NCBI RefSeq assembly: GCF_002797895.1
Contig: NZ_PGES01000001.1
Coordinates: 5,084,001-5,148,000 of the forward strand
DNA length: 64,000 bases
DNA from: Janthinobacterium sp. 67
Lineage (GTDB): Bacteria; Pseudomonadota; Gammaproteobacteria; Burkholderiales; Burkholderiaceae_D
Direction of reading: 5' to 3'
Under the pieces are notes generated by a model, which was not told the origin of the DNA, ran no database searches, and was given only the letters and a program-made list of their open reading frames with translations. Below, in pieces: positions 1 through 64,000 of the stretch. The position numbers were made by a program, and so were the translations under genes. The first letter of the stretch is position 1; the number at the start of each line of letters is the position of its first letter.

Positions 1-10
1 GGATCGCCTC

Positions 11-1441
11 ATGCACGCAAGCCTGACGGAACTGATGCCATCGCTGCAAGGCGCGCAGCTGACGGGCGACGCCGTTTTTGACGGCGTCTCGACCGACAGC
101 CGCAGCGCCCCGGCCGGCTCGCTGTTCGTCGCCCTGCGCGGCGAGAGTTTCGACGCCCACGATTTCCTCGATCAGGTGGCCGCGCGCGGCGTCGCCGCCG
201 TGGTGGTCGAGCGCCTGCCCGAAGGCTGGGACAGCGGCAAGGTGCCGGCCATCGTGGTGGCCGATACCTTGGTGGCGCTGGGCCGCATTGCCAACCACTG
301 GCGCGGCCGCTTCAATTTGCCTGTCATCGGCGTCACCGGCAGCAACGGCAAGACCACCGTCAAGGAGATGATTTCGTCCATCCTGGCGGCGGCCTTCGGC
401 GAAGAAGGCCGGCTGGCCACGCGCGGCAACCTGAATAACGAGATCGGCGTGCCGCTGACCCTGTTCCGCCTGAGCGGGGAGCACAAGGCGGCCGTCATCG
501 AGATGGGCATGAACCATCCTGGCGAGATCGCCCGCCTGGCCGCGATTGCCGCGCCGACCCTGGCGATGGTCAACAACGCGCAGCGCGAACACCAGGAATT
601 CATGCATACGGTGGAAGCCGTGGCGCGCGAGAACGGCGCCGCGCTGGCGGCCCTGGCCGACGACGGCGTGGCCGTCTTCCCGCATGGCGACGAATTCACA
701 CCCGTGTGGCGCGAGCTGGCCGGCGCTCGCGCCGTCATCACCTTCGGCCTGTCGAAAGACGCCGACGTCAGTTGCACGCACCGCGCGGCCGAGGATTTTG
801 GCAGCGACCTGTTCGTCAGCGTGCGCGCACGGGACGGCGGCTTGCGCCAGTTTTTTGTCGGCCTGCAGGCGGCGGGCGAACACAATGTGCGCAATGCGCT
901 GGCGGCCGTGGCATGCGCCGTCGGCGCCGGCATCGCCATCGAACATATTCAGCAGGGCCTGGAGGCATTTTCTCCCGTGAATGGCCGCCTGCAGAAAAAA
1001 CGTGCCGCCAATGGCGCCACCATCATCGACGACACGTATAACGCCAATCCGGATTCGGCGCGCGCGGCCATCGATGTGCTGGCGCAGGCCGCGGCACCAC
1101 GCATCCTGGTGCTTGGCGAGATGGGCGAAGTCGGCACGCAGGGGCAGCAGTTCCACGAAGAGATCGGCGCCTACGCCGCCGCCAAAGGCATCGAACACGT
1201 GCTGGCGACGGGCGGCCTGGCGCGCCATCTGGTCAATGCGGCGCAGGTCGCCGCGAGCCGGGAATCAGGCACGGTCGTGGAGTATTTCGAACAGTTCGAC
1301 GGTTTGCTGGCGGCGCTCGATGCGCATTTGTCCGGCCGTTCGGATGCAACAGTATTAATCAAGGGCTCCCGTTTCATGAAGATGGAACGGGCCGTGCAGC
1401 ATTTGATTGGTTCAAACAACAATAACAAGGAAGCTCACTAA
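11..1441 (+). CDS. murF: UDP-N-acetylmuramoyl-tripeptide--D-alanyl-D-alanine ligase MurF
   Basis: MurF adds D-Ala-D-Ala to UDP-MurNAc-tripeptide in the cytoplasm, the last cytoplasmic step of the peptide stem. The 476-residue product has the Mur-ligase N-domain ([16 protein letters not shown] near residue 27), an ATP-binding loop [10 protein letters not shown] at about 107-116, and the central and C-terminal Mur ligase domains ([10 protein letters not shown] is typical of MurF). It is the first gene of the dcw run seen here; mraY begins 2 bases after its stop. The reading frame is still open back to base 2, so the true start could lie just upstream of the window. ATG at 11 gives a normal family length. 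Confidence 0.96.
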
Positions 1442-1443
1442 TC

Positions 1444-2619
1444 ATGCTGCTCTGGCTCGCTCATTATTTCCAGGACGACATTGGCCCACTGCGGGTCTTT
1501 AACTTCATCACGTTCCGCGCCGTCTTCGCCACCCTGACGGCGATCCTGATCGGCCTGTGCGCCGGTCCCGCCGTGATCCGCATGCTCACGCGCATGAAGG
1601 TCGGCCAGGCCGTGCGTACGGACGGCCCGCAAACGCATCTGAAAAAACACGGCACGCCCACCATGGGCGGTGTGCTGATCCTCATCGCCATCGGCATTTC
1701 CACCCTGCTGTGGGCCGACCTGTCGAACCGCTTCATCTGGCCGGTCTTGATCGTCACCCTGGGCTTTGGCGCCGTCGGCTGGGCCGACGACTACCGCAAG
1801 GTGGTGCACCAGGACCCGGAAGGCATGCGCTCGCGCGAAAAATACTTCTGGCAGTCGCTGATCGGCATCGTCGCCGCGTTTTACCTGGCGTTTTCCGTCT
1901 CCGTGTCGGAACCTGACGCGGGCCACGTGTGGAATCTGATCTACGCCTGGGTACAGTCCGGCTTCGCCATGGACCTGCCGCCGAAGGCCGATCTGATCGT
2001 ACCGTTCTTCAAGACCATCAGCTATCCGTTGGGCGTGTGGGGTTTCATCGCGCTGACCTATTGCGTCATCGTCGGCACCAGCAACGCCGTCAATTTTACC
2101 GATGGTCTCGATGGCCTGGCCATCATGCCGACCGTGATGGTGGGCACCGCCCTGGGCCTGTTCGCCTACCTGACGGGTAACGCCACCTATGCGCGCTACC
2201 TGTTCATCCCGCACATTCCGGGCGCCGGCGAACTGGTGATCTTCTGCGGCGCGCTGGCCGGTTCCGGCCTGGCCTTCCTCTGGTATAACACGCACCCCGC
2301 GAAAGTGTTCATGGGCGACGTGGGCGCGCTGGCACTGGGCGGCGCACTGGGCACCATCGCCGTCATCGTGCGTCAGGAAATCGTCCTGTTCATCATGGGC
2401 GGCATCTTCGTCGTCGAAACGCTGTCCGTGATCATCCAGGTCGTCTGGTTCAAGTACACCAAGAAGCGCTTTGGCGCCGGCCGCCGCGTCTTCCTGATGG
2501 CGCCATTGCATCACCATTTTGAACAAAAAGGCTGGAAAGAGACGCAGGTTGTCGTGCGTTTCTGGATCATCACCATGATGCTGGTGCTGCTCGGCCTGAC
2601 CACCTTGAAGCTGCGCTGA
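1444..2619 (+). CDS. mraY: Phospho-N-acetylmuramoyl-pentapeptide transferase MraY
   Basis: MraY is the integral membrane enzyme that transfers phospho-MurNAc-pentapeptide to undecaprenyl phosphate, giving lipid I. The 391-residue protein is hydrophobic with about ten membrane segments. It carries the catalytic Asp pair in [10 protein letters not shown] (D115, D116), the NFTDGLDGL motif (about 217-225), [12 protein letters not shown] and the MAPLHHHFE histidine loop. It starts 2 bases after murF and its stop overlaps the murD start by one base, so translation is probably coupled. Length is slightly above the E. coli enzyme (360), within the betaproteobacterial range. Confidence 0.97.
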
Positions 2620-4175
2620 TGATGTACGACGCTAAAACCGCACTGGTACTGGGCCTCGGCGAATCGGGGCTGGCGATGGCCCTGTGGCTGGCCCGCAGCG
2701 GTGCGCTGGTCCGCGTGGCAGATACAAGGGAAACCCCTGAGCGCCTGGCCGCGCTGCAGGCCGCCGTGCCGCAGGCGCAGTTCATCGCCGGCGCCTTCAC
2801 GGCCGACCTGCTCGATGGCGTCGATTTCGTCGCCGTCAGCCCTGGCCTGGCGCCGCAGCGCGAACTGGCGCACATCGTGCCGGCCGCAGCTGAAAAGAAT
2901 ATCCCCGTGTGGGGCGAGATCGAACTGTTCGCGCAGGCGCTGGCCGCGCTCAAGGCGGAACGCGGCTATGCGCCGAAAGTCGTCGCCATCACGGGCACGA
3001 ATGGCAAGACGACGGTGACCAGCCTGGTGGGTCTGCTGTGCGAACGCGCGGGCCTGGCCACGCGCGTGGCCGGCAATATCAGCCCGGCCGCGCTCGACGT
3101 GCTGCGCGAAGTGCTCGACGCCGAACCGGCGCCACAGCCTGTGGCTGAAGGAGAAGAAGCGGCGGAACCCGTCGCCAGCACCCTGCCGCAGGCGTGGATA
3201 CTCGAGCTGTCCAGCTTCCAGCTGCACACGACGTTCAGTCTGCAGGCCGATGCGGCCACGGTCCTGAACCTGTCGCAGGATCACCTGGACTGGCATGGCG
3301 ACATGGCCGCCTACGCAGCCGACAAGGCGCGCATCTTCGGCGACGAGACCGTGCGCATCCTGAACCGCGACGATGCGGCCGTCATGCACATGGCCGATCC
3401 GCTGGTCGAGACGATCACCTTCGGCACGGGCGAGCCGGCGGAAGTGGACAGCTTTGGCCTGGTCAATGAACGCGGTATCTTCTGGCTGGCGCAAGCCGTG
3501 CCCAGCGAAGAAGTGATCGAGAAAAAGCGCAGGAAGAACGATCCGGCGCCGGAACCGGTGCCGACGATGGCGAAAAAACTGATGCCGGCCGACGCGCTGA
3601 AAATCCGCGGCCAGCACAACGCTTCGAATGCGCTGGCGGCGCTGGCCCTGTGCCGCGCCATCGGTTTGCCATTCGCGCCGCTGCTGCACGGCTTGCGCGA
3701 ATACCAGGGCGAGCCGCACCGCGTGGAGCTGATCACGGCCGTCAATGACGTCGAATACTACGACGACAGCAAGGGCACGAACGTGGGCGCGACAGTGGCC
3801 GCGCTGTTCGGCCTGGGCAAGGCGTTTGGCGGCGCGGAACAGCGCCTGGTGCTGATCGCCGGCGGCGACGGCAAGGGGCAGGATTTCTCGCCGCTGGCTG
3901 AACCCGTGTCGCGCTATGTGCGCGCCGTGGTGCTGATCGGCCGCGATGCGCCTGCGCTGCGCGCTGCCCTCGAGCCTGCCGGCGTGGACATCGTCGACTG
4001 CGCCACCTTGCCGGAAGCCGTCAAGCGCGCCAGCAGCCTGGCGCTGGCCGGCGATGCCGTGCTGCTGTCGCCCGCGTGCGCCAGCCTGGACATGTTCAAG
4101 AACTATGCGCACCGCGCGCAGGTGTTTGTCGACGCCGTGCGCGACATCGCCCTGGAAAACGGACAGGATATCTGA
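2619..4175 (+). CDS. murD: UDP-N-acetylmuramoylalanine--D-glutamate ligase MurD
   Basis: MurD adds D-Glu to UDP-MurNAc-L-Ala in the cytoplasm. The protein has the N-terminal Rossmann-like UDP domain ([10 protein letters not shown], about 10-20), the ATP loop ITGTNGKTT (about 124-132), and the ELSSFQL and DDSKGTN motifs of MurD. At 518 residues it is much longer than E. coli MurD (438). The extra length includes two hydrophilic Pro/Glu/Lys-rich segments at about 168-190 and 296-323 that look like surface loops. Two ATG codons sit in tandem at the start (2619 and 2622). The stop overlaps the ftsW start. Confidence 0.96.
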
Positions 4176-5386
4176 TGGCCTTCCAACTGCCCTTCAGCTT
4201 TGGTTCCGGCTCGGCTGCCAAGCCGCTGGATAGCCGCGCGCGGCAGTCGAAGATGATGGACTACGACAAGCCGCTGGTGTGGGTCGTCCTGCTGCTCATG
4301 TTGCTGGGCATGGTGATGGTGTATTCGGCGTCGATCTCGCTGTCGGACGCGCGCAAGTTCGCCGCCTACACGAACAATTATTTTGTCGTGCGCCAGGCGC
4401 TGTTCATCGGCGTGTCGGTGATCGTTGGCGCGATGGTATTCCGCATCCCCGTCGCCACCTGGCAAAAGATGGCGCCGTGGCTGTTCATCGGCACCCTGGT
4501 GCTGCTGGTGATGGTGCTGATCCCGGGCCTGGGCGTATCGGTCAACGGCGGGCGCCGGTGGCTGAATTTGCCGGGCCTGCGGCCGCAGCCGTCCGAGCTG
4601 ATGAAGGTGGTGATGGTGCTGTACGCGGCCGATTACACGGTGCGCAAGCAGGAATACATGCACAAGCTGACCAAGGGCTTCATGCCGATGGCGCTGGCCG
4701 TGAGCTTCGTCGGCCTGCTGCTGCTGATGGAGCCCGACCTGGGCGCTTTCGGCGTGATCGTCTGCATTGCCATGGGCATCCTGTTTTTGGGCGGCGTCAA
4801 CGCCATCTGGTTCGGCGGCATCGGCGCCATGCTGACGGCGATCTTCGTCACCATCATCGCCCTGTCGAAATTCCGCCGCGAGCGGTTTTTTGCGTATCTC
4901 GATCCGTGGCAGGAAGACAATGCATTGAACAAGGCTTACCAGCTGACGCACTCGCTGATCGCCTTCGGGCGCGGCGAACTGTTTGGCGTGGGCCTGGGCG
5001 GCAGCGTGGAAAAACTCCATTACCTGCCTGAAGCGCACACGGACTTCTTGCTGGCCGTGATCGGCGAGGAACTGGGCCTGGTCGGCGTGCTGGTCGTGAT
5101 CGGCATGTTCTACTGGATTATCAAGCGGGCGTTTGACATCGGCCGCCAGGCGATCGCCATCGACCAGACCTTCGCGGGCCTGACGGCGAAGGGCATCGCC
5201 ATCTGGATCGGCGTGCAGACCTTCATCAACATGGGCGTGAACCTGGGCCTGCTGCCGACCAAGGGCCTGACCTTGCCCCTGATGAGTTATGGCGGCACGG
5301 GCGTACTGATTAACTGTATCGGCCTGGCGATTTTGCTGCGCATCGATTACGAAAACCGGATCCTGATGCGCGGAGGCCGGCTATGA
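4175..5386 (+). CDS. ftsW: Lipid II glycosyltransferase / division protein FtsW
   Basis: FtsW is the SEDS-family septal peptidoglycan polymerase acting with the divisome transpeptidase in the inner membrane. Starting at ATG 4175, which overlaps the murD stop by one base, gives 403 residues beginning [12 protein letters not shown]. An in-frame ATG further upstream inside murD is ignored. The sequence shows a short cytoplasmic N-terminus and then about ten membrane segments. It has SEDS motifs such as [27 protein letters not shown] and the [17 protein letters not shown] stretch. It overlaps murG by 4 bases. Confidence 0.96.
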
Positions 5387-6477
5387 ACAACGTGACGAAC
5401 TTGAAGACGACGAAAAGACTGATGATCATGGCGGCCGGTACCGGCGGCCATATCTTCCCTGGCCTGGCAATTGCGCAAACGATGCGCGCGCGCGGCTGGG
5501 AAGTGAGCTGGCTGGGCACGACCCACGGCATGGAACAGGACCTGGTGCCGAAAAGCGGCATTCCCATGGATGCGATTGAATTTTCCGGCATGCGCGGCAA
5601 AGGTCTGGCGCACACGCTCAAGGGCGGCTTCAAGATGCTGGCCAGCTTCTTTGCCATCCGCCGTTTTATCGCGCGCCGCAAGCCGGACGTGGTGATGGGC
5701 ATGGGTGGGTATGTGACGGTGCCGGGCGGGCTGATGGCGCGCCTGAAGGGCGTGCCGCTGGTGCTGGTCAATGCCGACGCGGCCCTGCTGTTGTCGAACA
5801 AGACGCTGGTGCCGCTGGCGCAGCAAGTATGCTTCGGCTTTCCGGCCGATTTCGGCAGCGCCGCCGGCAAGGCCGTCGTCACGGGCAATCCCGTGCGCGC
5901 CGAGATCCTGGCCATGGCGCCGCCGGCGCTTCGCTTCGCGGGCCGCAACGGACCGCTGCGCATCCTGGTGGTGGGCGGCAGCCTGGGCGCGAAAGCGCTG
6001 AACGACAATCTGCCCGCCGCGCTGGCCCTGATGCCGGAAGCCGAGCGTCCGCTGGTGACGCACCAGTCGGGCAAGAAGAATATCGACGCCCTGCATGCCG
6101 CGTATGCGCGGGCGGGCGTGCAAGCCAATGTGGTCGATTTCATCGACGACATGGCCAGGGCATATACCGAAGCCGACCTGGTGATTTGCCGCGCAGGCGC
6201 CATCACCCTGTCGGAACTGACGGCGGCTGGCGTGGCCAGCGTGCTCGTGCCGCTGGTGGCATCGACCACCAGCCACCAGCGCGACAACGCGCAATGGATG
6301 GCGAAACAAGGCGCGGCGATTCATCTGCCGCAGACGGAAATGAGTGCGGCGTCGCTGAGCACATTGCTGGCGTCCCTGACGCGGGATACCTGCCAGCACA
6401 TGGCGCAAGCGGCGCTGGCAGCAGGCAAGCGCGACGCCAATGAGGCGATCGCACACGTATTGGAAAAACTGGCATGA
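5383..6477 (+). CDS. murG: UDP-GlcNAc:lipid I N-acetylglucosaminyltransferase MurG
   Basis: MurG is the peripheral membrane GT28 enzyme that converts lipid I to lipid II. The 364-residue protein has the N-terminal glycine loop [13 protein letters not shown] (about 17-29), [12 protein letters not shown], the second glycine loop [13 protein letters not shown] and the UDP-GlcNAc binding [12 protein letters not shown] region. The start ATG overlaps the ftsW stop (ATGA arrangement), implying translational coupling. murC follows 10 bases after the stop, with a ribosome binding site at 6476-6480. Confidence 0.96.
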
Positions 6478-6487
6478 GGTTAGCTCT

Positions 6488-7891
6488 GTGAAGCATAAAG
6501 TAAACAATATCCACTTTGTCGGCATTGGCGGCAGCGGCATGAGCGGCATCGCCGAAGTGCTGGTCAACCTCGGCTACAAGGTGTCGGGCTCGGACCTGGG
6601 CAGCAATGCGGCGACGCAGCGCCTGGCGAGCCTGGGCGCGACCGTCATGCTCGGCCACGCGGCGGAGAACATCGGCGACGCCGATGCGGTGGTGACGTCG
6701 GGCGCCGTCCCGCAAGACAATCCGGAAGTGGCGGCCGCGCGCGCGCGCAAGATTCCGCTGGTGCCGCGCGCCGTGATGCTCGGTGAATTGATGCGCCTGA
6801 AACGCGGCATCGCGATTGCCGGCACGCACGGCAAGACGACGACGACCAGCCTGGTCGCTTCCGTGCTGGCGCAGGGCGGTCTCGACCCGACTTTCGTCAT
6901 CGGCGGCCGTTTGACCAGCGCCGGCGCGAACGCCAAGCTCGGTTCGGGCGACTACCTGGTGGCCGAAGCCGATGAATCGGACGCCTCGTTCCTGAACCTG
7001 ACGCCGATGATCGAAGTGATCACGAATATCGACGCCGATCACATGGATACGTACGAACACGATTTCGAAAAGCTCAAGCAAGCCTTCGTGCAGTTTACGC
7101 ACCGCTTGCCGTTCTATGGCCGCGCCATGCTGTGCATCGACGATCCGCACGTGCGCGCCATCATCCCGTCCGTGACCAAGCCCGTCACCACCTACGGCTT
7201 CGCGGAAGACGCGCAAGTGCGCGCCATCAATGCGCGCGCCGTGGGCCTGGAAATGCACTTCACCGTGCTGCAGGAAGGCTATCCGGATCTGGACGTGGTA
7301 CTGAACCAGCCCGGCATGCACAATGTGCAGAATGCCTGCTCGGCGATCGCAATCGCGCGCGAAATCGGCATCGCCGACAGCGCCACGCAGCAGGGCCTGG
7401 CCGAGTTCTCCGGCGTGGGCCGCCGCTTCACGCGCTACGGCGACGTGGCGCTGCCGAACGGCGGCAGCTTCGCCCTGGTCGACGATTTCGGCCATCACCC
7501 TGTGGAAACGGAAGTGACCCTGGCCGCTGCGCGCGCCGCCTATCCTGGCCGCCGTCTGGTACTGGCTTTCCAGCCGCACCGCTACAGCCGCACGCGCGAC
7601 CTGTTCGAGGATTTCGTCAAGGTGCTGGGCGCGCCCGACGTGCTGCTCTTGTCCGAAGTCTATGCGGCGGGCGAAGCGCCCATCGTCGCCGCTGACGGCC
7701 GCGCCCTGGCGCATGCGCTGCGCGCGCGCGGCAAGATCGAACCGATTTTCGTCGAGTCCATGACGGACATGGCCGACACCATCATGAGCGTGGCGCGCGA
7801 CGGCGACGTCGTGCTGACCATGGGAGCCGGCTCGATCAGCGGCATCCCGAATCAACTGACAACGTATCCATCCAACACTGTAAAGGCCTGA
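6488..7891 (+). CDS. murC: UDP-N-acetylmuramate--L-alanine ligase MurC (GTG start)
   Basis: MurC adds L-Ala to UDP-MurNAc, the first amino acid of the stem peptide. The GTG at 6488 is chosen because GAGGT at 6476-6480 lies 7 bases upstream and the family begins just there ([19 protein letters not shown]). The longer frame from 6440 would add a non-conserved tail inside murG. The product is 467 residues with the UDP-binding GIGGSGMSG loop (12-20), the ATP loop AGTHGKTTT (111-119), the DEADESD-type region ([10 protein letters not shown]) and DDFGHHPVE. The stop touches the ddlB start. Confidence 0.95.
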
Positions 7892-7892
7892 T

Positions 7893-8861
7893 GTGAACCA
7901 AGCTTCAGCTATCGACGTAAAACAATTGGGCAAGGTCGGCGTCCTGTTCGGCGGCAGCTCGGCCGAGCGCGAAGTGTCGCTGATGTCCGGCACGGGCGTG
8001 CTGGCCGCTTTGAAAAGCCGCGGCGTGGACGCGCACGCGTTCGACACGGGCGAACGCAGCCTGGCCGAACTGGCCGCTGAAAAATTCGACCGCGTCTTTA
8101 TCGCGCTGCACGGCCGCTTCGGCGAAGACGGCAGCCTGCAGGGCGCGCTGGAGCAGCTGGGCATTCCCTACACGGGCAGCGGCGTGATGGCCTGCGCGGT
8201 GGGCATGGACAAGGTCTACACCAAGATGATCTGGCTGATGCACGAGCTGCCGACGCCGAAGTACGCGGTGCTCGATGACAGTTCCGACCTGGCCAAGGTG
8301 GCCGCGGAACTGGGCTTGCCGCTGATCGTCAAGCCACCGCATGAAGGTTCGAGCATCGGCATCACGACGGTCAACGAGGCATCGGCCTTCCAGGCGGCCT
8401 ACGACATCGCCGCCGGTCTCGATGATGCCGTGCTGGCTGAGGAATTCATCAGGGGCCGCGAATTCACCGTCGCGATCCTGGGCAAGGGCGCCACGGCGCG
8501 CGCGTTGCCGCCGATTGAAATCGTCGCGCCGCAAGGCAATTACGACTACCAGAACAAGTACTTCACGGACGACACGCAGTATTTCTGCCCGCCGCAGCTG
8601 GACCCGGCGATCGTGGCGGAGATGGAACGCATCGCCGTGGCAGCCTACCGCGCTCTCGGCTGCGAAGGCTGGGGACGGGTCGACGTGCTGATGCGCGCGG
8701 CCGACAGCAAGCTGTTTCTGCTGGAAGTGAACACCTCGCCAGGCATGACGGGACATTCGCTCGTGCCGATGGCGGCGCGCGCGGTGGGCATCAGCTATGA
8801 AGACCTGTGCCTGGAAATCGCCGCTGGCGCGCGTTTGAAAATGCACAAGGGACAGCACTGA
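7893..8861 (+). CDS. ddlB: D-alanine--D-alanine ligase Ddl (GTG start)
   Basis: This ATP-grasp enzyme makes D-Ala-D-Ala for MurF. The 322-residue protein has the N-terminal [17 protein letters not shown] motif, [15 protein letters not shown], the ATP-grasp core ([10 protein letters not shown]) and the C-terminal metal-binding [18 protein letters not shown] at 7893 is the plausible start. The ATG at 7891 is immediately followed by a stop in its frame. It is tightly packed, 1 base after the murC stop and 1 base before ftsQ. Confidence 0.95.
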
Positions 8862-8862
8862 T

Positions 8863-9675
8863 ATGTGGCATGACGCTAAAAGCCTCAATACGACTGCCAA
8901 CGGCTTGCTGGCCGCGGTTCTGGTCGTGTGCGTGGCAGCCGGCGTCTGGTGGGTGTCGCAGCGTCCCATGTTCGACCTGCGCACGATCAAGGTGGAAAGC
9001 GCGGACGACAAGGGCCTGCGCCACGTGAATTACCTGACCCTGCGCAGCGGCACCTTGGGCCGCATCAAGGGCAATTTTTTCACGACCAACCTCGATAGCG
9101 TGCGCGGCGTGTTCGAATCGGTACCCTGGGTACGCCGTGCCAGCGTGCGGCGCGAGTGGCCGAACCAGCTGATCGTGGCGCTGGAAGAACACGAAGCGCT
9201 GGGCACCTGGGGCGAGGATGGACGCCTGCTGTCGGTCAAGGGCGACGTGTTTACGGCGAACGTGGCCGAAGCGGAAGACGACCATGAATTGCCGGCGTTT
9301 GCCGGCCCCGATGGCAGCGAGAAGGAAGTACTGGCCACCTACGTGCAGCTGGCGAAGTGGTTTGCGCCGCTGAAGATGGTGCCGGAAACCCTGTCGTTGT
9401 CGAGCCGCTATGCGTGGACGGTGAAACTGAATAACGGCATGAGCGTGGCGCTGGGGCGCGAGCAGAATCATACGACCCTGAAGGCGCGGGTCGACCGGCT
9501 GGTGGGTATCTATCCGCAACTGGCGAGCCGGCTGGAAAATATCGACACGATCGATATGCGCTACCAGAATGGCCTGGCGCTCAGTTCCGCCGGCCTGGTG
9601 ATACCGGCCGAAGGCAAGGATGGCAAGCCAGTGATGAAGAAGAAAAACAGCAGTCCGATTAAAAAACCGACTTAA
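8863..9675 (+). CDS. ftsQ: Cell division protein FtsQ
   Basis: FtsQ is a bitopic inner-membrane divisome scaffold linking FtsB/FtsL. The 270-residue protein has a short cytoplasmic N-terminus, one membrane segment at about 14-32 (LLAAVLVVCVAAGVWWV), a POTRA domain (about 38-105) and the beta domain. The VPWVRRASVRREWPNQL segment is characteristic. It has a Lys-rich C-terminal tail. Its stop lies 36 bases before ftsA. Confidence 0.93.
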   Translation: MWHDAKSLNTTANGLLAAVLVVCVAAGVWWVSQRPMFDLRTIKVESADDKGLRHVNYLTLRSGTLGRIKGNFFTTNLDSVRGVFESVPWVRRASVRREWPNQLIVALEEHEALGTWGEDGRLLSVKGDVFTANVAEAEDDHELPAFAGPDGSEKEVLATYVQLAKWFAPLKMVPETLSLSSRYAWTVKLNNGMSVALGREQNHTTLKARVDRLVGIYPQLASRLENIDTIDMRYQNGLALSSAGLVIPAEGKDGKPVMKKKNSSPIKKPT

Positions 9676-9711
9676 CTTAATAATTTATAGCCCATACATT
9701 AGGCGACAGAA

Positions 9712-10944
9712 ATGACAAAAGACGCGAAAAACCTGATCGTCGGCCTCGACATCGGCACCTCGAAAGTGGTGGCGGTGGTAGCCGAAGTGATGTCCGACGG
9801 GCGCCACGAAGTGATCGGGCTGGGCCAGCACGAATCGAAGGGCCTGAAAAAGGGCGTGGTGGTCAATATCGAGGCCACGGTGGAGTCCATCCAGCGCGCG
9901 CTGGAAGAGGCCGAGCTGATGGCCGACTGCAAGATCCGCAATGTGTACGCGGGCATTGCGGGCAGCCATATCCGCAGCTTCAATTCCAGCGGCATGGTGG
10001 CCATCAAGGACAAGGAAGTGACGGCGACCGACGTGGCGCGCGTCATCGAGACGGCAAAAGCGGTTAACATTCCGACCGATCAGCAATTGCTGCACACGGT
10101 GCCGCAAGAGTTCATCGTCGACAGCCAGGAAGACGTGCGCGAGCCTATCGGCATGAGCGGCATCCGCCTGGAGGTGAAGGTGCACATCGTCACCGGCGCC
10201 GTGTCGGCGGTGCAGAACATCGTCAAGTGCGTGCGCCGCTGCGGCCTGGAAGTGTCGGACCTGATCCTGCAGCCGATGGCGTCCGCCGATGCGGTGCTCA
10301 CGCCCGACGAGAAGGAACTGGGCGTGGTGCTGATCGACATCGGCGGCGGCACGACCGATGTGGCGGTATTCTCCGATGGCGCGATCCGCCATACGGCAGT
10401 CATTCCCATCGCCGGCGATCAGATCACCAACGACATCGCCATGGCCTTGCGTACCCCGACCGCGGAAGCGGAAGAAATCAAGATCCGCTATGGCGTGGCC
10501 AAGCAGGTCCTGGCCGACCCCGGCGAATCGCTGGAAGTGCCTGGCCTGGGCGACCGCGGCCCGCGCAACCTGTCGCGCCAGGCGCTGGCGGCAGTGATCG
10601 AACCGCGTGTCGAAGAGCTGTTCGCCATGGTGCACCAGGTGGTGCGCGAATCCGGTTACGAAGGCGTGCTGTCGTCGGGCATCGTGCTCACGGGCGGCAC
10701 GTCCATCATGCCCGGCATGGTGGAAATGGCGGAAGACATTTTCCTGAAACCGGCGCGCTTGGGCACGCCCGAGTATCGGGGCCAGCTGGCCGACGTGGTG
10801 CGCAGTCCGCGCTATGCCACGGTATTGGGCCTGCTGCTGGAAGCGAAGAAGCAATACCTGCGCGGCCACATCGTGACGCGTCAGGACGGCTCGGTGAAGG
10901 CAGTCTGGCAGCGCATGAAGGAATGGTTTTTAGGGAATTTTTAA
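9712..10944 (+). CDS. ftsA: Cell division protein FtsA
   Basis: FtsA is the actin-like ATPase that tethers FtsZ filaments to the inner membrane. The 410-residue protein has the phosphate-1 motif VGLDIGTSKV (about 10-19), phosphate-2 VLIDIGGGTTDVAVF and the adenosine motif GIVLTGGTSIMPG. Its C-terminal amphipathic membrane-targeting helix reads VWQRMKEWFLGNF. It follows ftsQ directly and precedes ftsZ. Confidence 0.96.
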   Translation: MTKDAKNLIVGLDIGTSKVVAVVAEVMSDGRHEVIGLGQHESKGLKKGVVVNIEATVESIQRALEEAELMADCKIRNVYAGIAGSHIRSFNSSGMVAIKDKEVTATDVARVIETAKAVNIPTDQQLLHTVPQEFIVDSQEDVREPIGMSGIRLEVKVHIVTGAVSAVQNIVKCVRRCGLEVSDLILQPMASADAVLTPDEKELGVVLIDIGGGTTDVAVFSDGAIRHTAVIPIAGDQITNDIAMALRTPTAEAEEIKIRYGVAKQVLADPGESLEVPGLGDRGPRNLSRQALAAVIEPRVEELFAMVHQVVRESGYEGVLSSGIVLTGGTSIMPGMVEMAEDIFLKPARLGTPEYRGQLADVVRSPRYATVLGLLLEAKKQYLRGHIVTRQDGSVKAVWQRMKEWFLGNF

Positions 10945-11098
10945 GGGCATGATTTTCGCCCGGCAGCACAGGTTTTTTGGCAGCATCGCAGGTACACACA
11001 CATAACTTTATTTTATATTTAACCGCAGTTTTCAATCTCCAGTTCTCCTACCAATATGAGGCCTGGCGCTTGGAAACCGCATCTGATAGGAGCACATC
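10945..11098 (+). promoter_or_regulatory. ftsA-ftsZ intergenic leader
   Basis: This 154-base gap is by far the largest inside the dcw run, is AT-richer than its surroundings, and ends in a good ribosome binding site (ATAGGAGCACATC just before ATG 11099). The position and composition suggest a dedicated ftsZ promoter, which many proteobacteria have. I could not fix a -35/-10 pair with confidence (TTGGCA at 10977 is one weak candidate). Confidence 0.35.
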
Positions 11099-12307
11099 AT
11101 GGAGTTCGATATGGTCGATAACACAGCTTTAGGTACCGTCATCAAGGTCGTCGGCGTCGGCGGTGCGGGTGGCAATGCAGTCCAACACATGATCAACAAA
11201 GGCATGTCGGGCGTGGAGTTCATTGCCGCCAACACCGACGCACAGGCCCTGTCGACATCGAAGGCCCACAACATCATCCAGATCGGCGATACCGGTCTGG
11301 GCGCAGGCATGAAGCCTGCCGTCGGCCGCCAGCTGGCCGAAGAATCGCGCACGCGCATCGCCGATTCGCTGCGCGGCGCGCACATGGTCTTCATCGCCGC
11401 CGGCATGGGCGGCGGCACGGGCACGGGCGCCGCTCCCATCGTCGCTGAAGTGGCCAAGGAACTGGGCGCGCTGACGGTGGCCGTGGTTTCCAAGCCATTC
11501 TCGTACGAAGGCCAGAAGTGCATGGACATCGCCGACGAAGGCCTGGAGCAGCTGTCCCTGCACGTCGATTCGCTGATCATCATCCTCAATGAAAAACTGG
11601 AAGAGATCTACGAAGACGAAAGCATGCTGGAATGGATGCAGCACGCCGATGATGTGCTCAACAACGCGGTGGCCGGCATTGCCGAGATCATCAACGTGCC
11701 TGGCCATATCAACGTCGACTTCAACGACGTGAAGACCATCATGGGCGAGCAGGGCAAGGCCATGATGGGTACGGCGACGGCTTCCGGCGTCGACCGCGCG
11801 CGTATCGCCGCCGAACAGGCTGTCGCTTCGCCGCTGTTGGATGGCATCGATCTGTCCGGCGCGCGCGGCGTGCTGGTCAACGTCACGGCCAGCCGTGGCT
11901 TGAAAGGTAAAGAGATCAAGGAAGTCATGGCCGCCGTGCGCGCATTTGCCGCGCCGGACGCGTCGATCGCGCAAGGCATCGCCTACGACGACGCCATGGG
12001 CGACGACATCCGCGTGACCGTGGTGGCCACGGGCCTGGGCCGCGCCAAGAAAAACATCCAGCTGGTGCCGCAGCAAGTGCTGCGCACCGGCACCCACAAC
12101 GGCCCGCTGACCCCGTCGGCCGCCATGGGTAGCGCGCAAGCGGCGGCGACGACGGTAGGCGTGGCCACGCCGGCCGCCGGCTTTGACGGCATGAAGGCGC
12201 CGGCGGTATGGCGCCGCGAATCGGCTTCCGAGCAGGTGCGCGCGATGGAAAAGAATGGCATGGAGACCTACGACATTCCAGCGTTCCTGCGCAAGCAAGC
12301 CGATTAA
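11099..12307 (+). CDS. ftsZ: Cell division protein FtsZ
   Basis: FtsZ is the tubulin-like GTPase that forms the Z ring. The 402-residue protein has the tubulin signature GGGTGTGAAP at about 104-113 and the T7 synergy loop NVDFNDV at about 205-211. A variable linker is followed by the conserved C-terminal peptide (TYDIPAFLRKQAD) that binds FtsA and ZipA-type partners. The start is supported by AGGAG upstream. An internal ATG at codon 5 would give VDNTALG and cannot be excluded. Confidence 0.97.
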   Translation: MEFDMVDNTALGTVIKVVGVGGAGGNAVQHMINKGMSGVEFIAANTDAQALSTSKAHNIIQIGDTGLGAGMKPAVGRQLAEESRTRIADSLRGAHMVFIAAGMGGGTGTGAAPIVAEVAKELGALTVAVVSKPFSYEGQKCMDIADEGLEQLSLHVDSLIIILNEKLEEIYEDESMLEWMQHADDVLNNAVAGIAEIINVPGHINVDFNDVKTIMGEQGKAMMGTATASGVDRARIAAEQAVASPLLDGIDLSGARGVLVNVTASRGLKGKEIKEVMAAVRAFAAPDASIAQGIAYDDAMGDDIRVTVVATGLGRAKKNIQLVPQQVLRTGTHNGPLTPSAAMGSAQAAATTVGVATPAAGFDGMKAPAVWRRESASEQVRAMEKNGMETYDIPAFLRKQAD

Positions 12308-12441
12308 GCGCAGAGAAAAAAGCCCATGGTGGCGTTGCATAGCCTTGCCGTATATTCGTACTGTCTTCGGCCATGCGCCTTGCCCTGAGCATTTTTCATG
12401 CGCTTCAATATGGAAAAGGTGATCTGATGTATGCAACGATG

Positions 12442-12470
12442 ACGGCGGCCTGAGGGCCGCCGTTTTTTTT
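12442..12470 (+). terminator. Rho-independent terminator after ftsZ
   Basis: Stem arms ACGGCGGCC (12442-12450) and GGCCGCCGT (12455-12463) with a 4-base loop are followed by a run of T. The terminator lies about 135 bases after the ftsZ stop and closes the dcw operon. Confidence 0.9.
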
Positions 12471-12600
12471 GCCGGTTTTTGACTTTTGACTTTGCCTTTC
12501 CTGCCATTTTCTGCACAAATACGGCAAGTCAGGCATACTATCGCGCAGTGTCGGCATCATGCCGGCAGCATCCTCAACCGACAGTACACAAGGAGTCAAC

Positions 12601-13107
12601 ATGACCATCAAGATCGGCGACACCCTGCCAGAAGGCACCCTGGCCGAATTCATCGAAAGCGAAACCGAAGGTTGCGCACTGGGCCCGAACACGTTCAATG
12701 TGCAAGACCTGGTCAAGGGCAAGAAGATCGCCATCTTCGGCCTGCCAGGCGCCTACACCCCGACCTGCTCCGCACAGCACGTGCCAGGCTACGTGCAGCA
12801 CGCTGCCGACCTGAAAGCCAAGGGCGTCGATGAAATCTGGTGCATCTCCGTCAACGACGCGTTCGTGATGGGCGCCTGGGGCCGCGACCAGAAAGCCACC
12901 GGCGTCGTACGCATGATGGCTGACGGCAACGCCGCCTACAGCAAGGCCCTGGGCCTGGACGCCGATTTTTCCAAGCATGGCATGGGCACGCGCTCGCAGC
13001 GCTACTCGATGCTGGTCGACAATGGCGTCGTGACGCAATTGAACATCGAGCAAGGCGGCAAGTTTGAAGTGTCGAATGCGGAAACCTTGCTGGGCCAGCT
13101 GGCTTAA
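12601..13107 (+). CDS. Peroxiredoxin (Prx5 type)
   Basis: This thiol peroxidase reduces hydrogen peroxide or organic peroxides in the cytoplasm. ATG 12601 is preceded by AAGGAG and gives 168 residues. An upstream in-frame start would add an unconserved tail. The redoxin fold and the peroxidatic Cys motif AYTPTCSAQHVPGYV (C56) identify the Prx5/AhpC-TSA family. C25 is an extra cysteine that could act in resolution, but this is not established. It is a single-gene unit between the ftsZ terminator and a palindromic repeat region. Confidence 0.9.
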   Translation: MTIKIGDTLPEGTLAEFIESETEGCALGPNTFNVQDLVKGKKIAIFGLPGAYTPTCSAQHVPGYVQHAADLKAKGVDEIWCISVNDAFVMGAWGRDQKATGVVRMMADGNAAYSKALGLDADFSKHGMGTRSQRYSMLVDNGVVTQLNIEQGGKFEVSNAETLLGQLA

Positions 13108-13132
13108 GCAGAGCGCAGGCCTGTGTAGGTCG

Positions 13133-13236
13133 GCGTAGGTCGGCTTAGCGCAGCGTAAGCCGACGTGCTACGGTCGCACCGCGTTTGCTTCAGCATTGTT
13201 GGATTACGCGCTGCGCGCTAATCCAACCTACGCATG
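13133..13236. repeat. REP-like palindromic repeat pair, copy A
   Basis: Two adjacent inverted repeats are present: GTCGGCTTA...TAAGCCGAC around 13139-13163 and TTGGATTA...TAATCCAA around 13199-13226. They are flanked by the consensus GTAGGT / ACCTAC. The same family occurs at 16926-17032, 32391-32425 and 51017-51053. Confidence 0.8.
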
Positions 13237-13240
13237 AATC

Positions 13241-13265
13241 AAAACGGCGCCATCGGCGCCGTTTT
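13241..13265. terminator. Bidirectional terminator between peroxiredoxin and methyltransferase
   Basis: The arms AAAACGGCGCC (13241-13251) and GGCGCCGTTTT (13255-13265) form a perfect hairpin with a 3-base loop and A/T flanks on both sides, as expected between convergent genes. Confidence 0.8.
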
Positions 13266-13270
13266 GACGT

Positions 13271-14038
13271 TTACTGTACCGACGGTTTCCTTGCCTCGAA
13301 CATCGCCGCATCGATGCTGAACGAATAGTCGTCCTGCAGCGCGAAATATCTTCTCGCTTCCTCGGGCGCGCCATCGAACAGGTTGCGGATGGCCGCCACT
13401 CGCTCGTTCGGCGTGCGCATGCGCGCCACCCACTCGTCGAACTGCATCGTCAGTTTCCACACGCTGTGCAAGCTGTGGTTAAAACCCGCGTTGTTGAATT
13501 TGGCACCCCATTCGCAGGTGCGGTAGTCGCGCACATGCGAAGCATCGCGCAGCATTTCCACCGCCTGCAAGGTGCTGTCGTACAGGGCCGTTTTCGGCGC
13601 GACGATGTCGACCACGAGCAAGGTGCCGTTCGGGCGCAGCACGCGCCACGCTTCGGCCAGGGCTCCCGCCACGTCGTTCCAGTGGTGCGCGGAAAAGCGC
13701 GTGACGACCATGTCGAAGCTGGCGTCGGCAAACGGCAGGCGGGCCACGTCTCCCTGTTGCGTGCTGATGTTGTGCAAGCCTCGCTGCGCCTTCGCGTGGT
13801 CGACGACGTCGAGCATGGGCTGCGCCAGGTCGTAGGCGACGACCGATTGCGCCACGGGAGCGACGGCGAAGCTGGCGTGGCCGGCGCCGCAGCCCAGGTC
13901 CAGGACGGCGGGCTTGCCATGGCGGCGCGCGCATTCCTGCATCAGCACCAGGTCGGCGCCTTGCGCGTGAACGGCGCTGCTCAGGTAGGCATTGGCAGTC
14001 TTGCCAAACTGTTCGGTAACGACATCGTGCTGCTGCAT
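13271..14038 (-). CDS. SAM-dependent class I methyltransferase
   Basis: The start at 14038 gives 255 residues beginning MQQHDVVTEQFGK, with CAGGAGA just upstream. A longer frame back to 14104 would lack family support. Motif I is VLDLGCGAGHASFA, followed by the acidic VAYDLAQPM and the DVARLPFADASFDMV region of Methyltransf_11. The layout resembles E. coli YafE-like proteins (EQFGKTANAYLSSAVHAQG). The substrate is unknown. It is divergent from the XRE regulator at 14143 across about 100 bases carrying two small dyads. Confidence 0.82.
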   Translation of the reverse strand: MQQHDVVTEQFGKTANAYLSSAVHAQGADLVLMQECARRHGKPAVLDLGCGAGHASFAVAPVAQSVVAYDLAQPMLDVVDHAKAQRGLHNISTQQGDVARLPFADASFDMVVTRFSAHHWNDVAGALAEAWRVLRPNGTLLVVDIVAPKTALYDSTLQAVEMLRDASHVRDYRTCEWGAKFNNAGFNHSLHSVWKLTMQFDEWVARMRTPNERVAAIRNLFDGAPEEARRYFALQDDYSFSIDAAMFEARKPSVQ

Positions 14039-14076
14039 GGTTTTCTCCTGGTGATGGGCGAGTTCCTGCAGAATAA

Positions 14077-14120
14077 GGATAAAATTATCCTGTAACAAGA
14101 CCATAACTTATACTGGTATA
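14077..14120. promoter_or_regulatory. Two dyads in divergent promoter region
   Basis: GGATAA-AA-TTATCC at 14077-14090 and TATAC-TG-GTATA at 14109-14120 are short perfect inverted repeats between the methyltransferase and regulator genes. They are candidate operators for the regulator, by position only. Confidence 0.4.
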
Positions 14121-14142
14121 TCTACTACCATGCAGCCTTGCC

Positions 14143-14916
14143 ATGTCGAACAAACTTGCTGAATTCATCCGCGCCCGGCGCGAAGCCGTCACCCCCGCCA
14201 TGGCTGGCTTGCCCGGCGGCGGGCGGCGGCGCACGCCCGGCTTGCGGCGCGAAGAGCTGGCGCAGCTGTGCGACGTCAGTCCCACCTGGCTGACGTGGCT
14301 GGAGCAGGGACGGCCCGTGTCGGCGTCGGCCAAGATGCTGGCCCGCCTGGCGCAGGTGCTGCAGCTGAGCGCGGCCGAGCGCGCCTATCTGTTCGAGGTG
14401 GCCGACAAGCATGACCCCAGCCATGGCGCGGGCGAGGGCGCGGGACCTGCCAGCGCCGAGCTGGCCGCCATCGTGTCCGTCATCGATGCGCCCGCCTACA
14501 TCCTCGACCGCGAATGGAATGCCGTGGCGTGGAACGGCGCGGCGTCCACCTTGTTTGCGGGCTGGCTGCAGGCCGGGGAGGGCGCGCCGAACCAGCTGCG
14601 CTTCATGTTCCTGGAACCGGGGGCGCGCGATCTCGTCGTCGGCTGGCCCGAGCGGGCGCAGCGCCTGGTGGCGGAGTTTCGCGCCGATATCGGCCGGCAG
14701 GCGGACCAGGCCCCGCTGGCCGGCCTGATCGCGGAACTGGCCGGCGCCAGCGCGGACTTTCGCCAATGGTGGGGCGCGCAGCAGGTGCAGGGCCGCGATG
14801 GCGGCTTGCGCCAGTTCCAGCATGCGCGACAGGGGCTGCTGGCATTCAACCAGGTGACCTTGCACCTGGCGCGCCAGCATGACTTGAAACTGGTGATGCT
14901 GTTGCCTGTGTCATAA
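14143..14916 (+). CDS. XRE-family regulator with MmyB-like ligand domain
   Basis: The 257-residue protein has an N-terminal helix-turn-helix (TPGLRREELAQLCDVSPTWL, about 31-50, and LEQGR). A C-terminal MmyB-type PAS-like domain follows (about 105-250, AYILDREWNAVAWNGAA). MmyB-like regulators often control a neighbouring divergent gene in response to small ligands. Here that would be the methyltransferase. This is inference from gene order. The start ATG 14143 fits the family N-terminus (LAEFIRARREAV). Confidence 0.85.
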   Translation: MSNKLAEFIRARREAVTPAMAGLPGGGRRRTPGLRREELAQLCDVSPTWLTWLEQGRPVSASAKMLARLAQVLQLSAAERAYLFEVADKHDPSHGAGEGAGPASAELAAIVSVIDAPAYILDREWNAVAWNGAASTLFAGWLQAGEGAPNQLRFMFLEPGARDLVVGWPERAQRLVAEFRADIGRQADQAPLAGLIAELAGASADFRQWWGAQQVQGRDGGLRQFQHARQGLLAFNQVTLHLARQHDLKLVMLLPVS

Positions 14917-15001
14917 GCTAAACCGGCCGCGCTTGCTATAATCGGGCTGACCGCCTGGCCCTGCCTTTCCAGACCAGGCTGTCCTGGCTCCGGCCGTCGC
15001 C

Positions 15002-15919
15002 ATGATGACGGTCCCGCTTTTTCGCCAGGAGTCTGTCCTGCTACCCCGCAATCCCAACCTGCGCAGCATCTATGTGATGCTGGTCGCCGTCGCCATGTTT
15101 TCCCTGATGGACACGGCCATGAAGCTGCTGTCCGCCCATTATCCCGCCATGCAGGTGACGGCGCTGCGCGCCCTGTCGTCCCTGCCGCTCGTGTGCCTGT
15201 ACCTGCTGTACCGCGGCGCTTTCAAGAACGTGCTGCAGGTGCGCTGGTCGCTGCACTTGCTGCGCGGCGCGCTGGGCGTGCTGATGATCACGCTGTTCGC
15301 GTACGGCTTGAAGCGCATGTCGCTGGCCGAGACGTACTCGCTGTTCTTCATCGCGCCCTTGCTGATCACGGCCCTGTCTGTTTTTATCCTGAAGGAAAAA
15401 GTCGACGTCGCGCGCTGGTGCGCCATCGGCATCGGTTTGCTGGGCGTGCTGGTGGCGCTGCGCCCCGACGGCTCGGGATTCTTTTCGCTGGCCGGGCTGG
15501 CCGTGCTGGGTTCGGCCGCCTGCTACGCCATTTCCGCCGTCACGGGCCGCATCCTCAGCCGCACGGACGCCAGCGAAAGCATGGTCTTCTGGCTGATGGT
15601 GATGATGGCCGCAGGCGGCGTAGCCCTGTCGGCGCACGAGTGGGTGAGCATCCGCCGCGAAGACTGGTGGCTGCTGGCGGGCTTGTCGCTGAGCGGCTTC
15701 GTGGGCCAGCTGGCCATCACGGAAGCGTTTCGCCATGGCAAGGCTTCCAGCGTGGCGCCGTTCGAATACTCGGCCCTGGCCTGGGGCATGGCCCTGGACT
15801 GGCTGCTGTGGCGCGCCTTGCCCGACGAATACACGCTGGTCGGCGCGGCCATCATCATCGGCAGCGGCATTTATCTCGTGCGGCGCGAAGCCGTGCATGC
15901 GGAAAGCGAGCATCCTTGA
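15002..15919 (+). CDS. EamA/DMT-family transporter
   Basis: This 305-residue inner-membrane protein has about ten membrane segments in two EamA halves (first half about 24-150, second about 165-295). The family exports metabolites or drugs; the substrate cannot be told. The start is uncertain. ATG at 15002 or 15005 has no clear ribosome binding site, and the conserved region begins near residue 20 (NLRSIYVMLVAVAMFSLMD). lpxC follows on the same strand. Confidence 0.85.
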   Translation: MMTVPLFRQESVLLPRNPNLRSIYVMLVAVAMFSLMDTAMKLLSAHYPAMQVTALRALSSLPLVCLYLLYRGAFKNVLQVRWSLHLLRGALGVLMITLFAYGLKRMSLAETYSLFFIAPLLITALSVFILKEKVDVARWCAIGIGLLGVLVALRPDGSGFFSLAGLAVLGSAACYAISAVTGRILSRTDASESMVFWLMVMMAAGGVALSAHEWVSIRREDWWLLAGLSLSGFVGQLAITEAFRHGKASSVAPFEYSALAWGMALDWLLWRALPDEYTLVGAAIIIGSGIYLVRREAVHAESEHP

Positions 15920-15994
15920 CGGTGCGCTGTGGTTTTTCTGGCGTGGACCATGCCGCGCCGCAACGAAAATCCGGCAAATAGATATAATCGACAG

Positions 15995-16930
15995 ATGTTA
16001 AAACAACGCACTATCAAACAATTGGTCCGCACCATCGGTGTCGGTTTGCATTCAGGTACCAAGGTCGAGCTGACCCTGCGTCCTGCCGCGATCGACACGG
16101 GCATCGTGTTTCGCCGCATCGACCTTGATCCCATCGTCGAGTTTCCCGCCAGCGCCATGGCCGTGGGCGATACGCGCATGGCTTCCGTGCTGATCAAGGA
16201 CGGCGCCAGGGTATCGACCGTGGAACACCTGATGTCGGCCGCGGCCGGCCTGGGCGTGGACAATATGTACATCGACGTGAATGCGGAAGAAATTCCCATC
16301 ATGGATGGCTCCGCCTCGTCCTTCGTCTACCTGCTGCAGCAGGCGGGAGTGGAAGAGCAGCAGGCGCCGAAGAAATTCATCAAGGTCATCAAGCCCGTGG
16401 AAGTGCGTCACGGCAAGGGTGATGCGGAGAAATGGGCGCGTTTGTCGCCATATGACGGTTTCAAGCTCGATTTCTTCATCGAATTCAATCATCCGGCCGT
16501 CGATGGCACGATGCAGCGCGCTTCCGTCGACTTTGGTGACGTATCCTACGTGCACGACGTCGCGCGCGCGCGTACCTTCGGTTTCATGCAGGACGTGGAA
16601 AGCTTGCGCGGCATGGGCCTGGCCCGTGGCGGTTCGCTGGAAAACGCCATCGTCATGGACGAATACCGCATCCTCAATGCCGACGGCTTGCGCTATGAAG
16701 ACGAGTTCGTGCGCCACAAGATCCTCGACGCCATCGGCGACCTGTACCTGGTGGGCCATCCCTTGCTCGCCTACTACACGGCGCACAAGTCCGGCCACGC
16801 GCTGAACAACCAGCTGCTGCTGGCGCTGCTGGAGCAGCCCGATGCGTATGAAATCGTGTCGTTCGCCACCAACGAGGCGGCGCCGCAGTCGTATCTCCGT
16901 CAAATGGAACGCGAGTGGTCGCTGACGTAG
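15995..16930 (+). CDS. lpxC: UDP-3-O-acyl-N-acetylglucosamine deacetylase LpxC
   Basis: LpxC is the cytoplasmic zinc deacetylase that commits to lipid A synthesis. ATG 15995 gives 311 residues beginning [10 protein letters not shown], the family start. A longer frame from 15929 is not supported. Zinc ligands H78 (VEHLMSA), H241 and D245 ([10 protein letters not shown]) and catalytic E77 are present. A TATAAT sits at 15983-15988, only 6 bases before the ATG, and no ribosome binding site is visible. It lies downstream of the dcw cluster, as in other proteobacteria. Confidence 0.96.
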
Positions 16931-17032
16931 GTCGGATTAGCGGCGTGACGCCCCGCCTAATCCGACAACCATGTTGGCACTGATCGTGGTGTTGTCGGAT
17001 TACGGCCCGAAGGGCCTAATTCGACCTACGCG
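16926..17032. repeat. REP-like palindromic repeat pair, copy B
   Basis: GTCGGATTA...TAATCCGAC (about 16930-16966) and GTCGGATTA...TAATTCGAC (about 16994-17026) lie head to tail with flanking GTAGGT and ACCTAC, between convergent lpxC and the DUF721 gene. The pair is large enough to act as a transcript end. Confidence 0.82.
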
Positions 17033-17059
17033 ATATGCGTTAATTTAGCGCCGTTATTC

Positions 17060-17569
17060 TCAGTCCCGCGGTTCGCGGTGGTGGCGAACCATGTTGCGCA
17101 GCGCCGCGATCAATTGCTCGTTCTGCTTCGACGCGGGCAGGGCCGTGCTCAGCTCTTCCAGGGCCGACATGGCTTTTTCCGGCAAGACCAGCGCCCGCGT
17201 ATGCACGATGGGCGCGATGCTCTTGATGACTTGCACTTTCAGCTTGATGCCTGAAATCTGCCAGCCCTTTCTTTCCAGTTCCCCTTGCAACTTCGGCAAT
17301 TGCTGTTTGAGCTTGGCCGCCAGCGCCGCGTTCGGCGTGGCCAGCACCAGCTGCCCGCTTTCAAACTGCAGGATGTCGCAGTGCTCGAACATGGCCGGCA
17401 AGGCCCTGGCGCAATCTTTTTGCAGGGCGGCCAGGCGCGTGACGGTGGGCATCAATGAGGCCATCGTCGCGTTGCCGCGTAGAAAATCGGTTGCGCCCGT
17501 GACGGCCGGGCCTGAACGGGCGAAGCCGTAGCCGCGGCGCGGCGCCGGAGAATAAGTGGGAGTTCGCAT
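17060..17569 (-). CDS. DciA-like DUF721 protein
   Basis: The start ATG 17569 (MRTPTYSPAPRRG) gives 169 residues. Upstream codons form a low-complexity extension that I leave out. The central part (LPAMFEHCDILQFESGQL, NAALAAKLKQQLP) matches the DUF721 fold. In many bacteria this family is DciA, which helps load the replicative helicase DnaB. The helicase-loader role here is inferred from the family. It is convergent with lpxC and divergent from secA. Confidence 0.75.
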   Translation of the reverse strand: MRTPTYSPAPRRGYGFARSGPAVTGATDFLRGNATMASLMPTVTRLAALQKDCARALPAMFEHCDILQFESGQLVLATPNAALAAKLKQQLPKLQGELERKGWQISGIKLKVQVIKSIAPIVHTRALVLPEKAMSALEELSTALPASKQNEQLIAALRNMVRHHREPRD

Positions 17570-17848
17570 GGCCGAAACATAGCACACTCGCCCGCGCAAG
17601 GCGAGGGCGGCGGCGGGGGCGGCGCAGGCGGGCGGACCGTATTGCCTTACAGTATGGAAAATGTCCGCAATTTCTGCCATTTGTTTGTCATTAAGCTATT
17701 GTTATATGGTGCATTACCCCAACCTTGGCGGGAACGCATGATAAAATCATCGTCTTTTGCCATAGTCGAACTCCGTGCGGTCACGCGATTGTTACCTCGT
17801 CGTCACCTACCGAGCTTTTTTTAACGGCGTTTTTTCAAGAATTCAAGC
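17570..17848 (+). promoter_or_regulatory. DUF721-secA divergent intergenic region
   Basis: About 280 bases lie between the two divergent starts. The half next to secA is AT-rich (TTGTCATTAAGC, GTTATATGG, GATAAAATC). It contains a short open frame (17738-17824) described separately. No -35/-10 pair is convincing. Confidence 0.3.
17738..17824 (+). CDS. Possible 28-codon leader peptide before secA
   Basis: ATG 17738 is preceded by GCGGGAA at a workable distance. The 28-codon frame starts MIKSSSFAIVEL and ends in a basic, Pro-containing tail (LLPRRHLPSFF), with its TAA 24 bases before the secA ATG. A longer version from 17642 (60 codons) would add a hydrophobic N-terminus. In other bacteria secretion genes are controlled by upstream arrest peptides such as SecM. 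Nothing here proves translation, and it may be chance. Confidence 0.2.
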   Translation: MIKSSSFAIVELRAVTRLLPRRHLPSFF

Positions 17849-20617
<2,769 letters not shown>

Positions 20618-20636
20618 GGCGGTGTGACAGCCTGAC

Positions 20637-20667
20637 AAAAAACGGAGACCTCGGTCTCCGTTTTTTT
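20637..20667. terminator. Terminator between secA and hydrolase gene
   Basis: AAAAAACGGAGACC and GGTCTCCGTTTTTT form a strong hairpin with A and T tails on both sides, serving the convergent secA and minus-strand hydrolase genes. Confidence 0.9.
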
Positions 20668-20690
20668 ATGCCGCCACGCATGGCCGCTGC

Positions 20691-22004
20691 TCAGGGAAAA
20701 GCCCAGTATTGTGGTGCCTGAGAGGGTATGCCTTTCAAGCCGCCACGGTTTTTGGCCCGCTGCCCCGTCTTGATCATGGTGGCGATGTCGGTCAGCAGGA
20801 CCCGGTTGCTGGCAAAGTAATCATGGCCCATGAAGTTCATGATGACGGCCGAGGCATCGACGAGTTCCATGCCGGGAATGCCAACGACGGGGCCGCGGAT
20901 GTCGCCTATCCTGTCCCAGTTGGCAAAATTGTAGGAAGCACGGATGGCCTTGTCGTTCGCGGACGCATACAGGGTGGCGGGCAGCTTGAGGGTGGCGAAG
21001 CGGGGAGCGATCTGCTCGCGGAAGACGTCGGCATTGATGTCCGGTGCCGCCAGCACCACCTGCTTGAACAGGGAGCGCAGGTCGGGACGTTTTTCCAGCA
21101 GGGCGGCCAGTGCCAGCGTCATCGGGCGATTGCCCATGCTGTGGGCGATGATGTAGATATCGGTGGCGGAAGAGTGCTCCGCAAAGTCGGCCAGGAAGGC
21201 TTGCAGGTGCGTCTGCGTCCATTCGGCAGAGTTTTCATCGAATTCATAGCCGGCCAGCGTGCCCTTCGATGGCCAGCTGTAGAACACGGGCAGGGCGCCG
21301 ATGTCGAGGTCGGCCGCCATCTGGGCCGTGCGCCGGGCGGCATCGTCAAAGGAATTGCTGTAGCCGTGGATGTAGATGAAGGCGGCGCGCCGTTCCGGGG
21401 CAGCCTGTATCCTGGCCTTCACGGCGGCGAGGAAATTCGCGCGGGACAGGCGCGTGATCCCCTTGATCAGCACATATTTTTGCGCATCGTCGCCGGAAAG
21501 GACGTCGTACCACGGTGGCAGCGGCAGTTCGCCTGGCGCTCTTTTTTCAGGAATGCTCACTTGCACGCTGCCGTAGCTCAGATTGGGCGGCGCGCGGTTG
21601 GGCTGCCAGCCATAGTTGCGGCTGCCGCTCTGGTACTGCCTGTCGGTGGCGTAATACACGGTGACGTCCAAGGCGCCAGCCGTCGCGGTCTTGTGCTTTG
21701 GCGTTGGTTCTGGCCCTGGCCTGCCGCCATTGCCCATGCTGCCGACCAGGTTGCCGATGTTGCCGAACAGGCCCCCTCCAGCCGGCCATGGGACGCTCCA
21801 CGGGATGGCGGGCGCTGCTTCTTGTGGCACGGCGGTGGGCGGTGGGGGAGGCGGGGGCGGCGCGGGAGGGGGAGCCGCGGCTGGGGCGGGCGGTGCTTCG
21901 GATGCCTGTTCAGTGGCGTGGACGCCGGCGTCAGCTGCCGGGATGCGCGGCACCGTACAGGCAGTCAGGCAGCCCAGCAGGCAAAGCAGGGATAGGCGAC
22001 GCAT
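20691..22004 (-). CDS. Alpha/beta-hydrolase lipoprotein (DUF900-like)
   Basis: The start at 22004 (MRRLSLLCLLGCLTACTVPR) gives 437 residues with a lipobox LTAC. ATG 22016 is an alternative. The mature part begins with a low-complexity Ala/Pro region containing an uninterrupted proline tract, then the DUF900-type domain with VYYATDR. The nucleophile elbow is AHSMGNRP, and GHDYF lies near the C-terminus as a likely catalytic His. It is probably an envelope-anchored esterase or lipase of unknown substrate. It is transcribed towards secA and read apart from argJ. Confidence 0.8.
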   Translation of the reverse strand: MRRLSLLCLLGCLTACTVPRIPAADAGVHATEQASEAPPAPAAAPPPAPPPPPPPPTAVPQEAAPAIPWSVPWPAGGGLFGNIGNLVGSMGNGGRPGPEPTPKHKTATAGALDVTVYYATDRQYQSGSRNYGWQPNRAPPNLSYGSVQVSIPEKRAPGELPLPPWYDVLSGDDAQKYVLIKGITRLSRANFLAAVKARIQAAPERRAAFIYIHGYSNSFDDAARRTAQMAADLDIGALPVFYSWPSKGTLAGYEFDENSAEWTQTHLQAFLADFAEHSSATDIYIIAHSMGNRPMTLALAALLEKRPDLRSLFKQVVLAAPDINADVFREQIAPRFATLKLPATLYASANDKAIRASYNFANWDRIGDIRGPVVGIPGMELVDASAVIMNFMGHDYFASNRVLLTDIATMIKTGQRAKNRGGLKGIPSQAPQYWAFP

Positions 22005-22279
22005 CAGGCATGTCATGCCTGATGCGCAGGGCTGCATGCAGTCTGACTTACCATACGCCATGACATCCTCCCCGCAGGCGCTTGCCGGCAGCGCCATCGC
22101 TTGTTTTCCTACCTTAGCGCCGCCAGGCTGCGGCGTTCTGATAAATCGCAAGCCTGGCCACATGGCCGGCCCGCTTCGGCGCGGCCGGGAGCATCGCGAC
22201 TATTCACGGGCCGCATGTTCACCGGCGCCGCGAAGGCGCTACAATAGCGCTTCCATTTTCCCTCGCAGAAGAAATCACC

Positions 22280-23518
22280 ATGGCCGTCAATTCTCCCAAG
22301 CCCGTCGCCGCCGACTTGAAAGCCGTCGCCGGCATTGAAATCGGTGTTGCCGAAGCCGGCATCAAGAAACCCAACCGCAAGGATTTGCTGGTATTGAAAC
22401 TGGCGCCGACGGCCACCGTGGCTGGCGTGTTCACCTTGAACCGTTTCTGCGCCGCGCCCGTGCAAATTTCGAAAGCCAACCTGGCCGCCGTGACGGCCGG
22501 CGCCGCGCCGATCCGCGCGCTGCTGGTCAACACGGGCAACGCGAATGCGGGCACGGGCGAATCGGGCCTGGCCGACGCGCAGGCCAGCTGCGCCGCGCTG
22601 GCCGAGCTGCTGGGTTGCACGCCGCAGCAAATCCTGCCGTTTTCCACGGGCGTGATCCTCGAACCCTTGCCCGTGCAGCGTCTCGTGGCCGGCTTGCCGC
22701 AAGCCGTGGCCGCCCTGACGTCGGACAACTGGTTCTCGGCCGCCGAAGCCATCATGACCACCGACACGCAGCCGAAAGCCGGCTCGCGCACGGTCACCAT
22801 CGGCGGCCACACGGTCACCCTGACGGGCATCAGCAAGGGCGCCGGCATGATCAAGCCGAACATGGCCACGATGCTCGGTTTCCTCGCGTTTGACGCCACC
22901 GTGGCCCAGCCCGTGCTGGACCAGCTGGTGAAACAGGCGGCCGACAAATCGTTCAACTGCATCACCATCGACGGCGACACGTCCACCAATGACTCGTTCA
23001 TGCTGGTGGCCACGGGCGCCGGCAGCCTGGTCATCGATTCCATCGACTCGCCGCACTATGCGGCACTGGCCGCCGCCGTCACCGAACTGTCTACTTTTCT
23101 CGCGCAAGCCATCGTGCGCGACGGCGAAGGCGCGACCAAGTTCATGACCGTGACCGTGGAAGACGGCCGCAACGTGGAAGAGTGCCGCAAGATCGCCTAT
23201 TCCATCGCCCATTCGCCGCTGGTGAAAACGGCGTTTTTCGCGTCCGACCCGAACCTGGGCCGCATCCTGGCCGCCATCGGCTATGCGGGCGTGGACGACC
23301 TGGACGTGGGCCAGTTGAACCTGTACCTGGACGACGTGTGGGTGGCCAAGAATGGCGGCCGCAACCCCGACTACCAGGAACAGGATGGCCAGCGCGTGAT
23401 GCAGCAAAGCGAAATCACCATCCGCGTCAAGCTGGCGCGCGGCGATGCCACGGCTACCCTGTGGACGTGCGACCTGTCGCATGACTACGTGTCGATCAAC
23501 GCCGACTACCGCTCATGA
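22280..23518 (+). CDS. argJ: Glutamate N-acetyltransferase / amino-acid acetyltransferase ArgJ
   Basis: ArgJ recycles the acetyl group from N-acetylornithine to glutamate in arginine synthesis. The 412-residue precursor has the self-cleavage motif [14 protein letters not shown], with cleavage expected between A196 and T197 to give alpha and beta chains and Thr as the N-terminal nucleophile. [11 protein letters not shown] and the C-terminal NADYRS are typical. The start ATG 22280 is preceded by GCAGAAG. The stop overlaps the next gene by 4 bases. Confidence 0.95.
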
Positions 23519-24396
23519 CCGGCCTCGATCAATTCCTGATCCGTGCCGAAGCGTTGCTGGCGAGGGTGGAAGCGATCCTGCCGCAGCCGACGCCCGTGCC
23601 GGACTGGAACAGCTTTGCCTTCCGCTGGCGCCGGCGCCAGGGCGCGCTTCCTTATTTGCAGGCCGTGGCCCACGTGTCGAACATCGCCTTGGACGACTTG
23701 CACAATATCGGCACGCAAAAAGCCCAGATCGAGCAGAACACGCGCCAGTTCGTCAGTAAGCGTCCGGCCAACAACGTGCTGCTGACGGGCGCGCGCGGCA
23801 CGGGCAAGTCTTCCCTGATCAAGGCTTGTCTGAACCAGTTTGCCGACCAGGGCTTGCGCCTGATCGAAGTGGACAAGGCCGACCTGGCCGACTTGCCCGA
23901 CATCGTCGACCTGGTGGCGGCGCGCCCCGAGCGCTTCATCATCTTTTGCGACGACCTGTCGTTCGAAGAGGGCGAGAGCGGCTACAAGGCGCTGAAAGTG
24001 GCGCTCGACGGCAGCATCGCCGCGCAATCGGACAATGTGCTGATCTACGCCACGTCGAACCGCCGTCACCTGATGCCGGAACGCATGTCGGACAACACGA
24101 GCTACAAGACGGACGACGATGGCGATCTGCATCCGGGCGAGACGGTGGAAGAGAAAATCTCGCTGTCCGAACGCTTCGGCCTGTGGCTGTCGTTCTATCC
24201 GTTCAAGCAGGACGATTACCTCGATATCGCGGCGCACTGGCTCGCCTCGTTCGGCTGCACATCGGAGCAGATCGCGCAGGCGCGCGGCGACGCCCTGCGC
24301 TGGGCCTTGCAGCGCGGTTCCCGTTCGGGTCGTGTCGCTTGGCAATTCGCGCGCGACTATGCGGGCAAACTTCCTGCGGGAAAGTTGCCGCAATGA
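23515..24396 (+). CDS. DUF815 AAA-type ATPase
   Basis: The 293-residue P-loop protein has Walker [10 protein letters not shown] (92-100) and Walker [11 protein letters not shown] (141-150), matching the DUF815 family of unknown function that often sits beside argJ. There is no signal peptide, so it is cytoplasmic. It overlaps argJ and mutT by 4 bases each (ATGA), so the three are one coupled operon. The link to arginine synthesis or nucleotide-pool cleaning is unclear. Confidence 0.88.
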
Positions 24397-24815
24397 GCGA
24401 AGTGAAAATCAAACCGGTTGACGTGGCCGTCGGCATCCTGATGAAGCCGAACGGCGACGTGCTGTTGGGCCAGCGCCCGGCCGGCAAGCCGTATGACGGC
24501 TATTGGGAATTTCCTGGCGGTAAAGTCGAAGCGGGCGAGGCCATTTTTGACGCCTTGAAACGCGAGTTCGTCGAGGAGCTGGGCTTGCATATCGACAGTG
24601 CCGAAGCCTGGTGCGGCGTCGAATATGTGTATCCGCACGCCCATGTGCGCCTGCATTTCTATATCAGCCGCGCATGGCGGGGCGAGCCGCAAAGCCTGGA
24701 AGGGCAGGCGTTCGCCTGGCAGGGCACGGTCGGCGTGGAACCCTTGCTGCCGGCCACCATTCCCCTGCTGGAATGGTTAGATGAGGTACGCCGGGAATCC
24801 CTGCTTCTTGCCTGA
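24393..24815 (+). CDS. mutT: 8-oxo-dGTP diphosphatase MutT (Nudix)
   Basis: This Nudix hydrolase removes oxidised dGTP from the nucleotide pool. ATG 24393 overlaps the DUF815 stop and gives 140 residues. A longer frame upstream is an artefact inside the ATPase gene. The Nudix box GKVEAGE...LKREFVEELGL is complete and WEFPGGK is typical of MutT. In some betaproteobacteria the gene also sits in this argJ operon. Confidence 0.92.
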   Translation: MSEVKIKPVDVAVGILMKPNGDVLLGQRPAGKPYDGYWEFPGGKVEAGEAIFDALKREFVEELGLHIDSAEAWCGVEYVYPHAHVRLHFYISRAWRGEPQSLEGQAFAWQGTVGVEPLLPATIPLLEWLDEVRRESLLLA

Positions 24816-24874
24816 TCTGGTGCCAGCGTGCAGCAGCATGCTGCGTGCTGGCGCAAGCTTTTCCGTGACTTTCC

Positions 24875-24902
24875 TTGTATCGCGCGCGCTTTGCGCTACA
24901 GT
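24875..24902 (+). promoter_or_regulatory. Candidate promoter of the toxin/antitoxin pair
   Basis: TTGTAT (24875-24880), 16 bases, then TACAGT (24897-24902), about 28 bases before the antitoxin ATG. It is a sigma-70-like match of moderate quality. Confidence 0.45.
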
Positions 24903-24930
24903 GCTTTCATCACGCACCGGGGAGTCTCGC

Positions 24931-25140
24931 ATGCCGCTGACACTGACCTTTACCGATACCGATGAATTGCTGATCGCCGCCTTGCACAAGCGTGCCCGCG
25001 CGCATGGGCGCAGCATCGAGGACGAGCACCGCGACATCTTGCGCAGCGCCTTGCGGCCGCTGCCGAAGCGCCCGCTCGACGATATTTTGCGTGCCATGCC
25101 CGACGTGGGCTTCGATGCGGACTTCGAGCGCCGTTCCTGA
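24931..25140 (+). CDS. VapB/FitA-like antitoxin
   Basis: ATG 24931 (GGGGAG upstream) gives 69 residues. The N-terminal part (LTFTDTDELLIAALHKRARAHGRSIEDEHRDIL) looks like a ribbon-helix-helix DNA-binding domain. The C-terminal part (DDILRAMPDVGFDADFERRS) would wrap the toxin, as in FitA/VapB. Its stop lies 3 bases before the PIN toxin start, the standard antitoxin-first order. Confidence 0.75.
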   Translation: MPLTLTFTDTDELLIAALHKRARAHGRSIEDEHRDILRSALRPLPKRPLDDILRAMPDVGFDADFERRS

Positions 25141-25143
25141 ACC

Positions 25144-25560
25144 ATGCCTATTCCCGGCTATCTGCTGGATGCGGATGTGATCGTTGCCGCGCGCAAGGGC
25201 AGCGCCGCGCCAGCGGGGGTGGCCGATTTTTTCGAGCGGGTGGCGCCCGAGGCGCGCTATGTGCCGGTGCAGGTGATCGCACAGTTGCGCGCAGGCATAC
25301 AGCGCAGTTGGCGGCGCGAGGCGGCGCTGGAAGCACTGGCGCTGGAAGGCTGGCTGGAAGCCGTGCTGGCGGAATATGCGCCGCGGCTGCTGGAATTCGA
25401 CCTCGATTGCGCGCTCGTGTGCGCACGCCTGCATGGCCACGCGCACGGCATCGATGGGCAGATCGCGGCGATGGGCATCGCCTATGGCTTGACGGTGGTC
25501 AGCGGCAGGCTCGACAGTTTCGCGGCGCAGGGGCTGCGCCTGGAAAATCCGTTTAATTAA
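25144..25560 (+). CDS. PIN-domain toxin (VapC/FitB-like) with altered active site
   Basis: The 138-residue PIN domain protein is probably a site-specific RNase partner of the upstream antitoxin. Expected metal-ligand positions are D9 (YLLDADVI), D104 (GIDGQIAAM) and D124 (SGRLDSF). The position normally held by Glu in the second motif (as in ITLGELRYG) is Gln47 here (QVIAQLRAG). That could weaken catalysis. The ending ENPF matches the family C-terminus. Alignment by eye only. Confidence 0.8.
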   Translation: MPIPGYLLDADVIVAARKGSAAPAGVADFFERVAPEARYVPVQVIAQLRAGIQRSWRREAALEALALEGWLEAVLAEYAPRLLEFDLDCALVCARLHGHAHGIDGQIAAMGIAYGLTVVSGRLDSFAAQGLRLENPFN

Positions 25561-25578
25561 GGTTTACTGCGTTGAGGC

Positions 25579-25767
25579 TTACTGCGGCTTGTTGTCTTCG
25601 TCCGCAAGGGGATCTTCGAACGGGTCGGCGGCGGGGATCGTGTATTTTTCTTCGGCCCAGGCACCCAGGTCGATCTGCTTGCAGCGTTCCGAGCAGAAGG
25701 GGCGGAATTTGTTGGCTTCAGTCCATTCGACTTTGGCGGCACAGGTAGGGCAATTAACGACGGTCAT
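25579..25767 (-). CDS. yacG: DNA gyrase inhibitor YacG
   Basis: The 62-residue zinc-finger protein has four Cys ligands C6, C9, C25 and C29 (CPTC and CSERCK). YacG binds GyrB and inhibits gyrase in E. coli. It is the last gene of the pilC-pilD-coaE-zapD-yacG run on the minus strand and starts 21 bases after zapD, with an acidic disordered tail. Confidence 0.9.
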
Positions 25768-25788
25768 GATGGCGCAAATAAGTAACAG

Positions 25789-26544
25789 TTAAAAATTACA
25801 GAGCGTGAGCTCGAACGGAACATCTTCTTCCAGCGGCTTGGGTTTCAAGTCGCCGCCCTGGGTGGTGAAGCGTACCCACAGCATGTATTTGTTGGCGGAA
25901 ATTTCAGGGATGGCGCCGCAGTTTTCGTCCAGGCTCAGGCGCAGCATCTGGTACACCTTGCCTTGCAGCATTTGCTGGTAGCTGCCGCCATTGGCGATCA
26001 GTTTAACGGGTCCGCCGGAATCGCGCAGCAGGCGCAAGACGAGGGCCAGCGCATCGAACAGCGGTGCGAGTGGGGCGAACCAGGCGTGGATATCGGTCAG
26101 GCGCTGTTCCGAGCTGCGTTTTTGCCAGGCAAAGTAGGACGGCAAGTCGAATTCGCAGGCGCCGCCCGGGATGATGGTGCGGCCGCGGATGCTCATCAGC
26201 CATTCATTGTCGCGGATATTCTGGCCCGTCTTGCCTTGCGCCGCCACGAGGGCGCCGCTAACACTGTCGAGTTCGCCGAGGATGGCGTCCAGAGTTTCCG
26301 GTTCCACATTCGGATTGCTGCGGTAACCGAGCAGGCTTTGGCGCTGGCGCTCGAGTTCCTGCAGCAGGTCCGACTTCAGGTCGGCGCGGCCCGCCACTTC
26401 GAGCATATCGAAAATAGTTGCCAAGGCAACATGGTGCTGCATTGCATGTTCTTGCTGGATGAAGAACTTGAATTTGTCGTACAGGTCTTCCAGCCGCAAC
26501 AAGGTACGTATGCGTTCGTTGAAAGGGTATTCGTAGACAATCAA
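25789..26544 (-). CDS. zapD: Cell division protein ZapD (TTG start)
   Basis: ZapD cross-links FtsZ filaments. The frame stays open far upstream, but family similarity starts at IVYEYPFNERIRTLLRLEDL. TTG at 26544 is preceded by AAGGGA with 6 bases between, so I call a TTG start giving 251 residues, the family's usual length. FFIQQEHAMQHH and FDLPSYFAWQ are typical. It sits between coaE and yacG, a common betaproteobacterial order. Confidence 0.9.
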   Translation of the reverse strand: MIVYEYPFNERIRTLLRLEDLYDKFKFFIQQEHAMQHHVALATIFDMLEVAGRADLKSDLLQELERQRQSLLGYRSNPNVEPETLDAILGELDSVSGALVAAQGKTGQNIRDNEWLMSIRGRTIIPGGACEFDLPSYFAWQKRSSEQRLTDIHAWFAPLAPLFDALALVLRLLRDSGGPVKLIANGGSYQQMLQGKVYQMLRLSLDENCGAIPEISANKYMLWVRFTTQGGDLKPKPLEEDVPFELTLCNF

Positions 26545-26606
26545 AATAATTCCCTTAAGTAAGGACCTGCAAACAATCCCGTGATTTTGAACCAAGCGTC
26601 GACAAA

Positions 26607-27254
26607 TTACAAACGTTGCGGGGCCATTCCAGCCATTCTTTTTGAAAATGCCAGATATAAATCGTGCAACTGGGCAATCTGCGGTTCCAGGGACGCCAAA
26701 TCGCCATTGTTGTCGATCACGTCGTCCGCCGCCGCCAGGCGCATGGCGCGCGTGGCTTGCGTGGCCATGATGGCTTTGACTTGTTCTTCCGACAAGCCAT
26801 TGCGCGCCATCACGCGCGACACTTGCAGGCTTTCCAGGCAATCGATGACCAGTACCCGGTTGACCCGCTCCACCCAGCCGCCGGACTCGACCAGCAGGGG
26901 CACGGCAAAGACCACGTAGCTGCCCGTCGCCGCTTCGGCGGCCGCCAGGGTGGCCTGGCGGATGCGCGGATGCAGGATGGCTTCCAGTTTCGCCTTGGCG
27001 GCGGCGTCGGAAAACACGAGCTTGCGCATTTTGCTGCGGTCGAGGGCGCCGCGCGCGTCCGCGTAGCCGGCGCCAAATTCCGCCACCAGGGCCGGCATGG
27101 CTGCGCCATTGGGCGCCGTCAGGCTATGGGCGATCTGGTCGGTATCGACGATGGAGGCGCCGCGCGCGGCGAACATGTCGGCCACCGTGCTCTTGCCGCA
27201 ACCGATGCCGCCGGTGAGTCCGACGCTGAAATAAGGGACGTGTTGTCGTTGCAT
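26607..27254 (-). CDS. coaE: Dephospho-CoA kinase CoaE
   Basis: CoaE phosphorylates dephospho-CoA to finish coenzyme A. The 215-residue protein has the P-loop [12 protein letters not shown] (12-23), TDQIAHSLT and HPRIR. A second ATG at 27266 would add MEKH; neither start has a strong ribosome binding site. It follows pilD and precedes zapD. Confidence 0.93.
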
Positions 27255-27286
27255 GTGTTTTTCCATAGGGGGCAGTGCTGCGCCGG

Positions 27287-28156
27287 TCAGCTGACGAGGC
27301 CCAGCGTGAGCTGCGACAGGGGCGTACCGTACAGCAGGGCGATCAGGCCCGCCGCCGCCAGATAGGGGCCGAACGGAATCGGCTTGTCGCGTCCCCGCTT
27401 GGCCAACACGATCAGGCCGATGCCGACCACGGCGCCCACCAGCGACGACAACAAGATGATCGTCGGCAGCATGGTCCAGCCCAGCCACGCACCTAGCGCC
27501 GCCAGCAATTTGAAGTCACCATAGCCCATTCCCTCCTTGCCTGTCGCCAGCTTGAAGGCCCAGTACACGGCCCACAGGGCCAGGTAGCCGGCGGCCGCGC
27601 CGATGACGGCGTCTTGCAGGGGCACGAAAGTGCCGTTGATATTGACCAGCAAACCGGCCCACAGCAGGGGGAAGGTAAGGTCGTCGGGCAGCATTTGCGT
27701 ATCGGCATCGATGAAGGTCATGGCGATCAGCAAATACGCAAACAGGAGCGTGGCCAGGCCCGTCCAGCCGCTGCCGAAGTGCCAGATCAGCAGGGCCGAC
27801 AGCGCGCCCGTCAGCAGCTCGACGAGCGGGTAGCGCACGGAGATCGGTGCCTGGCAGGCGCTGCACTTGCCACGCAGCAGCAGGTAGCTGATGACGGGAA
27901 TGTTTTCCATCGCCGTGATGCGGTGGCCGCAGGCGGTGCAGTTCGAGTGCGGCAGCATCAGGTTGTAGCGGTCCGTGTGCGGCAAGGGCAAGCCGCTTTC
28001 CTCCGCCACGTAATTGTCGGATTCGCGCTGCATCATTTTCGGCACGCGGTGGATCACCACGTTGAGAAAACTGCCGACGATCAGGCCGAACAGGGCGGCG
28101 ACGAGGGCGACGGGCAGGGTGCCGGGGGCGGCGAACAGCAGGGTATCTTGCAGCAT
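27287..28156 (-). CDS. pilD: Prepilin peptidase / N-methyltransferase PilD
   Basis: PilD cleaves and methylates type IV prepilins and type II pseudopilins in the inner membrane. The 289-residue protein has a cytoplasmic zinc region with C73, C76, C98 and C101 (CTACGH, CSACQ) and about eight membrane segments. The catalytic aspartates lie in [11 protein letters not shown] and GMGYGDFK. An ATG 12 codons upstream exists but the family starts near MLQDTL. It follows pilC closely. Confidence 0.94.
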
Positions 28157-28261
28157 GGTGGCGTTGTCTGAGGTGATGATGTTGCCGCGCAAACATTGCC
28201 TGGCACTGCCGCAGTGTAAAACATCTGCCGGCGCATGGGGACGTTTTGCGTGGCTCGATCT

Positions 28262-29464
28262 TCAAATCACGGCCCCCAGCTTGAAAATCGGCAAATACAG
28301 GGCAATCACGAGCGAGCCGACGAGCACGCCCAGCACCACCATCAGCGCCGGTTCCAGCAGGGTCGAGAGGGTGGCCACGGTGGCGTCGATCTCGGCTTCG
28401 ATGATATCGGCCGCGCGCGACAGCATGGCGTCGAGGGCGCCTGATTCCTCGCCGATCAGGGTCAGTTGCGTCAGCAGTGGGGGAAACACGGCGCTGTGTT
28501 CCATGGCCAGGGTCAGGCTGCCGCCGGCGCGGATTTCGCGCTCGATGCTGACCGTTGCTTCCTGGTACAGCGCGTGGCCGGCTGCGGCGCCCACGAGGCC
28601 GAGTGTATCGAGCAGCGGCACGCCGGCGGCGAACATGGCGGCCAGGGTGCGCGTCCAGCGGGCGATCGCCGCCTTGCGCAGCAGCGGGCCGAAGACGGGC
28701 AGGCGCAAAGCCTGCACTTGCGTGCTGCGTCGTAAGGCGGGCCAGCGGCGCCAGGCCAGGTGCAGCAGCACGCAAGCAAGCAGAAGCACCACCAGCAGAG
28801 CCAGCCAGTAATGGACGAGGAAGGCGGATACGCCCATGACGACCAGTGTGGGCAGCGGCAACGGTGCGCCGAAGCTGTCGAAGACCTGGCGGAAGGCGGG
28901 TACGACGACGCTCATGATGATGGCCGTGACGACGATGGCGACGAGCACGATGACCAGCGGATACATCAGCGCGCCGCGCACCTGCCGCCGCAGGGCGATG
29001 GCTTTTTCCTGGTGCGTGGCCAGGCGCGCCAGCAATTCCTGCACGATGCCCGCCTGTTCGCCGGCCGCCAGCAAGTTGCAATACAACTCGTCAAACAGCA
29101 GGGGGAACTGGCGGAAGGCTTGCTGCAGGCTGCTGCCCGCTTCGATGTCGCGGCGCAAGTCGCGCATCAGCTCGGTGACGGCCGGCTTGGCGTGGCCCTT
29201 GCCGGCGATGTCGAACGCGTGCAGCAGCGGCACGCCGGCCGCCATCATGGTCGACAGCTGGCGCGTGAACAGGGCGATATCCTTGCGCGTGATGGCCTTG
29301 CCGGGCGCGGCGCGCGGGGCTTTTACCTTGCTGGCAAGGATGCCCTGGCGTCTGAGCGCGGCCCTGGCAGTGGTGGCGTCGGCCGCGCGCAAGATGCCCT
29401 CGACCGCCTGGCCATGGCGGTCCGTGCCTTTCCACGCAAAGCGCCGCTCGGCCGCCATGTGCAC
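28262..29464 (-). CDS. pilC: Type IV pilus inner-membrane platform protein PilC
   Basis: PilC (GspF family) is the platform on which pilus ATPases act. The 400-residue protein has two T2SSF halves (about 65-190 and 265-390), the FTRQLSTMMAAGVPLL motif and its repeat RTLAAMFAAGVPLLDTL, and three membrane segments. pilB, the usual upstream partner, is absent: the next gene upstream is a drug transporter, 67 bases away. Confidence 0.94.
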   Translation of the reverse strand: MHMAAERRFAWKGTDRHGQAVEGILRAADATTARAALRRQGILASKVKAPRAAPGKAITRKDIALFTRQLSTMMAAGVPLLHAFDIAGKGHAKPAVTELMRDLRRDIEAGSSLQQAFRQFPLLFDELYCNLLAAGEQAGIVQELLARLATHQEKAIALRRQVRGALMYPLVIVLVAIVVTAIIMSVVVPAFRQVFDSFGAPLPLPTLVVMGVSAFLVHYWLALLVVLLLACVLLHLAWRRWPALRRSTQVQALRLPVFGPLLRKAAIARWTRTLAAMFAAGVPLLDTLGLVGAAAGHALYQEATVSIEREIRAGGSLTLAMEHSAVFPPLLTQLTLIGEESGALDAMLSRAADIIEAEIDATVATLSTLLEPALMVVLGVLVGSLVIALYLPIFKLGAVI

Positions 29465-29531
29465 CTCCTGCCGTTACGGTAGCAGTGGCAGGCCAAAGCG
29501 CCAGCGGCGCAGGCGGCAAGCTTGAGGTGGC

Positions 29532-31004
29532 TCAGCCTTTCGTGGTTTGCACTTCCGTCTGTACAACGGCCTGGGCCTTCACGTCGGCCGCGTCTTCCTC
29601 GTCGCTGTCCGTGCCCTTGCTGATGCTTTCGCCATCGTCGCGGCGCAAGGTCCAGAAGGTCAGCGAGGACAGCACCGTCAGGGCGGCCAGGGTCAGGAAG
29701 GCGTGGTGCAGCGCCGTGCTGAGCATGGCGCGGTCCGACTGCGGCATGTCGCCCAAGTACCAGCCCGCGATCAGCGAACCGAAGGCGAGGCCAAAGCTCA
29801 TCGACAGTTGCTGCATCGAACTGGCGATGGTGCTGGCCATGCTGGAATCGGCCTTGTCGACGTCGGCATAGGCGATGGTGTTCATGCTGGAAAACTGCAG
29901 CGAATTGAAAAAGCCCATGCACAGGCTGATGGCGACGATCACGTACAGGGGCGTGCCCACGCCCACCTGCGAAAACATGGCGATGGTGACGCCGATCAGC
30001 ACCGTGTTGACGATCAGCACCTGGCGGTAGCCGAAGCGGGCCAGCACGCGCGCGGATATGAATTTCATGCCCATGGCGGCGGCGGCCGACGGCATCATCA
30101 GCAAGCCCGACTGCCAGGCGGGCAAGCCCAGGCCCAGCTGGTACAGCAGCGGCAACAGGAAGGGCAGGCCGCCCACGCCCAGGCGCGTGACGAAGCCGCC
30201 CACGACGGAAACGCGGAAGGTGCGGATCTTGAACAGGGTCAGGCGCAGCAGCGGGTGCAGCACTTCGCTCGAATGCCAGGCATATGCGGCCAGCAGGCTG
30301 ATGGAGATGAACAGCAGCACGGCAAACGAGGTGCCGTCGATGCGGTGTTCGCCGAAGATTTCCAGCAGCCACGACAGCAGTGCGATGCCCGTGCCGAACA
30401 GCACCAGGCCGATCAGGTCCAGCGGACGCGGCTTGTCACCATAGTAATCGGGCATGTAGCGGTGCGCCAGGTACAAGGCCACCAGGCCGACGGGCACGTT
30501 GACGAAGAAAATCTCGCGCCACGACAGCCAGTGCACGATCAGCCCGCCCACCGTGGGCCCCAGCAGGGGGCCGATCAGGGCGGGGATGATGACGAAATTC
30601 ATGGCCGCCAGCAATTGCGACTTGGGAAAGGTGCGGATGATGGTGAGCCTGCCCACCGGCATCATCATGGCCGCGCCCACCCCTTGCAGCAGGCGCGCGG
30701 CCACCAGCATGGGCGCGTTCACGGACAGGCCGCACAGGATGGAGGCGATGGTAAAGATGGCAACGGCGGCGGAAAACACGCGCCGCGTGCCGAAGCGGTC
30801 GGCCATCCAGCCGCTGATGGGAATGCACACGGCCAGGCTCAGGATGTAGCTGGTGACGACGGCCTTCAGGCTCAGCGGGGTCACTTGCAGGCTGGCGGCC
30901 ATGGCGGGGATGGCGGTGTTGACGATGGTGGAGTCGAGTTGCTCCATGAACAGGGCGGTGGCGACCACCCAGGGAAGGTAGCTTTTAATCGGGGAACTGG
31001 TCAT
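29532..31004 (-). CDS. DHA2-family (EmrB/QacA-like) multidrug efflux transporter
   Basis: This 490-residue protein has about 14 membrane segments, the motif LDSTIVNTAIPAM near the start, motif A GWMADRFGTRR and motif C (IGPLLGPTVGGLI). It is likely a proton-driven exporter; no EmrA-type adaptor lies beside it. The acidic C-terminal tail (DGESISKGTDSDEEDAADV) is unusual. It is divergent from the lipoprotein gene across a 206-base gap containing a perfect dyad. Confidence 0.9.
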   Translation of the reverse strand: MTSSPIKSYLPWVVATALFMEQLDSTIVNTAIPAMAASLQVTPLSLKAVVTSYILSLAVCIPISGWMADRFGTRRVFSAAVAIFTIASILCGLSVNAPMLVAARLLQGVGAAMMMPVGRLTIIRTFPKSQLLAAMNFVIIPALIGPLLGPTVGGLIVHWLSWREIFFVNVPVGLVALYLAHRYMPDYYGDKPRPLDLIGLVLFGTGIALLSWLLEIFGEHRIDGTSFAVLLFISISLLAAYAWHSSEVLHPLLRLTLFKIRTFRVSVVGGFVTRLGVGGLPFLLPLLYQLGLGLPAWQSGLLMMPSAAAAMGMKFISARVLARFGYRQVLIVNTVLIGVTIAMFSQVGVGTPLYVIVAISLCMGFFNSLQFSSMNTIAYADVDKADSSMASTIASSMQQLSMSFGLAFGSLIAGWYLGDMPQSDRAMLSTALHHAFLTLAALTVLSSLTFWTLRRDDGESISKGTDSDEEDAADVKAQAVVQTEVQTTKG

Positions 31005-31116
31005 GGATGCGAGCCTGAGGAGGAAAAACGGAGCCGACAGTACGACGAATTGTCACATAAATGACGCAGGCGTGCCGCCCGCGCCGTGCATATTGCCACC
31101 GTGCCGGTGGCGTCGT

Positions 31117-31138
31117 CCATGGAACATTTGTTCCATGG
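31117..31138. promoter_or_regulatory. Perfect 10-bp-arm dyad in the divergent promoter region
   Basis: CCATGGAACA, TT, TGTTCCATGG form an exact inverted repeat between the DHA2 transporter (starts 31004) and the lipoprotein (starts 31211). The size and position fit an operator for a dimeric regulator. No regulator gene is adjacent. Confidence 0.55.
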
Positions 31139-31210
31139 CAATAGATTGTGGGCAAGGCTAGCATGTGTTTTCCGGCAGCTCCCCCTCTATTTCCCCGAAA
31201 GTCACACCAC

Positions 31211-32365
31211 ATGAAAAATACACTTACCTTCCTTGTCCTGGGCGCGGTCCTGTCCGCATGCGGTGGCGGCAGCGATGGCGGCACGCCGGAAGCGCCCGTT
31301 ACGCCGCCCGTCGTGGTGACGCCGCCTGTCGTTCCCGCCGACAACGTGGCCGTGGCGTCAGCCGCCGTGGCAAAAGAGGCTGGCCTGGCCGTCATCGCCG
31401 GCGCCAATGCGGACGAGACGGTGTATGACGTGGCCGCCGACATCGGCGACACGTGGCGCATCACGCTCGACAACGCCAAAAAAACCTTCAGCGTCAAGGT
31501 GCTGTCGACGCAGTTCGGCCTGGCCGACCGCAGCGGCACCTTCAGCGCCACCACCTCCGGCAATATCACGACCTATACCGGCACCGACCTGAGCCTGAGC
31601 GTCGATGCGCGCACGCGCTTGCTGACGGGGACTGTGAAACTGGGCAGCATGAATTCCAGCGTCAGCGGCAGCGGCTATGCCGCCACCGACGTGGCCAAGC
31701 TGGCCGGCAGCTATATCTTCCTGGGCGCCATGCGCAATGCCTCGAACGGGGGCGACCGCTTCAATCCGAAAGGCAGCCTCAAGGTGGCGGCCGATGGCAG
31801 CGCGCAACTGTGCAATGGCGGCGTGTTCAATGCGCAAGGCGCGTGCTCCGCCGTATCGCCGCAGCTGGAAGCGGAAAACGCCAGTCTGACCCTCGTGCGT
31901 GACGCGGCGCGTGGCCTGATCATCGCCCGCCAGGGCGGCCAGGACTTCGGCATCGTGCACGTGCACGCGGGGGACCGGGGGCTGGCGCTGTTCATCGACC
32001 GCTACAGCCGCAACCAGCAGAACGTGCTGCGCGTGGGCACCATCGTCGCCGCCAAACAGCAAAAGATCGGTACTGAAATCGCCGGCAGCTACGCCTGCGC
32101 GGCGCCGGGCATCAGTGCGAAGATCGTCGTGGCCGGCGGCACCGCCACCATCACCAACAACACCGCCGGCAAGACGCATGCGGAAACGATCACCGTCAAC
32201 AAGCTGGGCCTGGGCGCGCAGGCTGTCGATTTCGATGGCATTGCCGTGTTCAAGGACCCGGCCGACGTGCCGGCCGATTACTCGATGTTCATGCCCGTGT
32301 CGTCGAGCATGGCGGTGGAATTCTCGACCGACCGCTCGTATATGGGCACGTGCCTGAAAAATTAA
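31211..32365 (+). CDS. Putative lipoprotein of unknown function
   Basis: ATG 31211 gives 384 residues with a lipoprotein signal (MKNTLTFLVLGAVLSACGGG, lipobox LSAC). A Gly/Pro/Val linker follows (TPEAPVTPPVVVTPPVV) and then a soluble region with no motif I recognise. It is rich in small residues and beta-like repeats (FSATTSGNITTYTGTDLSLS). A frame from 31148 would only add residues before the signal. It is probably anchored in the outer membrane; the role is unknown. A REP-like repeat follows the stop. Confidence 0.7.
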   Translation: MKNTLTFLVLGAVLSACGGGSDGGTPEAPVTPPVVVTPPVVPADNVAVASAAVAKEAGLAVIAGANADETVYDVAADIGDTWRITLDNAKKTFSVKVLSTQFGLADRSGTFSATTSGNITTYTGTDLSLSVDARTRLLTGTVKLGSMNSSVSGSGYAATDVAKLAGSYIFLGAMRNASNGGDRFNPKGSLKVAADGSAQLCNGGVFNAQGACSAVSPQLEAENASLTLVRDAARGLIIARQGGQDFGIVHVHAGDRGLALFIDRYSRNQQNVLRVGTIVAAKQQKIGTEIAGSYACAAPGISAKIVVAGGTATITNNTAGKTHAETITVNKLGLGAQAVDFDGIAVFKDPADVPADYSMFMPVSSSMAVEFSTDRSYMGTCLKN

Positions 32366-32390
32366 GGGGTGCCGCCACGTGCCTGTGTGA

Positions 32391-32425
32391 GTAGGTCGGC
32401 TTAGCCGGTACGGCGTAAGCCGACA
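32391..32425. repeat. REP-like palindromic repeat, copy C
   Basis: GTAGGTCGGCTTA, then CGTAAGCCGAC, form a single inverted repeat of the same family as copies A, B and D, between convergent lipoprotein and cobQ genes. Confidence 0.8.
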
Positions 32426-32431
32426 CCACCA

Positions 32432-33886
32432 TCAGCGTGGCAGCCGCTCCAGCGCATCCATCAATGGCATCGCCGCGTCGGCGATGCGATCCAGGCTGGC
32501 CTCGCGCAGGGCGGCGGTGTCCACCGTGTGGCTGGAGTCCAGCCCCGCCCAGCGCAGCAGCGCCGCACACGCGGCTGGCGTGTCGAACATGCCGTGCAAA
32601 TAGCTGCCGAGGATTTGCCCGTCGCCTGACACGGCGCCTTCCGGCCGTCCATCGATGACAAAGGCCGGCTGCGCCAGCGCCGCGCCATGCGAGATGCCCA
32701 TGTGGATTTCATAGCCTGCCACGCGTGCATCGGCCGCGCCGGCAAATGCGCAACGGCCGCTCACCTGTTCCAGGCGTTTTTCGCTTGTCAGTTCCGTCAC
32801 CATGTCGAGCAGTCCCAGTGCCTCTGACTCGCCCGCCGCGCCTTCCACGCCCAGCGGATCGCGCACGCTTTGTCCCAGCATCTGGAAGCCGCCGCAGATG
32901 CCCAGCACCTTGCCGCCATAGCGCAGGTGTTTCGCCAGATAGTCGGGCCAGCCTTGTTGCCGCAGCCAGGCCAGGTCGCCGCGCGTGTTTTTGCTGCCGG
33001 GCAGGATCACCAGGTCGGCCGCCGGAATCGGCTGTCCCTGCTGGACGAATTGCAGGTCAACCTCGGGGTGGGCGCGCAGCGCGTCGACATCCGTGTGGTT
33101 GCTGATGCGCGGCAGTTGCGGCACCACCACCTTGAAGGCGCCCCGTTCGGCCTGCATCGCTTCGACGGCGTCCTCCGCGTCGAGGAACAGGCCTTGCAGA
33201 TACGGCAGCACGGCCAGCACGGGTTTACCCGTCTGCTGTTCGAGCCACTCGATGCCCGGTTGCAGCAGCGAGATGTCGCCACGGAAGCGGTTGATGACGA
33301 AGCCGATGATGCGCGCCCGTTCGCTGTCGGACAGGCACGCCAGGGTGCCGATGATGTGGGCGAAGACGCCGCCACGGTCGATGTCAGCCACCAAAATCAC
33401 GGGGCAGTCGACGGCTTCCGCAAAGCCCATGTTGGCGATGTCGCGCGCGCGCAGGTTGACTTCGGCCGGGCTGCCCGCGCCTTCGACGACGACGGCATCG
33501 TACTGCTGGCGCAAGCGCGCGTACGATTCCAGCACGGCGCCCATGGCGATGGTTTTATATTGCTGGTAGTCGCGCGCATCCATGTCGGCGCACACCTTGC
33601 CGTGGATGATCACTTGCGCGCCCGTGTTCGACGACGGTTTCAAGAGCACCGGGTTCATGTCCGTGTGCGGCGCGATGCCGCAAGCCAGTGCCTGCAGGGC
33701 CTGCGCGCGGCCGATCTCGCCGCCGTCGCTCGTCACGGCGCTATTCAGGGCCATGTTTTGCGGCTTGAATGGCGCTACCGTCACGCCACGGCGTTTCAAG
33801 ATGCGGCACAGGGCCGCGACGACGGTGCTCTTGCCCGCGTCGGACGTCGTGCCCTGCACCATCAGGGCGGGGAAGGGACTCTTCAT
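32432..33886 (-). CDS. cobQ: Cobyric acid synthase CobQ/CbiP
   Basis: CobQ amidates four carboxyls of adenosylcobyrinic diamide using glutamine. The start ATG 33886 gives 484 residues. The N-terminal dethiobiotin-synthetase-like domain has [12 protein letters not shown] (ATP) and FKPQNMALN. The C-terminal glutamine amidotransferase domain has [11 protein letters not shown] (nucleophile Cys) and SYLHGMFD (His). The start overlaps the stop of the upstream BtuF-like gene. It is the last gene of the riboswitch-led operon. Confidence 0.94.
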
Positions 33887-34680
33887 GTTTGCTGTTCCTG
33901 CCACTGCGCGATGATGTCGCTGATCTGGCGCAGCCCTTCGGTAATCGCCGCCGGACCGGGCGACAGGATGTCGGGTGACTTGATCTCGAACAGCATGTCA
34001 TTGCGTACGGCGGGAATCGCATCCCAGCCCGGGCGTGCCGCCAGTTGCGCCGGCTGGAACTTCTTGCCGCACCAGCTGGCGACGATGATGTCGGGCGCGC
34101 GCGCCACCACGCTCAAGGGATCGGCGATGATGCGTTCCTTTGCGCCTGGATGCGCGGACAATTCCGGGAAGGCGTCAGTGCCGCCGGCGATCCCGATCAA
34201 TTCCGCCGCCCAGCCGATGCCGCTCATCAGGGGATCGTTCCACTCTTCAAAGTAGATCACGGGCTTGCGCGTCCAGGTGGCGGCGCGGGCCTTTGCTGCG
34301 GCGATGTCCGCGCGCAGGCTGGCGATCAATGCCTGGCCTGCTGCCTCGCGCTGCACCAGCGCGGCCAGCACGGCGATCATGCGCAGGATGCCGTCCACCG
34401 TGCGCTGGTTGAACTGGTGCACTTCGATGCCGGCCTTGACGAGGTCGCGGCAAATGTCTGCCTGCATGTCGCAAAAGCCGATCACGAGATCGGGTTTCAC
34501 TGCCAGGATGCGTTCCAGGTTCGTGGATGAAAATCCGCTGATCTTGGTCTTTTCCTCGCGCGCGCGGGGAGGGCGCACGGTAAAGCCGGATATGCCGGCG
34601 ATCGTGTCTTCGGCGCCCAGCGCGTACAGCGTCTCCACGGCTTCCGTCGACAAGCAGGCAATGCGCTGGTAGTGACTCAT
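33883..34680 (-). CDS. BtuF-like cobalamin-binding protein without signal peptide
   Basis: The start at ATG 34680 overlaps the btuF stop (ATGA) and gives 265 residues beginning [22 protein letters not shown], directly in the periplasmic-binding fold. No signal peptide is seen. An extension to 34740 would also lack one. It has the two-lobe Peripla_BP_2 pattern ([36 protein letters not shown]). It may bind corrinoids in the cytoplasm or help trafficking. It sits between the true btuF and cobQ. Confidence 0.75.
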
Positions 34681-35588
34681 TGCGCCGCCTTGGCTGCGGG
34701 AGCGGTGCGGCGCTGGCGCGCCACTTCCAGCTGTTCGCACATGTCGGCCGTGCCTTCGATCATGCGCGGGCCGGCGCGGTTCAGCAGGTCGCCATTGAGG
34801 CGGAACAGGTTATTTTTGCGCACTGCCGTCATCGACGGGAAGGCGCGCCACATGGCCAGGCCGCCTTCGCTGCGCGGATCGCTTTTTTCGCTGGTGCCGA
34901 AAATGACTTCCGGGTCTTCCTGCAGCACGCCTTCCGGCGTGACGACGGGCGCCACCACCTTCATCGCGGCAAAGATGTTCTGGCCACCGCACAGGCGCAT
35001 GGAATCGCTGATGATGCTCGCGCCGCTCAGGGTATATAAAGGTTTGTCCCACACCTGGTAAAACACGCGCACGGGCGGGCGCTGAGCATACTGGGTCGTC
35101 AAGCTGGCCAGCTTGGCGCGCAGCTGGGCGGCGGCCGGTTTGGCGGTTTTTTCCGTGCCCATCAGCCGGCCCAGGCGGTCCATGCTGTCGGGGATATCGG
35201 CCAGCTTGCGCGGTTCGCTGTGATAGATGGGCACCTTCAGCTGGCGCAGCATGGCGATCTGGCGCTCGGCGCTGCCATGCATCCACACGACGATCAGGTC
35301 CGGCTTCATGGCGATGATGCGCTCCATGTCGTACTGGCGGTTGTCGCCCACTTGCGGAATTTTTTTTGCCGCTTCCGGGTAGTCGCTGTAGCTGACGACG
35401 CCGGCGATCCTGTCGCCGCCGCCGGCCGCGAACAGCAGTTCCGTCACGTGCGGCGCCAGCGCCAGGATGCGCTGCGCCGGTTTTTCCACGGTGACGACAT
35501 TGCCGTCGTCGTCGCGCACGGTGATGGCGGCGTGCGTTTGCAGCGAGACCAGTCCGGCCAGCAGCAGCGATATGTTCAGGGTTTTCAT
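34677..35588 (-). CDS. btuF: Vitamin B12 ABC transporter periplasmic binding protein BtuF
   Basis: The start ATG 35588 gives 303 residues with a signal peptide (MKTLNISLLLAGLVSLQTHA, cleavage near residue 20). The Peripla_BP_2 fold follows (ILALAPHVTELLFAAGGGDRI, IIAMKPDLIVVWMHG). It would deliver corrinoids to BtuCD. The start overlaps the cobD stop (ATGA). An ATG 4 codons upstream (MEKH) is an alternative. Confidence 0.86.
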   Translation of the reverse strand: MKTLNISLLLAGLVSLQTHAAITVRDDDGNVVTVEKPAQRILALAPHVTELLFAAGGGDRIAGVVSYSDYPEAAKKIPQVGDNRQYDMERIIAMKPDLIVVWMHGSAERQIAMLRQLKVPIYHSEPRKLADIPDSMDRLGRLMGTEKTAKPAAAQLRAKLASLTTQYAQRPPVRVFYQVWDKPLYTLSGASIISDSMRLCGGQNIFAAMKVVAPVVTPEGVLQEDPEVIFGTSEKSDPRSEGGLAMWRAFPSMTAVRKNNLFRLNGDLLNRAGPRMIEGTADMCEQLEVARQRRTAPAAKAAQ

Positions 35589-36571
35589 GTGCTTTTCCAT
35601 GCGGTGAGGGCCTGCTGCAGGCGCAGCCAGGCGTGTTCGTCGGGGGGCAGGCCCAGGCGGATGCCGTGGGCGGCGTGGCGGAACAGGCGCACCCAAATGC
35701 CCGATTCCGCCATGTGGCGCCAGAACGCTTCGGCGCGTGCTTCCGGCCACCATTGAAACAGCGCCGTGCCGCTGCTGGCGATGCCGTGCGCGGCCAACAG
35801 CTGGTGCAAGCGGGCGCCTTCGCCGCGCAGGCGCCCGCGCATCGCGTCCTGCCAGTGTGCATCGGTAAGCGCGGCCAGTGCCACCTGCTGCGCCGGGCCG
35901 CTGACGGTCCATGGGCCCAGCATGTCGGCCAGTTGGGCCAGCAGCGCGGGATGGGCGGCGACAAAGCCCAGGCGCAGTCCCGCCAGGCCAAAGAATTTGC
36001 CGATGGAGCGCAGCACGATCAGGCCCGGCCGGCCCGAGTGCGGGTCGAGGCTGGCGTGCGCTTCCGTGTCGCCAAACGCTTCATCGACGACCAGCCAGCC
36101 GCCGCGCGCGGCCAGCTTGCCCGCCCATGCCAGCAGCAGGGCGGGTGCGATGCGCTCACCCGTGGGGTTGTTCGGATTGCAGACGACCAGCACCTCGCAG
36201 CTATCCACCGCATCGGCCAGCTGCGCATACGGCACTTGCCGCAAATGGTGGCCATGCTGGCTCCAGTGGTGCGCGTGTTCCGCATACGAGGGCGCGGCCA
36301 CCACCACGCGCGACGCTGCGCGCAGCCGGGGCAGGGCCTGAATGGCGGCTTGCGTGCCCGCGACCGGCAGCATGTCCGGCGCGTCATAGTAGGCGCAGGC
36401 GGCAGCGGCCAGCGCGGGATCGGCTTCCGGCAGCCGGTGCCAGGCGTTGGCGTCGGGTGCTGGCGCTGCATACCAGTGCGGGTTGATGCCGGTCGACAGG
36501 TCGATCCAGTCGGCGATGGGCCGTCCATATTCGTGCGCGGCGTCGCGCAGGTTGCCACCATGTTCAAGCAA
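35585..36571 (-). CDS. cobD: Threonine-phosphate decarboxylase CobD (class I/II aminotransferase fold)
   Basis: This PLP enzyme makes aminopropanol phosphate, the linker of cobalamin. The 328-residue protein starts LEHGGNLRDAAHEYG. It has DLSTGINPHWY, CNPNNPTGE, VVDEAF and the PLP lysine in SIGKFFGLAGLRLG. It overlaps cbiB by 8 bases and btuF by 4. Confidence 0.92.
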   Translation of the reverse strand: MLEHGGNLRDAAHEYGRPIADWIDLSTGINPHWYAAPAPDANAWHRLPEADPALAAAACAYYDAPDMLPVAGTQAAIQALPRLRAASRVVVAAPSYAEHAHHWSQHGHHLRQVPYAQLADAVDSCEVLVVCNPNNPTGERIAPALLLAWAGKLAARGGWLVVDEAFGDTEAHASLDPHSGRPGLIVLRSIGKFFGLAGLRLGFVAAHPALLAQLADMLGPWTVSGPAQQVALAALTDAHWQDAMRGRLRGEGARLHQLLAAHGIASSGTALFQWWPEARAEAFWRHMAESGIWVRLFRHAAHGIRLGLPPDEHAWLRLQQALTAWKST

Positions 36572-37517
36572 GGTATTTCCCCTTCAGGTAGAACAGGCCC
36601 GCCAGCAGCGCCACCCAGATCAGCCACAGCACGGCCGTTTCCGCCACCAGGCGCCAGGCGCGGTCGATGTCACGCGCTTCGGCGGGACGGCCGCTGCCCA
36701 GTGGCGAGCGGCGTTCCAGCTCGCCGTCATAGATGGCGTCGCCGCCCAAGGCCAGGCCCAGGGCGCCGGCGCCGCTGGCCATGACTGGCCCCGCGTTCGG
36801 GCTGCCCCAGTTGGGCGCCTGCGTGCGCCAGCAGTGCCAGGCGCGCTGCTTGTCGGCCATGGTTTTACCCAGTAAAACGTAAGATAGGGCCGTCAGGCGC
36901 GCCGGAAGATAGTTCAGAACATCGTCGATGCGCGCGGCGCAGCAGCCGAACCAGTCGTAGCGTTCGTTGCGGTAGCCCCACATGGCGTCGAGGGTATTGG
37001 CCAGGCGGAACAGCACGGCGCCGGGGCCGCCCGCCACGGCAAACCAGAACAGGGTGCCGAAGACGGCGTCGTTGCCGTTTTCCAGCAAGGATTCCGTGCT
37101 GGCCTTGGCCAGGCTGGCCGCGTCGGCATTGGCCGTGTCGCGGCTGACGATGCGTGCCGTCAGCAGGCGCGCCTTGTCCAGGTCATCGATGGCCAGTGCG
37201 TCGGCGATCGGCTGATTGTGGTCGCGCAGGCTGCGCAGGCCCAGACAAAGATAGAGCAGGAAGACGTGGAGTGCCGCACCGGCCAGGCCGCACAGCCACC
37301 AGGAGGCATAGCTGATGGGCAGCACGGCCAGCGACCACGCCAGCGCGCCGCGCAGCAAACGCCGACTGCCCCGGTTCAGCAGGTGATCGAGCGCGCCGGC
37401 GAGGCGGCCAAAGCCGACCAGCGGATGCCAGCGGCGCGTTTCTCCCAGCAGCATGTCGAGCAGCACGCCGGCCGTCATCAAGGCGGCCAGCATGGGCAGC
37501 GACAGGCCGCTCAGCAT
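36564..37517 (-). CDS. cbiB: Adenosylcobinamide-phosphate synthase CbiB
   Basis: CbiB is an integral membrane protein that attaches aminopropanol (phosphate) to adenosylcobyric acid. ATG 37517 gives 317 residues with several membrane segments. Its motifs are HPLVGFGRL, STESLLENGNDAVFGTLFW and LDAMWGYRNERY. It overlaps cobU by 7 bases and cobD by 8. Confidence 0.93.
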   Translation of the reverse strand: MLSGLSLPMLAALMTAGVLLDMLLGETRRWHPLVGFGRLAGALDHLLNRGSRRLLRGALAWSLAVLPISYASWWLCGLAGAALHVFLLYLCLGLRSLRDHNQPIADALAIDDLDKARLLTARIVSRDTANADAASLAKASTESLLENGNDAVFGTLFWFAVAGGPGAVLFRLANTLDAMWGYRNERYDWFGCCAARIDDVLNYLPARLTALSYVLLGKTMADKQRAWHCWRTQAPNWGSPNAGPVMASGAGALGLALGGDAIYDGELERRSPLGSGRPAEARDIDRAWRLVAETAVLWLIWVALLAGLFYLKGKYLA

Positions 37518-38077
37518 GGGCCGCCTTTCAGGTATAGCGGCAGGCCGGCGGCGACAAAAACAGCCTTGTCGCACACGGCCGCCACGGCCTGGTTCAAGCG
37601 GCCCGCTTCATCGGTGAAGCAGCGCGAGATGGCGCCGTAAGGCACGATGCCCATGCCCACTTCGTTCGAGACGAGAACGAGGTCGCAATCGGTCTCGCCA
37701 ATTTCGGCCAGCGCGTACAGCAGGTGCGCGCGTTCGCTGTGGAACAGCTCGGGCAGGGCGACGTCGCCCACGTCGGGATACGTCTCGCCGCTGGAAAACA
37801 TCAAATTCGTCAGCCACAGGGTCAGGCAGTCGACCAGCAGCAGCCGGCCGGGCCGTGCCTCCCGCAGGATGGCGTCGCCCAGGCGCAGCGGTTCTTCGAT
37901 AGTCCCCCACCCGGCCGGGCGCTGCGCACGGTGATGCGCGATGCGCGTGGCCATTTCGCCGTCGCCCGCCTGCGCGGTGGCGATGTAGAGTACTTCCTTG
38001 CCGGACTCGCGGGCCAGCTTTTCCGCATGGGCGCTCTTGCCGGAACGGGCGCCGCCGAAGACCAGGGTGCGCGTCAT
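37511..38077 (-). CDS. cobU: Adenosylcobinamide kinase / guanylyltransferase CobU
   Basis: CobU phosphorylates adenosylcobinamide and transfers GMP to it. The 188-residue protein has the P-loop FGGARSGKSAHAE (about 6-18), HHRAQRP (the guanylated His region), DCLTLWLTN and VSNEVGMGIVP. The start at 38077 is chosen over 38131 because the P-loop normally follows within 10 residues. It lies 7 bases after cobO. Confidence 0.94.
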   Translation of the reverse strand: MTRTLVFGGARSGKSAHAEKLARESGKEVLYIATAQAGDGEMATRIAHHRAQRPAGWGTIEEPLRLGDAILREARPGRLLLVDCLTLWLTNLMFSSGETYPDVGDVALPELFHSERAHLLYALAEIGETDCDLVLVSNEVGMGIVPYGAISRCFTDEAGRLNQAVAAVCDKAVFVAAGLPLYLKGGPC

Positions 38078-38084
38078 GGCGCTG

Positions 38085-38717
38085 TTACCACTCGGTGCCG
38101 ATTTGGGCGCCGATGCCGGCCGCATACGCATGCTTGACGACGGCCATTTCGGTGACGGTGTCGGCGATCGCGATCAATTCGTCCGGCGCGCCGCGGCCCG
38201 TGATGACCACGTGCTGCATGGCCGGGCGCTCGAGCAGGTCGGCGATGACCTTGTGCACGTCGAGGTAGTTGTACTTGAGGGCGATATTGAGTTCGTCGAA
38301 CAGCACCAGGCCGTAGCTTGGGTCGGCCAGGAAGGTCTTCGCCTGCTCCCATGCCAGTTCCGCTTTTTCGATGTCGCGTTCGCGGTTCTGCGTTTCCCAG
38401 GTATAGCCTTCGCCCATCGCATGGAAACTGATTTCGTCGGGGAAGCGGCGCAGGAATTTCTCTTCGCCCGTCGACATGGCGCCCTTGATGAACTGTACCA
38501 CGCCCACTTTCATGCCGTGACCCATGGCGCGGATGGCCATGCCGAAGCCGCTAGAACTCTTGCCCTTGCCATTGCCCGTGTTGACGATGATGATGCCGAT
38601 TTCCTTGTCGGCCTTGGCGATGGCCGCGTCGATGATGGCTTTCTTGCGTTCCATGCGCACGCGGTGGCGCTCGTTGATGGCGGCGGTGTCCGCGTCTGCA
38701 GGTTTGTTATCGCTCAT
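38085..38717 (-). CDS. cobO: Cob(I)yrinic acid a,c-diamide adenosyltransferase CobO/BtuR
   Basis: This enzyme adds the adenosyl group to reduced corrinoids. The 210-residue protein has the P-loop VNTGNGKGKSSS, VQFIKGAMSTGE, and LVLFDELNIAL (Walker B). It overlaps btuD by 4 bases. It serves both salvage and synthesis of adenosylcobalamin. Confidence 0.95.
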   Translation of the reverse strand: MSDNKPADADTAAINERHRVRMERKKAIIDAAIAKADKEIGIIIVNTGNGKGKSSSGFGMAIRAMGHGMKVGVVQFIKGAMSTGEEKFLRRFPDEISFHAMGEGYTWETQNRERDIEKAELAWEQAKTFLADPSYGLVLFDELNIALKYNYLDVHKVIADLLERPAMQHVVITGRGAPDELIAIADTVTEMAVVKHAYAAGIGAQIGTEW

Positions 38718-39487
38718 TGTTGATCCTCTTTTGGTATGAATATCTTGCGTTTGCCGTGCTCGATGATCTCGATAGGGTGGCCCAGGTAGTCGCCCAGAAT
38801 GGACGCCTGCATTACGTCGGCCACGGGACCGGCCAGCCAGCCGCCGTCGCCCATCAGCAGCAACGCGTGGGTCGAGATGCTGTGCGCCAGGTTCAGGTCA
38901 TGCCCCACCATGACCACGGTTTTATGTTGTTCGCGGCACAGTTTCGACAGCAGGCCCATGACGCTGACCTGGTGCGCCAGGTCCAGCGCGTTGGCTGGTT
39001 CGTCGAGCAGCAGCAAGGGCGTATCCTGCGCCAGCATGGCGGCGATCGCCACACGCTGGCGTTCGCCGCCGGACAGGCTGCGCACGTCGCGCTCGGCCAG
39101 GTGCTCCACTTCCATCGAGGCCAGCGCCGCCAGGGCGATGCGCTGGTCGTCGCTGCCTTCCCAATAGTGATTGTCGTGATACGGATGGCGCGCCGACAGC
39201 ACCGTTTCGATCACGCGGTACGAGAACGCGTCGTGACGCGCCTGCGCCAGGAAGGCCCGTTCGCGCGCCAGCTCTTCCAATGGCCAGTCGATCAGGGCGC
39301 GGTCCTGTATCGTCACGTGCCCCGCATCCGGTTCGCGCAAGCCGGCCAGGGTGCGCAGCAAGGTGCTCTTGCCCGCGCCATTGCGGCCGATGACGCTCCA
39401 GCATTCCCCCTCCCTGATTTGCCAGGTGAGGTTTTCCACGAGGGAGCGCGTGCCTGCTTTCAGGCCCAGTTGGTAGGTGCGTATCAT
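38714..39487 (-). CDS. btuD: Vitamin B12 ABC transporter ATPase BtuD
   Basis: The cytoplasmic ATPase of the B12 importer has 257 residues. Walker A GRNGAGKST, signature LSGGERQR, Walker B LLLLDEP and switch His (MVGHDLN) are all present. It follows btuC by 7 bases and overlaps cobO. It may be a general corrinoid/siderophore-type ATPase, but operon context favours B12. Confidence 0.9.
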   Translation of the reverse strand: MIRTYQLGLKAGTRSLVENLTWQIREGECWSVIGRNGAGKSTLLRTLAGLREPDAGHVTIQDRALIDWPLEELARERAFLAQARHDAFSYRVIETVLSARHPYHDNHYWEGSDDQRIALAALASMEVEHLAERDVRSLSGGERQRVAIAAMLAQDTPLLLLDEPANALDLAHQVSVMGLLSKLCREQHKTVVMVGHDLNLAHSISTHALLLMGDGGWLAGPVADVMQASILGDYLGHPIEIIEHGKRKIFIPKEDQQ

Positions 39488-39494
39488 GCTTGTT

Positions 39495-40520
39495 TCATCC
39501 CCTGCGCAAGCGGTGCAATTGGTACAGGAAGACGGGCGCGCCTATCATGGCCGTGACCACGCCGACGGGCAGTTGCAATGGCGCCAGCACGGTGCGCGCC
39601 AAGGTATCGGCCAGTACGAGGAAAGTGCCGCCGGCCAGCGCGGCGGCCGGTATCAGCAGGCGATGATCGGGGCCGCAGGCAAAGCGCAGCGCATGCGGCA
39701 CGATCAGGCCGACGAAGCCCACGCTGCCGGCGCTGGTGACGGCGCTGGCCGTAAGCAGGCCGGAACAGAAAAACAGTCCCTTGCGCAGGGCGCCCACGCG
39801 CACGCCCAGGGTGCTGGCCGCTTCCGCGTGCAGCGCCATGACGTTCAGCGAGCGCGCGCAGCGCAAGGCGAAGACGAGGGCGCCGGCCAGGACCAGCCAC
39901 GGCATCAGCCGCGCGGGCGCGCCGGACAGGTCGCCGATCATCCAGAACACCATGCTGCGCAAGCGGCTTTCCGGGGCGATGGACAGCATCAGGGTGACGA
40001 TGGCCATGCAGGCCGAGGCCAGGATAACGCCCGTCAGCAGCAAGAGCGAGGCGCCGCCTTCGGCCGCCGTACCGCCGCGCAGGTCGCGCCGGGCAAAGAA
40101 GTACAGCAGCATGGAGACGCCGACGGCGCCGGCAAAGGCGGCCGCATCGACCACCCACAGCGCGCACATGAACAGCAGCGCGGCCAGCGCGCCGACGGAA
40201 GCGCCGGCGGAAATGCCCAGCACGTACGGGTCGGCCAGGGGATTGCGCAGCAGCGCCTGCATCATCAGGCCCGCCAGCGACAGCGCCGCACCGGTGACAA
40301 AGGCGGTCAGGGCGCGGCCCAGGCGCAGGTCGAGCAGGGTGGCGGCGAGGGTGTCGGTCTTGCCCTGAGCGACATGGAACAGGGCGGAAGGCAGGTCGGC
40401 GAGCGGAATCGCGATCGAGCCGATCATGCCGGAGAAAATCAGGCTGGCAATCGCGCACACGATCAGCACCGTGAGGATCACGGTGGCGCGATGGCGCATA
40501 TTGCGGAAAAATGGGTGCAT
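39495..40520 (-). CDS. btuC: Vitamin B12 ABC transporter permease BtuC
   Basis: This FecCD-family permease has about ten membrane segments. ATG 40520, with AAGGCAG upstream, gives 341 residues. ATG 40580 or 40499 are alternatives. GAALSLAGLMMQALLRNPLADPYVLG (about 80-105) and FVGLIVPHALRF are family motifs. It forms the importer with BtuD and BtuF. Confidence 0.91.
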   Translation of the reverse strand: MHPFFRNMRHRATVILTVLIVCAIASLIFSGMIGSIAIPLADLPSALFHVAQGKTDTLAATLLDLRLGRALTAFVTGAALSLAGLMMQALLRNPLADPYVLGISAGASVGALAALLFMCALWVVDAAAFAGAVGVSMLLYFFARRDLRGGTAAEGGASLLLLTGVILASACMAIVTLMLSIAPESRLRSMVFWMIGDLSGAPARLMPWLVLAGALVFALRCARSLNVMALHAEAASTLGVRVGALRKGLFFCSGLLTASAVTSAGSVGFVGLIVPHALRFACGPDHRLLIPAAALAGGTFLVLADTLARTVLAPLQLPVGVVTAMIGAPVFLYQLHRLRRG

Positions 40521-40609
40521 GTACTGCCTTAAAAACGGGGACTGCAGAACTGCATCTGCGGGCAATGGCAGCAACGCCATCGCCCGCAGCTTACATCATT
40601 ACCAGGTGC

Positions 40610-42481
40610 TTATTTCATGCCGTAGCGCACACCGACGAAGACTTTCGAGCCTGGTGTTGCGTAGAAGCGGGCCAGTTCGTAGTCCTTGTTGGCGATATTG
40701 TTCCAGCGCGCCAGCGCCGACCAGTCACGCGTGAACTGGTAGGTGGCGTACAGATTGACCAGACCATAGCCGCCCAGGACGTTCTTGTTGGCGGCATCGT
40801 CGTAGCGTTTGCTCGACAACTGCCACTCGGCGCCCGACGTCAGCGCGCCAACCGTGTAGTCGACGGCAAAATTGGCGTGCTGCTTGGCGCGGCGTACCAG
40901 TTGCTTGTCCTTGGTTTCATCGCGCGGGTCTTGCAGGTCGATGTTGCCGCTGACATTGAAAGCGCCAAATTTGCGGCTGCCGGCCAGGGTGACACCTTCC
41001 AGCAGCGCCTTGTTGACGTTGTAGGCACAACCGTAACCGGTGAAACGCGGGTCCGGGCAAGGCGAGGTATTGAGCAGCAGGTCGGTGACCTTGTTATGGT
41101 AGTAGGTCGCGCTCAGTTGCGATACGCCGTCGTTGTAGTGCAAGCCTACCTCCGCATTGCGGCCCGTTTCCGGCTTGTTCGACGCCAGGCCATAGCCAGG
41201 GTAGTACAGCTCATTGAAGGTTGGAGCGCGGAAGCTGGTGCCATAGCTGGCGTTAGCGCGCAGCGCGTTGCTGATGCGGTAGCCGTAGGCGACGCTGCCT
41301 GTATTGTGCGTGCCGAACGCGGAGCTGTCGTCGCTGCGGCCGCTGATGTTGAACAGATGCGCGCCGCGCGCCATGTTGTACGCCGCTGCGAAGGACTTGG
41401 TATGGCGTGCGCCCGTGACTTCCGGCGTGCTGCTCGACGTGACGTCTTCATCGCGGTAGCTGGCCAGCAGTTGCAGGTTGTCGCGTCCGATGCGGATGTC
41501 GTTCTGCCAGGTGATGTCGGTCTGCTTGGTGTCGATCTGGCTCTTGCCCCACGAGTCGGCGCTGCTGTCGTCCCCCGACTTGTCGCGCGCTTCCGCATAA
41601 CGCAGTTCACTGGTCCAGTTGGGCAGGAATTCGTTCTTCGTGAAGACGGCGATGTTTTCCAGCTTCTGGTCGCTGCGCGCATCGTAGCCAGGACCCGCGT
41701 CGTACTGGGCTTTCAGCTTGCTGTTCAACAGGACCAGGCCGACTTCATGGCCCTTGGCCATCTGGTAGCCGAACTGGCCGCTGATGCTTTCCTTGTCGTA
41801 GCCATCCTTGTCCGGATTGTAGGTGTATTCCGGTGATGCGCCGAGTTTCGATGCGGAGAAGCCATCCGATTTTTCCTTGCCGGCGCTCAGCGCGTAGCTG
41901 AAGCTGTTCGCGCCGCCCGTCGAACCGGCAACGCTGGCTTCCGCCTGGCGCGTGTTGTTGCTGCCGTAACCCGCGAAAGCGGAGAAACGCGTGGCGCCGT
42001 CGCCTTTCTTGGTGAAGATCTGGATTACGCCGCCAATGGCGTCGGCCCCATACATGGTGCTCAGCGGGCCGTAGACGATTTCAACGTGGTCGATGCTCGA
42101 CAGGGGCAGGGCGCTCCAGTTGGCCGTGCCCAGGGTGGACGAGCCGATGCGCACGCCATCAACCAGCACAATATTCTGGTTGCTGTTCGCACCACGGATG
42201 AAAACGCTGGCCGAGGTACCCGCACCGCCGTTGCGCGTCACTTCAATGCCGCGCTGCTTTTGCAGCAGGTCGATCAGTGAGCCGGCGCCCGAACGCGCGA
42301 TGTCTTCCGAGCTGATGGTCTGCGTATCGCTCAATACTTCGCTCAGGTGTTGCGGGTAGCGGCTGGCGGTGACGACGACGGGATCGAAGGTGTCTGGTGT
42401 CGCTTGGGCGAAAGCGGCAGGCGCGGCAATGGCTAGCGCGAGCGACGTGAGCGCCGCGTGGCGTGAAACAGCATGGGTCAT
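40610..42481 (-). CDS. btuB: TonB-dependent vitamin B12 receptor BtuB
   Basis: BtuB is the outer-membrane corrinoid receptor. ATG 42481 gives 623 residues with a signal peptide (ALAIAAPAAFAQ, cleavage near 23). The TonB box region is DPVVVTASRYPQ and the plug domain carries LVDGVRIGSS. A 22-strand barrel ends in aromatic/Lys residues (FVGVRYGMK). The open frame extends upstream into the riboswitch, but that part is RNA. It is the first gene of a ten-gene operon. Confidence 0.94.
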   Translation of the reverse strand: MTHAVSRHAALTSLALAIAAPAAFAQATPDTFDPVVVTASRYPQHLSEVLSDTQTISSEDIARSGAGSLIDLLQKQRGIEVTRNGGAGTSASVFIRGANSNQNIVLVDGVRIGSSTLGTANWSALPLSSIDHVEIVYGPLSTMYGADAIGGVIQIFTKKGDGATRFSAFAGYGSNNTRQAEASVAGSTGGANSFSYALSAGKEKSDGFSASKLGASPEYTYNPDKDGYDKESISGQFGYQMAKGHEVGLVLLNSKLKAQYDAGPGYDARSDQKLENIAVFTKNEFLPNWTSELRYAEARDKSGDDSSADSWGKSQIDTKQTDITWQNDIRIGRDNLQLLASYRDEDVTSSSTPEVTGARHTKSFAAAYNMARGAHLFNISGRSDDSSAFGTHNTGSVAYGYRISNALRANASYGTSFRAPTFNELYYPGYGLASNKPETGRNAEVGLHYNDGVSQLSATYYHNKVTDLLLNTSPCPDPRFTGYGCAYNVNKALLEGVTLAGSRKFGAFNVSGNIDLQDPRDETKDKQLVRRAKQHANFAVDYTVGALTSGAEWQLSSKRYDDAANKNVLGGYGLVNLYATYQFTRDWSALARWNNIANKDYELARFYATPGSKVFVGVRYGMK

Positions 42482-42619
42482 GATAATTTTCAGTAAGTAA
42501 TATGCAACCAGCCGACGTCCCCGTAGGCCAGATTGAACAGAAGTGGGAACTGAAGATGACGATCGAAGATGGCCACAGGGACCATTCGGATCGCGAACAT
42601 CCCCGTTCGCACACTTCCA

Positions 42620-42836
42620 CCTGTCCTGGCCGGTATCCGGGCTGGCAAGTGCGGCTATCCCACCTTCCCATGCTCGATGATTGCAAGCACAGTGGTTGTC
42701 AGAGATAGCTTGTCGTCCGCTTCCTGTAGGGAGGGGCGACACTTGCTTACCGTTGCGGGGGCAGCACACGTTCGCCGCAGGCGCGGCATCGTGTTTCCCG
42801 TTTAACTGCGCTCATGGACATGAACGCGGGCACCAA
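42620..42836 (-). promoter_or_regulatory. Cobalamin riboswitch upstream of btuB
   Basis: On the minus strand it reads GGTGCCCGCG (42834 downwards), TTAAACGGGAA, then GTGCTGCCCCCGCAACGGTAA. Downstream come CATGGGAAGGTGGGATAGCC and GCCAGCCCGGATACCGGCC (near 42626-42647). These blocks match, in order, the conserved segments of the AdoCbl riboswitch. It lies 140-355 bases before the btuB ATG and would repress the operon when B12 is plentiful. Confidence 0.93.
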
Positions 42837-42896
42837 AACCCCGTCATTATACGTGCAGTGGACGTCGACTGAAATGGCTGGTCGGGCGATTCGATA

Positions 42897-43451
42897 TCAG
42901 AAATCGACGACGACCGTCGCACCATAGGCGATTTTATGGGCGGAACGGGCGGCCAGCAGGGCCGTTTCCTCCAATGGCAGCCGGGCTTGCAGCGCCGACA
43001 GCAGGCGGATGGTGCCCGCATGGCAGATGATGACGACTGTTTCGTGTTGTTCGCGCAACAGATCGCCTAAAAACGCGTCGACGCGGGCGGCCATCGCCAG
43101 TACGTTTTCGCCGCCGCCAGGGCGGTACCAGGCCAGGTCGGCCGCCCAGGCATCGATGTCCGCGCGCGCTATCGCGTGCCAGGGCTGCATTTCCCATGCG
43201 CCGAAATCCATTTCGGCCAGCCGCGCGTCAAAGTGCAGGGCGCTGGAAGGCAAGTCCTGCGCCAACGTCGCCGCCAGGCCGGCGCAGCGGCGCAGAGGAC
43301 TGGCATAGAGCGGCACACCGGCTGGCAGCGTTGCTTGCAGCCTGGCGCGCACGGTGGCCATTTCGTGCGGCGCCACGGCCACGTCGCTGCGGCCATAGCA
43401 GGTGCCGCTGGTCACTTGCGGCGTGGGGTGGCGGATGAGGATCAGGCGCAT
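42897..43451 (-). CDS. cobC: Alpha-ribazole phosphatase CobC (histidine phosphatase)
   Basis: The enzyme dephosphorylates alpha-ribazole 5'-phosphate. ATG 43451 gives 184 residues. The catalytic loop LIRHPTP carries the RH pair, but Pro in place of the usual Gly, common in CobC-like proteins. CYGRSDV, FGAWEMQPW and CHAGTIR follow. It starts 4 bases after the cobS stop and is the last gene of the cobT-cobS-cobC group. Confidence 0.85.
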   Translation of the reverse strand: MRLILIRHPTPQVTSGTCYGRSDVAVAPHEMATVRARLQATLPAGVPLYASPLRRCAGLAATLAQDLPSSALHFDARLAEMDFGAWEMQPWHAIARADIDAWAADLAWYRPGGGENVLAMAARVDAFLGDLLREQHETVVIICHAGTIRLLSALQARLPLEETALLAARSAHKIAYGATVVVDF

Positions 43452-43455
43452 GCTG

Positions 43456-44262
43456 CTAATAGAGGCGAACTGGCGGTTGAAAACTGGAGAGTAGGGCCAG
43501 GTAGATTGCCACTTCCGCCACCTGCTGCACGGCACCGAGGCAGTCGCCCGTATAGCCTTGCAGGCGGCGTTGGCATTTGCGCCCCAGCCAGAATGCGGCG
43601 GCTGCCGCCGCCACGATGGCAAAGACCAGCGCGGCCCAGTCGAATATGCCCAGTACACCGCAGGCGATGGCGGGCAGCAGGGCGCAGACGGCGGCGATGA
43701 GGAATTCACCCGTGGCCATTTCCTGCGCCATCGGCTTGGCCTTGCCTTCGTCGCGCGCATAGTCCATGAGCCAGATCAGCGAGACGGCGGCCAGGCGCGA
43801 GAGCGGATGGGCGATGAACAATGCCGCCACGATGACGGCCGGCGGCAGCGCAGCCAGCGCTGCGCACTTGATGGCCAGCAGGCAGATGATGCCGATGGCG
43901 CCATATGCGCCGATGCGCGAATCCTTCATGATTTCCAGCACCCGCTCGCGCGTCAGGCCGCCGCCGAAACCGTCGCACATGTCGGCGAAGCCGTCTTCAT
44001 GGAAGGCGCCCGTCAGGTAAATGCCGGCGGCGACGGCCAGCAGCATGGCCACCGTCGAAGGCAGCAGCCAGCTGGCCAGCAGATACACGGCGCCACTGAT
44101 GGCCGCCACCACCACGCCGATCAATGGAAAGTAGCGCGAAGCGTGCTGCAGCCAGGCTGGGTCGAAGCCCACCCAGCGCGGTATCGGCAGGCGCGTGAAG
44201 AACTGCAGCGCGATGAAGAACAATCGGCATTGATGGATGGCGGCGGAAACCGGATTGGCCAT
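43456..44262 (-). CDS. cobS: Adenosylcobinamide-GDP ribazoletransferase CobS
   Basis: CobS is an integral membrane enzyme joining the lower ligand to adenosylcobinamide-GDP. The 268-residue protein has the motifs LQFFTRLPIP, TGAFHEDGFADMCDGFGGG and KDSRIGAYG, and about seven membrane segments. It lies 2 bases after cobT. Confidence 0.94.
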   Translation of the reverse strand: MANPVSAAIHQCRLFFIALQFFTRLPIPRWVGFDPAWLQHASRYFPLIGVVVAAISGAVYLLASWLLPSTVAMLLAVAAGIYLTGAFHEDGFADMCDGFGGGLTRERVLEIMKDSRIGAYGAIGIICLLAIKCAALAALPPAVIVAALFIAHPLSRLAAVSLIWLMDYARDEGKAKPMAQEMATGEFLIAAVCALLPAIACGVLGIFDWAALVFAIVAAAAAAFWLGRKCQRRLQGYTGDCLGAVQQVAEVAIYLALLSSFQPPVRLY

Positions 44263-44264
44263 GG

Positions 44265-45305
44265 TCAGTCTGGCGTGGATTTTTCGCTGACCTGGGCCGA
44301 CGCGAAGGTGGCCATCTCGCGCATGAAATTGACGGCCGCGTGCAGCAGCGGCAAGGCCAGCGCCGAACCCGTGCCTTCGCCGAGGCGCAAATCGAGGTGC
44401 AGTAGCGGACGCGCTCCCAGGCTTTCCAGCAACTGGCGGTGGCCATTTTCATCGGAGCAGTGCGAAAACACGCAGTAATCGAGAATGGCTGGCTGCAAAC
44501 GGGCCACCACCAGCAAAGCGCTGCTGACGATGAAGCCGTCGATCAGCAGAGTCATGCGCCGTTCGGCCGCCTTGAGCATGGCGCCGGCCATCATGGCGAT
44601 CTCGAAACCGCCAAAGGTGGCCAGCACGTCGAGTGGCTCGGTGACTGCCGCATGATGGACGACGGCCGCCTCGATCACCTGCTGCTTGTGCAATATGCCT
44701 TCCTTCGACAGGCCGGTGCCGGCGCCCACGCAATCGGCGACGGGCGTGCCGGTCAGCTTGTGCATCAGCGCGGCGGCGGCCGTGGTATTACCGATGCCCA
44801 TTTCGCCAAAGCCCAGTACATTGCCGTCCAGGGTGGCGACCAGGTCCATCCCTGCCTGCATGGCGGCCTGGCATTGTTCCCCGCTCATGGCGGACTCCTT
44901 GGCAAAGTTGCGGGTGCCAAGTCCCTGCTTGCGGTCGAGCAAGCCGTCGCGCGGGCCGAAATCGTGGTTCACGCCGGCGTCTACTATATAGAGGGCGCAA
45001 TCGCTCTGGCGGGCAAAGACATTGATGGCGGCGCCATTGCCGAGGAAGTTCTCCACCATTTGCCAGGTCACGCTTTGCGGATAGGCGGAGATGCCTTCCG
45101 CAACGACGCCATGGTCGGCCGCGAAAACGATGATGGCGGGCTGGTGCAAGGCCAGTTGCGTGCTTTGCTGGATCAGGCCGATCTGGCGCGCCAAGGTTTC
45201 CAGCATGCCGAGGCTGCCCAGCGGCTTGGTTTTGCTATTGATGGCGTGTTCGAGGGCGCTGGCCAGGGTGGGATTGGCGGTGGGAGAGATGTGTGGGATA
45301 GGCAT
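44265..45305 (-). CDS. cobT: Nicotinate-nucleotide--dimethylbenzimidazole phosphoribosyltransferase CobT
   Basis: CobT activates dimethylbenzimidazole with nicotinate mononucleotide. The 346-residue protein has KTKPLGSLGMLE, FAADHGVVAEG, GEMGIGNTTAAAAL and a C-terminal LRLGEGTGSALALPLL with the catalytic Glu. It is the first gene of the cobTSC group. Its promoter must lie in the short gap shared with the rRNA promoter. Confidence 0.95.
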   Translation of the reverse strand: MPIPHISPTANPTLASALEHAINSKTKPLGSLGMLETLARQIGLIQQSTQLALHQPAIIVFAADHGVVAEGISAYPQSVTWQMVENFLGNGAAINVFARQSDCALYIVDAGVNHDFGPRDGLLDRKQGLGTRNFAKESAMSGEQCQAAMQAGMDLVATLDGNVLGFGEMGIGNTTAAAALMHKLTGTPVADCVGAGTGLSKEGILHKQQVIEAAVVHHAAVTEPLDVLATFGGFEIAMMAGAMLKAAERRMTLLIDGFIVSSALLVVARLQPAILDYCVFSHCSDENGHRQLLESLGARPLLHLDLRLGEGTGSALALPLLHAAVNFMREMATFASAQVSEKSTPD

Positions 45306-45385
45306 GGGAATCTATATGGATGAAGCAGCGGATTGTCGGCGCTACGATATCACACAGCAATATTTGCCCAGCTGCAAAATAGCGC

Positions 45386-45414
45386 TTGCAGGGTGTGCGA
45401 GGCAGGGCTATAAT
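45386..45414 (+). promoter_or_regulatory. rRNA operon promoter
   Basis: TTGCAG (45386-45391), a 17-base spacer, then TATAAT (45409-45414), followed by a GC-rich discriminator (TCGCCCC), as in stringently controlled rRNA promoters. It lies about 350 bases before 16S. Confidence 0.8.
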
Positions 45415-45565
45415 TCGCCCCCTCGCTGAACGACGCATGCAAATGCCGAGTGCGGTGAGGAAAAGAAGGAGTTGACGGATTTAGCGAAATGCTTCATACT
45501 CTTCCTTCTTCGCAGCTGACAAACACAACGCTTTGTCGATAGCGCGAAAGCAGTAACCGAATACA

Positions 45566-45576
45566 GTTCTTTAACA
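45566..45576 (+). promoter_or_regulatory. boxA-like antitermination site in rRNA leader
   Basis: GTTCTTTAACA matches the boxA core used by Nus antitermination factors. The same core recurs before 23S at 47645-47655. Confidence 0.65.
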
Positions 45577-45580
45577 ATTA

Positions 45581-45607
45581 ACAGTCGATAAGTGTGGGCA
45601 TTTGATG
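45581..45607 (+). other. 16S processing stalk, 5' side
   Basis: ACAGTCGATAAGTGTG and GGCATTTGATG pair with 47334-47361 (CATCAAATGTTCACAC, TTATCGGCTGT) with few mismatches, forming the expected RNase III stem around 16S. Confidence 0.7.
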
Positions 45608-45769
45608 TAAGTGCAGCGTCAATCTTCGGATTGGCGTCTAACTTAAAATATCAAATGTTCACAAGAAATAATGAAATAGGATACTTCTTCGGAAGTAGCC
45701 TGTCAGTTTTTTGAGTGAGCGACCCGTCAGCAATGACGGTGCCGGTAAAACGGCAAAGTAACAGAGATT

Positions 45770-47303
<1,534 letters not shown>

Positions 47304-47333
47304 GAGTTTGCACGAATCATGTAAATGATTCAC

Positions 47334-47361
47334 GCATCAAATGTTCACACTTATCGGCTGT
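47334..47361 (+). other. 16S processing stalk, 3' side
   Basis: Complementary to 45581-45607, placed 34 bases after the 16S 3' end. Confidence 0.65.
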
Positions 47362-47400
47362 TAGTCAAAGAAGAAACAGTAGTCGTAGTAGTTCCGCGTT

Positions 47401-47477
47401 GGGGCTGTAGCTCAGCTGGTTAGAGCACCGTGTTGATAACGCGGGGGTCGTTGGTTCGAGTCCAACCAGCCCTACCA
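47401..47477 (+). tRNA. tRNA-Ile (GAT)
   Basis: Seventy-seven bases including encoded CCA. The acceptor GGGGCTG pairs with CAGCCCT (one G-U), the anticodon loop TTGATAA carries GAT, and the T arm is GGTTCGAGTCC. It is a standard spacer tRNA of the rRNA operon. Confidence 0.97.
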
Positions 47478-47488
47478 GTCATTACCCA

Positions 47489-47564
47489 GGGGGATTAGCT
47501 CAGCTGGGAGAGCACCTGCTTTGCAAGCAGGGGGTCGTCGGTTCGATCCCGTCATCCTCCACCA
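47489..47564 (+). tRNA. tRNA-Ala (TGC)
   Basis: Seventy-six bases including encoded CCA. The acceptor GGGGGAT pairs with ATCCTCC, the anticodon loop TTTGCAA carries TGC, and the T loop is GTTCGATCC. It lies 11 bases after tRNA-Ile. Confidence 0.97.
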
Positions 47565-47810
47565 AAGTTTTACTCGAAAGTGCAAACGTAAGCCGGTCAG
47601 TGACTCAGGTTTAGGTTTGATCTTTTAGCGATCAAAGCTGTTTCGTTCTTTAACAATCTGGAAGAAGTAAAGATTATTTATTGATCGGTTTGCCGTAAAA
47701 AGCGAATCGATGGGTAATGATTGTATGTATCAACAAACAAGCAACAACGTTGTACTTTCTTATCCCTGTAGCGCTCTTTTCGTTTGAAAGAATGAAGAGG
47801 CTAACGTTAT
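47565..47810 (+). other. 16S-23S spacer between tRNA-Ala and 23S
   Basis: It holds a second boxA-like GTTCTTTAACA (47645-47655) and the 5' side of the 23S processing stalk (about 47725-47770). That side pairs with about 50702-50747 (ACAACGTTGTAC opposite GTACAACGTTG; TTATCCCTGTA opposite TACAGAGGATAA). Confidence 0.6.
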
Positions 47811-50690
<2,880 letters not shown>

Positions 50691-50824
50691 AACCTTAGCA
50701 GGTACAGAGGATAAGACGGTACAACGTTGCGTGTGTGTTGATACTACCAGTCATTACCCCGATCTTTGCTTCTTCCAGATTCAGGCTTTGTCGCTCCATC
50801 GAGGACAAATGCCGGTACAAGTTA

Positions 50825-50940
50825 TGCCTGATGACCATAGCAAGTTGGTCCCACCCCTTCCCATCCCGAACAGGACCGTGAAACAACTTTGCGCCGATGA
50901 TAGTGCTGCAACCAGTGTGAAAGTAGGTTATCGTTAGGCT
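50825..50940 (+). rRNA. rrf: 5S ribosomal RNA
   Basis: About 116 bases. GCCT at 50826 pairs with AGGC at 50936-50939. The internal GTCCCACCCCTTCCCATCCC, CGAACAGGACCGTGAAACAA and GCGCCGATGATAGTG match 5S. It is the last gene of the operon. Confidence 0.93.
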
Positions 50941-50949
50941 TGTTATTCT

Positions 50950-50988
50950 AAAAAACCCCTTCCGGTGATCCGGTTGGGGTTTTTTTTC
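50950..50988 (+). terminator. rRNA operon terminator
   Basis: AAAAAACCCCTTCCGG, loop TGAT, CCGGTTGGGGTTTTTT: a long hairpin with a 2x2 internal mismatch and a T run, 10 bases after 5S. Confidence 0.9.
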
Positions 50989-51016
50989 GTCTGCTGGTTT
51001 TGTCAGGCGCCGCGAG

Positions 51017-51053
51017 TGGTGTCGGCTTACGCGCGTTGCGCTAAGCCGACCTA
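51017..51053. repeat. REP-like palindromic repeat, copy D
   Basis: GTGTCGGCTTACGCGC, then GCGCTAAGCCGACCTAC, the same family as copies A-C, between the rRNA terminator and the quinoprotein locus. The rest of 50990-51210 shows no gene. Confidence 0.8.
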
Positions 51054-51210
51054 CGGTCAGCCCTCCTCGTCCGTTGGCAATGACCTTTGCGTGAGCGGCA
51101 TGGAGGGTCTGTCCCCGGTCGTTCAGGTGTTGGGTTTTATCGACTCACGTCTTCCCTGTTCATGCCTGCCGCTGCCTGATGCGCGCGGTGACACAACTGG
51201 GTGTTGCAGC

Positions 51211-51227
51211 TGTTCCAAATTGATACA
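51211..51227 (+). promoter_or_regulatory. Candidate activator-binding dyad upstream of the cytochrome gene
   Basis: TGTTCCA-AAT-TGATACA matches, in layout, the dyad at 56024-56040 (TGTTCCA-GTC-TGGTACA). It lies about 30 bases upstream of the sigma-54 -24 element, closer than usual for an enhancer site. Confidence 0.45.
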
Positions 51228-51256
51228 TGGGTGGCCGGATGCGGGGCAAATACGCA

Positions 51257-51272
51257 TGGCATGGCATTTGCT
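51257..51272 (+). promoter_or_regulatory. Sigma-54 promoter of the cytochrome gene
   Basis: TGGCATGGCATTTGCT has GG at 51258-51259 and GC at 51270-51271 with exactly 10 bases between, near the RpoN consensus. It lies 37 bases before the ATG. Confidence 0.85.
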
Positions 51273-51309
51273 CTTCTTGGGTATTGACTAAAAAACCAAG
51301 GAGACCAGC

Positions 51310-51795
51310 ATGACCTATTCCATTCGTACCCTGCTCGGCGTGGCGGCCGCCGGCGCCGTCGCCCTCACTTCCCTGCTGACCTTGCCGCATGCCTATGCGC
51401 ATGGCAACGTCACGCCGCAAGGCGTCGACACCACAGGCTTGCCCAAGGTGGGCGACAAGTGGCTCGAGCAAAACCCGTATCGGGGCAACAAGCTGGCTCT
51501 GACGGTCGGCACCTCGGCCTACAACCAGAATTGCGCCCGCTGCCACGGCATCGAAGCCATCTCGGGCGGCATCGCGCCGGACTTGCGCCAGCTGGACCGC
51601 GATTGCTTCGGTATCAAGAATGAGACAAAGAAACAGGCTTGCTACAAGGAGACGGACAATTACTACCTGACCACCATCCGTCACGGTAAAGTGCGCAATG
51701 GCGCCGTGTACATGCCGCCGTTCGAAGGCGTGTTCAACCAGGAAGCCATGTGGGCCATCAAGACCTATCTGGAAACGCGCCGCGAATCCAACTAA
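51310..51795 (+). CDS. pedF: PedF-like cytochrome c of quinoprotein alcohol oxidation
   Basis: This 161-residue periplasmic c-type cytochrome has a signal peptide (cleavage near 30, HAYA), haem motif CARCH (C75, C78, H79) and probable axial Met in YMPPFEG (M135). C99 and C111 may form a disulfide. It would take electrons from the PQQ alcohol dehydrogenase at 58 kb. It begins after AAGGAG and a sigma-54 promoter, and is followed by the binding-protein gene in the same unit. Confidence 0.88.
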   Translation: MTYSIRTLLGVAAAGAVALTSLLTLPHAYAHGNVTPQGVDTTGLPKVGDKWLEQNPYRGNKLALTVGTSAYNQNCARCHGIEAISGGIAPDLRQLDRDCFGIKNETKKQACYKETDNYYLTTIRHGKVRNGAVYMPPFEGVFNQEAMWAIKTYLETRRESN

Positions 51796-51820
51796 GCCAC
51801 ACTGATCACGAAGGAGTCCC

Positions 51821-52654
51821 ATGCGTTCATTTCAACTCCGGGGCGTGCGCGCGATGATCTCGCTCGCTTGCCTGGCGCTGTGCGCAGCCGCGCCGGCGCA
51901 TGCCGACTGGCAGAAGGTGCAGCAGTCGGGCAGCCTGAAAGTGGCTGTGTACAACGAATTCGCGCCGTTTTCCGACAAGGGAGTCGGCATCGATATCGAC
52001 ATCGCCGAAGCGCTGGCGAAAAAGCTGGGGCTGAAACTGAGCTTGCTGCCATTTCCCGCCGGTGAAAACCTCAACGATGACTTGCGCAATATGGTGTGGA
52101 AGGGGCATTACCTCGGTTATGGTCCCGCGGACGTGATGCTGCATGTGCCAGTCGACAAGCAGTTGATGGCCGATAACGACAAGGTCGAGATCTTCGCGCC
52201 GTATTACGTGGAAACCGTGCGCCTGGCGCGCAGCGCGCAAGCCGTGCCGCAATTCGACGGCGTCGCCTCGCTGGCAGGCAAGCGTATCGGCGTGGAAAAG
52301 GTGTCGATCGCGGCCATGCTGATGCTGGGCGAAGACAATGGCAAGTACCGCGACGACGTGCGCATCTTCGACACGGCGGCCGAAGCCTTGCAGCAATTGC
52401 AGGCGGGGCAGCTTGACGCCGTGCTGGCCAACCGTTCGGAAATCGAGTCCGTGCTGAAAAGCGATCCTGCTTTCCCCATGAGCGAAGTGGCGTTCGCCCG
52501 CTTGCCCCGTGCCGGCTGGGCCGTGGGCCTGGCCGTCAGCCGCCAGCAGCTCGACGTGGCAAAATTGCTGCAGGCAGCCATGAACGAGATGGCGGCCAGC
52601 GGCGAATTGAAAACCATTTTTGAGAAATATGGCGTGAAGGCAGCTCGGCCCTAA
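51821..52654 (+). CDS. Quinoprotein-associated periplasmic substrate-binding-like protein
   Basis: The 277-residue family-3 solute-binding protein has a signal peptide (cleavage near AHA, about 29). AAGGAG precedes ATG 51821. SLKVAVYNEFAPFSDKG and GVGIDIDIAEALAKKLG are typical of proteins found next to PQQ dehydrogenases, such as MoxJ/XoxJ. No ABC permease is nearby. It may help maturation or electron transfer of the dehydrogenase and not transport. It lies 25 bases after the cytochrome gene. Confidence 0.8.
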   Translation: MRSFQLRGVRAMISLACLALCAAAPAHADWQKVQQSGSLKVAVYNEFAPFSDKGVGIDIDIAEALAKKLGLKLSLLPFPAGENLNDDLRNMVWKGHYLGYGPADVMLHVPVDKQLMADNDKVEIFAPYYVETVRLARSAQAVPQFDGVASLAGKRIGVEKVSIAAMLMLGEDNGKYRDDVRIFDTAAEALQQLQAGQLDAVLANRSEIESVLKSDPAFPMSEVAFARLPRAGWAVGLAVSRQQLDVAKLLQAAMNEMAASGELKTIFEKYGVKAARP

Positions 52655-52673
52655 CTAGCCATGCTGGATAGCG

Positions 52674-52704
52674 AAGCCCGCGTATCGGAAGATACGCGGG
52701 CTTT
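52674..52704. terminator. Bidirectional terminator between binding protein and TonB receptor
   Basis: AGCCCGCGTATC (52675-52686), loop GGAA, GATACGCGGGCT (52691-52702), with A/T tails; it serves convergent genes. Confidence 0.85.
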
Positions 52705-52708
52705 GTTA

Positions 52709-54847
52709 TTAGAACGAGTATTGCGCGCTGACACCCAGCAGCCAGTTACGTCCCGGCGCCGCTTCATAGTAGCGCTTGTTGCTGTCGCCGACGATGACGG
52801 AACCCACGTAGGTTTTGTCGAAAAGATTGTTCAGGCGGGCAAATTCCTTGAAGCGCCAGTTCCCCACGTTTTGCTTGGCGTTGAAGCGCGCATTGAACAC
52901 CGTATAGCCGGGCGCCGGCTTTTCGCTGTTGCTGTCTTCCGCGTAGACCTGCTTGCTGGCCACGCTTTCCAGCGCCGCGCCAAAGCGGTCGAGCGTGTCT
53001 TTCCAGGCCAGTTCCGCGAACAGGTTGGCGCTAGGCACGCCCGGCAAACGGCTGCCTTCGCGCACGGCGCCGAACGCCTGGTCATACACGGCGTGCAGGC
53101 TGGTCAGCGCCACTTTTGTCGTGAAACCATATGGCAGGCTGGATTCGAGCGACACTTCCATACCCTGGCGCAAGGTCTTACCCGCATTGCGGTAGCTGGT
53201 ACGCCCGCCGCTGGAACTGTCGACCACCAGCTCGTCGTTGGTCTTGATCTGGAACACGGCCGCATTGACGTGCGTGTTGTGGTTGATCCTCGCCTTGATG
53301 CCCGCTTCCAGGTTGGTGCTGGTGGCCGGTTTCAGCTGGTAATTGAAGCCGCCGCCCGTGCCCGAGTAAAACAGTTCATTCAGGGTGGGCGCTTCGAAAC
53401 CGCGGGCGGCGCTGGCGTACACATTGACGTCCGGCGTCAGTTTGTACAGCAAGCCCAGCACCGGTGTCGTGTGGCTGAACTCCAGGCTGCCGCTGTCGTT
53501 CCCATTGCCGAGATAGCGGTCGTTGACCAACACTTTCATCTTGCTGTAGCGCACACCTGCGCTGAGCAGCCACGCTCCGCTTTGCCATTCCGTCTGGATA
53601 TACGGATCGAGGCTGGAGACGACATCCTGCTCGTCGCGGCGCAGCTTGCCTTTCACGCCAAAGGTATTGCCGATGTAATTTTCATAGCCGGTGCGGTCAT
53701 CGCTGGAGCGGCCGTAATCGATGCCGATGGTGGTGCTCAGCTTGCCGCCGGCCAGCTGGTTCACGTGCAGCCAGTTGGTGTCGATGCCGTAGAACTCGCG
53801 CTGGAAGTCGACCACGCCGCCCGAATGGCTGGCCGGCGCCTGGAAACCCTTGGTAAATGCCTGGTATTGGATCACGTCGCGGTTGCCGCCGTAGGCCGTC
53901 ACGTGCAGGCGGTCGTCGCCGAACGACTGTTCATAGGTGGCGCCGATTTGCTGGTGGTCGATGCTCTTGCGGGTGTTGTAGCGCTCGGCCAGGGTGCGCT
54001 TCGGGTTTTGCGTATCCGTCGTGTCGATTTCTCCCGCGCGCGGATCGCGGGCAAACGTGGCCCAGGAGGCGCCCAGCGGATCTTGCGTATTGCCCTGGTG
54101 CAGGCTGTTGGCGACGATGGTCAGCTTGCTGTCATTCGTCGGCTTGACGGTGATCTTGCCGAACGCCTGTTCGCGCGCGGCGGCGCTGTGGTCGCGGAAA
54201 CCGTCGGTGCGGAAGCGCGAGCCGTCGAGCACGTAGCCGATACCGCCTGCCTGGCCTTGGGCCGAGAGGTCGACCTTGCTGGTGCCGAAGCTGCCGCCCG
54301 TCACGTTCAGCTCGACGGATGGGGGATTTTGCCCATCCTTGGAAAACAGCTGGATCACGCCGCCCGAGTGGTTGCCATAGATGGCGGAGAACGGTCCGCG
54401 CAGCACTTCGATGCGCTCGGCCGTATCGAGGTTGAAGGTGGCGGCCTGGCCCTGGCCATCCGGCATGCTGGCGGGAATGCCGTCGCTGATCAGCTTGACG
54501 CCGCGCACGCCAAAGGCCGAGCGGGCGCCGAAGCCGCGCGACGAGATTTGCAAGTCTTGCGCGTAGTTCTGGCGGTTTTGCACCACCAGACCCGGCACGG
54601 CGGCCAGCGCTTCCGACGCGTTCACGCGGATCTGGCCATCCTGGATGCGGGCGCTGTCAACGACGTCGATCGAGGCCGGCACTTCCTGGCTGGGATGGGC
54701 AATGCGGCTGCCGCTGACGACCACCGTATCCATCAGTTGCCCGTTGGCCGGGGCAGCTGCCTCGGCGGCAAAGACGTGGGGGGCGAGGGTAGCGCTGCCG
54801 GCGACAAACAAGCTGGCGATGGTGTTCAGGCGGAAACGGTGCTGCAT
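52709..54847 (-). CDS. TonB-dependent receptor, PqqU/YncD-like (probable PQQ receptor)
   Basis: ATG 54847 with GGAG upstream gives 712 residues and a signal peptide (cleavage near HVFAAEA). Plug and barrel domains contain long stretches I recognise from E. coli YncD: GLVVQNRQNYAQDLQ, DGIPASMPDGQGQ, LRGPFSAIYGNHSGG, VVDSSSGGRTSYRNAGKT and DKTYVGSVIV. YncD was identified as the PQQ receptor PqqU. The position beside a PQQ enzyme supports that role. It could instead carry a metal chelate. It is on the opposite strand to its neighbours. Confidence 0.82.
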   Translation of the reverse strand: MQHRFRLNTIASLFVAGSATLAPHVFAAEAAAPANGQLMDTVVVSGSRIAHPSQEVPASIDVVDSARIQDGQIRVNASEALAAVPGLVVQNRQNYAQDLQISSRGFGARSAFGVRGVKLISDGIPASMPDGQGQAATFNLDTAERIEVLRGPFSAIYGNHSGGVIQLFSKDGQNPPSVELNVTGGSFGTSKVDLSAQGQAGGIGYVLDGSRFRTDGFRDHSAAAREQAFGKITVKPTNDSKLTIVANSLHQGNTQDPLGASWATFARDPRAGEIDTTDTQNPKRTLAERYNTRKSIDHQQIGATYEQSFGDDRLHVTAYGGNRDVIQYQAFTKGFQAPASHSGGVVDFQREFYGIDTNWLHVNQLAGGKLSTTIGIDYGRSSDDRTGYENYIGNTFGVKGKLRRDEQDVVSSLDPYIQTEWQSGAWLLSAGVRYSKMKVLVNDRYLGNGNDSGSLEFSHTTPVLGLLYKLTPDVNVYASAARGFEAPTLNELFYSGTGGGFNYQLKPATSTNLEAGIKARINHNTHVNAAVFQIKTNDELVVDSSSGGRTSYRNAGKTLRQGMEVSLESSLPYGFTTKVALTSLHAVYDQAFGAVREGSRLPGVPSANLFAELAWKDTLDRFGAALESVASKQVYAEDSNSEKPAPGYTVFNARFNAKQNVGNWRFKEFARLNNLFDKTYVGSVIVGDSNKRYYEAAPGRNWLLGVSAQYSF

Positions 54848-54954
54848 GCGGATTCTCCAATGTGAATAAAAGCCTGCTTTGGTCGCGTGCGCGGCGCAGG
54901 TCTGCATCGTTGTATCAAGCAATATGCCTGCCATGTCTCCATTGGTGGGCTGAA

Positions 54955-54960
54955 ATTATA
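54955..54960 (-). promoter_or_regulatory. Candidate -10 element of the TonB receptor gene
   Basis: TATAAT on the minus strand, about 108 bases before the receptor ATG. Its -35 would overlap the sigma-54 promoter at 54971-54986 and is not a good match. Confidence 0.35.
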
Positions 54961-54970
54961 CGCGTGTCAG

Positions 54971-54986
54971 TGGCACGGCGTTTGCA
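54971..54986 (+). promoter_or_regulatory. Sigma-54 promoter of the beta-propeller gene
   Basis: TGGCACGGCGTTTGCA has GG at 54972-54973 and GC at 54984-54985, spacer 10, an essentially consensus RpoN site. It lies 66 bases before the ATG. Confidence 0.88.
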
Positions 54987-55051
54987 TACAGCAATGTTCA
55001 GATGCGCCGATGCCGCGCGCTTTTCCTGTGTTTTGCCATCGAAAGGTGATT

Positions 55052-56008
55052 ATGCCCAACTTCTTCTCGCGCTTGCGCCAGGTGTGCTGGCTGCTGCCTG
55101 CGCTCGCCAGCAGCGCCCTCCAGGCTGCTCCATTTGCCTATGTTCCCAATGAAAAATCGGGCACCTTGAGCGTGATCGACACGGCGACCGACCAGGTCGT
55201 GCGCCAGATTGCAGCCGGCAAGCGTCCGCGCGGCATCGCCGCCGACCCCACCGGGCGGCAATTGTTTGTCACGGACGCCGCCAGCAGCGCCTTGCTGCTG
55301 ATCGATAACGCTGGCGGCACGCCCCTGCGCAGGGTGGCGCTGGGCAAGTCGCCCGAAGGCGTCAGCGCCTCGCAAGATGGTAGTCACGTGGCCGTGGCCG
55401 TCGAGGAAAACAATAGCGTGGCCTTGCTCGATGGCCAGACGGGCAGCTTGCTCGCCGATATCAAGGTACAGGGACGCAACCCGGAACATGCCGTCTTCAG
55501 CCCCGATGGGCGCTGGCTGCTGGTCAGCGCGGAAGAGGCCGAACAAGTCGATGTCATCGACGTGGCGCAGCGCCGCCAGGTGGCGTCCGTCGCCGTTGGG
55601 CTGCGTCCGCGCGGCATCGGCTTCAGTCCGGACTCGGGCCGCGCCTACGTGGCGTGCGAACTGGTCAATGCCGTCTACGTGATCGACATGGCCGCGCGCA
55701 AGGCGATTGCCACCATTCCCGCTGGAAAAAATGCCAATGGCATCGTGGTCCATCCCGGCGGCAAGCAAGTGTATGTCTCGAATGGCACGGACGGCACGGT
55801 AATGGTGATCGATACGGCCAGCAACAAGGTGACGGCCACCATTCCCGTCGGAAAGCGCCCGTGGAATATGGCCATCACGCCAGACGGCGCCAAGCTGTAC
55901 GTGGCCAATGGCCGCTCGAACAGCGTGTCCGTCATCAACACGGCCAGCGCGCGCAAGGTAGCCGATATTGCAGTGGGTGAGTTGCCATGGGGCGTGGTGA
56001 TTCGCTAG
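55052..56008 (+). CDS. PQQ-catabolism-associated YVTN beta-propeller protein
   Basis: ATG 55052 with AAAGGTG upstream gives 318 residues: a signal peptide (ending LQAAPF near 26), then about seven repeats of YV-type blades (VIDTATDQVV, VIDMAARKAI, VIDTASNKVT, VINTASARKV). The family is found with PQQ-dependent alcohol oxidation clusters. Its biochemical role is not known; binding or maturation of the dehydrogenase is possible. A longer frame from 54887 would run through the promoter and is rejected. Confidence 0.82.
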   Translation: MPNFFSRLRQVCWLLPALASSALQAAPFAYVPNEKSGTLSVIDTATDQVVRQIAAGKRPRGIAADPTGRQLFVTDAASSALLLIDNAGGTPLRRVALGKSPEGVSASQDGSHVAVAVEENNSVALLDGQTGSLLADIKVQGRNPEHAVFSPDGRWLLVSAEEAEQVDVIDVAQRRQVASVAVGLRPRGIGFSPDSGRAYVACELVNAVYVIDMAARKAIATIPAGKNANGIVVHPGGKQVYVSNGTDGTVMVIDTASNKVTATIPVGKRPWNMAITPDGAKLYVANGRSNSVSVINTASARKVADIAVGELPWGVVIR

Positions 56009-56023
56009 TGGCACAGGACCAGG

Positions 56024-56049
56024 TGTTCCAGTCTGGTACACCTGTTCCA
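56024..56049 (+). promoter_or_regulatory. Candidate enhancer-binding site upstream of aldehyde dehydrogenase
   Basis: TGTTCCA-GTC-TGGTACA (56024-56040) is a near-perfect dyad, followed by a further TGTTCCA half-site (56043-56049). It lies about 118 bases before the -24 element, a normal distance for a sigma-54 activator. Confidence 0.6.
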
Positions 56050-56156
56050 TTGTGCAGCGGCTCAAGCCCGGACATGCGCTGAAAAGCACACCGGTATTGA
56101 CGCCACGCCCTTGTAACAAGGGGAAAAGCGGCTAAGTTTGTAGTGGGATGGCGAGC

Positions 56157-56172
56157 TGGCACGGCATTTGCG
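56157..56172 (+). promoter_or_regulatory. Sigma-54 promoter of the aldehyde dehydrogenase gene
   Basis: TGGCACGGCATTTGCG has GG at 56158-56159 and GC at 56170-56171 with spacer 10. It lies 88 bases before the ATG and probably drives the aldehyde dehydrogenase, DUF779 and PQQ dehydrogenase genes. Confidence 0.87.
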
Positions 56173-56260
56173 GAAGACTCCGTGTACTCACCCCATCTGT
56201 ACCAGGACGTTTGATTTTAATTACAGTAATTCCATTCTAATTAACCCGATAGAGGACGAC

Positions 56261-57781
56261 ATGAATCTCGCAGACATCAGCAAACTGGGCGTAGCCAATC
56301 CTTTCAAACAACGCTATGACAATTACATTGGCGGCAAATTCGTTGCCCCAGTAAAAGGTGAATACTTTCCTAACATCACGCCGATCACGGGCTTGCCGTT
56401 TTGCGAAATCGCCCGCTCCACGGTGGAAGACGTCGAGCTGGCCTTGGACGCCGCCCATGCCGCCAAGGATGCCTGGGGCAAGACTTCGCCTGCCGAGCGC
56501 GCCAATATCCTGAACCGCATTGCCGACCGCATCGAACAGAACCTGAGCCTGATCGCCACGGCGGAAACCATCGACAACGGCAAGCCCATCCGCGAAACGA
56601 TGAATGCCGACATTCCGCTGGCTATCGACCATTTCCGTTACTTCGCCGGCTGCATCCGCGCGCAGGAAGGTTCCGTCGCGCAAATCGACGCGGAAACCTA
56701 TGCCTACCACTACCATGAGCCGCTCGGTGTCGTGGGCCAGATCATTCCGTGGAACTTCCCGATTCTGATGGCCGTGTGGAAACTGGCGCCAGCCTTGGCC
56801 GCCGGCAATTGCGTCGTCCTGAAACCGGCCGAGCAGACACCGGCTTCCATCATGGTGTTGATCGAGCTGATCGGCGACTTGCTGCCGCCGGGCGTGCTGA
56901 ACATCATCAACGGTTTCGGCCTGGAAGCGGGCAAGCCGCTGGCCTCGAGCAAGCGCATCGCCAAGATCGCCTTCACGGGCGAAACGGGCACGGGCCGTCT
57001 GATCATGGGTTATGCCGCGCAAAACCTGATTCCCGTCACCCTGGAGCTGGGCGGCAAGTCGCCGAACATCTTCTTTGAAGATGTGATGGATGCGGATGAC
57101 GAGTATTTCGACAAGTGCCTGGAAGGTTTTGCCATGTTTGCGCTGAATCAGGGCGAAGTGTGCACCTGCCCATCGCGCGTGCTGATCCAGGAATCGATCT
57201 ACGAGAAATTCATCGAACGTGCGCTGAAGCGCGTGGCTGCCATCAAGCAGGGCAACCCGCTCGACTCGTCCACCATGATCGGTGCGCAGGCATCGCAGGA
57301 GCAGCTGGAGAAAATCCTGTCCTACCTCGACATCGGCCGCCAGGAAGGCGCCGAAGTGCTGGCCGGCGGCGAGCGCAACACGCAGGCGGGTGACCTGGAA
57401 GGCGGCTACTACGTGCGTCCGACCGTGTTCAAGGGCAACAACAAGATGCGCATCTTCCAGGAAGAGATTTTCGGGCCCGTCGTGTCCGTGACCACTTTCA
57501 AGGATGAGGCCGACGCGCTGGCGATTGCCAACGATACCTTGTACGGCCTGGGTGCCGGCTTGTGGACGCGCGACGGCTCGCGCGCCTTCCGCATGGGACG
57601 CGCCATCCAGGCGGGCCGCGTGTGGACCAATTGCTACCACCTGTATCCGGCCCACGCCGCGTTCGGCGGCTATAAGCAATCGGGTATCGGCCGCGAAAAC
57701 CACAAGATGATGCTCGACCATTACCAGCAAACGAAGAACTTGCTGGTGAGCTATAGCCCGAAAGCGCTGGGCTTCTTCTAA
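56261..57781 (+). CDS. exaC: NAD-dependent aldehyde dehydrogenase (ExaC/AldB type)
   Basis: The enzyme oxidises acetaldehyde or similar aldehydes made by the alcohol dehydrogenase. ATG 56261 (AGAGGA upstream) gives 506 residues. Catalytic Cys is C301 ([11 protein letters not shown]), general base E262 (LELGGKSPN), and PWNFP and TGETGTGR bind NAD. The downstream DUF779 gene commonly partners this aldehyde dehydrogenase subtype. A frame from 56168 would begin inside the promoter region and is not used. Confidence 0.93.
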
Positions 57782-57835
57782 ACCGGTACACGCGCCGCGC
57801 CTGTTGTCCGGGCGCGGCGCACAGAAAGGGATGCC

Positions 57836-58225
57836 ATGAGTGCAGCAATTGCCCGGGTGGTCGCCACCGATGCGGCGCTGGAATTGATGGACAAGTTGCG
57901 CCAGCGTCATGGTCCGCTGATGTTTTTCCAGTCGGGCGGTTGCTGTGACGGCAGTACGCCCATGTGTTATGCGCTGGGCGAGTTCGATGTCAGCGACACC
58001 GACATCTATCTCGGCAATTTGAATGGCACACCGTTCTACATGGGACTCGAGCAATTCGAGTACTGGGAGCATACCCAGTTGATTATCGATGTGGTCGATG
58101 GCAATGGCGGCATGTTTTCACTCGACAACGGCACGGGCAAGCGCTTCTTGACGCGCTCGCGCCTGTTCACCGATGAAGAGTGCGCCTTGCTGCATGCCCA
58201 GCCGCATGAGCACCGCAAGACTTGA
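57836..58225 (+). CDS. DUF779 protein associated with aldehyde dehydrogenase
   Basis: The 129-residue protein has a conserved Cys cluster (GGCCDGSTPMC, about 35-45) and no signal peptide. DUF779 genes sit beside acetaldehyde dehydrogenases of this type in many bacteria. Function is not settled; metal or redox sensing is possible from the cysteines. It lies 54 bases after exaC. Confidence 0.85.
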   Translation: MSAAIARVVATDAALELMDKLRQRHGPLMFFQSGGCCDGSTPMCYALGEFDVSDTDIYLGNLNGTPFYMGLEQFEYWEHTQLIIDVVDGNGGMFSLDNGTGKRFLTRSRLFTDEECALLHAQPHEHRKT

Positions 58226-58261
58226 TACACACACATACTAATAAAACAGAGGGAGATGATT

Positions 58262-60013
58262 GTGCAGAAAAAAATCATGGGGATACTCGTCGGTTTGGGT
58301 TTGGCATCGCTGGCCCAGGCGGCCGATGTGGGCAATGTCACCACCGCCATGCTCGACAGCACGGCAAAGAATCCGTCCAGCGTCCTGTCGTTCGGCATGG
58401 GCACGCAGGGCCAGCGTTATTCGCCGCTGACGCAGATCAATGACAAGACCGTGGCCAAGCTAGTGCCGGCCTGGTCGTTCTCGTTCGGTGGTGAAAAACA
58501 GCGGGGCCAGGAATCGCAGCCGCTGATTCACAACGGCAAGATGTTCGTCACGGCATCGTATTCGCGCATCTTCGCCGTCGACTTGAAAACGGGCGCCAAG
58601 CTGTGGAAATATGAGCATCGCTTGCCAGACGGCATCATGCCCTGCTGCGACGTCGTCAACCGTGGTGCGGCCCTGTACGGCAACCTGGTGATCTTCGGCA
58701 CGCTCGACGCCTACCTGGTGGCGCTGGACCAGAATACGGGCAAGATCGTCTGGAAGGAAAAAGTCGACGACTATGCGGCTGGCTACTCGATGACGGCCGC
58801 ACCGCTGATCGCCGAAGGCTTGCTGCTGACGGGCGTGTCGGGCGGTGAATTCGGCATCGTCGGTCGGGTCGAAGCGCGCAACCCGATGACGGGCGACCTC
58901 GTGTGGAGCCGTCCGACGGTAGAGGGTCACATGGGCCACCGCTACGACAAGGATGGCAAGGCCATCGACAACGGCATTTCGGGAACGGTAAACAAGACTT
59001 GGCCGGGCGACCTGTGGAAAACGGGCGGCGCCTCGACGTGGATGGGCGGCACCTACGATCCGCAAACCAAGCTCGCGTATTTTGGCACGGGCAACCCGGC
59101 GCCGTGGAACAGCCATTTGCGTCCCGGCGACAATCTGTACTCGTCGTCCACCGTGGCGCTGGACGTGAAAACGGGGCAAATCAAGTGGGCGTATCAAAAC
59201 ACGCCGAACGATGCCTGGGATTTCGACGGCGCCAACGAATTCGTCACCTTCGACATGGATGGCAAGCGCTACGGCGGCAAGGCCGACCGCAACGGTTTCT
59301 TTTATGTGATCGACGCCAACACGGGCAAGCTGCAGAACGCCTTTCCATTTGTGAAGAAAATCACCTGGGCCAGCAGCATCGACCTGAAGACGGGCCGGCC
59401 GAACTACATCGCTGCCGGCCGCCCTGGCGATCCGACCAAGGGCGAGGAGGGCAAGAAGGGGAGTACCGTGTTTGCCGCGCCCGCTTTCCTCGGCGCCAAA
59501 AACCAGATGCCGATGGCGTACTCGCCGCAAACCAAGCTGTTCTATGTGCCGGCGAACGAATGGGGCATGGATATCTGGAACGAGCCGATCAGCTACAAGA
59601 AGGGCGGTGCGTTCCTCGGCGCAGGTTTCACCATCAAGCCCTTGTTTGACGACTACATCGGCGCCATGCGCGCCGTCGATCCGAAGACGGGCAAGATCGT
59701 GTGGGAAATCAAGAACAACGCGCCGCTGTGGGGTGGCGTGATGAGTACGGCCGGCAATCTGGTGTTCTACGGCACGCCGGAAGGTTTCCTGAAAGCCGTC
59801 GACGCGAAGACGGGCAAGGAGCTGTGGAAATTCCAGACGGGCTCCGGCGTCGTGGCGCCGCCCGTCACCTGGCAGGATGGCGATACGCAATATGTGGCCG
59901 TCGTATCCGGCTGGGGTGGCGCGGTGCCGCTGTGGGGCGGCGAAGTGGCGAAGAAGGTCAACTTCCTGGAACAGGGCGGTTCCGTGTGGGTCTTCAAGCT
60001 GGCATCGAAGTAA
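58262..60013 (+). CDS. PQQ-dependent alcohol dehydrogenase with lanthanide-type active site (PedH-like)
   Basis: This periplasmic quinoprotein oxidises ethanol or related alcohols and passes electrons to cytochrome c. GTG 58262 is preferred because GGGAGA lies at a good distance; ATG 58256 sits too close to it. The product is 583 residues with signal peptide ending AQAA. An eight-bladed propeller has the vicinal Cys pair (MPCCD, C128-C129), GGEFG with Glu196, N278 and the catalytic segment [13 protein letters not shown] with D320 and D322. Asp at the second position, in place of the Ser/Ala of calcium enzymes, is the lanthanide signature. C-terminal [13 protein letters not shown] is typical. 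Confidence 0.93.
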
Positions 60014-60076
60014 CGGGGTGAAGCGCCCGGGCCACACGGATGGGTGTCTCCCTGTCCGCCGGGTGCTTTCTTTTTG

Positions 60077-60102
60077 CTGACGGCCCAGGCCGTCAGTTTT
60101 TT
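60077..60102 (+). terminator. Terminator after the PQQ dehydrogenase
   Basis: CTGACGGCC (60077-60085), CA, GGCCGTCAG (60088-60096), then T6. Confidence 0.9.
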
Positions 60103-60221
60103 GTTTACCTCGATGGCCGATACGCATACTTGCGGTCAAAAAATGAACACTATCAGTGGCGATTGATCCGCCGCTGCACACGTTGAATATGCTTTTTTCC
60201 TTTCTCCCTCTGAGGCTTGCT

Positions 60222-60237
60222 GGGCACGCTTATTGCC
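60222..60237 (+). promoter_or_regulatory. Sigma-54 promoter of the porin gene
   Basis: GGGCACGCTTATTGCC has GG at 60223-60224 and GC at 60235-60236 with spacer 10. The first base differs from consensus. It lies 64 bases before the porin ATG. Confidence 0.78.
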
Positions 60238-60300
60238 AAAGCTTGAGGTACATCAATCACTGGTGTGCACACTAAAAACAGAGAAGAAAGAGGAGAAGAA

Positions 60301-61461
60301 ATGAACACATGGATCAAGCTGGGGAGCCTCGGTGTCATGACTATCGCAGCGGTGGGACAGGCGCAAGCCGTCGATATCAAGGCTGGCGACTGGACCGTGT
60401 CGGTGGGCGGCATCGTCAACGCCTACTACACGCAGGTGTCGTGTTCGGGCGATGCGGTGGGCGGGCTGGCGCTGGGCGGCCAGGCGCTCGGCTGCGGCGG
60501 AGAGAAGGACCGCACCACCATCGGCAATGGCTTGTTGCCCAACGGCTTGATCACCTCGGCAAGCTCGCGCCTGGGCGAGTACGACGTGAAAGCCTTGATC
60601 GGCATCTACAACTCGACGGCCACGGACAGCGCCATCAGCCAGAACAGCGTCGTCGACGTGCGCCAGGCTTTCTTTACGTTTGGCAATGAGAACATGGGCA
60701 CCTTCAAGCTGGGGCGCGACTACGGCATCTTCGGCGCGAATGCGATCCTGTCCGACATGACCTTGCTGGGCTCGGGCGCGCCCGTGCAGGCCACGCAGCG
60801 GGGACGGGTGACCCTGGGCCATATCGGTGCCGGCTATACCTATCTGGGCAACTATGGACAGATCATGTACACCTCGCCAAAGTCGGGCGGCGTTGGCGTC
60901 GACGTGGCACTGGTCAGCCCCGTCTCCGATACGCCTATCGTGGCAGGCTCGACCTATTCTTCGAAGTCGAGTCCGCAAGTGCAGGCGCAGCTCACGTATG
61001 CGCAGGAAGGCTTGAAGGCGTGGCTGGGCGTGAAGTCGCAAAAATTCACGTCGAAGACGCCAGGTGTCGATGACCTGACCATGCGCGGCGTGGAAGTGGG
61101 CGGTTCGTACCAGATGGGTTCGGCTGGCGTGCTGGTCAACTTCCAGGGCGGCAAGGGCCTGGGCATCTTGTCCGATGCGGACCAGGGCGATACCAAGTCG
61201 AAAAACTGGCTGCTGCAAGGCACGTATAAAACGACGGACAAGCTGAAGCTGGGCTTGTCCTACGGCATCAGCAAGAACGACGACAACACGGCCGGCACGG
61301 GCGGCTTGAAGTCGAACGCCAACCTGACCCTGGGCGCGTATTACTCGCTCAACAGCGCGATCACCCTGGTAGGCGAGCTGGGCCAGACGCGCTCGAAAGG
61401 CTTTGCCGGCGGCGAGGCGAAGATGAATGGCGTGTCCCTGGGCGGCATTATTTTCTTCTAA
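60301..61461 (+). CDS. Gram-negative porin
   Basis: ATG 60301 follows GAGGAG and gives 386 residues with a signal peptide (ending AQAVD, about 23). The beta-barrel alternates Gly-rich strands and ends in Phe (GGIIFF). The Gram-negative porin pattern includes FFTFGNENMGTFKLGRDYG. It would let alcohol substrates or PQQ/metal chelates cross the outer membrane. It probably shares a transcript with the downstream NosR-like gene (48 bases away). Confidence 0.86.
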   Translation: MNTWIKLGSLGVMTIAAVGQAQAVDIKAGDWTVSVGGIVNAYYTQVSCSGDAVGGLALGGQALGCGGEKDRTTIGNGLLPNGLITSASSRLGEYDVKALIGIYNSTATDSAISQNSVVDVRQAFFTFGNENMGTFKLGRDYGIFGANAILSDMTLLGSGAPVQATQRGRVTLGHIGAGYTYLGNYGQIMYTSPKSGGVGVDVALVSPVSDTPIVAGSTYSSKSSPQVQAQLTYAQEGLKAWLGVKSQKFTSKTPGVDDLTMRGVEVGGSYQMGSAGVLVNFQGGKGLGILSDADQGDTKSKNWLLQGTYKTTDKLKLGLSYGISKNDDNTAGTGGLKSNANLTLGAYYSLNSAITLVGELGQTRSKGFAGGEAKMNGVSLGGIIFF

Positions 61462-61509
61462 CTCAACAACGCGGCGCCTTGGAACAGGGCGCCGCACGGA
61501 GCACCATGC

Positions 61510-63621
61510 ATGCGGATAATGCGCTTGTTCATAGCCTGCTGGCTATTCCTGTTTATCCTGGGACAGGCTTGGGCCGGTGTGCTGACCAAGGCCGAGCTGA
61601 CACGGCGCTTTCCCGCGCCCATCGTCGTGGGCGACAAGGAGGCCGACTTGCCCGTCTGGCCTCTGTTCCGCCAGAACGCCACGGCGACCGAACTGGTCGG
61701 CTACGTGTTTGAATCGGTGGACTTGGCGCCCATACCCGGCTTTTCCGGCGTGCCCGTCAATCTGCTGATCGCCATCGATCCGAAAGGCAGTTTTCTCGAC
61801 GTCGCCGTGCTGTCGCAGCACGAGCCCGTGTTTCTCGACGGCTTAGGCGAAGCGCCCCTGTTTCAGTTCGTCAAGCAGTATCAGGGCTTGTCGCTGAAAC
61901 AGAATATCGCCATCGACGCCAGGACGAAACGCGCGCCGGATGCGAGCCACGCCGATATCGATGGCGTATCAAAAGCCACGGCCTCCGTGCGCATCATCAA
62001 CCAGAGCGTGCTGGCCTCGGCCTTGAAAGTGTCGCGCAAAAAACTCGGTTTTGCGCAAGGCCGCGACCCGGACCAGATCGCCCGCATCCGCATGGAGGTA
62101 TTCGAGAAACTCGGCGTGGCGCAGATGCTCGAACAGGGCTTGATCCAGCATGTACGCCTGAGCAACAAGGAGGTGGAAGCCTTGTTTGCGGGCAGTCCCG
62201 GAGCCGGACTCGATGCGGAAGCCACGCGCGACGCGGACGGCGCGTTCATCGACCTGTACCTGGCGTACGTCTCAGTTCCCACGGTGGGGCGCAACCTGTT
62301 GACGGAACGCAGCTGGAATAAATTGCGCAACCGGCTCGACGAGGGCGACCATGCCATCCTCGTCATGTCGCGCGGGCGCTATGGCGTGCTGGGCGACGAT
62401 TTCGTGCGCGGTACCGTGCCGGACCGCTTGTTGCTGAAGCAGGATGGCTTGCCCATCGACATGCGCGACCTGGACCTGGAACTGAGCTTTTCCGATGCGG
62501 GGCCACTGCCGACGGAAAGTGTCGCCGTATTTCGCATTATCAGCCAGGCGGGGCTCGATGCTGCCAGCCCGCTGGCGTTCACGCTGCCCATCACGCGCAG
62601 CAAGGGCATCGTGTATCCGGAACGCATCGTGCGTAACGTGGATTTCAATTACCGCTTGCCGGCCAAGTTCTATACGGCGCAGCAGGGCGACGATGCCGGT
62701 TGGCGCGGCACGTGGAGGGGGCGCAAGGTCGAGTTGCTGCTATTGGTGGCCGGGCTGGCGCTGCTGGCCGGCGCCTTGTTCTGGCAGAAACGCCTGGTGC
62801 GCGATGGTCGCCAATTTGCCTGGCTCCGCCGCCTGTTTCTGATATTTACGATAGGCTTCATCGGCTATTACGCGCAGGGGCAGTTATCGATCGTCAATAT
62901 CACGGGCGTCATCCAGGCGCTGCTGGCGGGGCGCAGCCTGGGCTTTTTCCTGTTTGATCCGATGACGGTGATCCTGTGGGCTTTCGTGGTGCTCAGCTTG
63001 CTGATCTGGGGACGGGGCACGTTTTGCGGCTGGCTGTGTCCGTTCGGCGCCTTGCAGGAATTCACAGGCAAGCTGGGCCAGTGGCTGCGCTTGCCTCAGT
63101 GGAAGATCAAGTCGCGCCTCGACGGGCGCTTGAAATGGATCAAGTATGGCTTGCTGGCGGCCATCCTTGCCAGCAGCATGTTGTCCAGCCAGATCACGGA
63201 CAAGCTGGTCGAGCTGGAACCATTTAAAACGGCCATCACCCTGAACTTTGTGCGGGCCTGGCCGTTTGTTGCATATGCCGTGGGCTTGCTGCTGCTCAGC
63301 AGTGTTTCCTATAAATTCTTTTGCCGCTATCTGTGCCCATTCGGTGCGGCGCTGGCGCTGCTGGGGCGGTTGCGCCTGTTGGACTGGATTCCGCGCCGCA
63401 ATGAATGCGGCACGCCGTGCCAGACTTGCCGCCACCGTTGCGAACATCACGCCATCGCGCCGAGCGGGAAAGTCGATTATGGCGAATGTTTCCAGTGCAT
63501 GGATTGCGTGGTGATTTACGCCAGCGATGAAAAATGCGCGCCCTTGATGCTGGAAATCAAGCGTGCCCGCACCATTCCCATTGTCCGGGCCACGGCAGAG
63601 GAGAGCAGCGATGCAGCGTAG
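61510..63621 (+). CDS. NosR/NirI-like membrane flavoprotein with iron-sulfur clusters
   Basis: The 703-residue protein has a signal peptide and a periplasmic FMN-binding domain with a flavinylation motif DGVSKATAS (T157). Membrane segments follow in the middle, with two CxxxCP motifs (CGWLCPFGAL, CRYLCPFGAA). The C-terminal ferredoxin-like region has two clusters (CGTPCQTCRHRC and CFQCMDC). This layout fits NosR/NirI, which move electrons across the inner membrane for periplasmic redox enzymes. No denitrification genes are present, so its partner is probably the quinoprotein locus. It overlaps the ApbE gene. Confidence 0.88.
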   Translation: MRIMRLFIACWLFLFILGQAWAGVLTKAELTRRFPAPIVVGDKEADLPVWPLFRQNATATELVGYVFESVDLAPIPGFSGVPVNLLIAIDPKGSFLDVAVLSQHEPVFLDGLGEAPLFQFVKQYQGLSLKQNIAIDARTKRAPDASHADIDGVSKATASVRIINQSVLASALKVSRKKLGFAQGRDPDQIARIRMEVFEKLGVAQMLEQGLIQHVRLSNKEVEALFAGSPGAGLDAEATRDADGAFIDLYLAYVSVPTVGRNLLTERSWNKLRNRLDEGDHAILVMSRGRYGVLGDDFVRGTVPDRLLLKQDGLPIDMRDLDLELSFSDAGPLPTESVAVFRIISQAGLDAASPLAFTLPITRSKGIVYPERIVRNVDFNYRLPAKFYTAQQGDDAGWRGTWRGRKVELLLLVAGLALLAGALFWQKRLVRDGRQFAWLRRLFLIFTIGFIGYYAQGQLSIVNITGVIQALLAGRSLGFFLFDPMTVILWAFVVLSLLIWGRGTFCGWLCPFGALQEFTGKLGQWLRLPQWKIKSRLDGRLKWIKYGLLAAILASSMLSSQITDKLVELEPFKTAITLNFVRAWPFVAYAVGLLLLSSVSYKFFCRYLCPFGAALALLGRLRLLDWIPRRNECGTPCQTCRHRCEHHAIAPSGKVDYGECFQCMDCVVIYASDEKCAPLMLEIKRARTIPIVRATAEESSDAA

Positions 63622-64000
63622 AACGTTTATTTCCGCAGCGATAGGCAGCGTGGCCGGCATGGCGGGCTTGTCTTTGCCGGGCAGCATGGCGCGCGGCACG
63701 GCCACGGCCTCCGGCGTGCGCCTTTATCAAGGCGCCGCCCTGGCGTTTGGCACGACGATCGCCGTTACCGTGTTGCACCACGATCAGCGCCAGGCTGAGC
63801 TGGCCATCGAAGATGCCTTGCATGCCGCCAGGAATATCGACCGCCTGATGAGCATTTACAGTCCCGCCAGCCAAGTCTTCCAGCTGAACCGTGACGGCCG
63901 CCTGGCTCGGCCGGACTCCCATCTGCTGGCCGTGCTGGCGCAGGCGCAAGCCTTGTCGCAATGGAGTGATGGGGCGTTCGATATCACTGTGCAACCCCTG
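63611..64000 (+). CDS. apbE: ApbE-like FAD:protein FMN transferase (partial)
   Basis: The start ATG 63611 overlaps the NosR-like stop by 11 bases. The first 130 residues are seen; the gene continues beyond the window. The N-terminus MQRRTFISAAIGSVAG looks like a twin-arginine signal. IDRLMSIYSPASQVFQLN and SDGAFDITVQPL are typical of ApbE. Its role would be to attach FMN to T157 of the upstream protein. Confidence 0.88.
   Translation, partial: MQRRTFISAAIGSVAGMAGLSLPGSMARGTATASGVRLYQGAALAFGTTIAVTVLHHDQRQAELAIEDALHAARNIDRLMSIYSPASQVFQLNRDGRLARPDSHLLAVLAQAQALSQWSDGAFDITVQPL

Follow-up and report, generated by a model that had tools for sequence, protein, structure and literature searches.

The window analyzed here is a 64,000-nucleotide stretch of Janthinobacterium sp. 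67 DNA (GCF_002797895.1, contig NZ_PGES01000001.1, positions 5,084,001–5,148,000 of the forward strand), and the cluster under study occupies its positions 51,211–64,000. All the genes named there by an earlier sequence-only reading were recovered as open reading frames (ORFs) at the positions given (Table 1). The receptor ORF opens at 54934, with an internal Met at 54847 as its likely start, and the exaC ORF opens at 56168, with an ATG at 56258 as its likely start. The family-3 binding protein is possibly a XoxJ/MoxJ-like helper of the PQQ dehydrogenase. The putative porin had no match in Pfam, NCBIfam, or PDB searches, and little was gained from PDB searches with the porin, the binding protein, and the cytochrome.

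Table 1 Genes and sigma-54-type sites of the cluster, in window positions.
Feature	Position	Strand	Evidence
Sigma-54-type −24/−12 site, upstream of pedF, 10/11	51257..51272	+	Site scoring
PedF, cytochrome c550	51310..51795	+	TIGR04494, 199.4 bits (cut-off 122)
Family-3 substrate-binding protein (SBP)	51821..52654	+	PF00497; TIGR03871, 32 bits, under its cut-off
PqqU-type TonB-dependent receptor, predicted PQQ importer	52709..54847	-	PDB 6v81/9c4o matches; F/R/R signature; NF041535, 639 bits (cut-off 1200)
Sigma-54-type site, upstream of PqqU-type receptor	54918..54933	-	Site scoring
Sigma-54-type site, upstream of propeller gene, 11/11	54971..54986	+	Site scoring
YVTN-type beta-propeller, resembling the PQQ-catabolism-associated type	55049..56008	+	TIGR03866, 220 bits, under cut-off 287
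Sigma-54-type site, upstream of exaC	56157..56172	+	Site scoring
ExaC acetaldehyde dehydrogenase	56258..57781	+	NF050026, 948.6 bits (cut-off 900)
DUF779 protein	57836..58225	+	PF05610, 149.6 bits
PedH-like PQQ alcohol dehydrogenase, lanthanide type (D322-x-D324, PCCD)	58256..60013	+	TIGR03075, 753 bits (cut-off 480)
Probable outer-membrane porin	60301..61461	+	Signal-like start by eye; name inferred
NosR/NapH-like membrane flavoprotein	61510..63621	+	PF04205, PF12801; NF046105, 599 bits (cut-off 1000)
ApbE flavin transferase (start)	63611..64000	+	PF02424; end at G000:C1:5148621, outside the window

The sequence-only reading had placed a covalent-flavin NosR-like carrier and its own ApbE within a PQQ locus, and the genes of this pair, whose covalent flavin is predicted, overlap by 11 bases. 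It had also named a denitrification cluster starting just past 64000 as the finding that would overturn it. That stretch instead holds the end of ApbE, the gene for a sigma-54 activator, rRNA genes, and purine genes. Visual inspection of the ORFs in the 19 kb past the window showed no nos or nir gene, and a genome-wide search with the TIGR04244 NosZ model gave no match; within these limits, no nosZ is encoded with the NosR-like gene. Across the genus, 9 of 40 genomes hold a TIGR04244 NosZ over the cut-off.

A flavoprotein clade apart from NosR

The NosR-like protein consists of an FMN-binding domain with Thr157, two CxxxCP motifs, and a C-terminal eight-Cys region, all of which it shares with NosR. 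Thr157 and 12 Cys are invariant in an alignment of the window protein, 80 relatives, and 20 further homologs, and these ligands are likewise common to NosR. We treated a PF12801 protein with an FMN-binding domain clustered with ApbE as a flavinylated NapH-like system, and this is the arrangement found here, ApbE lying downstream within 400 bases in 75 of the 80 loci with a NosR-like gene. The protein is predicted to be flavinylated covalently on Thr157 by the adjacent ApbE. In a tree of ApbE proteins, built to look for a clade dedicated to these carriers, two from NosZ loci and that of locus L226 were placed among the others, on long branches. The FMN domain matches RnfG, which was the sole Foldseek match at E ≤ 0.001 to a structure model of the protein (71.9 pLDDT, pTM 0.50) and covers a small part of it.

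The flavinylation motif, DGVSKAT, departs from the canonical D-x-x-[S/T]-G-A-[S/T], and Lys or Arg replaces the motif Gly in 81 of 81 aligned proteins (the window protein and 80 relatives). According to a review, a Gly-to-Ala change in this motif of a different flavoprotein cut labelling to about 50% (PMC12052999). A protein tree was built from 58 of the 101 proteins, hand-picked (38 from the window protein and its 80 relatives, and all 20 others), and in it NosR with a GAT motif forms a separate clade. By tblastn, the window protein is 31–34% identical to ten GAT-motif family members, and at 598.8 bits it stays under the NF046105 NosR cut-off of 1000. One family genome (G001) holds both kinds, a GAT-motif NosR adjoining NosZ and a separate NosR-like copy adjoining the dehydrogenase. 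Unlike NosR, the window protein has no NosZ and neighbors a PQQ dehydrogenase; by clade, motif, and neighbor, it belongs to a clade apart and is not NosR. Membership of the gene in a nos/nir cluster was ruled out by its neighbors, the absent TIGR04244 NosZ, and its clade in the tree.

A class-wide search matched 54 genomes besides its own, and 20 regions from 19 genomes were viewed in context. Fourteen Gly/Ser-type copies lie beside NosZ, against none of the five Lys-type copies; the motif of one locus (L284) was not captured by the search pattern. Because three Lys-motif copies (L266, L269, and L271) had no PQQ gene found nearby, the Lys motif is weakened as a sign of dehydrogenase partnership. 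Locus L265, with just 0.5 kb upstream on its contig, matched none of the remaining queries.

Association with PedH-like dehydrogenases

The window dehydrogenase had been called lanthanide-type, and the extra Asp is present (W-D322-F-D324), matching 6zcw, which we take to be PedH, where ExaA 1flg has Ser. It scores 831 bits to 6zcw versus 675 bits to ExaA 1flg and would be expected to use a lanthanide.

Co-occurrence was examined in 195 family genomes, with sets and coordinates for this, the subtype, and the receptor-linkage tests transcribed by hand. Any match to the NosR-like protein at E 1e-3 was found in 103 of the 195, and 53, own included, were kept as NosR-like at ~53% identity or above, one of them (G101) on a partial match at a contig edge. 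The dehydrogenase was over the cut-off in 73 genomes, and the 62 at a score of at least 700 bits were used in most tests. A PQQ dehydrogenase (at least 700 bits) occurs in 51 of the 53 NosR-like genomes, own included, and lies within 15 kb of the NosR-like gene in 43 of 53, statistics that ignore kinship but bear out the co-occurrence anticipated from the sequence. Among the 10 unlinked genomes, seven have the dehydrogenase on another contig, two have it at 32.5 and 99.7 kb, and G112 has none over the cut-off; in two of the seven, G101 and G143, the dehydrogenase on another contig is only a XoxF-like one. All that G156 has is a partial dehydrogenase (505 bits).

The association follows subtype. 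When enzymes were sorted by identity to the window enzyme (PedH-like, 74–100%; XoxF-like, 39–43%; two Ser-type, 51–52%), the NosR-like gene lay within 15 kb of 42 of 54 PedH-like enzymes and 0 of 22 XoxF-like ones, linkage counts that again ignore kinship. Compared with PDB entries, one XoxF-like enzyme gave 6dam XoxF as its best match. The Asp is carried by 76 of the 78 dehydrogenases examined in the family, so the lanthanide specificity of the pairing is not separable by this residue within the family; the subtype split does separate. The 80 named loci gave 65 dehydrogenase matches (60 Asp and 5 Ser), two of the Asp-bearing ones being distant paralogs at 32% identity.

The NosR-like gene is absent from 11 of the 62 dehydrogenase genomes, of which five have a PedH-like enzyme, and is therefore not essential to the pathway; for each genome, the family searches for this gene and the receptor scored the five best candidates of a first look, and some absences may be missed matches. 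The cytochrome PedF is often kept alongside the flavoprotein. In 20 of 80 loci it is at most 3 kb away, several ordered pedF-SBP-NosR-like-ApbE. No PedF was seen in 29 of 62 dehydrogenase loci, 20 of which are shorter than the full stretch and 9 of which hold ~22 kb.

PQQ supply

Two features had escaped the sequence-only reading: an apparent inability to make PQQ and a published PqqU signature in the receptor. The pqq genes searched were pqqC, which had no match in the window's genome or in 12 sampled congeners, and pqqE, which was over the cut-off in 5 of 40 Janthinobacterium genomes, own not among them. The genome thus appears unable to make PQQ. A PqqU-type receptor is present in 39 of the 40, two of these at 42% identity.

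Like PqqU/YncD (Munder et al. 2025, PMC12124388), the window receptor has the three signature residues (Y/F/W99, R304, and R365, here F, R, and R, Phe being accepted in place of Tyr99) and a further eight residues named for the binding site, the signature positions being mapped by hand along the alignment with the PDB matches. The F/R/R signature recurs in 42 of 42 examined loci having the receptor. Unlike PqqU/YncD, the window receptor falls under the NCBIfam equivalog cut-off and its gene forms part of a dehydrogenase locus, in a genus where pqqE is absent from most sampled genomes. Among 55 genomes whose enzyme is of the PedH or Ser type (XoxF-like enzymes left out), linkage of receptor and dehydrogenase is seen in 24 of 26 pqqC-minus versus 7 of 29 pqqC-plus genomes, a count that ignores kinship, 13 of the 24 being from a single genus. 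Because pqqC is missing, pqqE is not over its cut-off, and the receptor carries the published signature, the locus probably runs on imported PQQ.

Probable sigma-54-type control

Positions 48000–64000 were searched for sigma-54-like sites scoring at least 10/11, with 40 first-order Markov simulations as background. Four sites were found versus 0.7 expected, upholding the claim of such sites before four transcription units. Among 12 ortholog loci picked by hand, a similar site lies upstream of exaC in 12, the activator in 12, the receptor in 11, and the propeller gene in 11; it lies upstream of pedF in 2 of 12, most of the 12 being without that stretch. A PF00158 activator is encoded past the window (L004:1623-3674), with an 11/11 site upstream of it in the same genome (L004:3801, minus strand). 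The two marks that together we took to indicate a sigma-54 regulon, more sites than expected at random and a sigma-54 activator encoded at the locus, are thus both present, suggesting that the sites are used by sigma-54 and that the module is sigma-54-regulated.

Possible routes of electron flow

The reading that we favor, and consider reasonably probable, is a sigma-54-regulated alcohol-oxidation module on imported PQQ, in which the NosR/NapH-like protein is a second membrane port. It builds directly on gene content and order, co-occurrence, conserved cofactor ligands, the PqqU signature residues, and the pqqC/pqqE result, from which we infer flavinylation, lanthanide use, PQQ import, partner identity, and sigma-54 use. 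PqqU would import PQQ to the periplasm, the PedH-like dehydrogenase with its lanthanide-type site would oxidize the alcohol and ExaC the aldehyde, and PQQH2 electrons would pass to cytochrome c550 (PedF). With its Thr157 flavinylated by ApbE, the NosR/NapH-like protein would give this periplasmic pool of electrons a second port, the likeliest path starting at the dehydrogenase/PedF pair and reaching the quinone pool by way of FMN and the Fe-S clusters. This direction is the weakest step of the explanation, and we propose it tentatively, at a little under even chances; flow in the reverse direction seems rather unlikely. NosR and like relatives are thought to give electrons to a periplasmic enzyme, which counts against flow from the periplasm to the quinone.

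The NosR-like protein might instead be reductive, as is thought for NosR, sending electrons from a quinol or cytoplasmic donor into the periplasm, where they would serve to activate, mature, or protect PedF or the PQQ dehydrogenase. The 12 Cys and the Thr common to NosR speak for this role, but no periplasmic reductase was recognized at the locus among Pfam/NCBIfam profile matches, the partner enzyme is an oxidizing one, and motif and clade are unlike those of NosR, which leaves it doubtful. Less probable still is co-inheritance alone, with the carrier serving another periplasmic partner and traveling through a shared operon and regulator. Six of 61 well-flanked loci lack the dehydrogenase at the threshold used and Lys-motif relatives without nearby PQQ genes exist, but in five of these six loci the neighbors are pedF, SBP, and ApbE, and the linkage survives gene-order reshuffling and follows one dehydrogenase subtype. 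That the protein is a stray or remnant of a denitrification cluster, as its match to the NosR model could suggest, is contradicted by its score under that model's cut-off, by the lack of adjoining nos genes and of a TIGR04244 NosZ in the genome, and by the separate GAT-motif clade with its NosZ-adjoining member in G001, and is very improbable.

Relation to known systems

The joining of such a carrier to PQQ alcohol oxidation had been thought not to be known as described, but it is already in Meheust et al. 2021 (PMC8238504), who reported flavinylated NapH-like proteins clustered with ExaA ethanol oxidase in 172 genomes and proposed the same electron path to the electron transport chain, the flavoprotein taking the role held elsewhere by a cytochrome. 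Like the clusters outlined there, the window locus has an Fe-S membrane protein with an N-terminal FMN domain, ApbE, and an ExaA-family dehydrogenase; unlike them as outlined, it also has PedF and a PqqU-type receptor, its enzyme is PedH-like with a lanthanide-type site, and its motif has Lys/Arg for Gly, in a comparison with the published outline of those clusters. We found no bench test in the literature of a flavoprotein of this kind beside a PQQ dehydrogenase.

Measured against the gene layout of Pseudomonas ped/exa ethanol oxidation, the locus has PedF, a PedH-like enzyme, and ExaC in common with it, but carries a sigma-54/GAF-type activator and the flavoprotein/ApbE pair, not the Pseudomonas regulators. 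New here are the clade and motif split from NosR, the association with PedH-like and not XoxF-like enzymes, and the imported-PQQ reading. In a genus that can be cultured, the locus makes it possible to test the electron route proposed in 2021 from gene neighborhood alone. The PQQ results suggest that many Janthinobacterium may rely on other microbes for PQQ, which would make their alcohol oxidation a trait of the community.

Taken jointly, these observations allow a bolder reading, which we regard as possible but not likely. The Lys/Arg-A-T proteins would be a distinct kind of covalent flavoprotein, in which a fixed positive charge in place of Gly, accepted by the neighboring ApbE, raises the FMN potential for exchange with PQQ enzymes and cytochrome c550, not N2O reductase, and the whole Janthinobacterium branch would depend on its neighbors for PQQ and perhaps lanthanides. 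By the Lys/Arg residue, these carriers can also be told apart from NosR in sequence; in several sources, proteins of this kind are named for NosR/NirI or for nitric oxide reductase regulators.

Locus layout and candidate sigma-54 sites

The window (G000:C1:5084001-5148000 of the strain's own 6.45 Mb genome) carries the quinoprotein module with a divergent PqqU-type receptor gene and with exaC-to-apbE intergenic distances of 54, 30, 287, 48, and -11 bases, in order. One rRNA operon ends at 50939 and another lies beyond the window, so the module is flanked by two. No nos or nir genes were seen around the module or in the stretch past the window; where the sequence-only reading had considered a denitrification cluster just past 64000, the end of apbE, a sigma-54 activator gene, the rRNA operon, and (by eye) purine catabolism genes were found instead. 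The nearest named relatives, also Janthinobacterium, encode NosR-like proteins 90-93% identical to that of the window. Draft contigs of many relatives also end near both module edges, so its position may be conserved among them.

Features of the module and its flanks in order (window positions; L004, stretch past the window end)
Feature	Position	Strand	Remark
rRNA operon	45770-50939		upstream of module
pedF	from 51310		
Family-3 binding protein			
PqqU-type TonB receptor	52709-54847	-	
Propeller			
exaC			
DUF779			
PedH-like lanthanide-type PQQ dehydrogenase	58256-60013	+	
Probable porin			
NosR-like protein	61510-63621	+	predicted membrane flavoprotein
apbE			remainder beyond window
Sigma-54 activator	beyond window		convergent; GAF, AAA, Fis-type domains
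rRNA operon	L004:4215-9429		beyond window

Scanning 48000-64000 against the -24/-12 consensus gave four putative sites with at least 10 of 11 matches (0.7 expected), before pedF, the receptor gene, the propeller gene, and exaC; gene content and scan thus bear out the proposed module with sigma-54-type sites before four units. Among 12 hand-picked ortholog loci, a similar site precedes exaC and the activator gene in 12 each, the receptor and propeller genes in 11 each, and pedF in two, most of the 12 being without that stretch. Such consensus matches are candidate sites and no proof of sigma-54 use.

Partners of the NosR-like protein

The anticipated co-occurrence held: among 195 family genomes, 53 encode the NosR-like protein, 62 a dehydrogenase of at least 700 bits, and 51 the two together; Fisher's test, uncorrected for descent, gives p 2e-33. 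By subtype (78 read), 42/54 PedH-like, 0/22 XoxF-like, and 1/2 Ser-type dehydrogenases lie within 15 kb of the NosR-like gene. In 75 of 80 named loci, ApbE lies no more than 400 bases downstream; of the 61 well-flanked ones, 60 show ApbE and 55 the dehydrogenase. The sequence-only interpretation is partly supported: the NosR-like/PQQ-dehydrogenase pairing, there taken as undescribed, is already in Meheust et al. 2021. The present analysis adds the Lys/Arg motif variant, the PedH-subtype link, the retention of the cytochrome at many of the loci, and a probable dependence on external PQQ.

ApbE was not found in the fetched stretches of five Gallionellaceae/Sideroxydans/Nitrosomonadales-type loci (L041, L042, L043, L045, L048), which retain a K-A-T NosR-like protein followed by DUF779. 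Three Janthinobacterium loci (L056, L061, L063) carry an inverted Ser-type (calcium-type) dehydrogenase, 51-53% identical, and retain receptor, exaC, DUF779, NosR-like protein, and ApbE.

A Lys/Arg motif variant distinct from NosR

The NosR-like protein comprises an FMN-binding domain, two CxxxCP motifs, and a C-terminal region with eight Cys; Thr157 and 12 Cys are invariant across it, 80 relatives, and 20 further homologs. RnfG is a weak match to its FMN domain, both in sequence (E 0.014) and in fold (E 2.5e-4). The flavinylation motif reads D-x-x-[S/T]-G-A-[S/T] in a review (PMC12052999); all 81 aligned sequences (window protein and 80 relatives) have Lys or Arg at position 155. Identity with NosR was rejected: the protein scores under the NosR model cut-off and, unlike NosR of the GAT group, has the Lys/Arg motif and, in a tree from a short search, belongs to a clade of its own (SH-aLRT: Lys/Arg group 97, GAT group 100).

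Twenty loci from a class-wide search were read in context: 14/14 Gly/Ser-motif loci and 0/5 Lys-motif loci adjoin NosZ, and one with an unread motif has NosZ adjacent. Among the Lys-motif loci, L279 has pedF, binding protein, and propeller adjacent; PQQ genes were sought near L266, L269, and L271 (other gammaproteobacteria) and none found; and in L265, whose contig begins 0.5 kb before the NosR-like gene, the other queries were unmatched. By eye, a MauG-like gene lies some kb from the NosR-like gene in L269. The congener G001 has a GAT-motif NosR beside NosZ (L216, G001:C1:1310001-1325000) and, 49 kb away, a second NosR-like gene beside a PQQ dehydrogenase. A more distant NosR-like/ApbE pair (L226:6151-14892; motif HGVQAGT, the usual Asp missing) lies 4-5 kb from another PQQ dehydrogenase, perhaps an independent pairing.

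PQQ supply

PqqC exceeded the cut-off in 47/195 family genomes, and none of the 13 Janthinobacterium genomes in that set of 195 gave a match; PqqE exceeded its cut-off in 5/40 Janthinobacterium genomes, and matches in the own genome were weak (best 52 bits, cut-off 381). Besides the dehydrogenase, that genome has three weaker matches to TIGR03075, the methanol/ethanol-family model; their frames are about 810 residues long and probably encode membrane enzymes of the glucose type.

The receptor's top solved-structure matches are YncD and a PQQ transporter, and it carries F99, R304, and R365 of the published PqqU signature (PMC12124388). It occurs in 39/40 Janthinobacterium genomes, hence in pqqE-bearing ones too, with 42% identity in two of the 39. 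Of the 55 genomes encoding a PedH- or Ser-type enzyme, 24/26 pqqC-minus and 7/29 pqqC-plus ones have the receptor within 16.5 kb of that enzyme (p 3e-7, uncorrected); the 24 comprise 13 Janthinobacterium and 11 across seven genus codes. Anywhere in dehydrogenase genomes, the receptor occurs in 28/29 pqqC-minus and 25/33 pqqC-plus, so linkage differs more than presence. Judged from gene content, the locus likely depends on PQQ supplied from outside.

Proposed electron path

Imported PQQ and metal would charge the PedH-like enzyme, whose electrons would pass to PedF, and the predicted flavoprotein would most likely link the PedF/dehydrogenase pool with quinone. No experiment on this path was found in the literature searched, and we know of none. 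Since NosR itself is thought to carry electrons the opposite way, reverse flow through the NosR-like protein is a plausible, somewhat less probable alternative. The favored path toward quinone is also put forward, from gene neighborhood, in Meheust et al. 2021 (PMC8238504).

PedF lies within 3 kb of the NosR-like gene in 20/80 named loci. It was not seen in 29 of the 62 loci with a dehydrogenase (nine of these 29 span about 22 kb) and is present in the other 33; the flavoprotein is therefore no constant substitute for the cytochrome, though it could replace it in some lineages.
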